Shown one piece after another: positions 1-64,000 of a stretch of DNA of 64,000 bases. The stretch's first letter is position 1. Each line of letters begins with the position of its first letter. The notes under the pieces are model-generated. The model had not been told where the DNA came from, searched no databases, and saw nothing but the letters and a program-made list of their open reading frames with translations. This DNA is from Bulleidia sp. zg-1006 (lineage in GTDB: Bacteria > Bacillota_I > Bacilli_A > Erysipelotrichales > Erysipelotrichaceae), in assembly GCF_016812035.1 (NCBI RefSeq), contig NZ_CP069178.1, positions 124,001 to 188,000 of the forward strand, read 5' to 3'. The position numbers and the translations under genes were made by a program.

Positions 1-819
1 CAAGCTATTTATTGTTCAGCAACGCCGGGAGATTATGAATTGGAAAGGGTACATAATCAGGTGGTTGAACAGATTATTCGACCTACGGGGTTATTGGATC
101 CGGTGGTGGAGCTGCGTTCAACCAAAGGGCAGGTGGATGATATCTGTATGGCTCTGGATGAGCGTATTCAAAAGAAAGAAAAGGTCTTGATTACAACCTT
201 AACGGTTCGCATGTCGGAGGATTTAACCTCTTATTTGAAAGAGCGTGGCTATCAAGTAGCGTATATTCATCATGAAACGAATACGATTGAACGTTCGCAA
301 ATCATTCATGATTTACGTATTGGGAAATACGATGCGATTGTTGGAATTAACTTATTAAGAGAAGGCTTGGACATACCGGAAGTTAGTTTGATTTGTATCT
401 TAGATGCGGATAAAGAGGGTTTCTTGCGTTCTAAACGTTCTTTAATTCAGATTATTGGTCGTGCGGCGCGTAATGCGAATGGGCATGTGTATATGTATGG
501 AGATACAATCACCGATTCTATGCGTGAAGCGATGGATGAAACGAATCGTCGTCGCTCTATTCAAGAGGTTTATAATAAGGAACATGGTATTATACCAAAA
601 ACAGTTATGAAGTCAGTGGGTGATGTGATTCGTGGCAAAGAAACGCAAGAAATGGCAAGTCGTTATGTTCGTAAGAAAGCGAAGATGTCGAAACAGGATA
701 CCAATACCTTGATTGTTAATTTAGAAGCTGAAATGAAGGAAGCCGCGACAGCCTTGAATTTTGAAAGAGCGGCTGAATTGAGGGATATGGTTTTGGAGTT
801 GAAGTCGGAAATGGCTTAG
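1..819 (+). CDS. uvrB: UvrABC excision nuclease subunit B (C-terminal part)
   Basis: The frame is open from the window edge, so the gene starts upstream; 272 codons are visible. UvrB is the damage-verifying helicase-like subunit of nucleotide excision repair. The first residues read [11 protein letters not shown], typical of UvrB. They are followed by the C-terminal helicase lobe with motif VI (QIIGRAARN, about residue 150) and, after a charged linker, a C-terminal UVR domain ([20 protein letters not shown]) that contacts UvrC/UvrA. The protein ends normally. No uvrA follows, although many firmicutes have uvrB-uvrA; the next gene is rpsF after a 195-nt gap with its own promoter. Confidence 0.97.
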
Positions 820-834
820 ATGGTATTTATGAAC

Positions 835-862
835 TTGAAAAAGTAGAAGTATAAGTTATGAT
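835..862 (+). promoter_or_regulatory. Putative sigma-A promoter of rpsF-ssb-rpsR
   Basis: TTGAAA (835-840), a 16-nt spacer and TATGAT (857-862). Transcription would start near 869 and give a leader of about 145 nt before rpsF. Inferred from consensus match only. Confidence 0.55.
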
Positions 863-956
863 GTTAAAAGTTAATAATTCAGTCGGCTGGAATTGAGGTT
901 GTTATCAAGAAAAAGAGGGTATTCCTTTTTAGCTAAATCTATGCTAGCATATTACG

Positions 957-990
957 TGAGTGGATTAACCACTCCTTGCCTGAAAAGGCC
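957..990 (+). promoter_or_regulatory. Two small hairpins in the rpsF leader
   Basis: GAGTGG/CCACTC (958-963 with 969-974, five-base loop) is followed directly by GCCT-GAAA-AGGC (979-990), a GNRA-type hairpin that ends just before the Shine-Dalgarno AAGGAGG at 1001. The position fits a leader controlling the S6 operon. The CCG trinucleotide that characterises the S6:S18-binding leader is absent from the plus strand of this leader, so I do not assign that family. Confidence 0.35.
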
Positions 991-1014
991 ATTAGACCAG
1001 AAGGAGGTGTACAA

Positions 1015-1320
1015 ATGAGAAAGTATGAAGTAATGTACATCATCAAGGAATCTGTTGAAACAGAAAAACGTGGTGAATTAGTGAGCCAAATCGCTGGATT
1101 CTTAACCGGCAATGGTGCTGTTATCACAAAGACAGATGAATGGGGAATGAGAGACTTTGCCTATGAAATTGATGATATGAAGAAGGGTTATTACGTTGTA
1201 TTAAAGTTTGAAGCTGACAATACAGCAGTCAAAGAATTTGACCGTTTAATGAGTATCAATGTGAATGTAGTTCGTTTCATGATTACTCGTGATGAAGCGG
1301 CTGAAGCGGAGGCTAAGTAA
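1015..1320 (+). CDS. rpsF: 30S ribosomal protein S6
   Basis: Primary 16S rRNA-binding protein of the small-subunit platform, partner of S18. The protein is 101 residues and begins MRKYEVMYIIKES, the standard S6 start; the ferredoxin-like fold motif GYYVVLKFEA lies near residues 60-70. The start at 1015 is chosen because AAGGAGGTG lies 7 nt upstream; a TTG at 976 in frame would add 13 unconserved residues that overlap the leader hairpins. The stop overlaps the ssb start by one base, so the genes are translationally coupled. The tail is acidic/alanine-rich (EAAEAEAK). Confidence 0.97.
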   Translation: MRKYEVMYIIKESVETEKRGELVSQIAGFLTGNGAVITKTDEWGMRDFAYEIDDMKKGYYVVLKFEADNTAVKEFDRLMSINVNVVRFMITRDEAAEAEAK

Positions 1321-1793
1321 TGATTAATCGTGTTGTGCTTGTCGGTCGTTTGACCAAAGATGTTGAAGTCCGTAAGACACAAAGCGGTATTTCTTCGGCT
1401 CGATTTACGGTTGCTTGTGATCGTCGAGTTAGTAGAGATGCGAATCCTAACCAACCAACAGCTGATTTCATCGGTTGTGTAGCTTGGCGTCAGTCTGCTG
1501 ATTTCTTGGGGCAATACGCTCATAAAGGGAATGTAGTAGCAGTAGATGGTCATATCCAAACGGGTAGTTATGAACGTGATGGACAAAGAATTTATACAAC
1601 GGATGTAGTTGTGGATTCGGTTCGTTTGATTCGTGAACAACGTGCAGAAACCGGTTCTTATAATTCGGATACTATGAATTATAATCAACCATCTAATAAT
1701 TCTGCTAATCCTGAACCAAGTAATCAAGGGTTTGGTGATGATGATTTCGGTAATGGTGGATTTGATTTATCCACAGATGATTTACCATTTTAG
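1320..1793 (+). CDS. ssb: Single-stranded DNA-binding protein
   Basis: Essential ssDNA-binding protein of replication and repair. The 157-residue protein has an N-terminal OB fold ([18 protein letters not shown], about 1-105), then a low-complexity N/S/G-rich linker, then the conserved acidic tip DDLPF that recruits partner proteins. It sits between rpsF and rpsR, the classical firmicute arrangement that couples ssb expression to ribosomal protein synthesis. Start by the TAATG overlap with rpsF. Confidence 0.98.
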
Positions 1794-1807
1794 AAAAGGA
1801 GACCAAC

Positions 1808-2038
1808 ATGGCTTTTAGAAAACAAAGAATGGGTCGTCGTAAGGTTTGTTACTTCACAAAAAACAACATCAAGTTTATTGACTACAAAGATGTTGAATTA
1901 TTAAAGAAGTTTATTAGCCCTAATGCTAAGATTACACCGCGTCGTGTAACCGGTACTCGTGCTAAATACCAAAGACCGTTGGCTATCGCAATTAAGCGCG
2001 CTCGTCAAATGGCTTTACTACCATACGTAGCTGACTAA
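1808..2038 (+). CDS. rpsR: 30S ribosomal protein S18
   Basis: Small basic ribosomal protein that heterodimerises with S6. 76 residues, with the conserved [12 protein letters not shown] start and [17 protein letters not shown] core. AAAAGGAGA precedes the ATG. Last gene of the operon; a strong terminator follows 3 nt after the stop. Confidence 0.98.
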
Positions 2039-2041
2039 TGG

Positions 2042-2069
2042 AAAGGACAAAGAAATTTGTCCTTTTTTT
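2042..2069 (+). terminator. Terminator of rpsF-ssb-rpsR
   Basis: Perfect 10-bp stem AAAGGACAAA/TTTGTCCTTT with a GAAA loop and a T run. Confidence 0.9.
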
Positions 2070-2176
2070 GTGAAAGGATAAAAGATATAAGAATATACAA
2101 AAAAATATATTTGAATTCATCCTACACAGTCAGTTTATTCTAACTAGAATGAAGTTAGAGAAAATAAGGAGGTTTC

Positions 2177-3565
2177 ATGAAATTTTTAGAAGATGCAAGA
2201 CACTATGAAAAGGATATGGTTGAAGACATTCGCTCTTTAATGGCAATTGAATCAGTGCGTGATGATGAAAATGCCGGTCCCGGTCAACCTTTTGGACCGA
2301 ATATCCGTAAAGCTTTAGAAACAATGCTTGAAATTGGCAAACGAGATGGTTTTAAAGTTAAGAATGTAGACGGCTACGCTGGTGTGGTTCAATATGGTAA
2401 TCAGGAAGAATCGGTCGGTGTTCTAGGTCATTTGGATGTAGTTCCATTGGGTGATTTAAACGATTGGCATTTTGATCCTTTGAAAGGTGAAATTAAAGAT
2501 GGATTTATTATGGGTCGTGGTAGTGCTGATGATAAAGGACCGGCTATTGCGGCTTATTATGCGGTTCGCATTTTGAAAGACCATGGTTTTAAGTTGAAAC
2601 ATAATATTCAATGTATCTTTGGTACAGATGAGGAGACAACTTCAGCAGGTGTTCTTTATTATAAGGCACATGAAAAAAATCCAATAATGGGAATTGTACC
2701 AGATGCGGATTTCCCTTGCATTTATGCGGAAAAAGGAATTTTAGATTTCAATGTTTATGGGAAAGTAAACACATGTATTCAAGAAATGGAAGCCGGCAAT
2801 GCCTATAATGTGGTCATTGGTAAAGCGAATGCCCTTGTTCATAAACCATTAGAAAAAGACTACTTTGAAAAATATTTATTAGCACAAAATATCGCCGGAA
2901 GTTGCTATGAAGATGAAAAGGGAGCTCATTATCATATTGATGGAAAGCCATTCCATGCTTCAAAACCATTCCATGGTATCAATGCGGCGGTGAAGATGTT
3001 CCAATTTATTGGCAGTTGCTATAATGATGAATTCTCTTTAAAAGCAAGCCATATCTTAGCGGATCATTATGGAGAGGGCTTTGGTGTTGATTTTAATGGT
3101 GCATATATGGGACCATTAACTTTTAATTTAGGTAAAGTAAACATTCACGATGGTGAAATTGATATGTTCTGTGATTATCGTTATCCAAATGAATGTACGG
3201 GATCAGAATTATTTGCTCAAAGTGCTAAGATCTTAAAAGAAAGCCTAGGTTTAGAAGCAAAAATCTTTGATGATTCTAAATGGTTATTGAGTGATCCGAA
3301 TAGTGAATTGGTAAAGACAGTTATGAAGCATTATCGTGAAATGAGTGGAGACACTTACACACCTGCATTAAGCATTGGTGGTGGTACTTATGCTCGTACA
3401 TTTGATAATTTCGTTGCTTGTGGACCAGTTTTCCCAAATCGTCCTTATCCATCTTGGGTAGCGGGGGAGCATGAAGCGGATGAAGGCTTCGAGATTGAAA
3501 CGATGTTAAGAGCTTGTGCGGTTTATGCAAACATCCTTTATGATTTAGCTTGTGAAAAAGAATAA
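2177..3565 (+). CDS. pepV: Dipeptidase PepV (M20 family)
   Basis: Cytoplasmic di-zinc aminopeptidase/dipeptidase that cleaves imported dipeptides. The 462 residues match the family length. Metal-site motifs are present in order: GHLDVVPLGD (about 90), GRGSADDKGP (about 115, bridging Asp), GTDEETTSAG (about 152, general base Glu-Glu), and the C-terminal GGGTYARTF. The lid domain occupies roughly residues 190-360. AAGGAGG lies upstream of the ATG. Monocistronic as far as can be seen; a metal-uptake operon with its own promoter follows, which may be coincidence or may reflect the enzyme's zinc demand. Confidence 0.93.
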   Translation: MKFLEDARHYEKDMVEDIRSLMAIESVRDDENAGPGQPFGPNIRKALETMLEIGKRDGFKVKNVDGYAGVVQYGNQEESVGVLGHLDVVPLGDLNDWHFDPLKGEIKDGFIMGRGSADDKGPAIAAYYAVRILKDHGFKLKHNIQCIFGTDEETTSAGVLYYKAHEKNPIMGIVPDADFPCIYAEKGILDFNVYGKVNTCIQEMEAGNAYNVVIGKANALVHKPLEKDYFEKYLLAQNIAGSCYEDEKGAHYHIDGKPFHASKPFHGINAAVKMFQFIGSCYNDEFSLKASHILADHYGEGFGVDFNGAYMGPLTFNLGKVNIHDGEIDMFCDYRYPNECTGSELFAQSAKILKESLGLEAKIFDDSKWLLSDPNSELVKTVMKHYREMSGDTYTPALSIGGGTYARTFDNFVACGPVFPNRPYPSWVAGEHEADEGFEIETMLRACAVYANILYDLACEKE

Positions 3566-3622
3566 AGAATGGCTCAACGGGAGTTCCGGATCAGTTTTCA
3601 TGTAAAAAAGTGATAATATTGG

Positions 3623-3651
3623 TTGACTATGTTCATTAGGGGGTGTAGATT
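3623..3651 (+). promoter_or_regulatory. Putative promoter of the metal-uptake operon
   Basis: TTGACT (3623-3628), 17-nt spacer, TAGATT (3646-3651). The end of the -10 element overlaps the DtxR-type operator at 3650-3674, so a bound repressor would cover the start site. Confidence 0.6.
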
Positions 3652-3674
3652 ACTAGGTAAGGTATACCTAATAA
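3650..3674 (+). promoter_or_regulatory. DtxR/TroR-type operator
   Basis: Imperfect palindrome: half sites TTACTAGGTA and TACCTAATAA (9 of 10 positions symmetric) separated by 5 bp. Positions 3653-3671 match the classical DtxR/IdeR consensus (TTAGGTTAGGCTAACCTAA) at 14 of 19 bases. It lies between the -10 element and the Shine-Dalgarno of the first operon gene. The operon encodes its own DtxR-family protein at 7282, so autoregulation by metal is the natural reading. Binding is inferred. Confidence 0.75.
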
Positions 3675-3686
3675 GGAGAATTTACT

Positions 3687-4616
3687 ATGAAGAAAATTAT
3701 TGCGTCAATGCTAAGTATATTGATGCTGGCGGCTTGTGGTCAGCCAAGTACAAGTACCACACAACCTACTAATGAAAAGAAATTGAAGGTAACGGTTACG
3801 ACTTCTTTCTTACAGGATATGGTCACTCAGTTAGCGAAGGATTACACCGATGTTAAGTTGGTTATTCCAGCGGGTGAAGATCCTCATACCTACGAAGCAA
3901 AACCGGAAGATTATAGCAAGATTAAGGATGCGGATTTAGTTTTATATCATGGTCTTCACTTTGAAGGAAAGATGGTTGAATTGTTAGAAAACGCCAAAGG
4001 ACATGCGGTTACGAAAAACTTTGATAAGAAATCACTATTAACCATGGAAGAAGATGGTGTTAAGATTACTGACCCACACTTTTGGTTTGATGTTGACTTA
4101 TACAAGAAAGCAACTACCGAAGCGGCGAATAGCTTGAAAGAAAAATTGCCAAAATATAAGGACAAGATTGAAGAAAACCTGCAAGCTTATCTTAAGAAGT
4201 TAGATGATTTAAAGGTATATTGCCAATCACAAATTAACATGATTCCTAAGAAATCACGTATTTTAATTACTCCTCATGATGCGTTTAGTTATTTTTCCAG
4301 ACAGTATGGTATTGCAGTGGAAGCGCCACAAGGTGTTAGCACGGATGCGGAATTAAGTACGAAAGATATGGCTAAGACAGCTCAATTTATTGTTGACCAT
4401 CAAATTAAGGCCATCTTTGCGGAATCCACAACCGATCCGGCACGTATGGAAAAATTAAAAGAATCTTGTGCCGCAAAGGGCTTTAAGGTTAAAGTCGTAA
4501 AAGGTGAAGGGCAAGAATTATTCAGTGACTCTTTAGCACCTAAGGGACAAAAGGGTGATACCTATATCGACATGGTTAAGATGAATGTGGATTTAATGGT
4601 ATCGAATTTGAAATAG
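3687..4616 (+). CDS. Metal-binding lipoprotein of Tro/Znu-type ABC transporter
   Basis: Cluster A-I substrate-binding protein that captures Zn, Mn or Fe(II) outside the membrane. The signal peptide ends in lipobox LAAC (lipidated Cys17). Ligand positions by family alignment are His67 (EDPHTYE), His131 (DPHFWFD), His197 (TPHDAF) and Asp291 (GDTYIDM). Three His plus Asp is the TroA/ZnuA arrangement; strictly Mn-selective PsaA-like proteins have Glu at the third position. The His-rich loop typical of dedicated ZnuA is absent. First gene of a five-gene operon under a DtxR box. Metal preference cannot be settled from sequence. Confidence 0.93.
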   Translation: MKKIIASMLSILMLAACGQPSTSTTQPTNEKKLKVTVTTSFLQDMVTQLAKDYTDVKLVIPAGEDPHTYEAKPEDYSKIKDADLVLYHGLHFEGKMVELLENAKGHAVTKNFDKKSLLTMEEDGVKITDPHFWFDVDLYKKATTEAANSLKEKLPKYKDKIEENLQAYLKKLDDLKVYCQSQINMIPKKSRILITPHDAFSYFSRQYGIAVEAPQGVSTDAELSTKDMAKTAQFIVDHQIKAIFAESTTDPARMEKLKESCAAKGFKVKVVKGEGQELFSDSLAPKGQKGDTYIDMVKMNVDLMVSNLK

Positions 4617-4630
4617 AAAAGGAAGTGCGT

Positions 4631-5347
4631 ATGAGTGTTATTCATGTGGAGGATTTGACCGTTTCTTATGGCTATCAACCGGTATTATGGGATATTGATG
4701 TGGATATTGAAGAAGCTAGTTTGACCGCTATTGTAGGACCGAATGGAGCTGGCAAGTCGACTTTATTGAAAGCTATTTTAGGTTTTGTGAAATCTTTGTC
4801 AGGCGTGGTAACACTCTATGACTTACCTTTGAAAGATGTGTTAAATCGTTTGGCCTATGTCCCCCAACAAGCTTCTGTGAATTGGGATTTTCCAATTACG
4901 GTTTTTGATGTTGTATTGATGGGACGTTATTCTTCTTTGGGTTGGTTTCATCGACCAAACAAAGAAGAAAAAAAGCTGGCCATGGATGCTTTAGAAGAAA
5001 TGAAAATTAGTGATTTGAAAGATCGTCAGATTTCGGAATTGTCAGGTGGTCAGAAACAACGTGTGTTTATTGCTCGTGCTTTGTGTCAAAATGCCCAGCT
5101 AATTTTAATGGATGAGCCATTGGCTGGAGTGGATAAAACAAGCGAAAAAATCATTATGGATAAAATGAAGGCTCTTCAAAAAGAAGGAAGAACGATAGTT
5201 TGTGTGCATCATGATTTACAGACTTTAAGAGATTATTTTGACCATGTAGTTCTTATCAATCGAAACATTATTGCTTATGGACCAATAAAAGACATATTAA
5301 CCCAAGAAAATTTAGATATTACTTTCCAAGAGGGACCGGTATGTTAG
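4631..5347 (+). CDS. Metal ABC transporter ATP-binding protein
   Basis: Energises the neighbouring metal permeases (TroB/ZnuC/MntB family). Walker A GPNGAGKST (about 35-43), Q-loop YVPQQ, signature LSGGQKQR, Walker B LILMDEP and the H-loop (VHHD) are all intact. The start at ATG 4631 is preferred because AAGGA at 4619-4623 then has 7-nt spacing; GTG 4625 sits almost on the RBS. The 3' end overlaps the first permease by 7 nt. Confidence 0.93.
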   Translation: MSVIHVEDLTVSYGYQPVLWDIDVDIEEASLTAIVGPNGAGKSTLLKAILGFVKSLSGVVTLYDLPLKDVLNRLAYVPQQASVNWDFPITVFDVVLMGRYSSLGWFHRPNKEEKKLAMDALEEMKISDLKDRQISELSGGQKQRVFIARALCQNAQLILMDEPLAGVDKTSEKIIMDKMKALQKEGRTIVCVHHDLQTLRDYFDHVVLINRNIIAYGPIKDILTQENLDITFQEGPVC

Positions 5348-6207
5348 CGGTATTAACATCGTATGACTTTCTAGTGGTTGCCTTCGGGACAACAGTGTTA
5401 GCCATGGTTAGTGCTGTGGTGGGTTGTTTTAGTGTCTACAAAGGACAAAGTCTAGTTGGTGATGCGATAGGGCATGCGACTTTTCCGGGGATTGTATTGA
5501 CATTTATGCTTTTCCAAACTAGAAATCCACTTTTATTAACGATTGGAGCTGCGCTATCGGCCGGGCTTGCTTATGAAGTGATACAGGCTTTCGTGCGTCA
5601 TAGTAAAATTCAATTTGATGCGGCTTTAGCAATTGTATTAAGTGGCTTCTTTGGCTTGGGCTTGGTTTTAAAAAGCTATATTCAGGGTCATCCAAGTTAT
5701 GTGAATGCTTCGCAAGCAGGGTTGAAAAATTATATTTTTGGTTTAGCGGCATTCATGATGAAAAAGGATGTTGTGTTGATTTTTATTGTGGCGGGCGTTT
5801 GTTCATTGATTTTATTTTTATTTTATAAAGAATTGGTTTTAAGTGTTTTTGATGCATCGTATGGCGAAAGTATTGGCATTTCTTCTAAATTGGTGGATCG
5901 AATTCTTTTGATTATGACGATTGCGTTGATTGCGGTTGGTATTAAAAGTGTGGGAGCTATTCTGATTTCTTCTTTTTTAATTATTCCATGTATCTGCGCT
6001 CATCAGCATAGTCATCGTTTAAAGAATGTGTTGATGATTGCGTCTGGCACGGCAGGCTTTAGTGCTTTCTTAGGAACGTTCTTGAGTTCGTTATATCGTG
6101 GTCTATCGACCGGTCCCACCATTATTTTAGTGATGGGCACATTAACTTTTCTTTCAATGATTTTTGGTAAGAATAGTGCCTTGCAAAAAAGGAGGTCACT
6201 TGTATGA
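5341..6207 (+). CDS. Metal ABC transporter permease 1 (TroC/ZnuB family)
   Basis: Integral membrane subunit of 288 residues, usual for the family, with about eight predicted hydrophobic segments. Family motifs include GQSLVGDAIGHATFPGI (about 35-52) and KSVGAILISSFLIIP (about 203). It overlaps the ATPase gene (7 nt) and the second permease (ATGA, 4 nt), which indicates tight coupling. It probably heterodimerises with permease 2, as TroC with TroD. Confidence 0.92.
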   Translation: MLAVLTSYDFLVVAFGTTVLAMVSAVVGCFSVYKGQSLVGDAIGHATFPGIVLTFMLFQTRNPLLLTIGAALSAGLAYEVIQAFVRHSKIQFDAALAIVLSGFFGLGLVLKSYIQGHPSYVNASQAGLKNYIFGLAAFMMKKDVVLIFIVAGVCSLILFLFYKELVLSVFDASYGESIGISSKLVDRILLIMTIALIAVGIKSVGAILISSFLIIPCICAHQHSHRLKNVLMIASGTAGFSAFLGTFLSSLYRGLSTGPTIILVMGTLTFLSMIFGKNSALQKRRSLV

Positions 6208-7331
6208 TGGAAGTTCTATTGGTCATTTTAATGACCTCTTTAGCTTGTGCCATTCTAGGACCTTTCCTTGTTTTACAGAAATTATCGATGACGGCTGATG
6301 CACTTTCTCATTCTGTTTTATTGGGAATTGTAGTGGCCTTTATGTATGTGCAAGATTTGAATTCACCTTGGTTGTTTATTGGGGCCGCTTTGTTTGGACT
6401 ATTGACTGTTTATGTGGTTGAGACGGTAGCCGATAAATATCAAGTGAAAAAGGATGATGCCCTAGGAATTATTTTTCCGATGTTTTTTTCATTGGCGGTG
6501 ATTTTAATCAGTCGTTTTTTCCGCAATGCGCACTTGGATGTGGACATTGTGTTAATGGGGAATCCGTTATTTGCACCATTTATTCGTTTGTTTGATTTAC
6601 CGAGATCCTTTGTGGTGATGTTGATACTATTTATCTTAAACTTAGCTTTTGTGCTATTGTTCTACCAACCTTTAAAGATAACTAGCTTTGATCCAAAATA
6701 CGCTCGCTTAAAAGGCATTAAGACGGGGTATTTGTTCTACGGCTTAATGACTTTGACTTCTTTAACAACCGTAACAGCTTTTGATAGTGTCGGAGCGATT
6801 TTGGTGATTTCTTTCTTGGTAGCACCAGCAGCTTGTGCTTGTCTTGTCACAAAGGATTTGAAATACACACTTATTGTAAGCTTATTCTTTGCGATGAGCA
6901 GTTCTATTTTAGGTTTTGCTCTTGGTAATTTATGGAATGTGTCAATTGCCGGTATGTGTAGTTTTATTGGTCTTTTACAGTGTATTCTAGTGATTCTTTT
7001 TCATAAGAATGGTTGGTTGAGTGAAAAGATAAAAAGATCCAAACAAAGAAAGGAAGTGTATCGTGATTTATTCTTAATGCATGTCTATCATCATCCGGGA
7101 AATCAAGAAGAAATTGGATTAAACACGATACAAAATCATCTGAATTGGTCATCGAAACAAACAAAAAAAATCATTCAAGATCTTTTGAAATTCGACTGGA
7201 TTGTAGAAAATGAAACACTTAATGTCTATGAACTTAGACCAAAAGGCTTAAAGCGTGTTACACTTTTAATGGAGAATTTATATGACCAACAATCGAGAAG
7301 ATTATTTAAAAACTATATTTCGTCTTCATGA
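6204..7331 (+). CDS. Metal ABC permease 2 with C-terminal winged-helix-like extension
   Basis: Residues 1-272 form a normal TroD/ZnuB-type permease (KLSMTADALSHSVLLGI near 26; DSVGAILVISFLVAP near 194). Residues about 275-375 are an extra soluble part, basic at first (KIKRSKQRKEVYRD), with the helix pattern and hydrophobic spacing of a DtxR-type winged helix (QNHLNWSSKQTKKIIQDLLK, then FDWIV, then LRPKGLKR). GGAGG precedes the ATG by 8 nt. The extension's end overlaps the following DtxR-family gene by 50 nt in another frame. The best known parallel is chlamydial YtgCR, a permease-repressor fusion that is cleaved. The domain call is by eye. Confidence 0.85.
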   Translation: MMEVLLVILMTSLACAILGPFLVLQKLSMTADALSHSVLLGIVVAFMYVQDLNSPWLFIGAALFGLLTVYVVETVADKYQVKKDDALGIIFPMFFSLAVILISRFFRNAHLDVDIVLMGNPLFAPFIRLFDLPRSFVVMLILFILNLAFVLLFYQPLKITSFDPKYARLKGIKTGYLFYGLMTLTSLTTVTAFDSVGAILVISFLVAPAACACLVTKDLKYTLIVSLFFAMSSSILGFALGNLWNVSIAGMCSFIGLLQCILVILFHKNGWLSEKIKRSKQRKEVYRDLFLMHVYHHPGNQEEIGLNTIQNHLNWSSKQTKKIIQDLLKFDWIVENETLNVYELRPKGLKRVTLLMENLYDQQSRRLFKNYISSS

Positions 7332-7932
7332 ATCAGGCGAAAAAGCAACGAATAAAAAGATTTCGATGCATTTAAACATTGCACCGGCTTCTGTTTCAGA
7401 AATGTTGAAGAAGTTGTTATCAGAGGGCTTTATTATCTTCAATGGTACAGAAATTTGTTTAACTGAAGAGGGAGTAAAAGAAAGTAAGCGAGTGTTAAGT
7501 TGCCACCGTTTATGGGAAACTTTCCTTTTAGAAAAGTTACATTACAACTGGCAAGATGTGCATGAACAAGCGGATTTATTGGAACATGTTACCAATGATG
7601 AATTAAAGAAGCATCTTAATGTGTATTTGAATTATCCAAAGAATTGTCCACATGGTTCAATCATCTATGAAAACATGGATGGACCGGTGGAAGAAAGCTT
7701 ATTCTTAGCGGATTTGGAAGTTGGTCAAAAGGCGATGATTATTAAAGTAGATGATGATGAGAAACAATTTTTAGCTTACTTGGATCGCATTGGTTTAGAA
7801 CTTCATGATGAGCTGGAAATATTAGAGAGAGATTCTTTTGATGATTCTTTATTGGTGCTTTGTAAGGGAAAGAAGATTTCAATTTCCATAAAAGCCATGC
7901 GCCATATTTACGTTAAAGTTTTAGATAAGTAA
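7282..7932 (+). CDS. DtxR-family metal-dependent repressor (TroR/MntR/SirR type)
   Basis: Three-domain iron/manganese-sensing regulator of 216 residues: N-terminal winged helix (1-70), dimerisation/metal domain (about 71-140) and C-terminal FeoA-like SH3 domain (about 150-216). Metal ligands by alignment with MntR are Asp7, His75, Asp98, Glu101 and His102; MntR Glu11 corresponds to Lys10, so the primary site resembles the DtxR/SirR branch more than MntR. It is the last gene of the metal operon and starts 50 nt inside the upstream permease gene, with GGAGA spaced for ATG 7282. The likely target is the operator at 3650-3674. Confidence 0.92.
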   Translation: MTNNREDYLKTIFRLHESGEKATNKKISMHLNIAPASVSEMLKKLLSEGFIIFNGTEICLTEEGVKESKRVLSCHRLWETFLLEKLHYNWQDVHEQADLLEHVTNDELKKHLNVYLNYPKNCPHGSIIYENMDGPVEESLFLADLEVGQKAMIIKVDDDEKQFLAYLDRIGLELHDELEILERDSFDDSLLVLCKGKKISISIKAMRHIYVKVLDK

Positions 7933-7952
7933 GAGCCATAGTGCTCTTTTTT
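7931..7952 (+). terminator. Terminator of metal operon
   Basis: AAGAGC/GCTCTT stem (7931-7936 with 7943-7948), 6-nt loop, T tail. It begins inside the stop codon of the DtxR-family gene. Confidence 0.75.
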
Positions 7953-8034
7953 AGTGAATCTGATAGTGATGATTATAGAAATCCCACAGAAGCCAGGTAT
8001 TTAGAATTATTTTTGGGATAAAGGGAGAAGAGCT

Positions 8035-8062
8035 AAAAAGGGCAGTTTATCATCTGCCCTTT
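8035..8062 (-). terminator. Minus-strand terminator downstream of the decayed lipoprotein gene
   Basis: AAAGGGCAG/CTGCCCTTT, 9 bp, 8-nt loop. On the minus strand the stem is followed by TTTTTAGC; the plus strand has only a short T run, so the orientation is leftward. Confidence 0.7.
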
Positions 8063-8156
8063 AGATAAATATAGTGTCGCATTTTCAATTTTGCTAGACT
8101 ACGTAGTAAGTTTCACTGTTATCAAGATATTATCCAGGTTATGATATAAGAATCAT

Positions 8157-8648
8157 TTAATGAAAGCTTAGGAAAGTATGTGGCGGAAGAATTATTGCTG
8201 ATGGGATATAGCAAGAAAATCTGCTCTTGTTCACTTTGGATAATAGCTTGACGGCTATATAGCTATTTAAACCGGAAGTAAATTTCGGTATGGTCAATTT
8301 TGTTGAAGCTATGGTTTGAGAATCAATGATTGCGGATTTATTTTTTTTGATGATTGATTTCTTGACAATATGAATGAATATTTCGCTGTTTTTAGAGTCG
8401 AGTTCAACCTTGAGGTATTCATTTTTCTCTATATCCTTGATAGGAATGTTGAAGTCATGTATGGATTTCCACTTATGCTGACCGGTATTAGAGTGATAAA
8501 CAGTGAATTTCACTTCTTTATAGGGAAGATTTTCTTTTGAAAAGCCTACGTCATTTCTGTATTAGATTTCTTTTTTACCGCAGTCGGAAACGAGGAGTGC
8601 CAGAATAAACAATCATGTCATTTTTCGTATAATTTTTAGTTTTTTCAT
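8157..8648 (-). pseudogene. Decayed lipoprotein gene with two in-frame stops
   Basis: Reading leftward from ATG 8648 (preceded by GGGAGG) gives MKKLKIIRKMT, stop, LFILALLVSDC, GKKEI, stop, then an uninterrupted frame to 8157. The first 23 codons have the form of a lipoprotein signal peptide (basic start, hydrophobic core, lipobox-like LVSDC), but codon 12 is TGA (8613-8615) and codon 29 is TAA (8562-8564). Both stops and the downstream 118-codon open frame share one frame, so two point mutations would restore a lipoprotein of about 163 residues. No family recognised. It lies divergent from the two-component genes and may once have belonged to that exporter/immunity locus. Confidence 0.7.
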
Positions 8649-8971
8649 TTTCCCTCCCAAAGGATTATTTTACTTTAACCACATCTAATGAAGTGACAAT
8701 ATGTATTTTAGAAGCGTTGGTCTTATACCTGGAAATATACATAAAATATATGATTACCTTTCTCAATCAAGTTATCAAGTACATTTCAAAAAAGTAAACG
8801 GTTTCATTTGTTATAAAATAGCTTCTAATCTAGGATTGTCAAACATATGTGACATGACCATCTAATAAATACCTTAAAGAGCTTACTTGTTATTTGACAA
8901 TATAATCGAGATAATAGCATAGTGTATTATCACCTAACATGTGATATCTAAAAGGAAAAAGGAGTATGTTA
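8649..8971. other. AT-rich divergent intergenic region
   Basis: About 320 nt between the decayed lipoprotein gene and the response regulator. A TTGACA hexamer lies at 8894-8899 but has no well-spaced -10 partner; TATTAT at 8925-8930 is the nearest candidate. No convincing operator, small gene or structured RNA seen. Confidence 0.5.
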
Positions 8972-9637
8972 ATGAAGGGAAAAATATTATTAGTTGAAGA
9001 TGATGAAGTTACACGTGAAGGTATTGCTGAATTTCTTACTGTAAAGAATTACGAAGTAGTATCTGTTGCAGATGGAGAAAAAGCTATTCGTACGTTTCTA
9101 AATCAAGATTTTGATTTAGTTATTTTAGATATTATGCTTCCAAAGGCAGATGGCTTTGAAGTTTTGAAGAAAATAAGATTACACAATCAAACATTCGTCT
9201 TAATGTTAACAGCTATGGCTGATGATAGTACACAGATTATGAGTTTTGATGAACAGGCAGATGACTATATAAGTAAACCATTTTCGCTTGCAATTTTAGA
9301 AAAACGTGTCGAAGCCTTGATTAGAAGAAGTCATTTTCAACATAAAAAAGAAGAATGGGTATATGGGGATGCTAGGGTGAATTTATCCGGATTTAGTGCC
9401 ACCTACAAAGGTCAGTATGTAAATATCAAGCCCAAGGAGATAAAAATATTAAATCTTCTAATTAACCATCCGGGACAAGTTTTTTCACGTGACCAAATAC
9501 TGGATAGGTTATGGATTGATGAAGTGCCTTTTGATAGGGTGATAGATGTGTACATTAAAAATTTGAGAAAAAAGCTTCACCTAGACTGCATAAAAACGGT
9601 AAAAAGTGTGGGCTACAAGTATGAGAGTGATGTATGA
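8972..9637 (+). CDS. OmpR-family response regulator (VncR-like)
   Basis: Cytoplasmic transcription factor controlled by the adjacent kinase. The receiver domain has the acidic pair Asp10/Asp11, phospho-acceptor Asp53 (VILDIMLP), Thr80 and Lys102 (SKPF). The C-terminal winged helix is of PhoB/OmpR type (LINHPGQVFSRDQILDRLW, then IDVYIKNLRKKL). ATG 8972 is chosen over ATG 8966 because GGAG at 8961-8964 then has 7-nt spacing. It overlaps the kinase gene by 4 nt. The adjacent Vex-like transporter suggests a VncRS-Vex type system. Confidence 0.93.
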   Translation: MKGKILLVEDDEVTREGIAEFLTVKNYEVVSVADGEKAIRTFLNQDFDLVILDIMLPKADGFEVLKKIRLHNQTFVLMLTAMADDSTQIMSFDEQADDYISKPFSLAILEKRVEALIRRSHFQHKKEEWVYGDARVNLSGFSATYKGQYVNIKPKEIKILNLLINHPGQVFSRDQILDRLWIDEVPFDRVIDVYIKNLRKKLHLDCIKTVKSVGYKYESDV

Positions 9638-11034
9638 AAAGATTAAAGTTATTCCCGAAGACTTTCATATACACTATGGTGATTATGAGTGTTATCACCA
9701 TAATGATTCATGGTCTTATATATTTTCTCCTACCTAGCTTTTATTTCAATAAAAAGCAAGAGGAGGTCAAGAATAGGTCTATGGAACTGGTTAAAATTTT
9801 GGAGGAAACTAGTGAATCAAAGGCGTTAGAAGTAACAAAGAATTACGCTATTATATACAACGTAAATATAACTCTTTATATTGGAAACAATACATATCAG
9901 TATCACGGTTTTACACCTGCTAATATCCAACTTGACCCTGTTAGAGCAAAAGATATATTAAGGAGAGATACTTCTATTACACAGTTAGAATCACTTGGTG
10001 ACCATCCGGTTATCATTGATAAAAAGACCTTTAAAAATAAAGATAATCAAGTCTGTGATCTTTACTTAATTTTAAGTACCGGATCTATAGACGAAACAAA
10101 ACAAGTTACTATTAAAGTTCTTCCTTATTCCATAGGCATTAGTTTTATTATTTCTCTTATTGCAGCATATATTTATAGTAAAAAAATTACTAAACCTATA
10201 AAAAACATATTAAAATCCACAAAAGATATGGAAAGGTTAAAAAAAGATAGTTATTGCAACGTAGAAAGTGAAGATGAAATTGGAATGATAGCTAATAATA
10301 TTAATTCTTTATATGACACGATATGGAATACAATTGAATCACTAAAACAAAAGATTGATGATATTAGTCAAGTAGAAAAAGAAAAGGTAGAATTTTTACG
10401 AGCGGCTTCCCATGAACTTAAAACGCCTTTAACATCACTACGTGTTTTATTGGAAAATATGCGCTATAAGATTGGTAAATATAAAGATCGAGATTTTTAT
10501 TTAGACAAGGCACAGGAAATAGTCATAGAATCGACAGATATGGTTCAAAGCATATTAGATATAAGCAAATTGCAGGTAGTTAATAAAGGTTGTGAAGAGG
10601 ACTTGGATATACGAATGATTTTAGTTGAGATAATAGAATCATATAAGGTTTTAGCAAGGGCGAAGGATTTAAAAATAAATTTGAAAATAGAAGAGCCATG
10701 TGATTGTTTTATGAACAAGGAATCTATGAAAAAAGTAATTTCTAATATTATCTCAAACGCTATTAACTACACAGACCAAGGCAATCGAATCAATATACAG
10801 ATATCAAATGGAATATTAATAGTAGAAAACGAGTGTAAATCACTTTCTGAAGATGTGTTAAAGCATGTATTTAAAGCTTTTTATAGACCGGATTTTAGTA
10901 GGGATAAAAAAGATGGTGGGACTGGTCTAGGTCTATATATCGTTAAAAATATTTTAACCGATGCTAATCTTGAGTTTCAGTTTAAACCTAGCCATTTAGG
11001 TATGAAATTTACTATTGATTTTAGAAGCCATTAA
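9634..11034 (+). CDS. Sensor histidine kinase (VncS-like)
   Basis: Membrane sensor of 466 residues. TM1 about 10-33, extracytoplasmic sensor about 34-160, TM2 about 162-182, HAMP about 183-236, HisKA with phospho-acceptor His260 in ASHELKTPLTSL, and a C-terminal HATPase with N box NAINYTD and G box GGTGLGLYIVK. It partners the preceding regulator (ATGA overlap). A terminator follows, so the downstream exporter is transcribed separately. Signal unknown; VncS-like kinases are associated with peptide sensing in streptococci (family knowledge). Confidence 0.93.
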   Translation: MKRLKLFPKTFIYTMVIMSVITIMIHGLIYFLLPSFYFNKKQEEVKNRSMELVKILEETSESKALEVTKNYAIIYNVNITLYIGNNTYQYHGFTPANIQLDPVRAKDILRRDTSITQLESLGDHPVIIDKKTFKNKDNQVCDLYLILSTGSIDETKQVTIKVLPYSIGISFIISLIAAYIYSKKITKPIKNILKSTKDMERLKKDSYCNVESEDEIGMIANNINSLYDTIWNTIESLKQKIDDISQVEKEKVEFLRAASHELKTPLTSLRVLLENMRYKIGKYKDRDFYLDKAQEIVIESTDMVQSILDISKLQVVNKGCEEDLDIRMILVEIIESYKVLARAKDLKINLKIEEPCDCFMNKESMKKVISNIISNAINYTDQGNRINIQISNGILIVENECKSLSEDVLKHVFKAFYRPDFSRDKKDGGTGLGLYIVKNILTDANLEFQFKPSHLGMKFTIDFRSH

Positions 11035-11119
11035 AGTTAATATCCTAATTTTGAAAAATCGAATTGTATAATTAATAGTGAAATTAGAAAAAATATCAGC
11101 AGAATAATTTAGAACTAAG

Positions 11120-11160
11120 CCCCAAGAGCAAAAATTAGAAAAATTTACTTTTGGGGTTTT
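11120..11160 (+). terminator. Terminator of the two-component operon
   Basis: CCCCAAGAG/CTTTTGGGG stem with one G-T pair, an additional inner stem in the A/T-rich loop, then TTTT. Confidence 0.75.
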
Positions 11161-11323
11161 GTGTGCTGAAAAAAGAGCATATTTTTTATAAAGAAAGAGA
11201 TAAGATGAACTAGAAAAAGCATCCTGATGAGTTTAAGGGAAAAACTAATGGAATTATTTTTAAAAATTTCATATGGGTTTCATATAGAACATTAATATAG
11301 ATACAGATGAGGAGGTCATAAAA

Positions 11324-12712
11324 ATGTCAGTATTAAAAAGGGCGTTACTATATGTAACAAGAAAGAAAGCTAAATCCATCATAATGTTTTTCATTTTATT
11401 TGGAATCGCAACTTCTATGATTGCGGGTTTTGCTATTAAGTCCGCCACAAAACAAACTAGAAAAAATATAAATAGTTCAATTAGAGCGAGTTTTGAAATT
11501 GGTGTAAATTTACAAAATAGTTTTGGAGTAGGTACAAGGGGGCTTGGTAATGTACCGGGATCTATTGTTGAAAAAGTCAAGTCAATTGATGGAGTTACTT
11601 CAAATGATTTGAGAACTATATCTGAAGTTGATATTTCCGGCTTGAAAAAGGTGCCGTTAAATACCCCAAGAAGACAGTACAATCCTGAAAAAGAAGCCAT
11701 CATTAAGAAAATGGCGGATTTACAAGGTAATGAAGAATCAAAATTTGATAATAAATTTGTAGGTGGAGCTTTAAAACTAACACAAGGTAGACATATTAAA
11801 AGAGGGGATGTCAATAAAGTTTTAGTGCATGAAGAGTTTGCTAAATTAAATAATCTAAAAATTGGTGATAAGATTACTGTTACACCAAGCAAGCATAGAT
11901 CTGTAAATTTAGATAAAGAATTAAATGCTAAAGTAACGCTTGAGATAGTAGGGCTCTTTACTGGTAGTAACCAAGATAGAGCTACTCATGAAATCGAGTT
12001 AATAGAAAATATCTTGATGTCAGATGTACATACTGCTACACAATTAAGTGGAAATTCTAAAGAGAATCTATACTATCAAGATGTAAAATTTTATGTTTCT
12101 GATCCGGCAAGATTAAATGAAATTATTGAAAAAGTTAAAAAATTAGATATAGACTGGTCACAATATACAGTAACAAGTTCAGATAAAAACTTCCTAGCAT
12201 TAACAACTTCACTAGATGCAATGGATAATCTAATCAGTCAACTAATTGTTGGTTCTATCGTGGTCAGTTCAATCATCTTATCACTTGTATTAGCCTTCTG
12301 GATTAATGGTCGTATTCATGAAACGGGAGTTTTACTGTCACTAGGAATTTCAAAAATAAATATTGTCGTTCAATATGTAATTGAATTATTGATGATAGCT
12401 ATTTTCAGTTTTGGAGCCTCCATTGGGTCAGGATTTTTAATTGCACAAAAATTGGGGGACAGTTTAGTTAAGCAGGCAAACAATGCCGGTAGATTAGCTC
12501 TTGGTCAAAACCTTGGTGGACTTAATTTAGGAGCGGATGCCGAATCAAGTTTAATTGCTAAAACACTTGACAACTTAAATGTTTCAATTGGAGCCAATGA
12601 GTTTATGTGGGTGTGGATTATGGGAATTGCAATTATAGTAGTATCAGTTGCAATCTCTTCAATGAATATCATTAAATTAAAGCCAAAAGAAATACTATCT
12701 AAAATGAGCTAA
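11324..12712 (+). CDS. Vex-like ABC transporter permease (MacB/FtsX fold)
   Basis: 462-residue membrane protein with one N-terminal TM (about 15-38), a large extracytoplasmic domain (about 40-300) and three C-terminal TMs (about 305-330, 345-375, 425-450), ending LKPKEILSKMS. The start YVTRKKAKSIIMFFILF and the HTATQL region of the outer domain recall pneumococcal Vex1/Vex3 (from memory, not searched). Pneumococcal vex loci have two permeases; only one is present here, so a homodimer is likely. GAGGAGG-type RBS upstream. A role in export of, or resistance to, a peptide or amphipathic compound is inferred from family and the adjacent kinase/regulator pair. Confidence 0.85.
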   Translation: MSVLKRALLYVTRKKAKSIIMFFILFGIATSMIAGFAIKSATKQTRKNINSSIRASFEIGVNLQNSFGVGTRGLGNVPGSIVEKVKSIDGVTSNDLRTISEVDISGLKKVPLNTPRRQYNPEKEAIIKKMADLQGNEESKFDNKFVGGALKLTQGRHIKRGDVNKVLVHEEFAKLNNLKIGDKITVTPSKHRSVNLDKELNAKVTLEIVGLFTGSNQDRATHEIELIENILMSDVHTATQLSGNSKENLYYQDVKFYVSDPARLNEIIEKVKKLDIDWSQYTVTSSDKNFLALTTSLDAMDNLISQLIVGSIVVSSIILSLVLAFWINGRIHETGVLLSLGISKINIVVQYVIELLMIAIFSFGASIGSGFLIAQKLGDSLVKQANNAGRLALGQNLGGLNLGADAESSLIAKTLDNLNVSIGANEFMWVWIMGIAIIVVSVAISSMNIIKLKPKEILSKMS

Positions 12713-12727
12713 GAGAGGATATAAATT

Positions 12728-13366
12728 ATGAGTATTATTCGACTAAAAAATGTAAGTTATGTATATAAAGATAGCAAAAAAAATAAAATTTTAAGTGATG
12801 TGAGTTGTGAATTTGAAAGGGGAAAGTTTTACGCAATCGTTGGAGAATCAGGTTCAGGTAAAACTACCCTACTGTCAATACTAGCCGGTCTTGACGAACC
12901 CACAGGTGGAAATGTACTATTTGAAGATAAAAGCATAAAAGACATAGGATATACATTTTACAGAAAGAACGATATCTCAATGGTGTTCCAAAATTATAAC
13001 CTATTAGATTATTTGACTCCATTAGAAAATATAAAACTAGTAAAACCGGATGCAAAAAGTGACATACTATTGAGTATGGGTTTAGAAGAGGAACAAATTA
13101 ATAGAAATGTTTTACATCTTTCGGGAGGTCAACAGCAACGTGTAGCGATTGCTAGAGCCTTAGTGTCTGGTGCACCATTAGTTTTGGCTGATGAGCCTAC
13201 TGGAAATTTAGATGAAAATACATCGGATGAAATTATTAGTTTATTAAAGTCTACAGCACATGACCAAAACAAATGCGTAATTGTAGTGACCCATAGTAAA
13301 CAGCTTTCAAGACAAGCGGATATTGTTTTTAGATTAAAAGGTAGGAAACTTATGAAAGCCCATTAG
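12728..13366 (+). CDS. Vex2/LolD-like ABC transporter ATP-binding protein
   Basis: 212-residue ATPase that powers the preceding FtsX-type permease. Walker A GESGSGKTT, Q-loop VFQNYNLLDYLTP, signature LSGGQQQR, Walker B LVLADEPTGNLD and H-loop VVTHS are all intact. Fifteen nucleotides separate it from the permease gene, so they form one operon. AGAGGA precedes the ATG. Confidence 0.93.
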   Translation: MSIIRLKNVSYVYKDSKKNKILSDVSCEFERGKFYAIVGESGSGKTTLLSILAGLDEPTGGNVLFEDKSIKDIGYTFYRKNDISMVFQNYNLLDYLTPLENIKLVKPDAKSDILLSMGLEEEQINRNVLHLSGGQQQRVAIARALVSGAPLVLADEPTGNLDENTSDEIISLLKSTAHDQNKCVIVVTHSKQLSRQADIVFRLKGRKLMKAH

Positions 13367-13416
13367 GAAAATTGGAAGTTGTGTCATGTGATAAAACATG
13401 TGTTACAACTATTCTC

Positions 13417-13486
13417 ATAGAAAGCCTTTCTCTGATACTACGATTTGTTAGTTAAACTCATTCTATCAGATGGCTTTCTATTTTTT
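13417..13486 (+). terminator. Long-stem terminator of the Vex-like operon
   Basis: ATAGAAAGCC (13417-13426) pairs with GGCTTTCTAT (13472-13481), and an inner TCTGATA pairs with TATCAGA (13464-13470). Ends in TTTTT. Confidence 0.8.
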
Positions 13487-13537
13487 GTATTTTCACCTAA
13501 CACTTTTTAAATTTTTAATGTATAATACAAGGGTCAC

Positions 13538-13606
13538 ATATCGTATATCCTCTCGGATTGGCGAGAGAGTTTCTACCCCATGGCCTTAACTATGGGACTA
13601 CGGTGT
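13538..13606 (+). ncRNA. Purine riboswitch aptamer, guanine class
   Basis: All elements of the purine aptamer are present: P1 ATATCG/CGGTGT, J1/2 TATATC, P2 CTCTCG/CGAGAG with loop GATTGG, J2/3 AGTTTCTAC, P3 CCCATG/TATGGG with loop GCCTTAAC, J3/1 ACTA. The base at 13598, equivalent to position 74 of the xpt aptamer, is C, which specifies guanine/hypoxanthine over adenine. A -10 TATAAT at 13521-13526 precedes it and an intrinsic terminator at 13625-13649 follows, so purine binding should stop transcription of the permease gene. Confidence 0.93.
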
Positions 13607-13624
13607 CTAGGATATTTTTAGGCA

Positions 13625-13649
13625 CTCTGTAGGAATCTACAGAGTTTTT
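13625..13649 (+). terminator. Riboswitch-controlled terminator
   Basis: CTCTGTAG/CTACAGAG stem with GAAT loop and TTTTT, 18 nt after the aptamer P1. Expression platform of the purine riboswitch. Confidence 0.88.
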
Positions 13650-13684
13650 CTTTTTTCGATGTGTGATAAGAAAAAGGAGAAAAT

Positions 13685-15052
13685 ATGTTGGAAAATTTCT
13701 TTAAGCTTAAAAAGAATGGTACGAATGTTCGTACTGAACTCATGGCCGGTGTAACCACATTCATAACCATGGTCTACATTTTGGCGTTAAACCCATCGAT
13801 TTTGAGTGCTTCCGGTATGGATAAGGGAAGCATTTTAACGGCAACGGCTGTTGCTTCAGCTATTGCTTGTTTCGCAATGGCTTTATTGTCGAATAAACCG
13901 TTTGCCTTATCGGCCGGCTTGGGCTTGAATGCTTACTTTGCGTATACAGTTTGTGGACAAATGGGATTTAGTTGGCAAGTGGCTTTAACAGCTGTATTGG
14001 TAGAAGGAATTATATTCCTTATTTTATCGGTAACGAATGTTCGTGAAGCAATCTTCAACGCAATTCCAGCTTCTTTAAAGACGGCTGTTGGTGTCGGCAT
14101 TGGTTTCTTTATCACATTTATTGGTTTACAAAATGCCGGTATTATCGTTGATGGTAATACATTAGTTAGTTTATTTAGTTTGAAAGCGGCGATTTCTTCG
14201 GGAACAATTCATACCCAAGGGGTTGCGGTTCTATTGGCTTTACTTGGTACACTACTGATTGCATTTATGTTTATCAAGGGTATTAAGGGATATATGTTAT
14301 GGGGAATTTTAATCACTTGGGGATTAGGAATTATCTTACAATTGCTTGGTTTCTATGTACCAAATGCGGCGGCTGGTTATTATTCTCTTATTCCAAGTGA
14401 TTTGTTCTCAATGCCTTCTAGTATGGCTCCAACTATGTTTAAATTTGACTTTGGTTTCATAACATCACATTTGGGTGATTTTATTGTGGTGTTATTTGCG
14501 TTCTTATTTGTGGATATATTCGATACGATTGGAACAGTTATTGGCTGTGCTGAAAAGTCCAGCATGTTGGATAAGGAAGGTAAATTACCTGAAATTAAGG
14601 GTATCTTATTATCCGATGCGATTGGGACAACGGTCGGTGCTTGCTTAGGTACTTCTACCGTCACAACATTCGTTGAATCTTCTTCCGGTATTTCCGAAGG
14701 TGGTCGCACTGGTTTAACAAGTGTTACAACGGGTGTGTTATTCTTATTGGCTTTATTCTTTAGTCCATTATTCTTAACAATTCCATCTTTTGCGACAGCG
14801 CCTGCTTTGATATTTGTTGGTTTCTTAATGATGCAACAAGTCGCAAATATCAATTGGCAAGATTTAACCAAAGCTATTCCGACTTTCGTTACAATCACGA
14901 TGATGGGGTTTGCGTATAGTATTTCTGATGGCATTGCGTTTGGTTTCATCACGTATACCATTTTACATTTATTCACAGGTAAGAAAGATGAGTTATCACC
15001 ATTGATGTATATTTTAAGTGTTGTCTTTGTTTTAAAATATTTCTTAGTATAA
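13685..15052 (+). CDS. pbuG: Guanine/hypoxanthine permease (AzgA/NCS2 family)
   Basis: 455-residue purine transporter with about 12-14 membrane segments. AzgA-type signatures include TELMAGVTTFITMVYILA near the N-terminus, NPSILS, LSAGLGLNAYFAY, and SGISEGGRTGLTSV. Expression is under the guanine-class riboswitch immediately upstream, which independently supports guanine/hypoxanthine as substrate. AAAAAGGAGA precedes the ATG. Monocistronic, with a terminator 8 nt after the stop. Confidence 0.93.
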   Translation: MLENFFKLKKNGTNVRTELMAGVTTFITMVYILALNPSILSASGMDKGSILTATAVASAIACFAMALLSNKPFALSAGLGLNAYFAYTVCGQMGFSWQVALTAVLVEGIIFLILSVTNVREAIFNAIPASLKTAVGVGIGFFITFIGLQNAGIIVDGNTLVSLFSLKAAISSGTIHTQGVAVLLALLGTLLIAFMFIKGIKGYMLWGILITWGLGIILQLLGFYVPNAAAGYYSLIPSDLFSMPSSMAPTMFKFDFGFITSHLGDFIVVLFAFLFVDIFDTIGTVIGCAEKSSMLDKEGKLPEIKGILLSDAIGTTVGACLGTSTVTTFVESSSGISEGGRTGLTSVTTGVLFLLALFFSPLFLTIPSFATAPALIFVGFLMMQQVANINWQDLTKAIPTFVTITMMGFAYSISDGIAFGFITYTILHLFTGKKDELSPLMYILSVVFVLKYFLV

Positions 15053-15060
15053 AATGAGTG

Positions 15061-15084
15061 AAGAGATGCTTAGGCATCTTTTTT
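15061..15084 (+). terminator. Terminator of purine permease gene
   Basis: AAGAGATGC/GCATCTTTT stem, TTAG loop, T run. Confidence 0.8.
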
Positions 15085-15133
15085 CTTTGGCTAAAAAATG
15101 CTAAAGTAGATATGTTAATAGATGGAGGATTCT

Positions 15134-15880
15134 ATGAAATTAGTATTAGTTCGTCATGGTGAAAGCGAGTGGAATAAGTTAAACTTATTCACCGGTTGGA
15201 CAGATGTTGAGTTATCAGAAAAAGGTATTGAAGAAGCGAAGGCCGGTGGTCGTGCTTTAAAAGAAGCAGGATATGATTTTGATTTATGCTATACATCGTA
15301 TTTAAAGAGAGCCATTCATACATTGAATCACATTTTGGCTGAAATGGATCGTGAATGGTTACCGGTCACAAAGACTTGGAAATTAAATGAACGTCATTAT
15401 GGTGCTTTACAAGGTTTGAATAAGTCAGAAACAGCGGAAAAGTATGGTGAAGAACAAGTTAAGATTTGGCGTCGTTCTTTTGATATTCAACCACCTGCCT
15501 TGGAGGTTAGTGATAATCGTAACCCGGCTAATCAAGAAGCTTATCGTAATGAAAACAAGGATGAATTGCCATTATCTGAAAGTCTAAAGACAACGATTGA
15601 GCGTGCTGTTCCTTATTATGAACAAGAAATTTTACCTAAGATGAAAGAAGGTAAGAGAGTGTTAATTACAGCTCATGGAAACAGCTTACGTGCTTTGGTG
15701 AAGTATTTTGAAGGTTTAAGTGATGAGGAAATTATCGGTGTTAATATTCCAACCGGTGTTCCTCTTGTGTATACTTTCGATGATGAAGGTCATTTCATTT
15801 CAAAGGAATATTTAGGTGATCAATCAGCTATTGAAGCTAAGATGGCTGCGGTTGCTAATCAAGGTTCTGTTAAGAAATAA
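15134..15880 (+). CDS. gpmA: 2,3-bisphosphoglycerate-dependent phosphoglycerate mutase
   Basis: Glycolytic enzyme interconverting 3- and 2-phosphoglycerate. 248 residues, the usual length. Phospho-acceptor His8 lies in [25 protein letters not shown] and the second active-site histidine in [11 protein letters not shown] are intact. ATG 15134 is preferred over ATG 15122 because GGAGG (15124-15128) then lies 5 nt upstream. It stands alone between two terminators, away from pgk-tpiA-eno at 49-52 kb. In Treponema a gpm gene closes the tro metal operon; here it is nearby but not in that operon. Confidence 0.96.
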
Positions 15881-15884
15881 AGGG

Positions 15885-15908
15885 AAAACTTCCTTCGGGA
15901 AGTTTTTT
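15885..15908 (+). terminator. Terminator of gpmA
   Basis: AAAACTTCC/GGAAGTTTT with the stable TTCG tetraloop and T tail. Confidence 0.9.
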
Positions 15909-15925
15909 AATAGAAAGAAACATTT

Positions 15926-16663
15926 ATGAAAGTCGGTATTTACGGAATTGAAAGTCTAATTAGTAGACAGTTGTTAGAAAAGAAAGAAATAAATTGGGTT
16001 TTATTAGACCAAAAGAAAGATAAGAAACGTATCCAAGGTATTGAATGGAGAGTATATGATATCCATCATTATCCCGTCCATGAATTAGAGGCCCTTATTT
16101 GTTTAAAAGAGGAAAAAGTGTCTTGTTCAATACCACAATTCAAACAAAAAGCAGGGATGAGTTTGGTTCACTTTGTTGAAGAAATGAAGAAGCGTTTCCC
16201 GGATGCTAAGAATGTGAGCTTACACATCTATCCCTCTTTAGCGCATTATGGGTTACAAGGCTTTCGCCAATATCAGCAAGAACTAAGTGCATTAACCACA
16301 GGTGAAGAAATCATTTCTTCTTTCTCAGATCCTATTTTGAATAACTTGGTACCGCATTCCATTGGTTGTATTGACTGGGAATGTTTATGGGAAGAAAAGG
16401 TGAGTGTTGTACAAGTACCCATTTTAAGGGTAGATAGTGTTGAATTTGAGTTTAATTCTGAAGTGCAACAACCATGGTTAGAAAGTGATATTGTCTTAAA
16501 AGAAAGAGGTTCTTCGCATTCCCTAGCCAATCAAGATAAGGTTGGAATATGTTTGAAAAAAGATTGTGCGAAAAATTATTATCACTTTTTTGCGTATGTG
16601 GATACCGTTTATTATCAAGTGAAAGAGATAGAAAATTGGCTCTTAGATGTAAAAAATAAATAA
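15926..16663 (+). CDS. Uncharacterised protein with Rossmann-like start
   Basis: 245 residues, not assigned with confidence. The start MKVGIYGIESLISRQLLE resembles a dinucleotide-binding beta-alpha unit. Two stretches (HIYPSLAHYGLQGFRQYQQE about 100-120; ILNNLVPHSIGCID about 140-153) recall aspartate-semialdehyde dehydrogenase, but the catalytic NCxT cysteine motif is not visible. A non-catalytic relative of that fold is possible. No signal peptide or TM. It starts 17 nt after the gpmA terminator with weak Shine-Dalgarno pairing (AGAAAG). Confidence 0.7.
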   Translation: MKVGIYGIESLISRQLLEKKEINWVLLDQKKDKKRIQGIEWRVYDIHHYPVHELEALICLKEEKVSCSIPQFKQKAGMSLVHFVEEMKKRFPDAKNVSLHIYPSLAHYGLQGFRQYQQELSALTTGEEIISSFSDPILNNLVPHSIGCIDWECLWEEKVSVVQVPILRVDSVEFEFNSEVQQPWLESDIVLKERGSSHSLANQDKVGICLKKDCAKNYYHFFAYVDTVYYQVKEIENWLLDVKNK

Positions 16664-16665
16664 TA

Positions 16666-16674
16666 TGGTAAAAT
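16666..16674 (+). promoter_or_regulatory. Extended -10 promoter of the 16696 gene
   Basis: TGGTAAAAT: a TGn extension plus TAAAAT, no recognisable -35. It overlaps the end of the preceding intergenic space and would start transcription about 15 nt before the next ATG. Confidence 0.5.
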
Positions 16675-16695
16675 AAATAAAGAGAGGTTATAAAT

Positions 16696-17175
16696 ATGAG
16701 TATTAAATTTTGGGGAATTGTTGCGGCGGCGACGGTTGGAGCTATCGTAGTAGCGAAGAAAGTATTGGACAAAAAAGATGAGTCTGAAATGGAAGAAGTT
16801 GAACTTGTCGAAGTTGATAATTCCGGAGAAAGTGATGAAATTTTGGAATTAAAGACAGTGTATCCTTTTTTACCAACGAACTTTTTAAAAGAAACTGTGG
16901 AAAATGAAAACAACTATGTGGAGAGATTTATACCGGGTGAAGAAGTTCAGATTGTGCATCATGTATCTTATGACTCACAAGAAAGTGCTGAAGATTTTAA
17001 AGGTATTTTAGAAAGTGCCGGTTACAGCGTTTCGGAGGATGAAGTATTAGCTTATAGCGTTAAGCGTTCGTTTGCTTATGAAGAGGGTGCTGTTGCGAGT
17101 GATATCTTCAATGTCGCAAACCAAGTGATTTCCTTAGGTGGTAATTATCACGAGACCTTTGTTGAAAAAGTCTAA
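16696..17175 (+). CDS. Uncharacterised membrane-anchored protein
   Basis: 159 residues. N-terminal hydrophobic helix (FWGIVAAATVGAIVVAKKV, residues 5-23), then a highly acidic segment (about 28-50), then a soluble alpha/beta domain (about 55-159) with SAEDFKGILESAGYSVSE, a pattern common to small two-layer sandwich domains. I do not recognise the family. AGAGAGG precedes the start. It has its own extended -10 promoter and a terminator after the stop. Confidence 0.75.
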   Translation: MSIKFWGIVAAATVGAIVVAKKVLDKKDESEMEEVELVEVDNSGESDEILELKTVYPFLPTNFLKETVENENNYVERFIPGEEVQIVHHVSYDSQESAEDFKGILESAGYSVSEDEVLAYSVKRSFAYEEGAVASDIFNVANQVISLGGNYHETFVEKV

Positions 17176-17189
17176 TGATTCATACTAAT

Positions 17190-17216
17190 AAAAAGTTGGT
17201 ATGTACCAACTTTTTT
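17190..17216 (+). terminator. Terminator after the 16696 gene
   Basis: AAAAAGTTGGTA/TACCAACTTTTTT near-perfect inverted repeat with T run. Confidence 0.88.
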
Positions 17217-17249
17217 ATCGCTTAATTTTTTCATATAGGAGGATTGGAA

Positions 17250-17939
17250 ATGATAAAAGCTGTATTTATAAACTATATTCTATCCGTTATCTTACCTAAG
17301 GGTGAAGATTTTCAAGCGGTTAGTGATGAAGTTGTGCATCATAGTAAATTAAATTCCACAGAGGAGGCACGTGATTGGCTTTTGAAGAAGATGGATAGTT
17401 ATGTGCAAGATAAACCTTATACGAAATTAGAAAATACGGTTTTAAATATTCTCAAATATAAATCTGATGATATAAAATTTAAAGGGAGTTCACAAAAAGT
17501 CATACGTGCTCTCCAAACCTTTTGGATGTACGCGCCAATTAGTGATGACTTCAAAAATTTTTTACGACAATGTCCGATACCGGTGTATATTATCTGTAAT
17601 GAATCAGCGGATTATGTTCGGGTGAATTTGAAAAGAAACAATTTGCATGTAGCAGAAGTGATTAGCGCTGATTTTGTTGAAAAGACATTGATGAATAAAG
17701 AAGCATTTGAAAAGGCGTTAGAAGTGGCACAAGTGAAGAAAGAGGAAGTGTTGAATATCAGCTCCATTTTAGAGGAATTGGAAGTTGCGGAAAAAGAAGT
17801 TGGTTTGAACTCCATTCTTTTAGATCGTAATCGAAAATACCTTAATAGCAAGCACAAACGAACAAGAGCTCTTTTAGAAACTTTGCCACAGATATTTAAA
17901 GAATTAGGGGATAATGAATGGCAAACACAATCGAAGTAA
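17250..17939 (+). CDS. HAD-fold protein lacking catalytic aspartates (pseudoenzyme)
   Basis: 229 residues with HAD-hydrolase architecture. Motif I, normally DxDGT, reads IKAVFINYILSVI: the nucleophile is Asn8 and the acid/base position Ile10. Motif II has IPVYIICNES in place of the usual (S/T)N context. Lysine is kept (VKKEEVLNI), but motif IV (GDxxxD) is replaced by SSILEEL, although the following Gly-Leu-x-Ser-Ile-Leu-Leu-Asp-Arg strand is recognisable. A phosphatase role is therefore unlikely; a binding or regulatory role is inferred. ATG 17250 is chosen because AGGAGG lies 7 nt upstream. Its end overlaps ecfA1 by 22 nt, so it leads the ECF operon. Confidence 0.82.
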   Translation: MIKAVFINYILSVILPKGEDFQAVSDEVVHHSKLNSTEEARDWLLKKMDSYVQDKPYTKLENTVLNILKYKSDDIKFKGSSQKVIRALQTFWMYAPISDDFKNFLRQCPIPVYIICNESADYVRVNLKRNNLHVAEVISADFVEKTLMNKEAFEKALEVAQVKKEEVLNISSILEELEVAEKEVGLNSILLDRNRKYLNSKHKRTRALLETLPQIFKELGDNEWQTQSK

Positions 17940-18748
17940 AAGACTTATATTTCTCGTATGAGCTAGGGAACCCAGTCATTCAAGGCGCCTCTTTTTCTAT
18001 TTCTGCCGGTTCTTATACTACGATTATTGGTCACAATGGTAGTGGAAAAAGCACATTAGCGAAACTGCTGGCAGGATTATTGGAAAAAGAATCTGGTTCC
18101 ATTCAAATTCAAGGAAAAGAAATGAGTGCAGAAAGTTTGGATGAAATTCGTTCGCAAATCGGAATTGTTTTCCAAAATCCAGATAATCAATTTATTGGTT
18201 CAACCGTACGAGATGACATTGCTTTTGGTTTAGAAAATCACCAAGTGGAGCCTGCTAAAATGGATGCAATTATTGAAGATAATGCACAAAGAGTGGGAAT
18301 GTTTTCGTTCTTAGATAAAGAACCAAGTCATCTTTCCGGTGGTCAGAAACAAAGAGTGGCGATTGCGGGTGTTTTAGCCATGTCTCCGGATGTGCTAATT
18401 CTGGATGAAGCTACGTCAATGTTAGATCCAATGGGAAAATATAGTATCAACCAATTGATTAAGCAACTATACAAAAAAGAAGGTCTAACGATTCTTTCGA
18501 TTACTCATGATATGGACGAGGTGCTTCAAAGCACAAATGTGATTGCATTGGCGGATGGCAGACCAATTTATACAGGTGATCCGATGCCATTATTTCACCA
18601 ACCGGATTTATTAAAGAAGCTTCAAGTTGAAGTCCCTTTCGTGGTTGAAGTAGAAGCAAGATTGAAGAAAAAGGGCATTTCGGTAGATGCAACGAAAGGA
18701 ATAGAAGGGATGGTGGATGAGTTATGGCAATTCATTTCCAAGAAGTAA
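17918..18748 (+). CDS. ecfA1: ECF transporter ATPase A1
   Basis: One of two ATPases of the energy-coupling-factor vitamin transporter. 276 residues: Walker A GHNGSGKST, Q-loop FQNPDNQFIG typical of EcfA/CbiO, signature LSGGQKQR, Walker B VLILDEATSMLDP. AGGGG lies 7 nt before the start. It overlaps the pseudo-HAD gene upstream and ecfA2 downstream (25 nt). The module energises vitamin S components encoded elsewhere; none is in this window. Confidence 0.95.
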   Translation: MANTIEVKDLYFSYELGNPVIQGASFSISAGSYTTIIGHNGSGKSTLAKLLAGLLEKESGSIQIQGKEMSAESLDEIRSQIGIVFQNPDNQFIGSTVRDDIAFGLENHQVEPAKMDAIIEDNAQRVGMFSFLDKEPSHLSGGQKQRVAIAGVLAMSPDVLILDEATSMLDPMGKYSINQLIKQLYKKEGLTILSITHDMDEVLQSTNVIALADGRPIYTGDPMPLFHQPDLLKKLQVEVPFVVEVEARLKKKGISVDATKGIEGMVDELWQFISKK

Positions 18749-19581
18749 GTCACTTTTATTCCAAGGGTTCTAAGTTTGAAACAGAAGCTTTAAAGAAAAT
18801 TAGCTTGTCTATTGCAGAACATAAAATGACAGCTATTATTGGTCATACCGGTTCTGGTAAGAGTACTTTGGTGCAACACTTAAATGCATTATTATTGCCG
18901 GATGAAGGGCAAATTGAAATTGTGAATCGAACCATTGTGGCAGGAGATAAGAATAAAGGTCTAAAATCCTTACGCAAAGAAGTTGGTTTGGTGTTTCAGT
19001 TTCCTGAATACCAATTATTTGAAGAAACGGTTTTAAAAGATGTTTCTTTTGGTCCAAAGAATTTTGGTATGTCAGTGGAAGAGGCTATTGAAAAAGCGAA
19101 GCTTGCTTTGAAGGCGGTTGGTATTTCCGAGAATTTGTATGAAAGAAGTCCTTTGGAGTTATCTGGTGGTCAAAAAAGAAGAGTGGCGATTGCGGGCATT
19201 TTAGCCATGGAACCAAAGATTTTAGTTTTAGATGAGCCAACAGCCGGTTTAGATCCACAAGGTGCGAAACAAATGATGACTTTATTTTCACAGTTACAAA
19301 AAGAAAGAGATTTAACGGTTATTTTAGTTTCTCATGATATGGATCAAGTCTTGCAATATTGTGAAGATGTGGTTGTTTTACAAGAAGGAAAACTAGCTTT
19401 TCAGGGTAATGCTTGGGACTTTTTCCATGAGCCTGCTTTGTTGGAACAGCTCCATGTTTTAGCTCCTTCCTTCATTCGTTTTCAACAAGCAATGATTCAG
19501 AAGGGTTTTCCTTTAGAGGAGTTATTCCAAACAAAAGAAGAATTCTTTTCGTGGATAGAAAGCCAGGTGGCGCATGTCTAA
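18724..19581 (+). CDS. ecfA2: ECF transporter ATPase A2
   Basis: Second ECF ATPase, 285 residues: Walker A GHTGSGKST, Q-loop VFQFPEYQLFE, signature LSGGQKRR, Walker B ILVLDEPTAGLDPQ. The EcfA2-type Q-loop and the C-terminal helical tail distinguish it from A1. It overlaps ecfT by 8 nt. Confidence 0.95.
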   Translation: MAIHFQEVSHFYSKGSKFETEALKKISLSIAEHKMTAIIGHTGSGKSTLVQHLNALLLPDEGQIEIVNRTIVAGDKNKGLKSLRKEVGLVFQFPEYQLFEETVLKDVSFGPKNFGMSVEEAIEKAKLALKAVGISENLYERSPLELSGGQKRRVAIAGILAMEPKILVLDEPTAGLDPQGAKQMMTLFSQLQKERDLTVILVSHDMDQVLQYCEDVVVLQEGKLAFQGNAWDFFHEPALLEQLHVLAPSFIRFQQAMIQKGFPLEELFQTKEEFFSWIESQVAHV

Positions 19582-20374
19582 TTTTACACTTGGTCGTTAC
19601 GTCCCGATGGATTCACCGATTCATTGCATGGATCCTAGAGCAAAAATCATGGCGATGTTGGTGTTGCTGGTGTGTATTTTTATTCCGGCAGGATGGGTCG
19701 GCTATGCTTTGATGTTTGTGGTTGCTTGTTCAGCTATTTTGATTGCTAAGTTGTCATTCAAGTTTATTTGGAAGAGTATGAAGCCAATGTTATTTATGTT
19801 GGTATTCTTATTCGCCATTAACATTTTTTCTATTCAATCGGGCTCTGTTTGGTTAAAAATTGGTTCTTTTGAGCTTCATTCACAAGCGGTTTTTCAAACA
19901 TTATATATTGCGGTGAGATTGTTGTTGATGATTATGATTACTACTTGTTTAACAGCTACCACCAAGCCATTGGATATGACGTTAGGAATAGAAGATTTAT
20001 TAAAGCCTTTTGAAAAAATTCATGTGCCTAGTCATATGATTGCGATGTTAATATCAATTGCTTTGCGTTTTATTCCGGATTTAATTGAAGAAACACAACG
20101 AATTATGAAAGCGCAAGAATCACGTGGTGTGGATTTGAAGGAAGGAAAACTCAAGGAAAAGGTAATGGCTATTTTAGCCTTGATTGTGCCTTTGTTTGTG
20201 TCAGCTTTTCAAAGAGCGGAAGATTTGGCTGAAGCAATGGAAGCGAGAGGTTTTGTGCCGGGGCGTATGCGTACTAGATATAAGCAACTTCATTTTACAA
20301 AGGTGGATTATGTTCTTTTAGTCTTTGTGCATATACTTTTACTCGTTTTAATGGGAATAGCAATTTGGTTATGA
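19574..20374 (+). CDS. ecfT: ECF transporter transmembrane protein T
   Basis: 266-residue scaffold that links the ATPases to S components. It has several hydrophobic segments (about 25-65, 70-90, 110-130, 245-265) and the two Ala-Arg-Gly-type coupling helices: QESRGVDLKEGKLKEK (about 196) and MEARGFVPGRMRTRYK (about 233). ATG 19574 is inside ecfA2; the stop overlaps truA (ATGA). Confidence 0.95.
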   Translation: MSNFTLGRYVPMDSPIHCMDPRAKIMAMLVLLVCIFIPAGWVGYALMFVVACSAILIAKLSFKFIWKSMKPMLFMLVFLFAINIFSIQSGSVWLKIGSFELHSQAVFQTLYIAVRLLLMIMITTCLTATTKPLDMTLGIEDLLKPFEKIHVPSHMIAMLISIALRFIPDLIEETQRIMKAQESRGVDLKEGKLKEKVMAILALIVPLFVSAFQRAEDLAEAMEARGFVPGRMRTRYKQLHFTKVDYVLLVFVHILLLVLMGIAIWL

Positions 20375-21336
20375 GATACTTTAAAGCCATTGTGTCCTAT
20401 GTGGGAGCGAACTATTGTGGTTGGCAATCCCAGAAAAAAGGAAATTCTATTCAAGAAAAGATTGAGGATATACTAGAACAAATCAATCAAAAAAAGACGA
20501 GTATTATTGCTTCGGGAAGAACGGATGCGAAAGTGAATGCTTTGGGACAATGTTTCCAATTTCAAAGTGAGAAGGATATTGATGCGTATCATTGGTTGGG
20601 TATTTTTCATTCTTTTTTACCAAAGGATATTTATGTAAAAGAAATAGAAGAAGTGGATGAGGATTTTCATGCTCGCTTTCTTGTGGAACAAAAGACCTAT
20701 GTGTATCGGCTTCATTTGGGGGAGTATGATGTTTTTCAAAAAGATTGTGCTTTGCAACTGGATGAAAGTTTGGATTTAAATGTCATGAGGGCTTGTTGGC
20801 ATTTGTTCAAGGGGACACATTCTTTTTTGTCTTTTAATACCTCTTCTTTATTAGAGCATCCGAATCAAGTGCGAACTATTTTCCACATAGAAATGAGAGA
20901 AGTGAATGGTGATGTTGAATTTGAAATTAGTGGTAGTGGATATTTGAGACATATGGTTCGCATGTTGGTGGGAACTTGTCTTGAAGTGGGAAGAAATAAA
21001 CTTTCTTTGGACGAGGTTTGTACTATGTTGAAGGAACCTTCTCGAAAGTATTCGACGAAGAAAGTTGCTGCACAGGGCTTGTGTTTAAAGAATGTGACCT
21101 ATCATCATGCTTTGGCTCGGAATGAGGCATATCTTTTGCGGGATGTCAGCTCATATGATCGATTGGATGAAAAGGTTGCTTATGTGTTAATCGAGCGAAA
21201 AGAGAATGGTTGTTGTTATGCGTTGGATTCGTCTGGTTGTTTGTTAGAGGGTAGTTTACCAACGGATGCTAATTTCCTGGAAATTGTTGAAAAAGCTAAG
21301 AGAAAAGGGCTTTGTATCATTGACAAGGCAAAGTGA
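20371..21336 (+). CDS. truA: tRNA pseudouridine synthase A with C-terminal extension
   Basis: Makes pseudouridine at positions 38-40 of tRNA anticodon arms. The catalytic Asp52 lies in SGRTDAKVNALGQ; the family consensus there is GRTDAGVHA, so Gly and His are replaced by Lys and Asn. The usual core of about 245 residues is present, including RHMVRMLVGTCLEVGR. About 75 further residues (about 247-321, from RNEAYLLRDVSS) form an extra domain I do not recognise. The ATGA overlap with ecfT sets the start. In most firmicutes rplM-rpsI follow directly; here a minus-strand PTS operon intervenes. Confidence 0.92.
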   Translation: MRYFKAIVSYVGANYCGWQSQKKGNSIQEKIEDILEQINQKKTSIIASGRTDAKVNALGQCFQFQSEKDIDAYHWLGIFHSFLPKDIYVKEIEEVDEDFHARFLVEQKTYVYRLHLGEYDVFQKDCALQLDESLDLNVMRACWHLFKGTHSFLSFNTSSLLEHPNQVRTIFHIEMREVNGDVEFEISGSGYLRHMVRMLVGTCLEVGRNKLSLDEVCTMLKEPSRKYSTKKVAAQGLCLKNVTYHHALARNEAYLLRDVSSYDRLDEKVAYVLIERKENGCCYALDSSGCLLEGSLPTDANFLEIVEKAKRKGLCIIDKAK

Positions 21337-21365
21337 ATCATGAATTGATTGTGGTATAACGGTAT

Positions 21366-21400
21366 CGGTAAGAACGCTTATTCAGCTCTCTTACCGTAGT
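21366..21400. repeat. Inverted repeat downstream of truA
   Basis: CGGTAAGA (21366-21373) and TCTTACCG form a perfect 8-bp inverted repeat spaced by about 15-17 nt. It could fold as a hairpin ending truA transcription, but no T run follows on the plus strand. Confidence 0.4.
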
Positions 21401-21470
21401 CTTTAGCCTCTTGAAGTAGTTCGTCCAGCTCTTCAAGGGCTTTTTCTTTTGTGTGGATAGTGTTGCTCAT
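21378..21470 (-). CDS. Possible 30-residue small protein or relic
   Basis: Leftward ATG at 21470, preceded by ACAAGGAC, opens 30 codons (MSNTIHTKEKALEELDELLQ, then EAKDYGKRAE) before TAA. The heptad-like Leu/Glu pattern suggests a short coiled coil or the beginning of a lost gene. It sits in the gap between truA and the PTS terminator. No family recognised; it could be chance. Confidence 0.3.
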   Translation of the reverse strand: MSNTIHTKEKALEELDELLQEAKDYGKRAE

Positions 21471-21578
21471 GTCCTTGTGTTTGCCTAATTATCAAAACTC
21501 TTCTAGCCTTGATAACTATCGTGAATTAACACAAATAAGGTTTGTTGGTTATATCATAAATATTTTCTATATTTCCAT

Positions 21579-21630
21579 AAAAACCGACATCCCCACTGAA
21601 ACATTAGGTTTCATATTGAGAATATCGGCT
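21579..21630 (-). terminator. Terminator of the PTS operon
   Basis: On the minus strand AGCCGATATTCTC pairs over 13 positions (with G-T pairs) with GGGGATGTCGGTT, enclosing a second perfect hairpin TGAAAC/GTTTCA, then TTTT. Correctly placed 41 nt after the aldolase stop. Confidence 0.85.
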
Positions 21631-21670
21631 TATTTTAAATCAAATTTTGATGACGATTACCAAACTATTT

Positions 21671-22528
21671 TTAGATTTTATCATCACTACCAAAAGTGAT
21701 AATCTTCTTCATGACTGCGTCTTCAATATTGGTTTTAACTTGCTTTGTTAGCTTTTTAGGATCAATTTCTTGACGACTAACAACCGCACATTGATTTCGG
21801 ATAGTATCTGTATACACCTTTTTCAATTCAGTGCCCACGTTGATTTTACTCATACCACAATCCACACAACGCTTAAAATCTTTATCAGGAACACCTGTAC
21901 CACCATGTAAGACTAGATGGCACGGAACGAGATTCCGTATGGTTTGAAGACGTTCAAAATCAATTTTAGGTTCTTTTTTATAGAAACCATGGGCAGTACC
22001 AATAGCTACCGCCAAGGCATCCACTTTCGTTGCTTCATAGAACTTTTGAGCATCACTAGGATTTGTTAATAAAGCATCCTCCTTGGAAACAACGATGTTA
22101 TCTTCCACTCCACCAACATGACCGATTTCAGCTTCTACACTAGCTCCATACTTACGAGCAAATTGAACCACTTCCACGGTATCATGGATATTGTCTTCAT
22201 AACTTTTCGCAGAAGCATCAATCATGACAGAACCAAAACCAGCCACAATCGCTTCTTTACACAAATCAACTGAAGTGGAATGATCCAGATGTAAACAAAC
22301 AGGAATATCCACGGCTTCAGCAATACCTCTGACCAGGCCTACAATTTGTTTTAAACCAAAATAACGAACCACACTCATAGAGGCGGCCACAATGATTGGT
22401 GCATTTAAATGACTGGCAGCATTGACAATGCCTTGGACATCTTCGTAACCATTAAAGTTAAAAGCCCCGACAGCGAATTTTTGATTTTTTGTATTCCTCA
22501 AAACTTCCTTTAAATTAACATAGGACAT
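21671..22528 (-). CDS. Class II fructose/tagatose-bisphosphate aldolase
   Basis: Zinc-dependent aldolase of 285 residues (FbaA/GatY/KbaY group) that cleaves a ketohexose bisphosphate into DHAP and glyceraldehyde-3-phosphate. Zinc/catalytic motifs: HLDHSTSVD (about 80), EAEIGHVGG, AIGTAHGFY, HGGTGVPDKDF and MSKINVGTELK. It ends the PTS operon, overlapping the EIIC gene by 1 nt. Since the fructose-type PTS would deliver a sugar phosphate, a pathway-dedicated aldolase is reasonable. No phosphofructokinase gene is in the operon, so the exact sugar remains open. Confidence 0.93.
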   Translation of the reverse strand: MSYVNLKEVLRNTKNQKFAVGAFNFNGYEDVQGIVNAASHLNAPIIVAASMSVVRYFGLKQIVGLVRGIAEAVDIPVCLHLDHSTSVDLCKEAIVAGFGSVMIDASAKSYEDNIHDTVEVVQFARKYGASVEAEIGHVGGVEDNIVVSKEDALLTNPSDAQKFYEATKVDALAVAIGTAHGFYKKEPKIDFERLQTIRNLVPCHLVLHGGTGVPDKDFKRCVDCGMSKINVGTELKKVYTDTIRNQCAVVSRQEIDPKKLTKQVKTNIEDAVMKKIITFGSDDKI

Positions 22529-23619
22529 TAGGCTACCTCATTATTACGATTCTTTTTAGCGTATACACGTTTTTCATGAATAATCATCAAAGAGGCAACA
22601 ACGAAGACACCAACAATTAAGGCTAGTAAGAATCCGGTGATGTTTTCAACGATTGGCCACATGAAGAAACCATAGGAAGACCCTGGGAAAACATTAGCTC
22701 CCATGCTGAAACCAATTGCTCCACCAATACCAGAACCAATCATACAAATAGGAATAATCATTGGATCCATGATAATAAATGGTAAGACACCTTCAGAGAT
22801 ACCCAATACCCCTAAAATTAAGCAAGATAAGCCACCAGCTTGAAGCTGAGGATCAAACACATCTTCTTTTAATAAGTGCTTGGAAATCAAAGTAGATAAA
22901 CCAATACCAATAGGTGGTATCAAAGCTCCTAACATTAAAGCAATGTAGGAATAGCCGGTATCAAAATACAATTGTTTACCAATGGTACCAGCCATTTTAT
23001 TCACCGGTCCACCAAAGTCAAAGGCACGAGCAGCCCCTAAAGCTGCCGATAACAAAGAGCCTCCTCCTTTACCGATGGAGTTAACAATGGTTTTACTGAG
23101 TAAAGAAAAACCGGAGCCAATAGGAGCAATCACAAAGTAGGCGATAATAGCGGTGAATATACCTCCCAAGACAGGTAAAATAAATAACGATTTAACACCA
23201 ACATATTTTCTATCCAGTTTGATGAGTGTATTAAGACTTTTCACTAGATAACCAGCGCAAAAGCCAATTAAGACAGCCCCAATAAATCCTGAATTTAAAT
23301 GAACGGCTAAGTAGCCACCCAGCATACCGGGAGAAAGACCCGGACGGTCGGCAATAGCGAAGGCAATATAGCCGGCTAAAACAGGATACATCAAGCTAAA
23401 CATTCCTTTACCGGCAATTTGGTTCAACCAGCATAAAATATATTTCAAGCCGGTAGCTTCTTTGATAATATCTTTAGATCCAATATTGACATTGAAGATG
23501 GTTTGACCAAGTAGAGTTGTCAATCCTAATGTGACCCCCGCAATGACGATGATTGGCATCATGTAAGAAATACCAGTCATGAGTTGTTTCTGAATATTTT
23601 CTAATTTTTGTTTATTCAT
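22528..23619 (-). CDS. PTS fructose-family EIIC permease
   Basis: 363-residue membrane channel of the fructose-family PTS. About nine hydrophobic segments; family features include TGISYMMPIIVIAGVTLGL at the start, GFCAGYLVK, FDFGGPVNKMAG and GISEGVLPFI. It overlaps the EIIB gene by 4 nt. It is separate from EIIA and EIIB, not fused as in many fructose transporters. Substrate cannot be read from sequence. Confidence 0.93.
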   Translation of the reverse strand: MNKQKLENIQKQLMTGISYMMPIIVIAGVTLGLTTLLGQTIFNVNIGSKDIIKEATGLKYILCWLNQIAGKGMFSLMYPVLAGYIAFAIADRPGLSPGMLGGYLAVHLNSGFIGAVLIGFCAGYLVKSLNTLIKLDRKYVGVKSLFILPVLGGIFTAIIAYFVIAPIGSGFSLLSKTIVNSIGKGGGSLLSAALGAARAFDFGGPVNKMAGTIGKQLYFDTGYSYIALMLGALIPPIGIGLSTLISKHLLKEDVFDPQLQAGGLSCLILGVLGISEGVLPFIIMDPMIIPICMIGSGIGGAIGFSMGANVFPGSSYGFFMWPIVENITGFLLALIVGVFVVASLMIIHEKRVYAKKNRNNEVA

Positions 23620-23939
23620 TTAAGAATACCTCTTTTCATCATTTCATTTTTAATAAGTTCATTTCCTTTTGCGATGACATTTTGAAGCGAAACTACGAAA
23701 ATCTTATGTTGGTAGTTTTGAAATCGTTCAAATTCTCTAACAGCAACAGCCGCTGTGATAATGACAATATCAGCCCTGTTAATATCATCGATGGTTAATT
23801 TGTTTTCGATACCGATAGAACCTTGGGTTTCAACCTTGAATTCAGCTCCGAGATTTTGAGCCGCCTTTTCAATAGCATCCGCCGCCATATACGTGTGTGC
23901 GATTCCTGTTGGACATGCGGAAATACCAATTACATACAT
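23616..23939 (-). CDS. PTS fructose-family EIIB
   Basis: 107-residue phosphocarrier. The phospho-cysteine is Cys9 in ISACPTGIAHTYMAADA, the signature of fructose-specific IIB. A good RBS (GGAGGAAATG on the minus strand) precedes the start, 44 nt after the EIIA stop. Confidence 0.95.
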   Translation of the reverse strand: MYVIGISACPTGIAHTYMAADAIEKAAQNLGAEFKVETQGSIGIENKLTIDDINRADIVIITAAVAVREFERFQNYQHKIFVVSLQNVIAKGNELIKNEMMKRGILK

Positions 23940-23983
23940 TTCATTTCCTCCTTTCTATATTTTCCACTTTCTAATCGAATGAT

Positions 23984-24436
23984 TTATTCAAGACTTGCGC
24001 ATAGTTCTTGATAAATAGCATCTTGATTGTTTTCGGATGTAAGTTGAGCTCTAAAATCTTCATCCATCAGCTTTTTTGCAAGCTTGCTTAGTAATATCAG
24101 ATGCAAATTGCATTCGGAATTAGCGGGTACAATAATCGAAATAACAATACGAATGAGCTGACCATCTAAACTTTTCCAATCAATTCCACGATTGTTTTTA
24201 ATGAATAGAATAGCGGGTTTTAAAACACAAGCATCTTTGGCGTGTGGAATGGCAATTCCATCGGTAAAACCGGTGCTGATTTCGTTTTCTCGCCGCCAAA
24301 GGCTTTGATAAAGACTTTCCGAATCACTAATTAGGCGCAATGATTCAGCTTTTTCACTAATAAACTTAAAACAGTCATCTTTGGTTTCAATATTCATATT
24401 TAAAATCACGGCTTCTTTATTAAGAATGGCATTCAT
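23984..24436 (-). CDS. PTS fructose/mannitol-type EIIA
   Basis: 150-residue cytoplasmic phosphocarrier that accepts phosphate from HPr. The active His65 lies in GFTDGIAIPHAKD; a second motif LHLILLSKLAKKL is typical of PTS_EIIA_2. It overlaps the regulator gene by 4 nt (ATGA). HPr is encoded at 44592 in this window. Confidence 0.95.
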   Translation of the reverse strand: MNAILNKEAVILNMNIETKDDCFKFISEKAESLRLISDSESLYQSLWRRENEISTGFTDGIAIPHAKDACVLKPAILFIKNNRGIDWKSLDGQLIRIVISIIVPANSECNLHLILLSKLAKKLMDEDFRAQLTSENNQDAIYQELCASLE

Positions 24437-26259
24437 GATTCATCTCCTTCGTTTAAGATATGGATAAATTCGAGGTAGCTGTAAGAAGATAATAATTGAT
24501 CAACAATTTTATATTCGCCAATTTTTTTATACAGTTTTTTGAGTATTTCAATTTTATTCAGGTCTTTACGATTGAGTAATAGGATAAAAATTAGTTGTAC
24601 TTCCTCTGTTGACCAAATGATTTTTTTATCATTTCTAAAGACGGCGATAAAGGATTTGAAATCGCCACTTTTAATAGCGTGCGGCATAGCGAAAAGATGA
24701 CCGATTTCAGTGGTGGATAGTTGTTCTCGTTCCATGATGGCCTCCATGAGGTCTTGTTCAATAGCAAGGGTATCGATTAATTTCTTTTCAATGATGGTCA
24801 AGATTTCATCTTTATTGCGACCTTGAATATTGAAGAATAAGTTTGGACTGAAGAAAAAGTTTAGATTGTTGTCGGTGGTAAAATCCAGCTCGTAGTTGTC
24901 CTTTAATAAAACATCACCAGCATCGATTAAAGGGATATTGGATGGATAATAATCCAACTTGGTTGTGGTAATGATGAAATCCGGGGAACTGTTGATAGCA
25001 ATGTTCAAAAAAGTTGAAGGATAAACACCGATAATTTCGATGTCATCATATGTTTTTTCGATTTTTTGTTTGACAATCAAAGAGGTTCCTACACCATAAT
25101 TGCAAAGGATGATGGCAGTTTTCTTTTTGTTTATTCTCCTAGCCGAAGAAGCTAAATGAATGGCTAAGTAGCCGATTTCATCATCGGATATTTCCAAATC
25201 AAAGTATTCTTTAATTAAGTTTCCCAGTTTAATAGCGTCATTGAATTCAACCAGATACTCTTTTTTGATATTGCTTAATAAAGGGTTGATGAATACGTTT
25301 GGAGTATTGGTGCGTTTGATTAATAAATCCATGTGAATGAATAATAGGTTATAAAAGTTATCATTGAATTGATAATAATCAGGGTTTTCTTGATGAATTA
25401 CCGCCATTGCCATGTGAATAAAGTCTTTAATTTTATTACTGGTGACATCGGAAGCTGTTTCCTTATTAAGAATTGTATTGGTACTGATATAATGAATTTC
25501 CTTGTCGTCCATGTTGAGTTGAAAGGATTCGTTAATTTCGTTGACAATTTCCTGAATGAAAGAATCGTCTTCATTTCCTTGGAAAGTAGAAGCGGCTTTG
25601 GTGTGGGAATTTCTAAAAGAAGCCGCAATAATCACTACTAATAGATTGGAGTAATCCATATCCGACAGAATGAAATGATAGTCGTATAATTTATTTTTAA
25701 TGATTTTTTCTAGTAATTTGAAATTTTCTTTGTTGAAGATGGGAAGAATGGTATCGACGATGCGATTGTTGTTGAAAATCATGTATTCTTGGATGATTAA
25801 ATTTCGAATATGAGCTTCACTTCCTTTGATTTCAATTCCATAATTTGGTTTTGAAAAGTACGTGAGGTGATATTTGTTTAATAAAGACTCCACGTTTTTT
25901 AATTTAGAACTGATAACCGATTCGCTATAATACAATTTTTCAGCTAAATCTGTAATGCTGGTCGGTGAGTTCTGTAGAATTTCCGCAATGATTTGAAGTT
26001 CAATGGTATTTTTTGAAGAAATATCCAGCTCTTTTTGTAAGTTTAATAGATGGTTGTGATTGTCGAAGGATAATTTATAACCTAAATGTTTATGTAACTG
26101 GAGAGTCATGTGATAATCCTTCAATTTATCTTTGATATCGGAAATGGCTCTGCTTACCGTACGGTTGGATATGGATAAATCATCAGCGATTTTTTGAATA
26201 TGAATATATTCACCGTTTAAAAACATTTTTAAAATGTTTGTTTCTTTATCGTTAAACAT
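24433..26259 (-). CDS. PRD-containing PTS transcriptional activator (MtlR/ManR-like)
   Basis: 608-residue regulator that leads the operon it should control. Two N-terminal helix-turn-helix units (about 5-60, including SISNRTVSRAISDIK, and about 85-140), two PRD domains (about 180-390), an EIIB-gat-like domain (about 400-490; phospho-Cys in ILCNYGVGTSL) and a C-terminal EIIA domain (phospho-His in FAMPHAIKSG). Phosphorylation by PTS proteins at the PRD, IIB and IIA sites sets activity in this family. AGGGAGG precedes the ATG. Autogenous activation of the operon is inferred. Confidence 0.93.
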   Translation of the reverse strand: MFNDKETNILKMFLNGEYIHIQKIADDLSISNRTVSRAISDIKDKLKDYHMTLQLHKHLGYKLSFDNHNHLLNLQKELDISSKNTIELQIIAEILQNSPTSITDLAEKLYYSESVISSKLKNVESLLNKYHLTYFSKPNYGIEIKGSEAHIRNLIIQEYMIFNNNRIVDTILPIFNKENFKLLEKIIKNKLYDYHFILSDMDYSNLLVVIIAASFRNSHTKAASTFQGNEDDSFIQEIVNEINESFQLNMDDKEIHYISTNTILNKETASDVTSNKIKDFIHMAMAVIHQENPDYYQFNDNFYNLLFIHMDLLIKRTNTPNVFINPLLSNIKKEYLVEFNDAIKLGNLIKEYFDLEISDDEIGYLAIHLASSARRINKKKTAIILCNYGVGTSLIVKQKIEKTYDDIEIIGVYPSTFLNIAINSSPDFIITTTKLDYYPSNIPLIDAGDVLLKDNYELDFTTDNNLNFFFSPNLFFNIQGRNKDEILTIIEKKLIDTLAIEQDLMEAIMEREQLSTTEIGHLFAMPHAIKSGDFKSFIAVFRNDKKIIWSTEEVQLIFILLLNRKDLNKIEILKKLYKKIGEYKIVDQLLSSYSYLEFIHILNEGDES

Positions 26260-26567
26260 ATAGCCCTCCCTAAGCCTATGATAAATAGAGTCATCAATTT
26301 AATTAATTTACGAAATGTCACCATATATGGACAAGTAATAGAGTTTGTCTTGATTGGATGGGCTTGGCTATGTTTTTCACAAAGAGTAGATAGATTTACA
26401 TGTATCATCTCTATTGGGGGGCAATCAACTACCGAAAGTGTTTCATTTTTCAAGAAATGGCTTTATAGGAGATGGAATTTAAAGGGATAGAGAGGTAAAT
26501 AAAAAAAGATATTATGAATGACTTTCTTTTCGGGAATGGATTTAAGGATAAAGAAGCTAAAATCAAA
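26260..26567. other. Gap between the PTS regulator and the rplM promoter
   Basis: About 300 nt holding the divergent start of the PTS regulator. No convincing gene: a 70-codon plus-strand frame here lacks a Shine-Dalgarno sequence and resembles nothing. No operator palindrome picked out. Confidence 0.45.
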
Positions 26568-26596
26568 TTGACTTAAACAAGGTTTTGAAGTATCAT
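26568..26596 (+). promoter_or_regulatory. Promoter of rplM-rpsI
   Basis: TTGACT (26568-26573), 17-nt spacer, TATCAT (26591-26596). Its presence explains how rplM-rpsI can be expressed although cut off from the truA operon. Confidence 0.75.
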
Positions 26597-26602
26597 GTTT
26601 CA

Positions 26603-26650
26603 TGTCACTTTATGGCGTGAGCCCCGGAAACTCAGTCAAAAAAGGAGAAA
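26603..26650 (+). promoter_or_regulatory. Candidate L13 leader in the rplM 5' UTR
   Basis: The short leader contains GGCGTGAG and CTCAGTC, which can pair as a bulged 7-bp stem around CCCCGGAAA, followed by A6GGAG. Position and composition fit the L13 leader known from low-GC Gram-positives, in which L13 represses its own synthesis. Assigned from memory of the family; a covariance model is needed. Confidence 0.45.
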
Positions 26651-26655
26651 TTATT

Positions 26656-27090
26656 ATGCGTCAAACAACTATGTTAAAACCGGCAGAAGTTAAGCGCACT
26701 TGGTATGTCGTTGATGGTAATGGCAAAACTTTAGGTCGTTTAGCAACTCAGGTCGCAACTATTTTAAGAGGTAAGCACAAGCCTACTTATACACCAAATG
26801 TGGATTGTGGAGATTATGTAATCGTTGTGAATGCAGACAAGGTTCAAATCACAGGCGATCAAGACTTCAAGAAGTTCTATTACAGTCATTCTCAATTCCC
26901 GGGTGGATTACGTACAAGAAGCACTAAGGAAATGCGTGAAAACTATACAATTGAATGGGTTGAAAAAGCCATCAAGGGTATGTTACCACACACAAAGCTT
27001 GGTGATGTTATGCGTACTCATTTATTTGTTTATGTTGGAAATGAACATCCACATGCTGCTCAAAAACCAGTTGTGTTAGAAGTTAAATAA
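26656..27090 (+). CDS. rplM: 50S ribosomal protein L13
   Basis: Early-assembly 23S rRNA-binding protein, 144 residues. Core motifs [41 protein letters not shown] and MLPHTKLG are all standard. ATG 26656 follows AAAGGAG; an upstream in-frame ATG at 26602 lies inside the leader and is not used. Cotranscribed with rpsI. Confidence 0.98.
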
Positions 27091-27104
27091 GGAGGAAAAG
27101 ACAG

Positions 27105-27512
27105 ATGGCAACTAAGAAGAAAACAGGTGTTACCTACGTTGGTACAGGTCGTCGTAAGACATCCGTAGCTCGTGTCTTTATGACTCCGGGTACTGGTGTA
27201 ATGACAGTGAATGGTAAAGCGTTAGAGGAATATCTTCCATTAGCAACGTTAAGAATGGTTGTTAATTCACCATTAGTATTAACGGAAACAAAAGATCAAT
27301 TTGACATCAAGGTTAATGTTTATGGTGGTGGATACACTGGTCAAGCCGGTGCAATGCGTCATGGTATTGCTCGTGCTTTGCTTGAAGCAAGTGAGGATTA
27401 CCGTCCGGCTCTTAAGAAGGCCGGTTTCTTAACGCGTGATTCTCGTGGTAAGGAACGTAAGAAGTACGGATTAAAGGGTGCTCGTCGTGCTCCTCAATTC
27501 AGTAAGCGTTAA
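27105..27512 (+). CDS. rpsI: 30S ribosomal protein S9
   Basis: Small-subunit head protein whose C-terminal arm reaches the P-site tRNA. 135 residues; [38 protein letters not shown] and the C-terminal [17 protein letters not shown] are conserved, including the terminal Lys-Arg. AAGGAGG precedes the ATG. Confidence 0.98.
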
Positions 27513-27537
27513 TTCAACGTATTATTGCAAATATTCG

Positions 27538-27568
27538 GAAAGTCCCATCTATAGGGGCTTTTCTTTTT
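27538..27568 (+). terminator. Terminator of rplM-rpsI
   Basis: GAAAGTCCC pairs with GGGGCTTTTC (one G-T pair) across ATCTATA, then TTTTT. Confidence 0.85.
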
Positions 27569-27787
27569 GTATTTCTATGATGATTGTTTTGATTAATGCC
27601 CTTCAATGGACTTCTGGTGTTTTTATTATTAGGCAGTAAAAGAGGCTTTAATATCTACTTTTCTAGCACATATCCTTTGTACAAGTATGATAAAAGGGAA
27701 CTTTTAAAAATATTGGAGTCTTTCCTTTGATGTTTACCTATGGTTACCTGATGGTCTATTAGAAAAAAGTATGATATATTATAAAAA

Positions 27788-27889
27788 ACATAGTTGCAGG
27801 GGAAACAGCCTACATAAGTCCTGCACTTTTCTATGTCTATAAACGTAAATGAGATAGGGCTTTCATACTAATGGATAGTTGGCTTTATC
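27788..27889 (+). promoter_or_regulatory. Structured leader of unknown class upstream of sulfur-transport operon
   Basis: Nested stems ACATAG/CTATGT (27788-27793 with 27831-27836) and TGCAGG/CCTGCA (27795-27800 with 27820-27825) enclose a 19-nt purine-rich loop. A separate stem GATAGGGC/GCTTTATC (27853-27860 with 27882-27889, two G-T pairs) reaches to the translation start region. TATATT/TATAAA sequences just upstream can serve as the -10. The arrangement looks like an aptamer followed by a platform. It matches no riboswitch consensus I can recall (SAM, TPP, preQ1, fluoride, T-box considered). Confidence 0.45.
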
Positions 27890-27917
27890 AAGAATGAAGA
27901 AGGAGAATTTGAAAAGG

Positions 27918-29177
27918 ATGAAACAAATGGAGAGAATTGCCGGCTTTATTTTGCTTGCAATTGTAGTATTGTTCGGCATGTTTGGACTGAGTTCCTCTAT
28001 GCTATATTTCAGGTTATTGATGGGTGTGCTTTTAGGCTATGCGCTATCTAGAGGCTATATGGGCTTTGCGGGAAGTGTCAATCGTGCCTATAATGGTGGT
28101 TCTACTAAATTGATGAGGGCTTTGATGTTTATGTTTTTTGTTACGGCTGCAGTTAGTACTGCGGTTTTATACAATGCGGATGTTTCAAAGTTTGATCTCT
28201 GGATAAATCCGATTAATATTGGCTTGCTTTTAGGAGGACTTCTCTTCGGTTTTGGTATGGCGTTTTCGTCTTGCTGTGCATCGGGAGTATTGACAGACCT
28301 TGTAGCTGCATTCCCAAGAGCTTTTGTTACCTTAATATTTTTCTGTATGGGTGTTTTTGTAGGCTTTCCAATTCAAAATACAGCAAGCTGGGTACAGGAT
28401 TCTCTGATTAAAATTGAAGGAAAAAACGGTGTGTATTTTCCGGATTTATTCGGATTTGACGGTTTACAGGGTTACCTAGGTGCACTCATTTTGACTGGGA
28501 TTCTTTGCCTTATCGTAGTGAAGTTGAGTTATATCTACGAAAACAGAAGAAAGAAAGCAGGTACATATTTTGGGGTCATAAGTGAAACCGCACAGCTTTC
28601 TGGTGAAAAGAAGTCTCTGGAAGAAAGTGGAGAGGTTTGTCCTTTCTGCGAGAACGGTTATGAGAAAATCTTTGTACGTCCATGGAGCTTAAAGACAGCG
28701 ACTCTTGTCATTTCTGCTGTTTTTATACTTCTGATGGGTGTTACTAAGGCTGGTTGGGGAGCAAGTACACCATACGGCTTTTGGTTCGGGAAAATTCTTA
28801 TGGTCTTTGGAGTTAAGGCAGATGCTATCGTAGAGTTTACAAAGGGAGTGGCAGGACCTTATGAAATGCCTTTCTTTAAGCATCCAATAAATGTACAGAA
28901 TATTGGTATTGTCTTAGGCACATTGTTCTATATGCTTACTTCTAACAGCTTCTTATCTACATGCAAGGCAAGTCTGAAGATTAATGCAAAGCAAGCCTTC
29001 TTCTATGCCCTTGGTGGATTTGCAATGGGATTTGGAACCAGACTTGCTAACGGATGTAACGTAGGAGCTTTATATACTCCAATTGCAAACTTCTCCTTAT
29101 CTGGATGGATTTTCCTTGTCGTCCTAGTAGCTGGAGGAATTATCGGGAATATGGTGGCAAAAAAAGTTCACCTATAA
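27918..29177 (+). CDS. YedE/YeeE-family sulfur-compound transporter
   Basis: Membrane protein of about 419 residues with two homologous halves and about ten membrane segments. Each half carries the conserved cysteine motif of the family: FSSCCASGVLTDLV (about 120) and LANGCNVGALYTPIANFSL (about 380), the residues that relay thiosulfate or persulfide sulfur in TsuA/YeeE. A cytoplasmic loop holds CPFC (about 240). The start is uncertain: in-frame ATGs at 27894, 27918 and 27927 are possible, with AAGGAG at 27900-27905. Followed after 5 nt by the APC permease. Arginine is almost always AGA, unlike the ribosomal genes upstream. Confidence 0.87.
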   Translation: MKQMERIAGFILLAIVVLFGMFGLSSSMLYFRLLMGVLLGYALSRGYMGFAGSVNRAYNGGSTKLMRALMFMFFVTAAVSTAVLYNADVSKFDLWINPINIGLLLGGLLFGFGMAFSSCCASGVLTDLVAAFPRAFVTLIFFCMGVFVGFPIQNTASWVQDSLIKIEGKNGVYFPDLFGFDGLQGYLGALILTGILCLIVVKLSYIYENRRKKAGTYFGVISETAQLSGEKKSLEESGEVCPFCENGYEKIFVRPWSLKTATLVISAVFILLMGVTKAGWGASTPYGFWFGKILMVFGVKADAIVEFTKGVAGPYEMPFFKHPINVQNIGIVLGTLFYMLTSNSFLSTCKASLKINAKQAFFYALGGFAMGFGTRLANGCNVGALYTPIANFSLSGWIFLVVLVAGGIIGNMVAKKVHL

Positions 29178-29182
29178 AATTG

Positions 29183-30511
29183 ATGAATAAAAAATTAAGA
29201 TACATTGATGTTCTTGGTTTGGTAATAGGAGCCATTATAGGCTGGGGCTCCTTTACTCTGCCGGGCACAAAGTTTTTAAAAGAAGCGGGTGTAATCAATA
29301 CCTTTATAGGACTTTTGATTGGAGGTATTTTTATCATGGTGATACAAAATGCTTATCACATCATGCTGGAAAGTCATAGAGAAGATGGTGGAGAATTCAC
29401 TTATACCTTAAATCATTTAGGCAAGGTACACGGCTTTGTAGTAGGATGGTCCTTAAGTCTTTGTTATTTAAGTATGGTTCCGTTAAATGCGGGCGCCTTT
29501 GTGCTTCTTCTCCGTGAGATATTTGGGTCGAAGATGGACTTTTTATATCTGTATTCCATTTCAGGTTACCCAATATACCTTACGGATGTGCTTGTGATGT
29601 CAGCCGTGATTCTGTTGTTTGGCTTCATCAATATCCAAGGATTAAAAATTAGCACTAAGGTGCAGAATGTTATGAGTATTCTTTTAGCCATGATTGTATC
29701 GGTGCTTCTCTGCCTTATGTTTATGAAAAGCGATCTACAGGCTTTTCATCAAAACTATGTGGGAAATTACCACTTCTCTCTAAAGGAGATTTCTAAAATT
29801 ATTGCGATTGCTCCCTTTTTGTTTGTGGGATTTGATGTAGTGCCACAGGTTTCAGAGGAGTTGGGTTTTAAACCCGAAAAGTCTACCTTACTTGTAGGGA
29901 TTTCGGTGCTGGTTGGTATATTTCTCTATGGTGCTTTAAATACTATAGCTGGACTAGGCTTTTCACCAGATGTAGCAGTGAAAACACATTGGGCTGTAGC
30001 GGATGCCGTGATTCATATTTTAGGGAAAACAGGATTTTATGTCATGTTGATTGCCTTGGCGGCTGCAGTAGTAGGTGGAATCAATGGCTTTATGATTGCG
30101 GCAAGCAAACTCATTGCCAGTCTTTCCCGAAGAAAGCATCTTGGGGAAAGATATGGTATAAAGAATAAAAAAGGGGTACAACCTTATGCCATTATCTTTG
30201 TTTGTGCCATTAGCCTTATTGGCGCGTTTATAGGCAGAAGAGTGATTATTTACATTGTGGATATGGCGAGTGTTCTGGCTGCGGTAGCCTATATGTATGT
30301 TAGCTTTATCAGCATTTCCTTTGCGAAAGGGAAAGTAGAAAAAGTTTTAAGTGTACTATCTGTGCTGATTTCCATAGGTTTTATTGTACTCTTGGTGTTT
30401 CCAAGATCTCCCGCAAGACTTTCAAAGGGAGCCTTTATCAGTCTGATTTTGTGGGTGTTTTGTGGTGTTTTGGTATATCAATTTCAAACTAGAAAAAGAA
30501 AGAATTCATAG
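29183..30511 (+). CDS. APC-superfamily amino acid permease
   Basis: 442-residue transporter with about 12 membrane segments. The N-terminal motif GLVIGAIIGWGSFTLPG is the unwound TM1 substrate-binding segment of the APC fold. No Shine-Dalgarno sequence is evident before ATG 29183, and the gene follows the YedE-like gene by 5 nt, so translation is probably coupled. Given its neighbours, a sulfur-containing amino acid or thiol substrate is plausible but not shown by sequence. Confidence 0.85.
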   Translation: MNKKLRYIDVLGLVIGAIIGWGSFTLPGTKFLKEAGVINTFIGLLIGGIFIMVIQNAYHIMLESHREDGGEFTYTLNHLGKVHGFVVGWSLSLCYLSMVPLNAGAFVLLLREIFGSKMDFLYLYSISGYPIYLTDVLVMSAVILLFGFINIQGLKISTKVQNVMSILLAMIVSVLLCLMFMKSDLQAFHQNYVGNYHFSLKEISKIIAIAPFLFVGFDVVPQVSEELGFKPEKSTLLVGISVLVGIFLYGALNTIAGLGFSPDVAVKTHWAVADAVIHILGKTGFYVMLIALAAAVVGGINGFMIAASKLIASLSRRKHLGERYGIKNKKGVQPYAIIFVCAISLIGAFIGRRVIIYIVDMASVLAAVAYMYVSFISISFAKGKVEKVLSVLSVLISIGFIVLLVFPRSPARLSKGAFISLILWVFCGVLVYQFQTRKRKNS

Positions 30512-30535
30512 TATAGTATAGAAAAGGAGGAAAGT

Positions 30536-32227
30536 ATGAAAATTGTAATTGTAGGTGGTGTAGCGGGTGGAGCCGGTGTTGCTGCAAGAGCAAGAAGAAT
30601 CGATGAGACAGCGGAAGTCATTATGTTTGAAAGAGGAGAAAATGTATCCTTTTCTAACTGCTGTTTGCCTTTCGCTTTAAGTGGGGTAGTGGATAACAGT
30701 GATAAGCTAGTGCTCATGAATCCGGACGAGTTTTGGAATAAATACAGAATTAAGGCGCTAGTAAAGCACGAGGTTACAGAGATTATTCCGAGTAAAAAAG
30801 AAGTGAAGGTAAAAAATCTACTTACAGGAGAATGCTTTATGGAGAGCTATGATAAGCTTGCTCTTGCACCGGGAGCGAATGCTATTTTACCATCTTCCAT
30901 CAAAGGAATTGATAGAGAGAATGTTTTTGTTGTGAAAAATGTTACTGATATCAAGAGAATCGAAGCTTTTGTTGCTAAAAAGAAGGTAAATAAGATAACT
31001 GTTGTTGGTGGAGGGTTTATTGGTCTCGAAGTAGCGGAAAATTTCCAAGAAGCGGGAAAAGAAGTGAATCTCGTGGAAGGTTTACCACAGGTCATGAAGC
31101 CTCTTGATGAGGACATGGCGCAAATTCTCCATAAGGAAATCATTGATAACGGCATTCAACTTTATTTGGGAAAGACCCTGACCGAAGTGAAAGAGGGAGA
31201 GGTTGTTCTTTCCGGCGGAGAGCGCCTTCCGGCAGAATTAGTCATTATGGCTATTGGTGTTACACCGGAAACGAAGCTCGCAAAGGATTGTGGAATCAAA
31301 CTCGGAAAGACAGGAGCTATTTTAGTAAATTATAATTATCAGACTAATTATCCCGATATTTATGCTGTGGGAGATGCTATTGAAGTGACAAATAGACTGA
31401 CGAATGATAAGACTAGACTCCCACTTGCAGGTCCTGCACAAAGACAGGCAAGAGCTGCTGCTGATCACATGTTTGGAGAAACACATAGTAATAGAGGAGT
31501 GATTGGATCCAGCTGTATTCACCTCTTTAATCTTAATGTGGCAAATACCGGCTTAAATGAGAAAGATTGTCAGAAGTATGGCTATAACTATGATTTTGCC
31601 TACACCATTCCAGCAGATAAGGTCAGTCTTATGCCGGAATGCAATCCACTCTTCTTTAAGCTGATTTATGAAAAGCCTACAGGAAGAATTTTGGGAGCCC
31701 AAGCTGTTGGAAAGGGAAGTGTAGATAAGAGAATTGATGTGATTGCGGCTATGATTAGCATGAATGCAACATTAGAGGATTTAAAGGAACTAGAGCTTTG
31801 CTATTCTCCTTACTATTCTACGGCTAAAGATGTTGTTAACCATACCGCCCTTGTAGCGTTGAATCTTTTACATGAGAAATTCAGACAGGTTCCGGTTTAC
31901 AAGGTTAGAGAGTTGGTGGAGAGCAATGCATGCATTATTGACGTGAGAGAGGAAAGTGAGTTTGCAAAAGGGCACCTCATTAATGCGGTGAATATTCCCA
32001 TGTCCCAGTTTAGAGAGAGACTTTCTGAAATCCCGAAGGATGTTCCGGTCTACTTGCATTGTCGCTCCTCACAACGTAGCTACAATGTGATTTGTGCTCT
32101 ACAGAAGCTCGGATATACGAATCTCTATAATATTTCCGGATCCTATCTCGGTATTAGCTTCTATGAGTATTACAAAGATAAAGCGGAAGGCAGAAAGCCG
32201 ATTGTAACAGAGTATAATTTTGCTTAA
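30536..32227 (+). CDS. CoA-disulfide/persulfide reductase with C-terminal rhodanese domain
   Basis: 563-residue flavoenzyme of the CoADR-Rhd group, which reduces CoA disulfide, polysulfide or persulfides with NAD(P)H. N-terminal FAD motif VIVGGVAGGAGVAARAR; redox Cys42 in SFSNCCLPFALSG; NAD motif VVGGGFIGLEVAE (about 158); second FAD motif YPDIYAVGDAIEV (about 270); dimerisation domain to about 445; rhodanese domain about 465-550 with catalytic Cys509 in LHCRSSQRS. GGAGG lies upstream of the start. Together with the YedE-like transporter it suggests uptake of reduced sulfur and reductive release of sulfide. Arginine codons are mostly AGA. Confidence 0.93.
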   Translation: MKIVIVGGVAGGAGVAARARRIDETAEVIMFERGENVSFSNCCLPFALSGVVDNSDKLVLMNPDEFWNKYRIKALVKHEVTEIIPSKKEVKVKNLLTGECFMESYDKLALAPGANAILPSSIKGIDRENVFVVKNVTDIKRIEAFVAKKKVNKITVVGGGFIGLEVAENFQEAGKEVNLVEGLPQVMKPLDEDMAQILHKEIIDNGIQLYLGKTLTEVKEGEVVLSGGERLPAELVIMAIGVTPETKLAKDCGIKLGKTGAILVNYNYQTNYPDIYAVGDAIEVTNRLTNDKTRLPLAGPAQRQARAAADHMFGETHSNRGVIGSSCIHLFNLNVANTGLNEKDCQKYGYNYDFAYTIPADKVSLMPECNPLFFKLIYEKPTGRILGAQAVGKGSVDKRIDVIAAMISMNATLEDLKELELCYSPYYSTAKDVVNHTALVALNLLHEKFRQVPVYKVRELVESNACIIDVREESEFAKGHLINAVNIPMSQFRERLSEIPKDVPVYLHCRSSQRSYNVICALQKLGYTNLYNISGSYLGISFYEYYKDKAEGRKPIVTEYNFA

Positions 32228-32250
32228 TAGTAGGCGTTATACTCAAAAAT

Positions 32251-32290
32251 ATAATTAGGAATAGATGAATCATAGCTTAATCCTAATTAT
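32251..32290 (+). terminator. Inverted repeat after the sulfur operon
   Basis: Perfect 10-bp repeat ATAATTAGGA/TCCTAATTAT spaced by 20 nt, 23 nt after the reductase stop. No T run follows, so its use as a terminator is uncertain. Confidence 0.5.
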
Positions 32291-32463
32291 CAATACAATG
32301 AAACATAATATAAAATAACAAAGGGTAGAAAGAGTAGATGAGAGTAATGTCTCTAAGTTTACAATTTCTATCTTTTTTTGTAAATGCAAAATACATTATA
32401 CCTAATTGTAGATGATGATTATTTTCATAATTGGTTCTAAGTCAACTAGGGGATAAACCATAG

Positions 32464-32744
32464 ACAAACAAATTCTTAGTAGACAACGTTTTGCAAGCCT
32501 TATCCTATGTCGCACAAGTAGAGCGAAAAAAGTACCCATCAAAGACAAACGGAAGGTATAAAAGAAGCCAAAGAAAAGTGCCAAGTTTGGTAAACCAAAA
32601 CAAAAACTTCCGAAAGATTTTTACGAAATCGTAACATTATGACAAAACGATAAAATCAACCGTAGAGAAGGCGCTAAACATTTAAAAATAAGCCATTCAA
32701 CATTTTCAAGAAAACAAATAAAGATACTAAAATTATATGTTTAG
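32464..32744 (+). pseudogene. Relic of a serine recombinase (resolvase/invertase) C-terminus
   Basis: Three frames read in succession give one resolvase C-terminal region: TNKFLVDNVLQALSYVAQVE (from 32464), then QRQTEGIKEAKEKCQ (from 32540), then KFGKPKQKLPKDFYEIVTL, TGA at 32640-32642, and NDKINRREGAKHLKISHSTF to a TAG at 32744. This is the usual order: end of the catalytic domain, the RQxEGIxxAK motif, the FGRPK-like linker and the C-terminal HTH (GAKHLKISHSTFSRK). At least two frameshifts and one in-frame stop make it non-functional; the N-terminal catalytic serine region is lost. It marks a mobile element once present at the border of the sulfur island. Confidence 0.78.
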
Positions 32745-32775
32745 TAAAGATTGGGTAAAGGCGAATAGTCCCTAG

Positions 32776-32795
32776 AAGTATATTGTGGTATACTT
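32776..32795. repeat. Small palindrome upstream of the surface protein gene
   Basis: AAGTATA (32776-32782) and TATACTT (32789-32795) around TTGTGG. Could be an operator or part of the recombinase relic; no T run. Confidence 0.35.
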
Positions 32796-32895
32796 AGCTT
32801 GGCAATGTATATTCTTGTGGTGATTATTGTCATAACAGAAATATATTGAGTAATGAAGTGTCTTTAATTACGACAGGAGAAAGGAAAAGAAAATT

Positions 32896-35757
32896 ATGAA
32901 AACTAAGTTAGGTCATAAGATTACTTCCGTGTTTGTAGTTCTTATGATAGCGTTAGGTATGCTGGTTCCTTCAGCAAGTATTGTTCATGCTGCGAAGGAA
33001 TTAGAAATTGCAAAGCACACAAGTGTTAGTGGGACAGTTAGTGGTGTAACTGGTTCAAACCAAGGTACTTACACAGGTACATGGACCGCAAAAGTTCCTA
33101 TGGCTGATGTTATGGCCGCTTTTGAAGAAGATATGAAGTTTCAAGCAGACCACGGTTATTTCCCATGGGATAAGGAAACGGTCAGCACAAGTGCTTCTGT
33201 TTACTATAATGTTACATTCCCGGAGAATGTGACAATTGGGACACCCGTTGCAAATAGTAAATCAGAAATGTTCCCTAATTCAACTGTAACAAGCACAGTA
33301 TCGGGACAAAAAGTTTCATTTAAATTTAAGCTCATAGATTCAAACTGGGCAGATATTTTAGAGGCTTATAAGAAAGATAAGGCTGCCGGAACAGAAAATA
33401 GAACAATCGATGTTGCAATTCCATATACTGTAAAAGCCAACAGTAAGAGTGAAGCGGAAAGTTTTGATTCAAAAAAGATTATGGGGCAAGGAAACTTTTC
33501 GTTCTATCCAAGTAAATCATGGGGCAAATGGGGCGTGGGGCTTCAAACCTTCAATTCAGATACTTCCTCGCTTCCTTTAACGAAAGATTTTGCGAAGTCA
33601 GATGTTTTCAAGGTACAAGAAGGAAATGTGACATATACAGTTGATTTGCCTGCTGATTTGAAGTTGGGTGGTAACACAGGCAACCAAGTTATCACAAAGA
33701 AACGTGATGACAACATGGATTTTGAAGGTGTTATTAATGCTAAGACCATCAAAGAGCAAATGGCTAATATTGAAAGTCAATACCAAGCAGAAGCGCAAAA
33801 TATTAAATTAGAAAATTTAAGCACTTCTTTCACAGCAAAATTGAACCTACCAGAACAACTAAGTTTCACCGCACAAAATCCAGTTTTAAGTGGTGCGAAT
33901 GGTTCTTTTGAAATTGAAAGTACAACTTTAGAAAATAATGCTAAGACAGCAGTGGTTAAGTTTAAATTAAAGAATGCTAATCAGATTACGAATTTTGCGC
34001 AATTAAAAGAAGCTGTTAATAAAGTAGAAGATGAATTAAAAGTAACTTTTAAGACAGCTAAGTTTAATGGGAATGCCCAAGCCGATACCGACTATGAAGT
34101 GACAGGCAGTATTGCAGGTAGTCTCAAAGCTAAGGCAACGCACACTGTTTCAAATAAAGTTATCAACTTTGACTTGAAGTGGAATGGTAAGCAAACCGAT
34201 GAAGGTAAGAGTGAAAGTAATCCTAATGCGATTGCTCTATCTGTTAAATGGCAAAACCCAACGACTGGTAATATTACGGAAACCGGTAAGTTACAGGGTG
34301 ATTTATTAGCCAATGATGATACGCAACATGATAAGGTACTTGAATTTAAGAAGAGTGATGTCTTTAAAGTAACCGGTTTATTAGATGTTTCACCAATTAA
34401 GAAGAAAATTCATAATCTTGAAGCTCATTACAATATGGCTGGTAATGCTAACAATATTTCTGTTGAAAACATGAAGAATGAATTCACGGCGACAATGGAA
34501 CTTCCGGAAGGGCTCCAATTTGTGAATAACATTGAAGATAAAGTTTCTTTGGTTGGAGCTAATGGCAAGTTTAAGATTTCGGAAGTGAAATTAGTGGGAA
34601 AGAAATTAACAGTTAAGCTTGTATTAACAAATCCAGTGAATAATTTCCAAGAACTAAAGGATGCTGTTACTGCGGTGGATAATCAACTTAGGGTAGATGT
34701 GAATGGTGTCACTTTTGCGCCAAGCGCTACTAAGGGTACTAATTATACAATTAGAGGTAATGTTTCCGGTTTATTCAGTGCGAAAGCAACCAATACAGTA
34801 ACTGGGAAGGTGATTAATTTTAACTATAAATGGTTAGGTGAACAATTGGATGGTGGTGAAGATTTCACTGATTCTACAACAAACGATATTAAGTTAACGG
34901 TTAAATATACAAAGGGTTCTGAAGGAACTTATGAAAAGACAGAAAAATTATCCGGTGATATCTTAGTCGGTAATGAAACAGAGCATGATAAGGTTTATGA
35001 AATAGCGAAAGATGAAACAGTCAATTTTGTAGGTTCTTTAGATGTTTCAACTGTTAAGAAACAATTACGAGATATTGAAACGTTATACAACAAAACGAGT
35101 GTTAATCCAAATGGTATCGCTTTGGATAATTACAGTTCAACATTTACTGCTAAGTTAACGCTTCCAAAAGAAATGGATTTCGTAACTCATCCAACGGTTA
35201 CACTTTTGAATGATAATGGTAAATATAAGATTGTTAATACGAAGTTTGATGGTAAGACAGTGACTGTTACCATGACTGTTACGAAGGAAGTTCGAACATT
35301 CGCTGATCTTCGTGATGCTGTGTTAGGTATGGAAGATAGGTTGAATGTGGTTGTTAGTGGTGCTAAATTTAATGCAAAAGCTAAGCCAAACACCAATTAT
35401 ACAGTGAAGGGTATGATGCAAGGTAACTTAAAGGCTGATGCTTTGGATACCGTAAGTGGTAGTGTCGTTCATTTCAAGCTGAATTGGATGGCTGAACAAT
35501 CTGCTGAAGGAGCTGACTTCATCAATCCGACAAGTAAAGATATTACTTTCACGTTGAAGTACAGTGAAAAACCAGCTAAACCAATATTAGGGAAACCAGC
35601 TAATCCAATATCAGGGAAATCAGTTAATCCTAATAATCCTAAGATGCCTGATACCGGTGATTCAACGAACATTTGGATGTTGGTAGGATTACTTGGAGCC
35701 GCTTTGGTTAGCTTAGGTGTTGTATTTATGATATTGAAGAAAAAAGATAAAAAGTAA
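32896..35757 (+). CDS. Repetitive LPxTG-type cell-wall-anchored surface protein
   Basis: 953 residues. Signal peptide 1-32 ending SIVHAA. Four related units follow: a divergent one (about 35-235) and three clear repeats (about 236-485, 486-705, 706-893), each running from an NIESQY/NLEAHY/DIETLY helix through a FTAxLxLP strand and an FAQLKEAV-like segment to a KVINFDLKW-like strand. A short proline repeat (GKPANPISGKSVNPNNP) spans the wall. The sorting motif MPDTG (917-921), a hydrophobic stretch and the tail KKKDKK end the protein. It is probably displayed by sortase A; adhesion is a guess from architecture. AGGAGAAAGG precedes the ATG. Hardly any Arg or Cys. Confidence 0.88.
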   Translation: MKTKLGHKITSVFVVLMIALGMLVPSASIVHAAKELEIAKHTSVSGTVSGVTGSNQGTYTGTWTAKVPMADVMAAFEEDMKFQADHGYFPWDKETVSTSASVYYNVTFPENVTIGTPVANSKSEMFPNSTVTSTVSGQKVSFKFKLIDSNWADILEAYKKDKAAGTENRTIDVAIPYTVKANSKSEAESFDSKKIMGQGNFSFYPSKSWGKWGVGLQTFNSDTSSLPLTKDFAKSDVFKVQEGNVTYTVDLPADLKLGGNTGNQVITKKRDDNMDFEGVINAKTIKEQMANIESQYQAEAQNIKLENLSTSFTAKLNLPEQLSFTAQNPVLSGANGSFEIESTTLENNAKTAVVKFKLKNANQITNFAQLKEAVNKVEDELKVTFKTAKFNGNAQADTDYEVTGSIAGSLKAKATHTVSNKVINFDLKWNGKQTDEGKSESNPNAIALSVKWQNPTTGNITETGKLQGDLLANDDTQHDKVLEFKKSDVFKVTGLLDVSPIKKKIHNLEAHYNMAGNANNISVENMKNEFTATMELPEGLQFVNNIEDKVSLVGANGKFKISEVKLVGKKLTVKLVLTNPVNNFQELKDAVTAVDNQLRVDVNGVTFAPSATKGTNYTIRGNVSGLFSAKATNTVTGKVINFNYKWLGEQLDGGEDFTDSTTNDIKLTVKYTKGSEGTYEKTEKLSGDILVGNETEHDKVYEIAKDETVNFVGSLDVSTVKKQLRDIETLYNKTSVNPNGIALDNYSSTFTAKLTLPKEMDFVTHPTVTLLNDNGKYKIVNTKFDGKTVTVTMTVTKEVRTFADLRDAVLGMEDRLNVVVSGAKFNAKAKPNTNYTVKGMMQGNLKADALDTVSGSVVHFKLNWMAEQSAEGADFINPTSKDITFTLKYSEKPAKPILGKPANPISGKSVNPNNPKMPDTGDSTNIWMLVGLLGAALVSLGVVFMILKKKDKK

Positions 35758-35772
35758 ATAACTCTTGGAAAC

Positions 35773-35813
35773 ACTCCTTATGCTAGATGAAACTAGGATG
35801 AGGGGTTTTATTT
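35773..35813 (+). terminator. Terminator of the surface protein gene
   Basis: Stem of 14 positions, ACTCCTTATGCTAG against CTAGGATGAGGGGT, with one G-G mismatch, loop ATGAAA, then TTTTA. Confidence 0.75.
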
Positions 35814-36057
35814 TCAAAAAATATTGATGGAACAGCATTTATGAAAAAATTTATGGCATGGATATTAAAAAAGTAGTTATCGCAGACCATTTCATAAAAT
35901 TTAAGAGGATAAAAATAGCATAAAATTTCATGGTATTTTCCATAAATGTATATTATTTATATTTCCGTTTTTTAATGACTTTATATGTAATAACAGATAC
36001 TTTTGGTAGAAATATAAATTTCTTTAATGCTCTCTTTTTTCTTTGTATTCTACATTG
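35814..36057. other. Intergenic region upstream of yybS
   Basis: About 240 nt, very AT-rich. Two near-copies of CATAAAATTT (about 35890 and 35920) stand out weakly. No gene or structured RNA recognised. Confidence 0.4.
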
Positions 36058-36066
36058 TGTTACAAT
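36058..36066 (+). promoter_or_regulatory. Extended -10 promoter of yybS, probably leaderless
   Basis: TGTTACAAT (TGn plus TACAAT) ends 7 nt before ATG 36074, and there is no Shine-Dalgarno sequence, so transcription would begin at or next to the start codon. Confidence 0.5.
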
Positions 36067-36073
36067 GAATTGA

Positions 36074-36952
36074 ATGAAAAAAGCAACTTTACAAACGACA
36101 GAAGGAGCTATGATTTTAGCGATGATGGGAGTATTTCTCCTGATTGATCGGCAATTAGCTGGAGGTTTATCGTCCATCTTTGCTTTTGTGATGCCATTAC
36201 CAATGGCGGTTTACACTCGAAAACATGGTGAGAAAGCAGGAATCATTGTCTTAATAGCAGCCTTTTTCTTGAATGTCTTATTAGTCAGTCCTTTGTCCTT
36301 ATTCTTGGTATCGGCAGAAGAAGTGATTGGTTTTTTCTATGGCTATTTAGCCAATAAAGGAAATAGCTTTAAACAAATTCTTTGGAAACTAATGGTAGTT
36401 GGTGTTGTGGTACAATTAATCGATTTCACCATTTCATTAAAAGTCTTCGGAATTAGCCTTGATCAACAAAGCCAAGAAATGGCGGAATTATTCCCATCTT
36501 TAACAAGGATGTATCAACCATCAGTTTTGAAGAATCTTGTGTATTTAAGTTCTATTTTGCTAGGCATCTTACAAGCCTTGAGTACCTGTTTATTATCACA
36601 AATTCTTTTGAATCGCTTAAAAATTGCAAGCCCTGCTTTTGAACGTTTTAACAAACAAAGGACAAAACCTTTATATGGTTATTTAGCTTCATTTGCGACC
36701 ATCCTTTTTGTCTATCTAATGCGTCAACCATTGCAACAAGAATTACTGCAAATGTTAGGATTAACCATTGGTTTGCTTGGCTTTTTATACCTACTTTTCT
36801 GGGGTTGTTTAACAGTAAGCATTTGGTTGATGCGTTTTCATTTTCCAAGAATGGTATCGGTTTTATTGGTGTTAATAGTGGCTTTTTTATTAAGCTATGT
36901 CATCGTATTGATAGGGATGGTTTCCGTCTTCTATCCAAAAATTAGGGGATAA
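36074..36952 (+). CDS. YybS-family (DUF2232) membrane protein
   Basis: 292 residues with about eight hydrophobic segments; the N-terminal part (QTTEGAMILAMMGVFLLIDRQ) is typical of DUF2232. Located directly before gdpP-rplI-dnaB, as in Bacillus (yybS-yybT-rplI-dnaC). The molecular role is not established; the fold resembles S components of ECF transporters. No Shine-Dalgarno sequence precedes the ATG. Confidence 0.87.
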   Translation: MKKATLQTTEGAMILAMMGVFLLIDRQLAGGLSSIFAFVMPLPMAVYTRKHGEKAGIIVLIAAFFLNVLLVSPLSLFLVSAEEVIGFFYGYLANKGNSFKQILWKLMVVGVVVQLIDFTISLKVFGISLDQQSQEMAELFPSLTRMYQPSVLKNLVYLSSILLGILQALSTCLLSQILLNRLKIASPAFERFNKQRTKPLYGYLASFATILFVYLMRQPLQQELLQMLGLTIGLLGFLYLLFWGCLTVSIWLMRFHFPRMVSVLLVLIVAFLLSYVIVLIGMVSVFYPKIRG

Positions 36953-36957
36953 GAATT

Positions 36958-38937
36958 ATGAAAGAAAAGTTATCGCAAATACAACGAATAGCCGCCATCA
37001 TCATGGGGATTGAACTACTTATGGCGATTGCCCTAGGTGTATTCGTTAAAATCAGTGTTTGGCCAATGATGTTAGTTTTGATTGCCGAAGTGGTTCTTTT
37101 GGTTTGGTGTTTCGATTACCTTGAAAAAAGTTCTTTAGAGGAAACCACCACCATTGAACATGTCTTGGGTAAATCAGCTATGAATGGTTATCGCCTAGCG
37201 AAGTTAGGTATGATTGTCTATGATGAGAACTATGTCATTATTCAAATGTCTGATTTATTTAAAGATTTAGGAATTGACCGTATTGGCTATAAATTATTAA
37301 GTTGGTTACCAGAAGCGAATGATTTATTAAGTGGCGATGCGGATATTAGTTATGTTAGTCTGGATGGAAGAATCTATGAATTAACTCGTCAAGAAGATGA
37401 ACCAATTATTTTCTTTAAAGATGTGACGGATTTGCATGAATTAAAAAATCAATTAAAACAAGAAAAGATAGTGGTTGCCTTAGCCAACTTTGACAACTAC
37501 GAAGAAAGTACCTTGTATGCGGATGAAGGGGATATTGCTTTCGTTAATGCCGGTATTCGTACCCCATTGAATGTTTATGCCCAAGAACATAAGATGTTTT
37601 TACGCCGTTTAAGTAATAATCGTTACCTAATGGTTTTAAATGAACAAATCTATGAAGAATTGGTGGAAGATAAATTTTCTATTTTAAGAACCATTCGTAA
37701 AGCCGCTAATGCAGTAGATGTATCCATCACCCTATCCATGGCTTTTGCGAAAGGAACAACGGATTTCTTGGAATTAGATGAAATGGTCACCAAGTTATTA
37801 GATTTAGCCCAGACTCGAGGGGGCGATCAAGTAGCTATTCAAACTAAAGGTGAAGAAGTCCAGTTCTTTGGTGGTTCTTCAGAAGCAACGGAAAAACGTT
37901 CTCGGGTACGTGTACGTGTGATTTCTCATGCCCTTCGTGATTTAATTCTAAATAGTTCAAATGTGATTATTGCAGGGCATAAAGATGCGGATTTTGATTG
38001 TGTTGGCTCGGCTTTAGCACTTGCTAAAATGACCATGTCTTTAGGCAAGGATACTTCGATTATTACCAAAACAGGTGGTTTAGAAGAAAAAGTTGGAGCG
38101 GCTTTAGAAGAACACCTTACTGAATTTGAAGAAGAAGGTATTCATTTTGTTTCTGAAAATGAAGCTTTGAATGAGCTTCGCTCTGAAACATTGGTCATTA
38201 TGGTTGATCACCATAATGTACAACAATCCAATGGTTCTAAAGTAGAAGAACAAGCTAAAAAAGTGGTTATCATTGATCACCATCGTCGTAGTAGCGAGAT
38301 GGGTGTTAAGCCAATTCTAATGTATATCGAAGCAGCAGCTTCAAGTGCCAATGAATTGGTTTCGGAGATGATACCATATGTGGCACCTAAGGCAGATATT
38401 AGTCCATTGGATGCCTCCTTCATGTTAGCAGGGATGATTATTGATACAAGACAATGGCGTGTGCGCACGGGTTCTCGTACTTACGATGCGGCGAGTGTCA
38501 TTCGTAGTTATGGTGGGGATCCTCAAGTTGCTTATGGTTATTTAAAGGAAACCTATGAAGAGTTCCAACTTAAGAACCAAATCATGTCAAATTCCGAACG
38601 CTATGAGGGTGGAATTGTAATTTCCCTAGTTACACAAAAACGAATTTCTCGTTCAATGATGTCGCAAATCGCTGATAAGATATTAAGTGTTCAAGGCAGT
38701 GAAGCTGCCTTTGTGATTGCGAATGATGAACAAGGTCTAAGTTGTGTTAGCGCTCGTAGTAATGGGAATGTGAATGTACAAAGAATAATGGAACAATTAG
38801 GTGGTGGTGGTCATTTAAGTGCCGCCGCTGTACAAAGAAACGATATTGATATTAAAGAATTAAAAGCCCAATTGATTCAACAGATTCAACAAGAAGGAGG
38901 AAATGAGAATGAGAGTGATCTTGAAACAGGACGTTAA
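36958..38937 (+). CDS. gdpP: Cyclic-di-AMP phosphodiesterase GdpP
   Basis: 659-residue membrane enzyme that hydrolyses c-di-AMP to pApA, affecting potassium and wall homeostasis. Two N-terminal TMs (about 10-55), PAS-like domain (about 70-150), degenerate GGDEF (about 165-300), then DHH domain (GHKDADFDCVGSA about 340; VMVDHHNVQ about 420; IDHHRR) and DHHA1 domain with GGGGHLSAAA (about 619). All catalytic DHH residues appear present. Six nucleotides after yybS; the 3' end overlaps rplI by 29 nt. Confidence 0.95.
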   Translation: MKEKLSQIQRIAAIIMGIELLMAIALGVFVKISVWPMMLVLIAEVVLLVWCFDYLEKSSLEETTTIEHVLGKSAMNGYRLAKLGMIVYDENYVIIQMSDLFKDLGIDRIGYKLLSWLPEANDLLSGDADISYVSLDGRIYELTRQEDEPIIFFKDVTDLHELKNQLKQEKIVVALANFDNYEESTLYADEGDIAFVNAGIRTPLNVYAQEHKMFLRRLSNNRYLMVLNEQIYEELVEDKFSILRTIRKAANAVDVSITLSMAFAKGTTDFLELDEMVTKLLDLAQTRGGDQVAIQTKGEEVQFFGGSSEATEKRSRVRVRVISHALRDLILNSSNVIIAGHKDADFDCVGSALALAKMTMSLGKDTSIITKTGGLEEKVGAALEEHLTEFEEEGIHFVSENEALNELRSETLVIMVDHHNVQQSNGSKVEEQAKKVVIIDHHRRSSEMGVKPILMYIEAAASSANELVSEMIPYVAPKADISPLDASFMLAGMIIDTRQWRVRTGSRTYDAASVIRSYGGDPQVAYGYLKETYEEFQLKNQIMSNSERYEGGIVISLVTQKRISRSMMSQIADKILSVQGSEAAFVIANDEQGLSCVSARSNGNVNVQRIMEQLGGGGHLSAAAVQRNDIDIKELKAQLIQQIQQEGGNENESDLETGR

Positions 38938-39355
38938 AAAAGTAGGTAAAAAAGGAGAAGTCGTTGAAGTCTCTGATGGTTATGGACGTAACTTTTTAGT
39001 CGCTCGTGGTTTAGCTGTTATGGAAACAAAAGCTTCTCGTGAAATTCTTTCTGAACAAAAAGAAGAGGCGAGAAAGGAATATGAAGCTAATAAAGCAAAA
39101 GCGCAAGAAACAGCGAAAGAATTAGACAATCTTGTGTTAACTTTCCATGTAAAATCGGGAGAAGGAGGTCGTATGTTTGGTTCTGTATCCACCAAACAAA
39201 TCATGACTGAATTAAGAAAGCTTGGTTATCATTTTGATAAACATGTCATCTTAGATACTCATCCTATTCAAAGCTTAGGTACAACTAAAGTCCGCTTGGA
39301 AATTTTTAAGGGTGTTATTGGTACCATTTCAGTGAAAGTGTTAGGAACAAACTAA
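38909..39355 (+). CDS. rplI: 50S ribosomal protein L9
   Basis: 148 residues; starts MRVILKQDVKKVGKKGEVVE, followed by the connecting helix and the C-terminal rRNA-binding domain. The start at 38909 is preferred over ATG 38903 since GGAGG (38896-38900) then has 8-nt spacing. It overlaps gdpP upstream and shares one base with the dnaB start. Confidence 0.97.
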   Translation: MRVILKQDVKKVGKKGEVVEVSDGYGRNFLVARGLAVMETKASREILSEQKEEARKEYEANKAKAQETAKELDNLVLTFHVKSGEGGRMFGSVSTKQIMTELRKLGYHFDKHVILDTHPIQSLGTTKVRLEIFKGVIGTISVKVLGTN

Positions 39356-40722
39356 TGGCTAAGAAATTACCAACTGTCCCAGAGATAGAACGAAGCTTTT
39401 TAGGGACTATTTTACTGTACCCGGAAGGTAATCATCAAGTTTTAGAAAGTTTGGAGGAACAAGATTTCTTTGAAGAAAGACATCAATATGTATTCCGTGT
39501 TTTAAAAAAGCTAAGAGAAAAAGGAATACCAAGTGAAATTCCCTCAGTTCAAGTCGCCTTGGAAGATGAAAATCTACTGGATTTAGTGGGTGGTTTCCCC
39601 TATTTATTAGAGCTACAAGAATCGGCTGTTTCGTACAATAAGCCAGAACAATTTGTGCCAATTTTAAAAGAAAAACGCATTCAAAGAGAAATGATTCAAG
39701 CCAGTGAAGCCATTGCTGAAAAAGGTTATCAAGGCGTAGTGGATGTAGGGGAATACCTGTCGGAAGCAGAGGACCATATTTTACGCATTGCTCGCTCCAG
39801 GCAAGCGGGTGACTTTAAAGATATGGTTCAAACCATGGATGAATTAAAAGATGAACTAAAGAGAAATGCGGAATTAAATACAGATATAACGGGTTATAAA
39901 ACGGCATATAAGGATTTGGATCGTATGACCCATGGTCTACAAAAAGGAGATTTAATTGTTGTGGCGGCTCGTCCGGCGATGGGTAAAACAGCCTTTGCTT
40001 TAAATGTGTTAAAGAACGTTGCGAATCATAATGAAGGGGCTGTAATTATGTTTTCTTTAGAAATGGGGAATGTGGATTTAGGAAGACGTATCCTCAGTGC
40101 CGCATCGGGTATTAAATCCAATAAATTAAAATCACCAAGGAATTTAAATAATGATGAATGGAATTTATTGTATGAAGTGATGAATGACTTCAAGGCAAAG
40201 AATAAGATTTTTATTGATGATGCCCCTAATCGAAAAGTTAGGGATATGTATCAGAAGTGTCGGGAAATTAAAAAGCAACATGGTCTTAGTCTTGTGGTTG
40301 TCGACTACATTCAGTTATTATCCGGTGATCGTAGACCGGGTGAAAACCGTCAACAAGAAGTTTCAGAGATTTCGCGTGCTTTAAAAGGACTGGCAAGAGA
40401 GTTAGAGGTGCCTGTTCTTGCCCTTTCCCAATTGTCCCGTGAAGTTGAAAAACGTGAAAATAAACGACCAATGTTATCAGACTTGCGTGAATCGGGTGCG
40501 ATTGAACAGGATGCGGATATTGTTATGATGTTGTATCGTCAAGCGTATTATGATAAGGCTGGAGATGAAGTGGAAAAGAAGCCGGAAGATGAGGATAAAT
40601 CCGATGATTTAGAGGTAATTATTGCAAAGCATCGTAATGGTGAAACAGGAACTGTGTTATTAGCGTTCACCGGTAGTACCAATGCAATTAGCTCCGTGGA
40701 TTTTCGAGGTAGCCGGCAATGA
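39355..40722 (+). CDS. dnaB: Replicative DNA helicase
   Basis: Hexameric replication-fork helicase (DnaC in Bacillus nomenclature), 455 residues. N-terminal domain about 1-105, linker, RecA-like domain with Walker A VVAARPAMGKTAF (about 203-215), Walker B LVVVDYIQLL, and arginine-finger region LSDLRESGAIEQDAD. One-base overlap with rplI and 4-nt overlap with the next gene. Confidence 0.97.
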   Translation: MAKKLPTVPEIERSFLGTILLYPEGNHQVLESLEEQDFFEERHQYVFRVLKKLREKGIPSEIPSVQVALEDENLLDLVGGFPYLLELQESAVSYNKPEQFVPILKEKRIQREMIQASEAIAEKGYQGVVDVGEYLSEAEDHILRIARSRQAGDFKDMVQTMDELKDELKRNAELNTDITGYKTAYKDLDRMTHGLQKGDLIVVAARPAMGKTAFALNVLKNVANHNEGAVIMFSLEMGNVDLGRRILSAASGIKSNKLKSPRNLNNDEWNLLYEVMNDFKAKNKIFIDDAPNRKVRDMYQKCREIKKQHGLSLVVVDYIQLLSGDRRPGENRQQEVSEISRALKGLARELEVPVLALSQLSREVEKRENKRPMLSDLRESGAIEQDADIVMMLYRQAYYDKAGDEVEKKPEDEDKSDDLEVIIAKHRNGETGTVLLAFTGSTNAISSVDFRGSRQ

Positions 40723-42209
40723 AAAAATGGGCTCATTTGTTAGTAGCTCTTGGTTTAGCTATTAGCATCACAATCTGTAGTCAAGATATTTCATCTGTGC
40801 CTTTATTTCAAACACAAAAGATGGGTGTTTTTAATCAGAAAGTGGAGTCCCTTTTCTTATCTTCAAAAGTGCAGTTGGCTTTATACCATCAAGATACTTT
40901 TGTTGGCTTTATTTCTTCTGAAGAAGTCTATCAAAAGCACTTGAAAAAGGTTTATGAAACTAAGTATGCACAAAAATATCCCCATAGTCATTGTGCTTTA
41001 GGGAATGGTTTTTATCTTTTGAAGCAGAAAGGATTTGAAAAGATTGAAAATCAAGATAAAAAAATCTTTGCGTATTTGGAAAAAAATGAAGCCTATACCT
41101 TAGAGACCAAAGTCGTTCGTTTTCTGAAAAATGGAAATGAATACGCTAGAATGTATGTGTCTTCTGAGGCTTTATACCAAAAGGCTTATCAACGCTTCTT
41201 GCATTATTTCGTTCGTGAAGAAAGCTTAAAGGATTTAAAGAAACCAGAAAGTCAATTCAAGGATTATGGAACAAAAGTAAAGTCTGTTTCTTTATCAGAA
41301 AACACAAAAATAGAAACAAGCTATGCTTTACCAAAGGATATTAAAAGTAGTGAAGAAGAAGTACTTCATTTCTTAGAGTATGGTGATTTAGAGGATAAAA
41401 CTACTTATATCGCAAAGCAAGGTGATCAGCCGGATGGTATCGGCACTTTAAATGGTGGTTTAAGTGTGGAACAGTTAAAGAACTTAAATCCAAGCTTAAA
41501 TACCGTTTCCGAAGGACAAAAATGGAATGTGCAATATTTCCGATCCCCATTGGAAGTGGTTGTGTATAAAGAGGTTTTAAAGAAAGAAGAAATTCCTTAT
41601 CGACATGAATATATTTATGATAACTCTCTTGCGAAAGGACAATGGAAACAGATTCAAGCCGGGCATAATGGTTTTCGTAATGTTCTATATGAAGAAAAAT
41701 GGGTGAATGGTATTTTAGTGAGTGCGAAGGAAATTAGTCATAAGAATGTAGAAGAAGCTAAGAATGCGTTGATTGCTATCAATAATAAGAACAATAGAGT
41801 GATAGGAACGGGTAGTTATCGAGCACCAGTGGATAATGCTAGAATCAGCTGTACTTGGGCATGTTATACAGGACACAATGGTGTTGATTTTATTGATGCT
41901 TATCAGCGTTGGGGAAAAGTCTATGCGAGTGATGATGGTACGATTGAAAAGATGGCGAAAACGGATGAATTAGGGAATTATGTGGTGATTAATCATCACA
42001 ATGGCTATGAAACCATCTACGGTCATTTAAAAGAAAAAGCGATGGGACAGCTTGGTTCAACGGTTAAAAAAGGGGATGTAATTGGTTGGATTGGGATGAG
42101 TGGGAAAGCTAGCCATCCACATGTCCACTTTTCCATTCGGCAAAGAAAAACAGATAAGTTCATTAACGCATGTGATGGTTTGATGGATTGTACAGGGTAT
42201 TTGAAATGA
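40719..42209 (+). CDS. Secreted M23 endopeptidase with LysM-like and G5 domains
   Basis: 496 residues. N-terminal hydrophobic export segment (about 5-22), unknown region to about 220, LysM-like segment (about 228-275, ending VSEGQKWNV), G5 domain (about 277-353), and a lysostaphin-type M23 domain with zinc/catalytic motifs HNGVD (His386, Asp390) and HPHVH (His468, His470). It should cleave peptidoglycan peptide bridges in the wall. Co-directional with and overlapping dnaB and walJ, consistent with the wall-associated role of walJ. Confidence 0.9.
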   Translation: MKKWAHLLVALGLAISITICSQDISSVPLFQTQKMGVFNQKVESLFLSSKVQLALYHQDTFVGFISSEEVYQKHLKKVYETKYAQKYPHSHCALGNGFYLLKQKGFEKIENQDKKIFAYLEKNEAYTLETKVVRFLKNGNEYARMYVSSEALYQKAYQRFLHYFVREESLKDLKKPESQFKDYGTKVKSVSLSENTKIETSYALPKDIKSSEEEVLHFLEYGDLEDKTTYIAKQGDQPDGIGTLNGGLSVEQLKNLNPSLNTVSEGQKWNVQYFRSPLEVVVYKEVLKKEEIPYRHEYIYDNSLAKGQWKQIQAGHNGFRNVLYEEKWVNGILVSAKEISHKNVEEAKNALIAINNKNNRVIGTGSYRAPVDNARISCTWACYTGHNGVDFIDAYQRWGKVYASDDGTIEKMAKTDELGNYVVINHHNGYETIYGHLKEKAMGQLGSTVKKGDVIGWIGMSGKASHPHVHFSIRQRKTDKFINACDGLMDCTGYLK

Positions 42210-43006
42210 TGAAGTATACATTGATTTGTTCAGGGTCAAAAGGGAATAGTTTTTATTTAGAAGATGATAGCACTCATATCCTAGTGGATTGTGGTTCTTC
42301 AAAGAAAAGAATTCTAACTGGACTTCATAATTTCGGTGCTGATGAAAAGGATTTGGATGCGGTTTTGATTACGCACAGTCATAGTGATCACATTGCGGCA
42401 GTATCAGCTTTTAAAGACTATCCCATTTATTCGCCTGTTGAATTGGAGGATATAGATGTTTTCTTAGTCGATGCGGATAAATCCTTTACAATTGAAACCC
42501 TTCGAATTATGCCTATTGCTTTATCACATGATGCAGGCAAAACAGTTGGCTATGTCTTTGATAATGGCATTGAGCGTTTATTGTATATGACCGATACCGG
42601 TTACTTAAATGAAAAGTATTTTTCTTATTTAAAAGGGATGGATTATATCATTATTGAAAGCAACCATGATGTTGAAATGTTGATGAAAACCCATCGTCCT
42701 CATTATTTGAAACGAAGAATATTGGATGATGAGGGACACTTAAATAACGAAGATTGCGCAACAATATTGGAAAGAATTGTAACTGCGAATACAAAGTATA
42801 TTTGGTTGGCACATTTATCCCAAGAGGCCAATACACCGGAACTGGCTTTAAGGACAACAGTGGAGACGCTAAACAGAATGGGCTTAGAGAATACCATTCA
42901 AGTCGCTGCCGCCGAACAATTTCGAGCTTTACAGAAAGGGGGAATGGATGAAGAAATGGATTTTGGTAATTATTGCGCTACTGTTTGTATGGAATCTCGT
43001 TTTTAG
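42206..43006 (+). CDS. walJ: WalJ/YycJ-type metallo-beta-lactamase-fold protein
   Basis: 266-residue cytoplasmic MBL-fold hydrolase with the HxHxDH motif (ITHSHSDHIAAV, about 57) and later metal ligands (MTDTG, NHDVEML, HLS). In firmicutes it lies in the walRK locus and links cell division to DNA replication (family knowledge); here walRK are not in the window. ATG 42206 overlaps the M23 stop (ATGA). Confidence 0.9.
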   Translation: MMKYTLICSGSKGNSFYLEDDSTHILVDCGSSKKRILTGLHNFGADEKDLDAVLITHSHSDHIAAVSAFKDYPIYSPVELEDIDVFLVDADKSFTIETLRIMPIALSHDAGKTVGYVFDNGIERLLYMTDTGYLNEKYFSYLKGMDYIIIESNHDVEMLMKTHRPHYLKRRILDDEGHLNNEDCATILERIVTANTKYIWLAHLSQEANTPELALRTTVETLNRMGLENTIQVAAAEQFRALQKGGMDEEMDFGNYCATVCMESRF

Positions 43007-43193
43007 TTGGAAAGTCTTTTTAGACCATCATTCACGTACCATTCCTACTTTAAATAGGGCAAGACAGAGTAAAATTGATGATGTGGGTGTTCTAGTGGTG
43101 GATAGTCCAAAAGATTCTTTGTTTAAAAAGGAAATAGTATCCATTTGTCAATTCGTCGTGTGGGTAAAGAAAGTGCTATTTGGTGATGTTTAA
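42948..43193 (+). CDS. Small membrane protein between walJ and rlmH
   Basis: 81 residues, starting with a membrane helix (MKKWILVIIALLFVWNLVFS) and followed by a short polar part. GGGGG lies upstream of the ATG. It begins 59 nt inside walJ and its stop shares a base with the rlmH start (TAATG), so it is embedded in a coupled operon, which argues for a real gene. No family recognised; it could be the residue of a membrane-anchored trypsin-like protease, which often occupies this place in other firmicutes. Confidence 0.6.
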   Translation: MKKWILVIIALLFVWNLVFSWKVFLDHHSRTIPTLNRARQSKIDDVGVLVVDSPKDSLFKKEIVSICQFVVWVKKVLFGDV

Positions 43194-43669
43194 TGATACG
43201 CATAATTGTGGTTGGTAAAGTCAAAGAGGCTTGGATGCGTTCGGGTATTCAAGAATATTTAAAACGTTTGTCTGCCTATGAAAAAATAGAAGTGGTTGAG
43301 GTCAATGATGAAAAAGCACCAGAGTCAAACTCCAATGCGCAAAATGATGAAGCCAAGAAAAAAGAAGGTGCACGCCTTCTAAAGAAAATCAAAGATCAGG
43401 AATACGTGATTTTATTGGATTTAGCCGGAAAAATGAAAAGTAGTGAAGAGTTATCTCGTCAATTAGATCAGCTTTATACACAAGGAAAAAGTCAAATTTG
43501 TTTTGTGATTGGCGGTAGTTTGGGCTTTAGCTCAGAAGTGATTGCTAGAGCGAATGATCGTTGGTGTTTATCTTTATCTACTTTTCCGCATCAGTTAGTT
43601 CGTATTCTTCTCTTAGAACAAATCTATCGTAGCTTTCGTATTTTAAATCATGAACCTTATCATAAATAA
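43193..43669 (+). CDS. rlmH: 23S rRNA (pseudouridine1915-N3)-methyltransferase
   Basis: SPOUT-class methyltransferase, 158 residues. Motifs: MIRIIVVGKVKE at the start, VILLDLAGK, FVIGGSLGFS (SAM-binding knot) and the conserved C-terminal RILLLEQIYRSFRI, ending EPYHK. Occurs after walJ in many firmicutes. Confidence 0.96.
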   Translation: MIRIIVVGKVKEAWMRSGIQEYLKRLSAYEKIEVVEVNDEKAPESNSNAQNDEAKKKEGARLLKKIKDQEYVILLDLAGKMKSSEELSRQLDQLYTQGKSQICFVIGGSLGFSSEVIARANDRWCLSLSTFPHQLVRILLLEQIYRSFRILNHEPYHK

Positions 43670-43837
43670 AAGACTTCTTCTTGGGATGAAGTGAAGCCAA
43701 TCTCTTGTTAAGCAGAAAAATTTTTATGTGAAGAAATAGTATAAAAATTAAGAGGAGTAGCGAACAATATCTCTGAGTATCTTCGGTTCGTAGTTTTATA
43801 AACATTAATAAGGGAAGAGAAAGAATCATATACAGGC

Positions 43838-43892
43838 AAAAGTCCCCTTTCCGGATAGTACGTTCAATACCATTTTAAGGAAGGAGACTTTT
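43838..43892. terminator. Bidirectional terminator between rlmH and ferritin
   Basis: AAAAGTCCCCTTTCC (43838-43852) pairs with GGAAGGAGACTTTT (43879-43892) with one mismatch and one bulge; T runs lie on both strands. Placed between convergent genes. Confidence 0.6.
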
Positions 43893-43935
43893 AATTTTAT
43901 AGGATACCCTACGGGAAGGCACATTTCCTTTTTAT

Positions 43936-44421
43936 TTATCTGCGTAATAAACTATTGTTGAAAGAGTAAAGAGCAGCTTTATCATCCTTAACAAATTCAT
44001 AGGTTTGTAAATTGTTAGAAGCATTGTCTTCTTCTTCCACTTGTTCCTTAACAAACCAATTCAAGAATTCTTGGGTTGCGTAATCCTTTGTTTCAACAGA
44101 TTCGGTGTAAATGTCATTGATTGACTTAGTGATGAATTGTTCATGTTCTAAAGCTAATTTGAATGGTTCACCTAAATTTTTGTAGTCATTATGGATACCA
44201 TCAATAGTCGCATAGATTGGACGAACGCCGTTTTCTTGTAGGTAAGAAATAAACTTTTCAGCGTGTTCTACTTCTTCGGCGGCTTGTTTAACAAACCAAT
44301 GAGCAAATCCTTTTAAACCCTTATCTTCATAAAAAGCGGCTAAATCTCGGTAAAGATAAGCAGAATAAAGTTCCTTTGTGACTTGAGCTTGTAGTAAATC
44401 GGTTACTTTCTTATTTAACAT
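43936..44421 (-). CDS. Non-heme ferritin
   Basis: 161-residue iron-storage protein (FtnA group). Ferroxidase ligands: Glu in KELYSAYLYRDLAAF (about 17), Glu-x-x-His in AEEVEHAEKF (about 50-53), Glu near 94 (LEHEQFI) and Gln/Glu in EEEDNAS (about 130). AGGAGGAAAC precedes the start. Monocistronic on the minus strand. Iron storage complements the DtxR-regulated metal uptake operon at 3.7-7.9 kb, but I see no DtxR box here. Confidence 0.95.
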   Translation of the reverse strand: MLNKKVTDLLQAQVTKELYSAYLYRDLAAFYEDKGLKGFAHWFVKQAAEEVEHAEKFISYLQENGVRPIYATIDGIHNDYKNLGEPFKLALEHEQFITKSINDIYTESVETKDYATQEFLNWFVKEQVEEEDNASNNLQTYEFVKDDKAALYSFNNSLLRR

Positions 44422-44454
44422 ATTTCGTTTCCTCCTAGATACATATGTGTCTTC

Positions 44455-44482
44455 ATTGTATCTTAGAGATAAGAAAGTTCAA
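44455..44482 (-). promoter_or_regulatory. Ferritin gene promoter
   Basis: Minus-strand TTGAAC, 16-nt spacer, TACAAT, about 35 nt before the ATG. Confidence 0.6.
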
Positions 44483-44525
44483 ATCATATACTCTTATTTT
44501 GATTATGAAATCGCTTAACTTTCGA

Positions 44526-44554
44526 TTGCAACGAAAAATAAAAGGGTATAAAAT
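44526..44554 (+). promoter_or_regulatory. ptsH promoter
   Basis: TTGCAA (44526-44531), 17-nt spacer, TAAAAT (44549-44554). Confidence 0.5.
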
Positions 44555-44591
44555 GACAATGTAATAGTTAGAACGTTAGGAGGAGTTTTAC

Positions 44592-44858
44592 ATGAAGGAA
44601 ATTACAGTTATGGTCATTGATCCGGTTGGGTTACATGCACGTCCTGCTACCGTAGCCGTTAACGCTGCAAGCAAGTTTAAGAGTGAAGTTAAAGTTTCTT
44701 ATAAGGGACGTACAGTGAATATGAAGTCCATTATGGGTGTTATGTCTTTAGGTATTCCTACACAGTCGGAGATTACTGTTTCTTGTGAAGGTGATGATGA
44801 AGAATTAGCCGCTAAGACAATCGAAGACGTATTGCGTGCGCAAAAAGTAATTGCTTAA
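44592..44858 (+). CDS. ptsH: Phosphocarrier protein HPr
   Basis: 88-residue central phosphotransfer protein of the PTS. Active His15 lies in GLHARPAT and regulatory Ser46 in MKSIMGVMSL, so HPr kinase/CcpA-type control is possible. AGGAG precedes the ATG. It stands alone (no ptsI follows), ended by a terminator. It should supply the EIIA at 23984. Confidence 0.97.
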   Translation: MKEITVMVIDPVGLHARPATVAVNAASKFKSEVKVSYKGRTVNMKSIMGVMSLGIPTQSEITVSCEGDDEELAAKTIEDVLRAQKVIA

Positions 44859-44868
44859 TTAAGAATTC

Positions 44869-44898
44869 GAGAAGGGGCTTTATGCTCCTCTTTTTTTA
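44869..44898 (+). terminator. ptsH terminator
   Basis: GAGAAGGGGC/GCTCCTCT stem with a one-base bulge, loop TTTAT, run of seven T. Confidence 0.82.
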
Positions 44899-44915
44899 GA
44901 TAAGGAGGGAATTGT

Positions 44916-46601
44916 ATGAATGTGGAATACGGTCGTTGGTGCCAACAAGATTTAGAGGAATTAGATTTGGTTGAAGAGTTACACGAAATGGAAGGTCAAG
45001 AAGATGTGATTGAAGACCATTTTGGTAAGTCTTTAAGCTTTGGAACAGCCGGGTTAAGAGGCGTTTTAGGAGTTGGTACAAATCGGATGAATCGATTTGT
45101 GGTGCGTCAAACCACCCAAGGATTAGCGAATTATGTTCAGCAAATCCAAAATCTAAAAGTAGCGATTAGTTACGATACCCGCTTAAAAGGATGGGATTTT
45201 GCGAAAGAGGCGGCTTCGGTATTAGCGGCGAATGGTATTCATGTTTACTTATATAGTGCGGCGATGCCGGTGCCAGCTTTATCCTTTGCGACGCGTTATT
45301 ATCATTGTGGAGTTGGAATTATGTTGACAGCCTCTCACAATCCAGCGACTTATAATGGCTATAAAGTGTATGGCGGCGATGGTTGTCAATTAACAGATGA
45401 AGGGGCTGCAATTGTTTACAAGGAAATTCAGAAGACCGATATTTTCAGGGATATTAAGAAGATGTCATTTGCGAAGGCTGTGCAAGCCGGTTTGGTTGAG
45501 TTTGTTTCTGAAGAATGTATAGAAGCCTTTTATCAAGCCATTCTTTCTCAACAAGTGCGTAAAGATGCAGTGAAACAATCTGGTTTGCGGTTGGTGTACA
45601 GTGCTTTGAATGGAACAGGATTAGTCCCGGTTTGTGAAATTTTAAAACGAGTTGGTATTCAGGATATTTATTTAGTCAAAGAGCAAGCGTATCCAAATGG
45701 TTATTTTTCAGCTTGTACGTATCCAAATCCAGAAAAGAAAGAAACGATGGAGTTGGGGATTGCTTTAGCCAAGAAAAAAGAAGCTGACCTTGTTTTAGCA
45801 ACGGATCCAGATGCGGATCGTGTGGGAATTGCGGCACGTTTGGAGAATGGAGAATACAGATTGATTAGTGGCAATGAAATGGGTGTTCTTCTTTTGGATT
45901 ATTTAGCCAAGAGTAAAAAAGAATTAGGTATCTTAGTGCCCCAATCCGTTGCCGTTCGTTCTATCGTATCGACACCTTTGGCAGATGAAGTGGCGAAAGA
46001 GTATGGTATTGAATTACGCCATACCTTAACGGGTTTTAAATGGATTGGCGACCAAATTCATCATTTAGAAGAAAAAGGAGAAGAAGAACGTTTCTTATTT
46101 GGTTTTGAAGAAAGCTATGGGTATTTATCAGGAACTTATGTGCGTGACAAAGATGCAGTTGTGACCAGTATGTTGATATGTGAAATGGCGGCTTATTATC
46201 GCTCTATTGGTTCTTCTATTATGCAAGCTTTACAAGAAATTTATCAGAAACATGGATATTATTATTCTAAGGTAAATAGTTATGAGTTTACTGGATTTAA
46301 GGCAATGGAAAGGATGGCAGCTATTATGAGCCATCTTCGTGAAAATCCATTGCTTATGGTGAACGGGGAAAAAGTGGTGGATATTGTGGATTATCAAGCT
46401 GAAACAGGTCTACCAAAAGCCAATGTCCTTTCGTATCGTTTTGAAACAGGAACTCAAGTTATGATTCGCCCATCCGGTACAGAGCCAAAATTAAAGATTT
46501 ATCTTACAATTGTTGGTGAGAATGAAACACTTGCTAAACAAAAGGCAGTTCCATTCTTAGAAGAACTGCAACAACAACTTCATCTAGGGGAGCAATCATG
46601 A
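44916..46601 (+). CDS. pgcA: Phosphoglucomutase/phosphomannomutase
   Basis: Alpha-D-phosphohexomutase of 561 residues, interconverting hexose 1- and 6-phosphates. Catalytic serine loop LTASHNPATYNGYK (about 140), metal loop DPDADRVG (about 302), sugar-binding loop GFEESYGYLSG (about 398) and phosphate-binding loop RPSGTEPKLKIYL (about 525). Length and the AGLRGVLGVGTNRMN start match Bacillus PgcA, which makes UDP-glucose precursors. GGAGG upstream; overlaps the DUF885 gene by 4 nt. Confidence 0.95.
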   Translation: MNVEYGRWCQQDLEELDLVEELHEMEGQEDVIEDHFGKSLSFGTAGLRGVLGVGTNRMNRFVVRQTTQGLANYVQQIQNLKVAISYDTRLKGWDFAKEAASVLAANGIHVYLYSAAMPVPALSFATRYYHCGVGIMLTASHNPATYNGYKVYGGDGCQLTDEGAAIVYKEIQKTDIFRDIKKMSFAKAVQAGLVEFVSEECIEAFYQAILSQQVRKDAVKQSGLRLVYSALNGTGLVPVCEILKRVGIQDIYLVKEQAYPNGYFSACTYPNPEKKETMELGIALAKKKEADLVLATDPDADRVGIAARLENGEYRLISGNEMGVLLLDYLAKSKKELGILVPQSVAVRSIVSTPLADEVAKEYGIELRHTLTGFKWIGDQIHHLEEKGEEERFLFGFEESYGYLSGTYVRDKDAVVTSMLICEMAAYYRSIGSSIMQALQEIYQKHGYYYSKVNSYEFTGFKAMERMAAIMSHLRENPLLMVNGEKVVDIVDYQAETGLPKANVLSYRFETGTQVMIRPSGTEPKLKIYLTIVGENETLAKQKAVPFLEELQQQLHLGEQS

Positions 46602-48388
46602 GGATTACGCGAAATAAATTAATAATCTCTTTATCTTGTGCATGGATGGCAATATCACTTTTGACACCGGTCAAGGCTGAGCAAAGCTTTCGTGATTGGG
46701 AAATGAAACAATTCAAGGATAGTATGGAAGAAGATTATATGAATCTTCATTTCTCTGTCAAAAATCCGGCGAAATATGGTATCCAAGTCAAAGATATTTC
46801 TCTTGGTAAAGCACCCAGTCGAAAAGAATATGAAAAAGGCTTAGAAGAAAATAAGAAGTCCTTAGAAGAATTAAAACAGTTTGATCGTTCTAAACTAAGT
46901 GAACAAGAAAAAGTGGATTATGATGTATTGAAAGACTATTTAGAGGAAAGTGGAAGCCAAAATTTCTATGATTTTCAATTTCATTTTTTGCCACAATCCG
47001 GCTTGGTGACGAATTTAACAACAAATTTTACTGAATTTAAAATTAAAAATGAAGAAGATATTAAAAACTATCTTAAGGTTTTAGAAAGTGTTCCATCTTA
47101 TGTGGATGGGGCTTTGACGATGACCAAGGACCAAGCCGGTCGTGGTTTCTTTATGAGCGATAAAGCCTTGGATGAAACAATCTCACAAATCAATAAGTTT
47201 GTTAGGAAAAAGAAAGATAGTGCTTTAATTCTTACTTTCCATGAAAAAGTGAGAGCTATTAAGGGTTTATCTAGTGCAAAAAAAGCCGAATATGAAAAGA
47301 AGAATCGTGAACTTGTTTTGCAAAGTTACATCCCTTGTTATGAAAAGATTCGTAAAGAATTAGGGGCACTTCGTGGTAGTCGTAAAGGGAAAACGCTTTA
47401 TGATATGAAAGGTGGATTGACGTATTACAGTCATTTATTACGTCAGAAATCGAACAGCAAGGGAAGTCCTAAAGAAATCTTTGGTGTTGTTGATAAGGCT
47501 TTGGATAAAGAAGTTCAATCGTTAGTATCGGTAGCGATGTCTTCAAAGGAAAGTGAAGTAGAAGAAAAACTGCCTCCAAAAGACCCAACCGCTATTTTAG
47601 AAGGACATAAGAAGAACTTAGAAAAGCTATTTCCTACTCCTGCTAAGGTACAGTACAAGGCTAGTTATTTGGATCCATCGGTAGCGAATGATGGAGTTGT
47701 GGCTTATTATTTAAATCCAATGATCGATGATATTCAAAATAATGTAATTCGTATCAACAAAAAAGCCGTCAGCAATACTAATGAAATGTATTCAACCTTA
47801 GCCCACGAGGGCTATCCCGGTCATTTATATCAAATGACTTGGTATTTAAATACCAATCCGCATCCAATTCGTTCAGTGGTTAGTCATATTGGTTATAGTG
47901 AAGGCTGGGCTATGTATGTGGAAGATGCCATGTGGCAATTTTCCGGTATGAATAAAAAAGCAGTGGAATATAATCGTTCTTTAACGAATATCAACTATAT
48001 GCTTTCAGCAGCGATTGATATTGGTGTTAATGGTCTTGGTTGGAAGCAAGAAGATGTTGTCAGCTATGTAAACAGCAAAGGATTAAGCGGAGATGTAGCG
48101 AAGAATCTATATGATGTTGTGGTGCGTGATCCGGCGGCTTATGTACCTTATGGAGTTGGTTTAGCTCAATTTTTAACAATGAAGTACAAAGTGGTTGAAA
48201 AACTTGGTGTGGGTTCTTTAAAAGAATTGCACGAAGTATTCTTAAAAAATGGTGATCGTCCTTTTTGGATGGTGGAAAAAGATGTAGAAGATTTCTTGAT
48301 CAAAAAAGGTGTTCAAAAAGAAATTTCTTTCAAGAATTTTATTCGAGATTTGATTCAAGGTTTTCAGGAGCTTATTTTAAATGGCTAA
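46598..48388 (+). CDS. Secreted DUF885-family putative metalloprotease
   Basis: 596 residues. N-terminal signal sequence (about 1-28, SLSCAWMAISLLTPVKAE), then the DUF885 domain. The family's HExxxH-like motif is present as AHEGYPGHLYQ (about 403), followed by SHIGYSEGWAMYVEDAMWQ with a putative third ligand Glu. A zinc peptidase acting outside the membrane is inferred; few members have been characterised. Coupled to pgcA (ATGA) and ung (8-nt overlap). Confidence 0.88.
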   Translation: MRITRNKLIISLSCAWMAISLLTPVKAEQSFRDWEMKQFKDSMEEDYMNLHFSVKNPAKYGIQVKDISLGKAPSRKEYEKGLEENKKSLEELKQFDRSKLSEQEKVDYDVLKDYLEESGSQNFYDFQFHFLPQSGLVTNLTTNFTEFKIKNEEDIKNYLKVLESVPSYVDGALTMTKDQAGRGFFMSDKALDETISQINKFVRKKKDSALILTFHEKVRAIKGLSSAKKAEYEKKNRELVLQSYIPCYEKIRKELGALRGSRKGKTLYDMKGGLTYYSHLLRQKSNSKGSPKEIFGVVDKALDKEVQSLVSVAMSSKESEVEEKLPPKDPTAILEGHKKNLEKLFPTPAKVQYKASYLDPSVANDGVVAYYLNPMIDDIQNNVIRINKKAVSNTNEMYSTLAHEGYPGHLYQMTWYLNTNPHPIRSVVSHIGYSEGWAMYVEDAMWQFSGMNKKAVEYNRSLTNINYMLSAAIDIGVNGLGWKQEDVVSYVNSKGLSGDVAKNLYDVVVRDPAAYVPYGVGLAQFLTMKYKVVEKLGVGSLKELHEVFLKNGDRPFWMVEKDVEDFLIKKGVQKEISFKNFIRDLIQGFQELILNG

Positions 48389-49034
48389 AACAAAAGCTTG
48401 GAATGGTTATGTAGCACAAGAGCTTAGTCATCCAAACTATCAGCATCTCCATGAATTTGTTGCGGAAGAATATAGTCATCACGCTATTTTCCCACCATTA
48501 GATGAAATCTTTCATGCTTTTGATTTATGTCCTTTTGACCGGATTAAAGTTGTCATTTTAGGTCAAGATCCTTATCCAACAAGAGGGATGGCACATGGAT
48601 TAGCTTTTTCAGTGAAAGAAGGTAGAAGTCTACCAGCCAGTTTAAAAAACATATTTCAAGAAATTCAAAGTGAATATGGTTATCAACGTCAAAAAGGGAA
48701 TTTGCAAGATTGGTCGAAACAGGGTGTCTTTCTTTTAAACGCCATTTTAACTGTCCGAGAAGGGCAACCATTAAGCCATCAAGGACAAGGATGGGAAGAA
48801 TTTACGGATACAGTGTTACAGAAGATTAGTGCTGAAAAGGAACATGTGGTGTTTGTACTTTGGGGTAGACAAGCACAAGCGAAAGAAAGGTGGATTGACC
48901 ATCAGAAACATCTGGTATTAAAGTCAGCTCATCCATCTCCTTTATCGGCGCATCGAGGTTTCTTTGGTTCAAATGTTTTTCGTAAGGTGAATGAACAATT
49001 AGAACAATGGGGTTATGATTCAATTCAATGGTAA
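48381..49034 (+). CDS. ung: Uracil-DNA glycosylase
   Basis: Family 1 UDG, 217 residues, removing uracil from DNA. Catalytic Asp lies in GQDPYPTRGMAHGLAFS (about 60), and the Leu-loop HPSPLSAHRGFFG (about 182) contains the catalytic His. Last gene of pgcA-DUF885-ung; a terminator starts right at the stop. Confidence 0.97.
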   Translation: MAKTKAWNGYVAQELSHPNYQHLHEFVAEEYSHHAIFPPLDEIFHAFDLCPFDRIKVVILGQDPYPTRGMAHGLAFSVKEGRSLPASLKNIFQEIQSEYGYQRQKGNLQDWSKQGVFLLNAILTVREGQPLSHQGQGWEEFTDTVLQKISAEKEHVVFVLWGRQAQAKERWIDHQKHLVLKSAHPSPLSAHRGFFGSNVFRKVNEQLEQWGYDSIQW

Positions 49035-49061
49035 AAAGCGGTTCTTAGGGAATCGTTTTTT
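49033..49061 (+). terminator. Terminator after ung
   Basis: 12-bp stem AAAAAGCGGTTC/GAATCGTTTTTT (two G-T pairs), loop TTAGG; overlaps the ung stop codon. Confidence 0.85.
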
Positions 49062-49121
49062 ACATGAAAAGGCTTACACCCAGAAAGTCAATGAAAAGGA
49101 TAGAAAGCCTTGAAAACTTAG

Positions 49122-49130
49122 TGATATAAT
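49122..49130 (+). promoter_or_regulatory. Extended -10 promoter of pgk-tpiA-eno
   Basis: TGATATAAT, perfect extended -10, 23 nt before the pgk ATG; the -35 region (about 49101) is weak. Confidence 0.6.
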
Positions 49131-49153
49131 AAACAAGTAAAAGGAGGATAACC

Positions 49154-50332
49154 ATGGCAAAGGTTACGGTTAAAGACTTAGAGGTAAAAGGAAAACACGT
49201 CATTGTTCGTGTTGACTTCAATGTACCTCATAAAGATGGTGTTATTACGGACGATAATCGTGTTCGTGCAGCATTACCTACCATCAATTATTTAACAGAA
49301 CAAGGTGCAAAAGTATTATTGCTTAGCCATCTTGGAAAGGTGAAGACAGAGGAAGACAAAGCGAAGAATGATATGTCTATCGTGGCAGATTGTCTTGCAA
49401 AGCTTCAAAGTGCTCCAGTCAAATTTGTGAATGCGACTCGTGGTGCTGAAGTGGAAGAAGCAGTGAAGAAACAAGAAAATGGTTCCATTGTCTTGATGCA
49501 AAATACACGTTATGAAAAGGGTGAATCCAAAAACGATGAAGAGCTTGGGGCTTATTGGGCTTCTTTAGGGGATTTGTTTGTGGAAGATGCGTTCGGCTCT
49601 GTTCATAGAGCACACGCTTCAACCGTGGGTATTGCTAGTCATTTACCTAGTGCTTTAGGCTTCTTGGTTGAAAAAGAAGTAAACGTATTAGGCAAGGCAG
49701 TCAATGATCCTCAACGTCCATTCGTCGCTATCTTGGGCGGTGCCAAGGTATCGGATAAGATTGGTGTTATTGAAAACTTATTGAAGATTGCCGATAAGGT
49801 TCTTATTGGTGGCGGCATGTCCTATACATTTGCGAAAGCCAATGGCGGTGAAATTGGAACTTCTTTATTAGAAGAAGATAAGATGGATTTGGCAAAGGAA
49901 TTCATGGCAAAGAGTCATGGTAAATTATTCTTACCGGTGGATACCGTTATTGCAAACGATTTCTCAAATCCAACGGAAATCAAAACGGTTGAAGCAGGTT
50001 ATATCCCTAGTGATTTCATGGGCTTAGATATTGGTCCTAAGACGGTTGAATTATTCAAGAAAGAATTAGAAGGTGCTAAGACAGTATTCTGGAATGGTCC
50101 TATGGGGGTATTCGAAGATGAACGTTTCGCTAAGGGAACCATCGCTATCTGTGAAGAATTAGCCGGTTTGGAAAACGCTACAACGATTATTGGTGGTGGG
50201 GATTCCGCTTCGGCCGCTAAGAACTTAGGATATGCAGAGAAGTTCAGCCATATTTCAACCGGTGGTGGAGCATCACTTGAATATATGGAAGGAAAGGAGT
50301 TACCGGGAATTGCGATTATTCCTGAAAAATAA
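49154..50332 (+). CDS. pgk: Phosphoglycerate kinase
   Basis: ATP-forming step of lower glycolysis, 392 residues. Motifs [18 protein letters not shown] (about 16), LLSHLGKVK, hinge [30 protein letters not shown], and nucleotide loop [23 protein letters not shown] precedes the ATG. First gene of pgk-tpiA-eno; gapA is not here. Confidence 0.98.
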
Positions 50333-50333
50333 A

Positions 50334-51086
50334 ATGACTAGAAAACCGATTATTGTTGGTAACTGGAAAATGAATAAGACACCGGTTGAAACAGAAGCTT
50401 TTGTGCGAGCCATTGAAGCTACTTTAACAGGTGATGAAAAGGCCGATTATGGTATTGGCGCACCATTTGTGGATTTGGATGTGGCTGTTCGCAATGCGAA
50501 GCATTTAATCATTGCGGCTGAAAATTGTCATGAAAAGGACAATGGTGCTTATACTGGTGAAGTATCTGTTCCGATGTTAAAAGCAGTGGGTGTTACTTAT
50601 TGCATTATTGGTCACTCCGAAAGAAGAACTTACTTCAACGAAACGAATGAAGCTTGTGCCGCTAAGGCTAAGCGTTTATTCCAAGATGGTATTACACCTA
50701 TCTTATGCATTGGTGAAACAGAAGCGGAATACGATGCTGGTAAGACAGAAGAAGTGATTAAGACACAGTTAACTGGTTCTTTAGCGAATTTAAGCGCTGA
50801 AGAAGTTTCAAAAATGGTGATTGCCTATGAACCAATCTGGGCTATCGGTACTGGTAAGTCAGCGGATTCCAATACGGCTGAATCTTGTTGTAAACTAGTT
50901 CGTGAAACCGTTTGTGCTTTATATGATGAAGTAACAGCTCAAGCTGTTCGTATTCAATATGGTGGTTCGGTAAAGCCTGGTAATATCAAGGAATACATGG
51001 CTTGTGAAAATATTGATGGGGCTTTAATTGGTGGTGCTTCGCTTAAAGAAGACTCCTTTAAAGAACTCATTGATGCAACAAAGTAA
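50334..51086 (+). CDS. tpiA: Triosephosphate isomerase
   Basis: 250-residue TIM barrel interconverting DHAP and G3P. Lys in GNWKMNKTP (about 12), catalytic His in IGHSERRTYF, catalytic Glu in AYEPIWAIGTGKSA with the flexible loop, and phosphate-binding QYGGSVKPGN. ATG 50334 lies 2 nt after the pgk stop. No Shine-Dalgarno sequence lies in the last codons of pgk, so initiation is probably coupled to pgk termination. Confidence 0.97.
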   Translation: MTRKPIIVGNWKMNKTPVETEAFVRAIEATLTGDEKADYGIGAPFVDLDVAVRNAKHLIIAAENCHEKDNGAYTGEVSVPMLKAVGVTYCIIGHSERRTYFNETNEACAAKAKRLFQDGITPILCIGETEAEYDAGKTEEVIKTQLTGSLANLSAEEVSKMVIAYEPIWAIGTGKSADSNTAESCCKLVRETVCALYDEVTAQAVRIQYGGSVKPGNIKEYMACENIDGALIGGASLKEDSFKELIDATK

Positions 51087-51100
51087 TTACATTAGGATAG

Positions 51101-52462
<1,362 letters not shown>

Positions 52463-52475
52463 GTTTTTATCAAGG

Positions 52476-52507
52476 AAGAAGATTTCTCATTTGAAATCTT
52501 CTTTTTT
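52476..52507 (+). terminator. Terminator of glycolytic operon
   Basis: Perfect 11-bp stem AAGAAGATTTC/GAAATCTTCTT, loop TCATTT, T run. Confidence 0.9.
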
Positions 52508-52633
52508 ATTTGATTTTTCAAGCTTGGTTTTTAAAATTTAAAAATTCTTAAAAAACAATCCTACTTTTATTAAAAAATATCATTTGCAATTAATGTTTCA
52601 ATTTATAGATTAAACTTTAAGACATCATTTTGG

Positions 52634-52663
52634 TTAGACTTCAAGACTAAAGTATGGTATATT
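52634..52663 (+). promoter_or_regulatory. Promoter of thioredoxin-like lipoprotein gene
   Basis: TTAGAC, 18-nt spacer, TATATT with TGG directly before it (extended -10). Confidence 0.45.
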
Positions 52664-52691
52664 TGGGCTGAATTGAAAGGAGTGAAAAGCT

Positions 52692-53324
52692 ATGAAAAAG
52701 AAATGGTTATGTTTCTCTTTGCTTGCGGTTTTATTGGTGGCTTGTGCGAAACAAACAGTGAAACCAACAGAAAAAAGGGAAGCGAATTTATCCACTCTTT
52801 ATAAGGATTTACCAAAAGATAACCAATTCGAACAAATGGAAAAAAAGGATGTTTTAAACTTTTTAGAACATGGAACAGGTGTCTTAACACTAGGCTTTCC
52901 GGAATGTAAATGGTGTCAAGCTTATTACCCTTATTTCAATGATGTTTTAAAAGATGCTTCTCTTAAAACAAAGTATTTTAATATTTATGAACAAAAGAAA
53001 GCCGACCGTTCTTTCTATGATCAGCTTGCGTCTACTTTAGAAAAAGTAAATACGACAGGTAAAAAGATTGTACGATACGATAATGAGGGCAAACAAGTGA
53101 TTTATGTGCCTTTAGTTTTATTTGTTGAACATGGCAAGATTGTTGGCTTTGATAATGAAACCAGTGATATTTCCGGAATGGAAACCAAAGATTATTGGAC
53201 AAGTGAAAAGAAGGATGCATTAAAACAACGCTTAACGAAGTTTGTGAAGCAAAATAAACAAGCCCAAGAAAAGAACCAAGATGGTGGTTGTAATAGTGAT
53301 AACCCAGCTTGTAAAGTAGGCTAG
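52692..53324 (+). CDS. Thioredoxin-like lipoprotein
   Basis: 210 residues. Lipoprotein signal with Cys18 in LLVACAK. The mature domain has a thioredoxin fold pattern: strand GTGVLTLGFPE, redox motif Cys72-Lys-Trp-Cys75 (CKWCQAYYP), and the cis-Pro strand VIYVPLVLFVEHGKIVGF. It resembles bacteriocin-accessory/thiol-oxidoreductase proteins. Extracytoplasmic thiol-disulfide exchange is inferred. The C-terminus carries two additional cysteines in GGCNSDNPACKVG, which might form a disulfide or a further redox pair. AAAGGAG precedes the ATG. Confidence 0.85.
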   Translation: MKKKWLCFSLLAVLLVACAKQTVKPTEKREANLSTLYKDLPKDNQFEQMEKKDVLNFLEHGTGVLTLGFPECKWCQAYYPYFNDVLKDASLKTKYFNIYEQKKADRSFYDQLASTLEKVNTTGKKIVRYDNEGKQVIYVPLVLFVEHGKIVGFDNETSDISGMETKDYWTSEKKDALKQRLTKFVKQNKQAQEKNQDGGCNSDNPACKVG

Positions 53325-53353
53325 TTGTTGAAATGGAAAGTAGATGCTATAAT
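53325..53353 (+). promoter_or_regulatory. secG promoter
   Basis: TTGTTG, 17-nt spacer, TATAAT with TGC extension. Confidence 0.65.
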
Positions 53354-53377
53354 TCTTGTGATAAAAAGGTGGTATAA

Positions 53378-53614
53378 ATGGTAACAAATATTCTGAATCC
53401 AATCTTAATGATTGTGTCTGCTTTGATCATCGTCTTAACGTTGTTACAAGGTGGTAAGTCTGATGGTATTTCTGGAGCGTTTACAGGAAACGGTGGACTG
53501 AACTTATTTGCGAATCAAAAGGAAAGAGGATCTGAGAAAGTCATTTCCAATATGACTTTAATTCTGGGTGTTATCTTCTTTATCTTAGTTGTCGCAATTC
53601 GCGTCGTTAAATAA
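53378..53614 (+). CDS. secG: Protein translocase subunit SecG
   Basis: 78-residue membrane protein with two TMs (about 5-22 and 55-75) and the conserved LLQGGKSDGISGAFTG loop. Auxiliary subunit of SecYEG. The order secG-rnr-smpB-ssrA is conserved in firmicutes. Confidence 0.95.
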   Translation: MVTNILNPILMIVSALIIVLTLLQGGKSDGISGAFTGNGGLNLFANQKERGSEKVISNMTLILGVIFFILVVAIRVVK

Positions 53615-53638
53615 AAGCCGGTAATCCTACCGGTTTTT
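53613..53638 (+). terminator. Terminator between secG and rnr
   Basis: AAAAGCCGGTA/TACCGGTTTTT stem with ATCC loop and T run, starting at the secG stop. It would attenuate readthrough into rnr. Confidence 0.85.
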
Positions 53639-53654
53639 TGTATGAAGGATCTTT

Positions 53655-55964
53655 ATGGAAGAATTAGAAAAAAGAATATTGCGTTACTTACAAACAGAAC
53701 CAAGGCATAAACACACAGTGTCACATCTCTTGGAGGCTTTTCAAATGGTTTCTTCCTCTGATTTTATTCGCTTGAACCGCATTTTAGAAAAAATGGAGAG
53801 AGAATACCTTGTTTTCCGCAATACGCATAATGAATTTTTAACCCAAAGTCAAGCCAAAGTGATGGAAGGACGCTTGTCGGTAAATCGAATGGGTGTTGGT
53901 TTTGTGGATATGGAAGATGAAAAGTCCTATCGAATTGAAACGGCTGATTTAGCAAGTGCGATGCATGGTGATTTGGTTCTTATTCAAGCCTTAAAAATTC
54001 CTCCTTTTGCGAAAGTGATTGCGATTAAAGAAAGAGCGAAGGATACGATTGTTGGTACGCTTTTGGTGAGAGGAAAGAAAATTTATTTTGAAGCTGATGA
54101 TGAACGTTTGAAAGAAAGGAAAGTTCGTTTATCATATTCTAAAGATTTTTTGGTAATAGATGGTTTAAAGGTGGTTGGTCATATTACCGGTTATGGTAAT
54201 CCTTTAGATGTTATCATCCTAAAAGCCATTGGACATAAGGATGATCCGGGGACAGATATTGCTTCAATTTTAGTGGACCATGAAATTCCTTTAGAGTTTC
54301 CAGATGAAGTCGTAGAAGAATTAAAATTTATTCCCCGGGAAGTACAGAGTGAACAACTACTTGGTAGAAAAGATTTGCGTAATCAAACCTTTGTGACAAT
54401 TGATGGGGATAGTTCAAAAGACTTTGATGATGCGGTATCAGTTGAAAGAAATGAGGATGGTTATCGTTTGTGGGTATCTATTGCCGATGTTTCTAGTTAT
54501 GTCAAAGAAGATACGGCTTTGGATAGAGAAGCACAACAACGTTCTTTTTCTACCTATGTGGTGGATCGAGTTGTACCAATGTTACCACATGAATTGTCAA
54601 ATGGTATTTGTTCTTTAAATCCTCATGTGAATCGCTTGACATTGACTTGTGAAATGCAAATTTCAAAGAAAGGTCAAATTGTGTTCTATGATGTTTATCC
54701 ATCGGTTATCAACTCAAAAGAAAGAATGACCTACAACAAAGTTAATCAAATTTTGATTGGTGACGAAAGTGTTATGAAAGAATACGCTTCAATGGGTGAC
54801 TTTTTCATGGCATTATTGGAGTGTGCTGATGCTATTCGTCATGAAAGAGTGAACAAAGGGGCGATTAACTTTGAGCATCCGGAAACGTCTATGGATCTGG
54901 ACGAGAAGGGAAAACCAATTCGTATTTACGCTAAACGAAGAGGAGTTTCCGAAGAAGTGATTGAAGATTGTATGATTGCGGCTAATGTAGCGGTTGCTAA
55001 ATACTTACAGGAACATAAAATACCTGGAATTTATCGTATTCATGAAGAACCCAGTGCAAAGCGTATCAAAGAATATCGTCATTTGGCAGAAATTTTAGGA
55101 AAACCTTTTACCTTAAAGGCATCGAATATTCGTCCTAAGAATGTGCAACAGTTTTTAACGAGTATTCAAGATGAGCATAGTGCTCCGGTTTTGAATATGA
55201 TGATGCTAAGAACCATGCAAAAAGCTCGTTATGATATTCAGAATCTTGGTCACTTTGGTTTGGCGGAACAAGATTATTTGCATTTTACTTCACCAATTCG
55301 TCGTTATCCAGACTTGATTGTACATAGAATGTTGTGGAAATATGTATTTGATGGGAATAAGAAGTGGAATAAGGACAAGGATAATAGTCGTAATCAGGAA
55401 TTTGCGGAACATGCTTCTAGGCAAGAAAGAAATTGTGCCGATGCAGAATATGCTTGTTTGGATATGAAGAAAGCAGAATATATGCAAGACCACTTAGGTG
55501 AACGTTTTGATGGGATTATTATAGGCGTTACTCGCTTTGGTGTCTTTGTTCAATTGGAAAATACAGTAGAGGGTTTGGTGCAAACTCGTTCTATCCCAGG
55601 GGATTATTATATGTTCCACGAGGATCGAAATGAATTGATTGGGCAAAGAAATGGCGTTACCTATCGCATTGGTCAAGCGGTTAAAGTTAAAGTGGTTGAG
55701 GCGGATAAACAAAAGGGTAATGTGACTTTTGAATTTGTATTACCAAGGCAGAAGTTTCAAGATAATCGTGGAAAGAAATCCTTGGATTCCAGAAGAAGAG
55801 AAGAAGATTCTATTTCATATTGGGATAATCCAAAGGATCGTAAGCAGAAATTTGAAAAGGATAAGAAAAAGCCAAAAATTTATAAAGATCATGCAAAACG
55901 AAAAAAAGAAAGCCACAAATTGTTTGATAAAAAGAGACATAAGAAAAAAATTAGGTATCGATAA
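53655..55964 (+). CDS. rnr: Ribonuclease R
   Basis: 769-residue 3'-5' exoribonuclease that degrades structured RNA and, with tmRNA-SmpB, defective mRNA. N-terminal winged-helix (about 1-65), cold-shock domains (about 70-210), RNB catalytic domain with TIDGDSSKDFDDAVSVER (about 250, metal-binding Asp residues), S1 domain (about 620-705, RFDGIIIGVTRFGVFVQLEN) and a basic Lys/Arg-rich tail (about 710-769). Fifteen nucleotides before smpB. Confidence 0.96.
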   Translation: MEELEKRILRYLQTEPRHKHTVSHLLEAFQMVSSSDFIRLNRILEKMEREYLVFRNTHNEFLTQSQAKVMEGRLSVNRMGVGFVDMEDEKSYRIETADLASAMHGDLVLIQALKIPPFAKVIAIKERAKDTIVGTLLVRGKKIYFEADDERLKERKVRLSYSKDFLVIDGLKVVGHITGYGNPLDVIILKAIGHKDDPGTDIASILVDHEIPLEFPDEVVEELKFIPREVQSEQLLGRKDLRNQTFVTIDGDSSKDFDDAVSVERNEDGYRLWVSIADVSSYVKEDTALDREAQQRSFSTYVVDRVVPMLPHELSNGICSLNPHVNRLTLTCEMQISKKGQIVFYDVYPSVINSKERMTYNKVNQILIGDESVMKEYASMGDFFMALLECADAIRHERVNKGAINFEHPETSMDLDEKGKPIRIYAKRRGVSEEVIEDCMIAANVAVAKYLQEHKIPGIYRIHEEPSAKRIKEYRHLAEILGKPFTLKASNIRPKNVQQFLTSIQDEHSAPVLNMMMLRTMQKARYDIQNLGHFGLAEQDYLHFTSPIRRYPDLIVHRMLWKYVFDGNKKWNKDKDNSRNQEFAEHASRQERNCADAEYACLDMKKAEYMQDHLGERFDGIIIGVTRFGVFVQLENTVEGLVQTRSIPGDYYMFHEDRNELIGQRNGVTYRIGQAVKVKVVEADKQKGNVTFEFVLPRQKFQDNRGKKSLDSRRREEDSISYWDNPKDRKQKFEKDKKKPKIYKDHAKRKKESHKLFDKKRHKKKIRYR

Positions 55965-55978
55965 GGAGAGGAGAGAAC

Positions 55979-56431
55979 ATGGATTCTATAAAAGTGATGG
56001 CGATAAATCGTCGTGCTTCGCATGATTACTTCTTGGAAGATCATTTTGAATGTGGGATGTTATTAACGGGTACGGAGATTAAATCCATCCGTTTAGCTAA
56101 GGTTCAATTTCAGGATTCTTATATCACCATTCGTAATGGCGAAGCTTGGGTTAAGATGTTACATATTTCTCCTTATAAATATGGCAATATTTTCAATGTT
56201 GATGAAACAAGAGATAGGAAGTTATTGTTACATAAATTGGAAATTCGTCGTTTGGAACAAAAGGTTCGTTTAAAAGGATATACATTAATTCCAGTTCGTA
56301 TTTATTTGAAGAATGGCAAGGCAAAATTAGAAATCGCATTGGCTAAGGGTAAGAATCTTCATGATAAGCGAGAAAGTCAAAAGGAAAGGGATGCGAAAAG
56401 AGAGATGGCGAAAGCCTTAAAGCGATATTGA
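55979..56431 (+). CDS. smpB: SsrA-binding protein SmpB
   Basis: 150-residue partner of tmRNA in trans-translation. Motifs NRRASHDYFLED, GMLLTGTEIKSIR, AWVKMLHISPY and the C-terminal KGKNLHDKRESQKERDAKRE tail are conserved. GGAGAGGAG precedes the ATG. The ssrA gene follows 33 nt later. Confidence 0.97.
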   Translation: MDSIKVMAINRRASHDYFLEDHFECGMLLTGTEIKSIRLAKVQFQDSYITIRNGEAWVKMLHISPYKYGNIFNVDETRDRKLLLHKLEIRRLEQKVRLKGYTLIPVRIYLKNGKAKLEIALAKGKNLHDKRESQKERDAKREMAKALKRY

Positions 56432-56456
56432 TTTCTGATAAAAACTCGTTTATAGT
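56428..56456 (+). promoter_or_regulatory. ssrA promoter overlapping the smpB stop codon
   Basis: TTGATT (56428-56433), 17-nt spacer, TATAGT (56451-56456); the predicted start about 8 nt downstream coincides with the tmRNA 5' end at 56465. Confidence 0.75.
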
Positions 56457-56464
56457 TATCGCAT

Positions 56465-56821
56465 GGGGCTGTCAAGGTTTCGACAGGTTAATGTTTGATT
56501 CGAGTGGCAGTGGAGTGATGACCTAATCATTAAACAAATTAAACGCAAACACAAATAGAAGCGCAAGCTTCGCATTCGCTGCTTGATTTAGCGCTAGAGG
56601 CGTTCGCGGCGTCCTATTGGAAGAGTAGCCGTCTGCTTTCAATAGTGTAAAAAAACGGATACGAAGAATAATGGTCTAGCTTATTTTTCCGACAATCAAT
56701 AGACAAATTCGAATATATCTTGGTTGCTTTAGAAGTATTCGTCTTATTACAAAGTAACTAAACTGTAGAGGCTCGAATGTGGGACTTTTCTTGGACAGGG
56801 GTTCGACTCCCCTCAGCTCCA
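56465..56821 (+). ncRNA. ssrA: Transfer-messenger RNA (tmRNA)
   Basis: Rescues stalled ribosomes. The 5' end GGGGCTG pairs with CAGCTCC before the encoded CCA-type A at the 3' end; the D-loop/T-arm half is GGACAGGGGTTCGACTCCCC. The resume codon GCA (56545-56547) opens the tag reading ANTNRSASFAFAA, followed by TGA (56584-56586). The hydrophobic AFAA end replaces the common ALAA but keeps the protease-recognised C-terminus. One-piece form, 357 nt. Own promoter, own terminator. Confidence 0.97.
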
Positions 56822-56831
56822 CTTTATAGTA

Positions 56832-56859
56832 AAAAAACCGCTTTAAATGGTGGTTTTTT
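56832..56859 (+). terminator. ssrA terminator
   Basis: AAAAAACCGC/GTGGTTTTTT stem (one G-T pair), loop of 8 nt, T run; 10 nt after the tmRNA 3' end. Confidence 0.88.
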
Positions 56860-56861
56860 AT

Positions 56862-56989
56862 ATCTGACTTCAATTATATTTTTCGCTAATAAATGTGTCC
56901 AGGATTCTGGGTACATATCAGTGGATGGCTGATTCTCCAAAGTTTATTAAATTTTCAATTTGTTCATTAATTGAATTGAATCTTTTCAT
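56862..56989 (-). pseudogene. Truncated, frameshifted gene start next to ssrA
   Basis: AAAAGGAGAATAATATG on the minus strand is an excellent initiation site (ATG at 56989). It opens MKRFNSINEQIENLINFGES, then AIH and TGA at 56918-56920. A shift of frame just before the stop continues as TDMYPESWTHLLAKNIIEV, which looks like coding sequence, until the ssrA terminator is reached. The most likely reading is the beginning of a gene broken by a frameshift and cut off by the ssrA side. Family unknown. Confidence 0.4.
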
Positions 56990-57006
56990 ATTATTCTCCT
57001 TTTCCT

Positions 57007-57150
57007 CGCAAATGGGCTTCACGAGTTTCTACAGCATTAAACTGTCAAACTCCCGAGCAGTTACAGAAACATTCAAAGGAACTCACAGGTAAAGCGGAAC
57101 GAGTTAGAGCTATAAAACGAAGCGAAAAAATGGTACAATATCGCAAATAA
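57007..57150 (+). pseudogene. C-terminal coding fragment without a start
   Basis: A frame ending at TAA 57148-57150 reads RKWASRVSTALNCQTPEQLQ, then KHSKELTGKAERVRAIKRSE and KMVQYRK. Its charged helical composition looks like protein-coding sequence, but the frame has no start codon after the stop at about 56977 and no RBS. Probably the tail of a deleted gene. Family not recognised. Confidence 0.35.
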
Positions 57151-57184
57151 TAATTGAGATATATTTATAAGAGGTGGATGGAAA

Positions 57185-57691
57185 ATGGAGTTTAGGTTGG
57201 CAATTTTAGCTGATTTACCCCAATTAAAAAAAGTATACAAAGGTATTATTCAAGAGATGAATAAACAAAACATAGAAATTTGGGACGAGATTTATCCTTG
57301 TGAATTTTTTGCGGAAGATATTAGGGAAAAACAGCTATTTGTTTTAGTTGATAAAGATGAAATAGTTTCAGCTTTTGCTTTAACTAAGAAGAATATCGGA
57401 GAAACATCAGTTGAATGGGAGAAAAGAAGTAACAAGGTATTCTATTTAGACAGATTAGGAGTAAATAAAAAATATTTTCGTAAAGGAATAGGCAACTATA
57501 TGTTAAATAAAGCAAAAGATATTAGTAAAAGTTTTGGAGCGGAATATTTAAGACTATTTGTGGTTGATATAAATAAGCCTGCTATCAATCTTTATACCCA
57601 AAGTGGATTTAACAAAGCCAAAGGTATTTATGAAGAAAAATTTGATGATGGTTTTGTTTTACATGAATTTGGATATGAGATAAAACTTTAA
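57185..57691 (+). CDS. GNAT-family N-acetyltransferase
   Basis: 168 residues with the GNAT fold. The acetyl-CoA pyrophosphate loop is NKKYFRKGIGNYMLNKA (about 97-113, matching the R/Q-x-x-G-x-G/A pattern), followed by YLRLFVVDINKPAINLYTQS, typical of motif B. Substrate unknown. GAGGTGG lies before the ATG. AT-rich, with AGA/AGG arginine codons; it sits among gene debris after ssrA and is probably acquired. Confidence 0.88.
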   Translation: MEFRLAILADLPQLKKVYKGIIQEMNKQNIEIWDEIYPCEFFAEDIREKQLFVLVDKDEIVSAFALTKKNIGETSVEWEKRSNKVFYLDRLGVNKKYFRKGIGNYMLNKAKDISKSFGAEYLRLFVVDINKPAINLYTQSGFNKAKGIYEEKFDDGFVLHEFGYEIKL

Positions 57692-57739
57692 TGAATATCT
57701 TAAATTGAGTTGAAAGTCAGATTAAGGAAGTTTTAGAAT

Positions 57740-58273
57740 ATGGAAGTAATTGCACTATTGAGAGGAGTAACGCCGACAGGGGAAAATAGAATACCTGAAA
57801 TGTCATTTTTGGTAGAAATACTTGAAACAGTAGGACTGAAAAATGCAAAGACTTATATTCAAAGTGGTAATGTTATTTTAGAAACAGAGTTATCAAAAGA
57901 GAAAACCGCAAAGTCAATTCATGACACAATAGCTAAAGAAATAGGAGCAGATTTAAGTGTTATCATAAAAAGAAAAAATCAATTACAGATAGCTATTGAA
58001 GAAAATCCTTTTAATGAAAATTATGATTTTTCAAGAATACATTTAGTATTCACTAACGATAGTATGGGAGAAGATGAACTAAAAAAACTTGAAAATAAAG
58101 ATTTTGGAGATGAAAAGTTTATTATTGGTTCTGAATGTTTGTATATGTATCTTCCGAGAGATGCAAGTACAAAAAGATTGAATACAAATTATCTTGAAAA
58201 ACAGCTTTCAATAACCATGACAATGAGAAAATTAAATGTTGTTGAGCATTTAGTCGAATTATGTAAGAAATAG
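57740..58273 (+). CDS. DUF1697 family protein
   Basis: 177 residues; characteristic start IALLRGVTPTGENRIPEMSF and AKTYIQSGNVILET, plus TMRKLNVVEHLVELC near the end (family: TxRNxxTxxxL). Usually an accessory cytoplasmic protein of unknown role. No strong Shine-Dalgarno sequence (AAGGAAG at about 57725). AT-rich like the GNAT gene. Confidence 0.85.
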   Translation: MEVIALLRGVTPTGENRIPEMSFLVEILETVGLKNAKTYIQSGNVILETELSKEKTAKSIHDTIAKEIGADLSVIIKRKNQLQIAIEENPFNENYDFSRIHLVFTNDSMGEDELKKLENKDFGDEKFIIGSECLYMYLPRDASTKRLNTNYLEKQLSITMTMRKLNVVEHLVELCKK

Positions 58274-58676
58274 GAATAAATATCATCTTATTGAAGTAAC
58301 AATGGAACATAACTAACACAAGAACAGTAAATTAAAAAATGAAGTGAAGTTCCTTTATTTGTTTATCCAACTTTTGGGGGTTCACTTCAATGTTGTATCT
58401 ATCTTTTCTGTTCTTTTACTGTATGTTCTAGGCTTAAGTAGGAAATCAGACAATAAAAAATATCTTTTTATATGAACCGTAAGAAATCTCCTACTCGAAA
58501 AATTGTGTATCAATTCTTTTTTTCCTTCATGAATTTGAATTGCTGTCTTGTTATAAGTATTTTTTCAATGGATATTATGATATAGCTCTACTAAGTTCGT
58601 ATGAATGATTCATGCTAAGGAAAACCATTTTCTTAAGATGGATGAAACACCTGAACGGTTTATTGTAATAGATATT
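58274..58676. other. Intergenic region with an imperfect inverted repeat
   Basis: About 400 nt without a gene. TGAAGTGAA (58340-58348) and TTCACTTCA (58381-58389) form a 9-bp inverted repeat, and AGAACA plus CAGTAAA on the left (58321 on) recur inverted around 58410-58430, so the structure could extend over about 110 nt. It may be the end of an old mobile element or a weak terminator for the DUF1697 gene. Confidence 0.4.
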
Positions 58677-58706
58677 TTGTTATTTTGAAGTATCTTATTA
58701 TACAAT
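58677..58706 (+). promoter_or_regulatory. Promoter of DUF308-lgt-rpiB
   Basis: TTGTTA (58677-58682), 18-nt spacer, TACAAT (58701-58706), 21 nt before ATG 58728; AGAGGTG RBS follows. Confidence 0.5.
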
Positions 58707-58727
58707 AAGTAGTAAAGAGGTGAATGT

Positions 58728-59336
58728 ATGTTTCCTGAATCAAAAAATATGTCGATTCTTTCCGCTACTTTATATATCTTAATTGGTTCTGTTATGGCGC
58801 TTTTTCCAGGGATGAGTGCCCAATTATTATCCATAAGCGTAGGACTTGTATTCGTCATCATTGGTGTTATCTTATTAACAACTTACTTTGTTTTAGATAT
58901 TGATAAAATTTTATACCGAAACGATTTCGTATTTGGTATTTTATCCATCTTAGCCGGATTGGTCATTATCATTCAAAAAGATTTAATTTTAACTCTAATT
59001 CCAATTGTATTAGGTCTAGTCATTATGTCTAGTGGTTTAATGAAGCTTCAGAAAGCCGTTGTTGCCCATAGAATTAAATCCAATCAAGAAATGACTTATT
59101 TCATTTTATCGGTTGTTGCGTTAATCCTTGGTCTAGTGGTTATCTTTATATTAGCAGGGCATCAGTCGCAACAAGTGCTATTTATTGTGATTGGTATTGG
59201 TTTAATATACGCCGGTATATCAGATTTATTTGCTCTATTTGTTTTGGAAAATTCCTATAAAAAAGCCGTTGAAACATTAAAAAATCCACAGACTCCTAGG
59301 GAAGAAGTGAAAGAAAGTGAGGAAGAAAATGTATAA
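58728..59336 (+). CDS. DUF308 (HdeD-like) membrane protein
   Basis: 202 residues, six predicted TMs arranged as repeated two-helix units (about 9-52, 66-108, 122-172), with a Gly-rich IxxGxxxL pattern, and a hydrophilic acidic C-terminal tail (VKESEEENV). Role unknown; DUF308 proteins are linked with stress or acid resistance in some bacteria. It overlaps lgt by 8 nt. Confidence 0.85.
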   Translation: MFPESKNMSILSATLYILIGSVMALFPGMSAQLLSISVGLVFVIIGVILLTTYFVLDIDKILYRNDFVFGILSILAGLVIIIQKDLILTLIPIVLGLVIMSSGLMKLQKAVVAHRIKSNQEMTYFILSVVALILGLVVIFILAGHQSQQVLFIVIGIGLIYAGISDLFALFVLENSYKKAVETLKNPQTPREEVKESEEENV

Positions 59337-60090
59337 TAACTGGTTTAAAATTGGATCAGTGACCATTCATGGCTATGGTGTCATGATTGCGTTAGGTATT
59401 CTAGCAGCCTTCTGGATGGCAGAAAGATTGGCGAAACGATTTCATCTGGAAACGAATAAGATTGATAATTTAATTTTTTTGTGTGTCATTGTGGGCTTTA
59501 TTGGGGCGAAAGCTTTATTTATCTTAACGGATTTAAAGAGTTTTATGGCTAATCCAATTGCCGTTCTCGGTTCACAAGGATTTGTGGTGTATGGGGGTAT
59601 TATTGCAGGTGCTTTGGTGGGTTACTTGTATTGTCGTCATCATCATTTAGATTTTTTCACTTATTTTAATGTATTGGCTCCATGTATTGCTTTAGCTCAA
59701 GCATTGGGTCGTATTGGCTGTTTCTTGGCGGGATGTTGCTATGGAATACCAACAGATGCTTGGTATGGTGTAACTTTCCCGGCCGATTCTTTAGGTCCCG
59801 GGGCAAATGTAAAGGTTATTCCAACAGAATTGATTTCTTCTTTAGGAAATTTCATTATTTTCGCTATTTTATACTATGTTCTAACTAGGACAAAAGAATC
59901 CAATAAGACAGGAGCTTGGTATCTTATTTTGTACGGCTTTGGTCGCTTTATGATTGAATTTATCCGTGGCGATTTGATTCGTGGTAGTGTTGGTATCTTA
60001 TCTACTTCACAATTTATTAGTTTATTTGTAGTGATAGGTGGAATTGCCCTATTGGTATTTGAAAACAAAAGAAAGGTGGTTATTGGATGA
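59329..60090 (+). CDS. lgt: Prolipoprotein diacylglyceryl transferase family protein
   Basis: 253-residue membrane enzyme that transfers diacylglycerol to the lipobox cysteine of prolipoproteins. Seven TMs are expected. The Lgt signature appears as ALGRIGCFLAGCCYGIPTD (about 123-141), the cysteine-containing variant common in clostridia and relatives; the classical form is GRIGNFINGE. The essential Arg in GRIG, and YGFGRFMIEFIRGD near the C-terminus, are present. ATG 59329 is chosen because GAGG lies 6 nt upstream. Substrates in this window include the lipoproteins at 3687, 52692 and 60652. Confidence 0.85.
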   Translation: MYNNWFKIGSVTIHGYGVMIALGILAAFWMAERLAKRFHLETNKIDNLIFLCVIVGFIGAKALFILTDLKSFMANPIAVLGSQGFVVYGGIIAGALVGYLYCRHHHLDFFTYFNVLAPCIALAQALGRIGCFLAGCCYGIPTDAWYGVTFPADSLGPGANVKVIPTELISSLGNFIIFAILYYVLTRTKESNKTGAWYLILYGFGRFMIEFIRGDLIRGSVGILSTSQFISLFVVIGGIALLVFENKRKVVIG

Positions 60091-60521
60091 AAATTGGGAT
60101 TGCCGGCGATCATAGTGCTGTAGAATTAAAAAAAGAGCTTATTGATTATCTAAGTAAAAAAGGATATGAGCTTATCAATTATGGTACTGATACAACTCAA
60201 TCCGTTGACTATCCAAACTATGGTGAAACATTAGGAAAGGCAGTTATGGCTGGTGAAGTAGAGCGTGGTATTGCGATTTGTGGAACCGGCATTGGTATTG
60301 GCATTGCTTGTAATAAAGTAGAAGGTATTCGCTGTGGTATTTGCAGTGATCCTTATTCAGCTAGGATGGCCTGTTTACATAATAATGCTCAAATTATTGC
60401 TTTTGGAGCAAGGGTGGTTGGAGATGAGTTGGCTAAGATGATTGTAGATACTTTCTTAGAAACAGAGTTTGAAGGTGGTCGTCACCAAAGAAGAGTGGAT
60501 TTATTGAATCAAATTCGTTGA
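60087..60521 (+). CDS. rpiB: Ribose-5-phosphate isomerase B
   Basis: 144-residue RpiB/LacAB family sugar-phosphate isomerase. Phosphate-binding start MKIGIAGDHSAVELK, catalytic Cys65 in ICGTGIGIGIACNK, and HNNAQIIAFGARVVG are standard. ATGA overlap with lgt. RpiB is the better call than LacA/LacB because no tagatose genes lie next to it. Confidence 0.92.
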   Translation: MKIGIAGDHSAVELKKELIDYLSKKGYELINYGTDTTQSVDYPNYGETLGKAVMAGEVERGIAICGTGIGIGIACNKVEGIRCGICSDPYSARMACLHNNAQIIAFGARVVGDELAKMIVDTFLETEFEGGRHQRRVDLLNQIR

Positions 60522-60555
60522 AAAATACGTCTCATTTGTGAAAATAAAAGTGTTT

Positions 60556-60585
60556 AAAACAAAGTCTAAAAACTTTGTTTTTATT
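60556..60585 (+). terminator. Terminator of DUF308-lgt-rpiB
   Basis: Perfect AAAACAAAGT/ACTTTGTTTT stem, loop CTAAAA, T-rich tail. Confidence 0.82.
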
Positions 60586-60602
60586 TTGTCCGAAACGGAC
60601 AA
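60586..60602. promoter_or_regulatory. Palindrome upstream of the flavoprotein gene
   Basis: TTGTCCG-AAA-CGGACAA, a perfect 7-bp dyad of 17 nt. It sits 50 nt before the flavoprotein ATG and could be a repressor operator; the ends TTGT/ACAA recall redox-regulator sites such as Rex, but the core differs. Confidence 0.45.
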
Positions 60603-60651
60603 TGACAGTTCTTTTAATTGGTGAAAAAATGAATTTGTTAGGAGAGAAAAG

Positions 60652-62223
60652 ATGAAATTCAAAAAAATAATGGCAATTTCGGTTGCCTTGGCAATGTTAC
60701 TGACAGGTTGTTCCGGTTCTTCCACAAACCAAGCTAAAAAAGTCGAAAAGAAACAAGCAGATGTTGTGGTTATTGGTGCAGGTGCTGCCGGCTTAAGTGC
60801 CGCATTATCAGCTCAACAAGGTGGAGCTAAGGTAATCTTATTAGAAAAGGCGGCTTCTGTAGGTGGTGTTTCAAAATTTGCGGGTGGAGTTATGGGAATT
60901 AATTCCAAAGCTCAAAAAGAATCCGGTGTTGCTGGTACTTTTAGTGCAAAAGATGTCACAAAGTCTTGGCAAGATTATAACGCTTGGATGAGTGATGGTA
61001 GTTTATTCTATAATATCGCTAGTCGTTCCGGCGAAACAATTGATTGGTTGCAAGAAAATGGCTTACCATTCACATTTATGGGAACGGAGCAAGCTTCGCA
61101 TAAAGATGGGTATCAAACCTATCATATTTTTAAAGATCAAACTAAAAAATTAAGTTATTTCCAAGGCTTAGCGAAGAATTTTCAAGCGAAAGGTGGTGAA
61201 ATCTTAATGGAAACACCAGCCACAAAGCTAGAAACAAAAGACGATGCGATGACAGGTGTTGTAGCCAAAGCAAAAGATGGTACAGAATATTCCATTTCAA
61301 CAAAGTCCGTTGTTTTAGCAACGGGGGGCTTTGGTGCTAACAAAGATGTGATTAAAGAAAAAGTTGGTTTTCCATTAGAAACATTCACAACTGGAACACA
61401 AACCGGAGACGGTGCTCGTATGTCCCAAGAAATTGGGGCAGGTGTTGGTAAAACCATTCAACAATACCATGGTGTTACTTCTTATTCCGGCATCCAAACA
61501 GGAACTGGTAAGGATGAAATTGCGAAAGCTATTTACTTATCCACTTCTGTGTGGATTAATCAAAGAGGATCTCGTTTCTGCCCTGAAGATTTGAACTATG
61601 ATACAGCTTTAAGTTCTAACGCAGCAGCCACGCAAGGGGAATACTACTATTCCATTCTTAGTGAAGAAATGGTTTCTAAGCTAGAAAAAGGTGGCTCAAA
61701 AGCATTGGGTATTGAGGAAGTTGTAAAATACGAACCAACAGTTCCTTTATTTGATGTGAATAAGCCATGGACTGAATTTAGAAAAGCTTTGGATGAAGGT
61801 GTTTCTAAAAAGACCGTTTTTAAAGGAAATACAGTTGAAGAATTAGCGAAGGCAATGACTATTGATGCTGAAACCTTAGCAAAAACGATTAAAGCTTACA
61901 ACACTGATGCAAAGGCGGGTAAGGATACTGTCTTTGGTAAGGACAAGAAGTATATGCAAAGCTTAGGTGATGGTCCTTTCTACGCTGTTAAAGCTCGTCC
62001 TGTTTCTCTTGGTGGTATTGGCGGTGTCTTAGTCAATGCAAGTCAACAAGTTATCAAGGAAAATGGTACGGTTATCAGGGGTTTGTATGCGGCAGGGAAT
62101 GAAATTGCTGAACAATACAACAACTCCTATCCATTAGTGGAAGGTGTATCCATGATGTTTGCTTTAGTAGGCGGACGCATGGCTGGTCAACAAGCGGCGA
62201 AGTACGTAGGGAACTCGAAATAG
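60652..62223 (+). CDS. Lipoprotein flavoprotein reductase (fumarate-reductase type)
   Basis: 523 residues. Lipoprotein signal with lipobox LTGC (Cys20), so the enzyme acts outside the membrane. FAD_binding_2 fold: dinucleotide motif VVVIGAGAAGLSAAL (about 37-51), VILLEKAASVGGVSKFAGG, SVVLATGGFG (about 220), and the C-terminal FAD region RGLYAAGNEIAEQYNNSYPL. It resembles flavocytochrome-type fumarate/urocanate reductases, but no N-terminal FMN-binding or cytochrome domain is present, so electrons must come from a separate carrier. The acceptor is unknown. AGGAGAG precedes the start. Confidence 0.9.
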   Translation: MKFKKIMAISVALAMLLTGCSGSSTNQAKKVEKKQADVVVIGAGAAGLSAALSAQQGGAKVILLEKAASVGGVSKFAGGVMGINSKAQKESGVAGTFSAKDVTKSWQDYNAWMSDGSLFYNIASRSGETIDWLQENGLPFTFMGTEQASHKDGYQTYHIFKDQTKKLSYFQGLAKNFQAKGGEILMETPATKLETKDDAMTGVVAKAKDGTEYSISTKSVVLATGGFGANKDVIKEKVGFPLETFTTGTQTGDGARMSQEIGAGVGKTIQQYHGVTSYSGIQTGTGKDEIAKAIYLSTSVWINQRGSRFCPEDLNYDTALSSNAAATQGEYYYSILSEEMVSKLEKGGSKALGIEEVVKYEPTVPLFDVNKPWTEFRKALDEGVSKKTVFKGNTVEELAKAMTIDAETLAKTIKAYNTDAKAGKDTVFGKDKKYMQSLGDGPFYAVKARPVSLGGIGGVLVNASQQVIKENGTVIRGLYAAGNEIAEQYNNSYPLVEGVSMMFALVGGRMAGQQAAKYVGNSK

Positions 62224-62233
62224 TTCCCTTTTT
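62209..62233 (+). terminator. Terminator overlapping the flavoprotein stop codon
   Basis: GGGAACT/AGTTCCC perfect stem (62209-62215 with 62222-62228), loop CGAAAT containing part of the stop codon, TTTTT. Confidence 0.88.
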
Positions 62234-62238
62234 CTTTG

Positions 62239-62247
62239 TGCTAAAAT
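62239..62247 (+). promoter_or_regulatory. Extended -10 promoter, leaderless start of the PucR-type gene
   Basis: TGCTAAAAT ends 6 nt before ATG 62254 and no Shine-Dalgarno sequence exists, so the mRNA probably begins at the start codon. Confidence 0.5.
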
Positions 62248-62253
62248 AAAAAT

Positions 62254-63339
62254 ATGGATGTATTTGAACTTGTTTATCAATGTGAAACGCTTGAGGCTTA
62301 TATCAATGCGGTTGCTAAAGAAATCCAATGTCCAATGTGGCTGATGGATGAATATTTTCAAGTATTAGCGATATCTAACTATAAAAACGCTAGTCAATAT
62401 CTCAAAAGGATACAAGAAAGTGCCACTTGGCTAGAAGTGCTGGATCAATGGAATAATACTTTATCCAATCGTAGCTTAGAAGAAGAGTACCAATCCTTTG
62501 AAGATTATTTTTTTCATGTGCAAACCTATGCTCTGGATGTTCGCCAAGGGAAGAAACGGATTGGTCGTTTAACGATTATGAATGTAGATGGTGTTCCTAT
62601 TCCATCCTCTGTTTTAAAACAAATTGTACAAGGAGCCTCGATTTATCTTCGCAAACAAAAAGAACAACTTCCTTTTTCTTCAAAAGAATATTATTTATAT
62701 CAATTGCTCCATCGCTCTTCAGATGTTACACCGAATAAATTACCTTGGCATCGTTCTTATCGTTTATGGTTAGTGGAGATGGTTGAGAACAATAGTAATG
62801 CCCAAGCGTATTTATGGAATTGGTTGAAGCAAATTCCTGAACCGAAGATTGCCTATGTGCAACAAGAACAAGCTCTTATTTTAAGCAACCAATCAATTGT
62901 TTTGGAAAAGGAAATGATTTCCGGATCTTCTTTTTATTACGATGATTTACAGTATTTGCCAGAAGCGTATCAGCAAGCCTCTTTCGCTCTTTCTAAAAGG
63001 AAACATATTCTCCATTTTGAAGATGTGTATTGGGAATTTATTTATCAAAGCTTGAATGAAAAATATAATGGTCAGGCTTTTATTCTTCCATCATTATGGC
63101 GAATGAAACATTATGACAACCAATACCACAGTGACTATTGTCAAACCTTAGAGGCTTATATTCAAGGCAATTATTCTAAAAGTGAATGTGCTCGGCTATT
63201 AAAGCTTCATTTAAATACTGTTAAATACCGCTTCAAACAAATGGAAGAACTGTTTGGGCTGGATTTAAAGAAAGAAGAGCCCTTGTTAGAGCTTAGTTTA
63301 CGATTTATGCACTATCAAGAAAAAAACCAAGATGATTAG
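62254..63339 (+). CDS. PucR/CdaR-type transcriptional regulator
   Basis: 361 residues. The C-terminal PucR helix-turn-helix is clear (NYSKSECARLLKLHLNTVKY, then RFKQMEELFG, about 305-335). The N-terminal half (about 1-135) has a PAS/GAF-like pattern (CPMWLMDEYFQVLAIS, RIGRLTIMNVDG) and may bind a small ligand. It follows the secreted flavoprotein after a terminator, so it could regulate that gene; this is inference. Its stop overlaps the convergent ftsH stop by 4 nt. Confidence 0.87.
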   Translation: MDVFELVYQCETLEAYINAVAKEIQCPMWLMDEYFQVLAISNYKNASQYLKRIQESATWLEVLDQWNNTLSNRSLEEEYQSFEDYFFHVQTYALDVRQGKKRIGRLTIMNVDGVPIPSSVLKQIVQGASIYLRKQKEQLPFSSKEYYLYQLLHRSSDVTPNKLPWHRSYRLWLVEMVENNSNAQAYLWNWLKQIPEPKIAYVQQEQALILSNQSIVLEKEMISGSSFYYDDLQYLPEAYQQASFALSKRKHILHFEDVYWEFIYQSLNEKYNGQAFILPSLWRMKHYDNQYHSDYCQTLEAYIQGNYSKSECARLLKLHLNTVKYRFKQMEELFGLDLKKEEPLLELSLRFMHYQEKNQDD

Positions 63340-64000
63340 TCTTGGTTTTCGTCTGTTTGGACTTGTCCACTTGTTCCATTCAAGATATTCATGAATTCTT
63401 CACCGGTAATGGTTTCTTTTTCATAAAGGAATTGAGCTAGTTTATCTAGGTCTTGTTTATGTTCGGTTAATAAGGATTTTGCTAAATCGTGTTGCTTCTT
63501 AACCAAAGCAACGACTTTCTTATCAATTTCACCAGCTGTCGCATCGGAGCAAGCTATAGATGTATCGCCACCTAGGTATTTATTCTGCACGGTTTCCATC
63601 GCCACCATATCAAAATCAGACATACCGTAACGAGTAATCATGGCTCTAGCTAATCGAGTGGCTTGTTCAATATCATTGGAAGCTCCGGTTGTAATTGAAC
63701 CAAACGCTACTTCTTCAGCGGCACGACCACCTGTTAAAGTCGCGATTCTTTCTTCCAATTCTTCTTTAGTGTATAGAGGATGGTTTCCTTCTTCCACTTG
63801 CATGGTATAACCAAGAGCACCGGAAGTACGAGGGATAATCGTAATCTTTTGCACAGGGGAGCTATGTGTTTGTAAAGCGGCCACTAGGGCATGACCTATT
63901 TCATGGTAAGAAACAACCAACTTTTCTTTGTCCGTTAAAATCGCATTCTTCTTTTGATAACCGGCAAAGACAACTTCGATACTTTCCTCTAAATCTCTTT
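63336..64000 (-). CDS. ftsH: ATP-dependent zinc metalloprotease FtsH (C-terminal part)
   Basis: Open to the window edge; 221 residues visible. Membrane-bound AAA+ protease for quality control. The visible part starts within the segment just before the protease domain (LEESIEVVFAGYQKKNAILT), then the zinc motif HEIGH (usually HEAGH), TTGASNDIEQATRLARAMIT, RYGMSDF and LTGGRAAEEVAFG. Another zinc ligand, Asp, lies in SNDIEQ. It ends with an acidic tail. Confidence 0.96.
   Translation of the reverse strand, partial: RDLEESIEVVFAGYQKKNAILTDKEKLVVSYHEIGHALVAALQTHSSPVQKITIIPRTSGALGYTMQVEEGNHPLYTKEELEERIATLTGGRAAEEVAFGSITTGASNDIEQATRLARAMITRYGMSDFDMVAMETVQNKYLGGDTSIACSDATAGEIDKKVVALVKKQHDLAKSLLTEHKQDLDKLAQFLYEKETITGEEFMNILNGTSGQVQTDENQD

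Follow-up and report, generated by a model that had tools for sequence, protein, structure and literature searches.

In Treponema pallidum and Treponema denticola, the troABCDR genes encode two permeases of different lengths, TroC (298 and 304 aa, respectively) and TroD (367 and 366 aa), together with a separate repressor, TroR (PMC2628430). Orthologous permease-repressor fusions have been reported from 11 phyla, according to Thompson et al. 2012 as cited in PMC5599777. In the MetNI and ModABC systems, fused cytoplasmic regulatory domains throttle the ABC importer by trans-inhibition (PMC10710835). We found no paper in the open-licence literature that assigns a function to a short permease extension of the kind described here, which is carried by the second permease of a metal importer encoded in a 64,000-nt stretch of Bulleidia sp. 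zg-1006 DNA (hereafter the window).

Five genes of the window, all on the forward strand, form one metal importer operon, in which a metal-binding lipoprotein resembling the TroA/PsaA/MntA substrate-binding proteins (3687-4616), an ABC ATPase subunit (4625-5347), two PF00950 permeases, the second longer than the first, and a DtxR/MntR-type repressor are clustered. The binding protein and the ATPase were assigned from their open reading frames (ORFs), the former having an annotated counterpart in Deinococcus operons and the latter matching annotated operons in gene order. Permease 1 (288 aa; 5341-6207) was assigned from its ORF, Pfam match and alignment, and permease 2 (375 aa; 6204-7331) from its ORF, Pfam match and hydropathy; the importer, in which permease 2 is the second membrane subunit, is an ordinary bacterial ABC importer of the Tro/Mnt type for manganese/iron/zinc. 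The repressor (216 aa; 7282-7932) contains wHTH (PF01325), metal-binding/dimerisation (PF02742) and FeoA (PF04023) domains. As read from the sequence, a probable DtxR-type operator, TAGGTAAGGTATACCTAATAA, lies before the binding-protein gene on the same strand (3654-3674), with a palindromic core, AGGTATACCT, at 3660-3669 that occurs as a single exact copy within the window. The AAGGTATACCTAATAAGGAG sequence upstream of the binding-protein gene is conserved in Bulleidia extructa (locus L005), the closest available relative (83% identity) and the sole match in a genome-contig scan.

The PF00950 match of permease 2 spans residues 1-257 (E 1.7e-44) and hydropathy puts the end of its last hydrophobic segment at residue 268 of 375, with no hydrophobic stretch past residue 269, so that 107 residues extend beyond the last membrane helix, in agreement with the approximately 100 given in the preliminary description. 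PDB matches to permease 2 end at residue 259, such that none of the solved structures that were found spans the extension, and the one relative detected in viral contigs covers query residues 10-269 only. The extension begins with a basic juxtamembrane linker including a conserved G270 (residues 269-280; 7008-7043, from the alignment). When searched alone, it gave no Pfam or NCBIfam model above cut-off, the IZUMO, Arc and thymopoietin matches below cut-off being rejected as noise, and phmmer against the PDB likewise returned noise only. PF01325 gave no match in the window's extension and did not rank with the commonest families when 41 members were scanned.

Profile comparisons were more informative. 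With a profile built from 41-43 homologous extensions, hhalign gave a probability of 95.5% (E 1.4e-8) for the wHTH of the DtxR proteins encoded next to the permeases; the remainder of DtxR scored 0.2%, and none of 40 column-shuffled controls exceeded 4%. The same profile found the neighbouring DtxR protein in a search of its own genome (E 5.6e-5) and, in the PDB, MarR, SarA, MntR and TubR chains at E values of about 0.001-0.01. Structure prediction and fold search, both proposed in the preliminary description, were run on residues 280-362: the best AlphaFold2 model (single sequence, pLDDT only 58.6) places helices at 281-295, 302-313 and 317-328, strands at 333-336 and 341-344, and a last helix at 346-361, an H-H-H-E-E-H order that corresponds to a winged-helix topology. 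Modelling a 108-residue form of the extension together with one relative gave a poor result (pLDDT 43.9). For the better model, Foldseek ranked SloR, a DtxR-family manganese regulator, first (E 0.11, short of significance by itself); DtxR, MntR, ScaR and MarR chains came next, and no single match reached significance. VIA-align Z values were all below 5 and were not used as evidence for a specific family. Taken together, the profiles and the predicted topology, with three helices followed by a beta-hairpin wing as in the wHTH superfamily, support a DtxR/MarR-type winged-helix fold for residues ~281-361 (7044-7286), so that the DtxR-type winged helix proposed for this extension is borne out. 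Residues 362-375 fall outside the domain.

These last residues relate to the way in which the permease and repressor genes overlap. As previously noted, the stand-alone DtxR gene begins within the end of the extension in another frame: its ATG is at 7282, giving a 50-nt overlap. In Bulleidia extructa, with an overlap of 8 nt, the permease ends after residue 361 at a TAA codon that corresponds to CAA in the window; this stop is contained in the sibling's ATGACTAAC and is missing from the window's ATGACCAAC. The second codon of the repressor is ACC in the window and ACT in the sibling, a synonymous difference that adds 14 residues to the permease of the window. Since this difference removes the permease stop found in the sibling, the 50-nt overlap is a recent consequence of it, whichever of ACT and ACC came first. 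The overlap is specific to the window's lineage. Considering that the closest relative lacks residues 362-375, these were rejected as part of the domain and are best described as a lineage-specific read-through tail (7287-7331, including the stop codon), which overlaps the first codons of DtxR in another frame. In 20 relatives the distance from permease to repressor ranged from an overlap to a 98-nt gap; two Deinococcus rows of this survey were computed from wrongly set starts, and for D. peraridilitoris the overlap is 14 nt in the published annotation.

Several families of the class contain extended homologues, which also occur on Deinococcus plasmids and one Paracoccus plasmid. In 392 genomes the extension profile was matched over its full length (28 with E < 1e-17), in every case by the C-terminus of a permease-size ORF (358-384 aa). 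Many other phylum-wide matches, mostly to ORFs of 120-160 aa and covering only about positions 35-88 of the profile, look like MarR-type regulators that share the fold and were not counted as members of the family. A PF02742 protein was present in 33/41 genomes, so that coexistence of the extended permease with a stand-alone DtxR protein, which the preliminary description had singled out, is real but is the normal arrangement, found in troABCDR as well; the survey of fused and split forms that it had called for thus identifies extended permease plus separate repressor as the usual form. The remaining 8/41 genomes had no PF02742 protein and kept the extended permease. The tail on the permease is a widespread, previously reported arrangement, and the window's protein is an ordinary member of its family. 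Among the loci without a PF02742 DtxR protein, L065, L068, L070, L071, L072, L073 and L074 belong to genomes of about 0.7-1.1 Mb, and the HxxxH...E residues of the extension are eroded in several of them. Separately, two PF02742 matches with identical scores lie in 125-aa ORFs about 10 kb apart outside the window (G000:C1:222392-222568 and 232103-232279), possibly reflecting a recent duplication.

The extension is not restricted to permease 2. In 27 aligned relatives (among loci L015-L023 and L053-L075), permease 1 bears an extension that is homologous to that of permease 2 (hhalign 98.4%, and 97.5-97.8% without the shared juxtamembrane part). Seven of these are full length, and about 20 are without helices 2 and 3, retaining the linker/first helix and the wing. 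The clade of the window has a permease 1 without an extension, which on the midpoint-rooted tree is compatible with either loss or original absence.

Across 20 genomes, the mean pairwise identity of the recognition helix of the extension was 0.16, compared with 0.26 for the whole extension domain, whereas in the DtxR proteins of the same genomes it was 0.55, compared with 0.42 for the whole domain; the difference in column scores between helix and domain gave P 0.20 for the extension, not significant alone, and P 0.025 for DtxR. Conservation of the recognition helix among homologues, which the preliminary description had itself made a test of its reading, is therefore lost. The PF02742 metal-binding/dimerisation domain, present in the 7282-7932 protein, was absent from the extension; the extension is one winged helix of ~80 residues rather than a full metal-dependent repressor that carries DtxR metal ligands. 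Because the recognition helix is unconserved, the dimerisation/metal domain is missing and permease 1 copies often have no HTH, a DNA-binding role for the extension is unlikely on this sequence evidence, and the earlier suggestion of a membrane-tethered DNA-binding module is not sustained. The third helix carries a net positive charge (0 to +4), so nonspecific contact with DNA is possible.

Since the tail is widespread and its recognition surface unconserved, steadying or regulating the importer is likelier than DNA binding. We consider it somewhat probable that the winged helix of permease 2, derived from or sharing its fold with DtxR/MarR-type wHTH domains, has ceased to be maintained for recognising specific DNA sequences and stabilises or throttles the importer. 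The extension would lie on the cytoplasmic side, under the membrane domain and beside the ATPases, with a homologous or reduced permease 1 copy opposite it in many relatives. There it could act in the assembly or stability of the importer, or throttle transport when cytoplasmic metal is sufficient, and it may have a sensing role. Transcription would be controlled separately by the adjacent DtxR protein, probably via the predicted operator at 3654-3674. What we observed in support of this proposal is the fold family, the conservation of the extension and the purifying selection on it, the occurrence of homologous extensions on permease 1 and the lack of conservation in the recognition helix. 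Further points in its favour are that full-length profile matches are confined to permease C-termini, that the eight genomes without a PF02742 match keep the extension, and that MetNI and ModABC set a precedent for throttling. Counted against the proposal were the location of the MetNI/ModABC domain on the ATPase, the unextended permease 1 of the window, the positive third helix and the weaker selection on the extension. Compared with the sibling Bulleidia extructa, dN/dS was ~0.24 for the extension, 0.05 for the membrane part and 0.065 for DtxR, showing that the extension is under purifying selection, weaker than that on the rest of the protein.

A specific form of this explanation is that H293, H297, E303 and sometimes H312 form a metal site through which the domain detects cytoplasmic metal and turns the importer off by trans-inhibition. 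The conserved residues of the extension are G270, H293, H297, E303, W315 and G348, with an HxxxH...E...W signature: H293 is found in 40/43 sequences, H297 in 38/43, E303 in 32/43 and all three together in 30/43. In the model, the first helix has H293 and H297 close to its end, in an i,i+4 arrangement. A histidine pair at i,i+4 is a common metal-binding spacing, and the substrate of the importer is a divalent metal. However, the Deinococcus rows are incomplete (Y293, no E303), the residues are eroded in the tiny genomes of L068, L070 and L071, they could be structural, packing on W315, and the AlphaFold2 model is too weak for measuring distances, so that we regard this metal site as doubtful. 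A bolder version, which we hold to be unlikely, is that a transcription-factor domain fused to permeases has become a metal-sensing brake, in which paired winged helices bind metal via HxxxH...E and stop transport, one copy often being HTH-less and none being present on the window's permease 1. Such a paired arrangement cannot apply to the species of the window, because its permease 1 has no extension.

We also considered that the domain might act as in chlamydial YtgCR, binding DNA while tethered or after proteolytic release and co-regulating the operon together with the stand-alone DtxR protein. Its closeness to DtxR in profile and Foldseek comparisons, its positively charged third helix and its retention in the eight relatives without a PF02742 DtxR protein are all consistent with such a function, and chlamydial YtgR is released from its permease and binds its own operator (PMC5599777, PMC7755916). 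Nevertheless, the recognition helix is unconserved (16% against 55% identity), the metal-binding/dimerisation domain that is the seat of YtgR's conserved metal ligands (PMC5599777) is missing, the homologous permease 1 extension is often HTH-less and a dedicated repressor is normally present, making this explanation quite improbable. Equally improbable is that the extension is a decaying, functionless remnant of an ancient permease-repressor fusion: while many lineages, that of the window included, have a reduced permease 1 extension or none, selection is weaker on the extension than on the rest, and the permease 2 extension is cut short in L064, its dN/dS of 0.24 is well below 1, H293, W315 and G348 are conserved in 40-43/43 sequences across phyla and even genomes of 0.7-0.9 Mb retain the domain.

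If the extension is a regulatory domain, as the preferred reading allows, a former DNA-binding fold would provide post-translational control of manganese/iron uptake, and long permeases of this kind are found in many metal importers, including, by length, Treponema TroD. Mutational tests could be aimed directly at the HxxxH...E...W signature and at the degenerate partner on permease 1.

Compared with known systems, the locus of the window has the gene order of troABCDR (binding protein, ATPase, permease, longer permease and DtxR-type repressor) with matching subunit lengths (PMC2628430); the extra TroD residues would, from their length and position, be homologous to the window's extension, and the 50-nt permease/repressor overlap is a feature of the window's lineage. 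With YtgCR, the characterised fusion, it has in common a single chain in which a DtxR-type winged helix comes after a PF00950-type permease, but the YtgR part is a full repressor, has the DtxR metal ligands, is carried by a TroC-like permease and is cleaved off (PMC5599777, PMC7755916), whereas the window has a winged helix only, on the second permease, with the repressor separate. The N-terminal wHTH of the DtxR/MntR/SloR/ScaR family is matched by the extension in profile and predicted topology; unlike these regulators, the extension has no Fe_dep_repr_C domain, its recognition helix is unconserved and it is joined to a membrane protein. MetNI and ModABC offer a precedent for domains that throttle an importer, but theirs sits on the ATPase and has another fold, whereas that of the window is on the permease and its effect is proposed by analogy.
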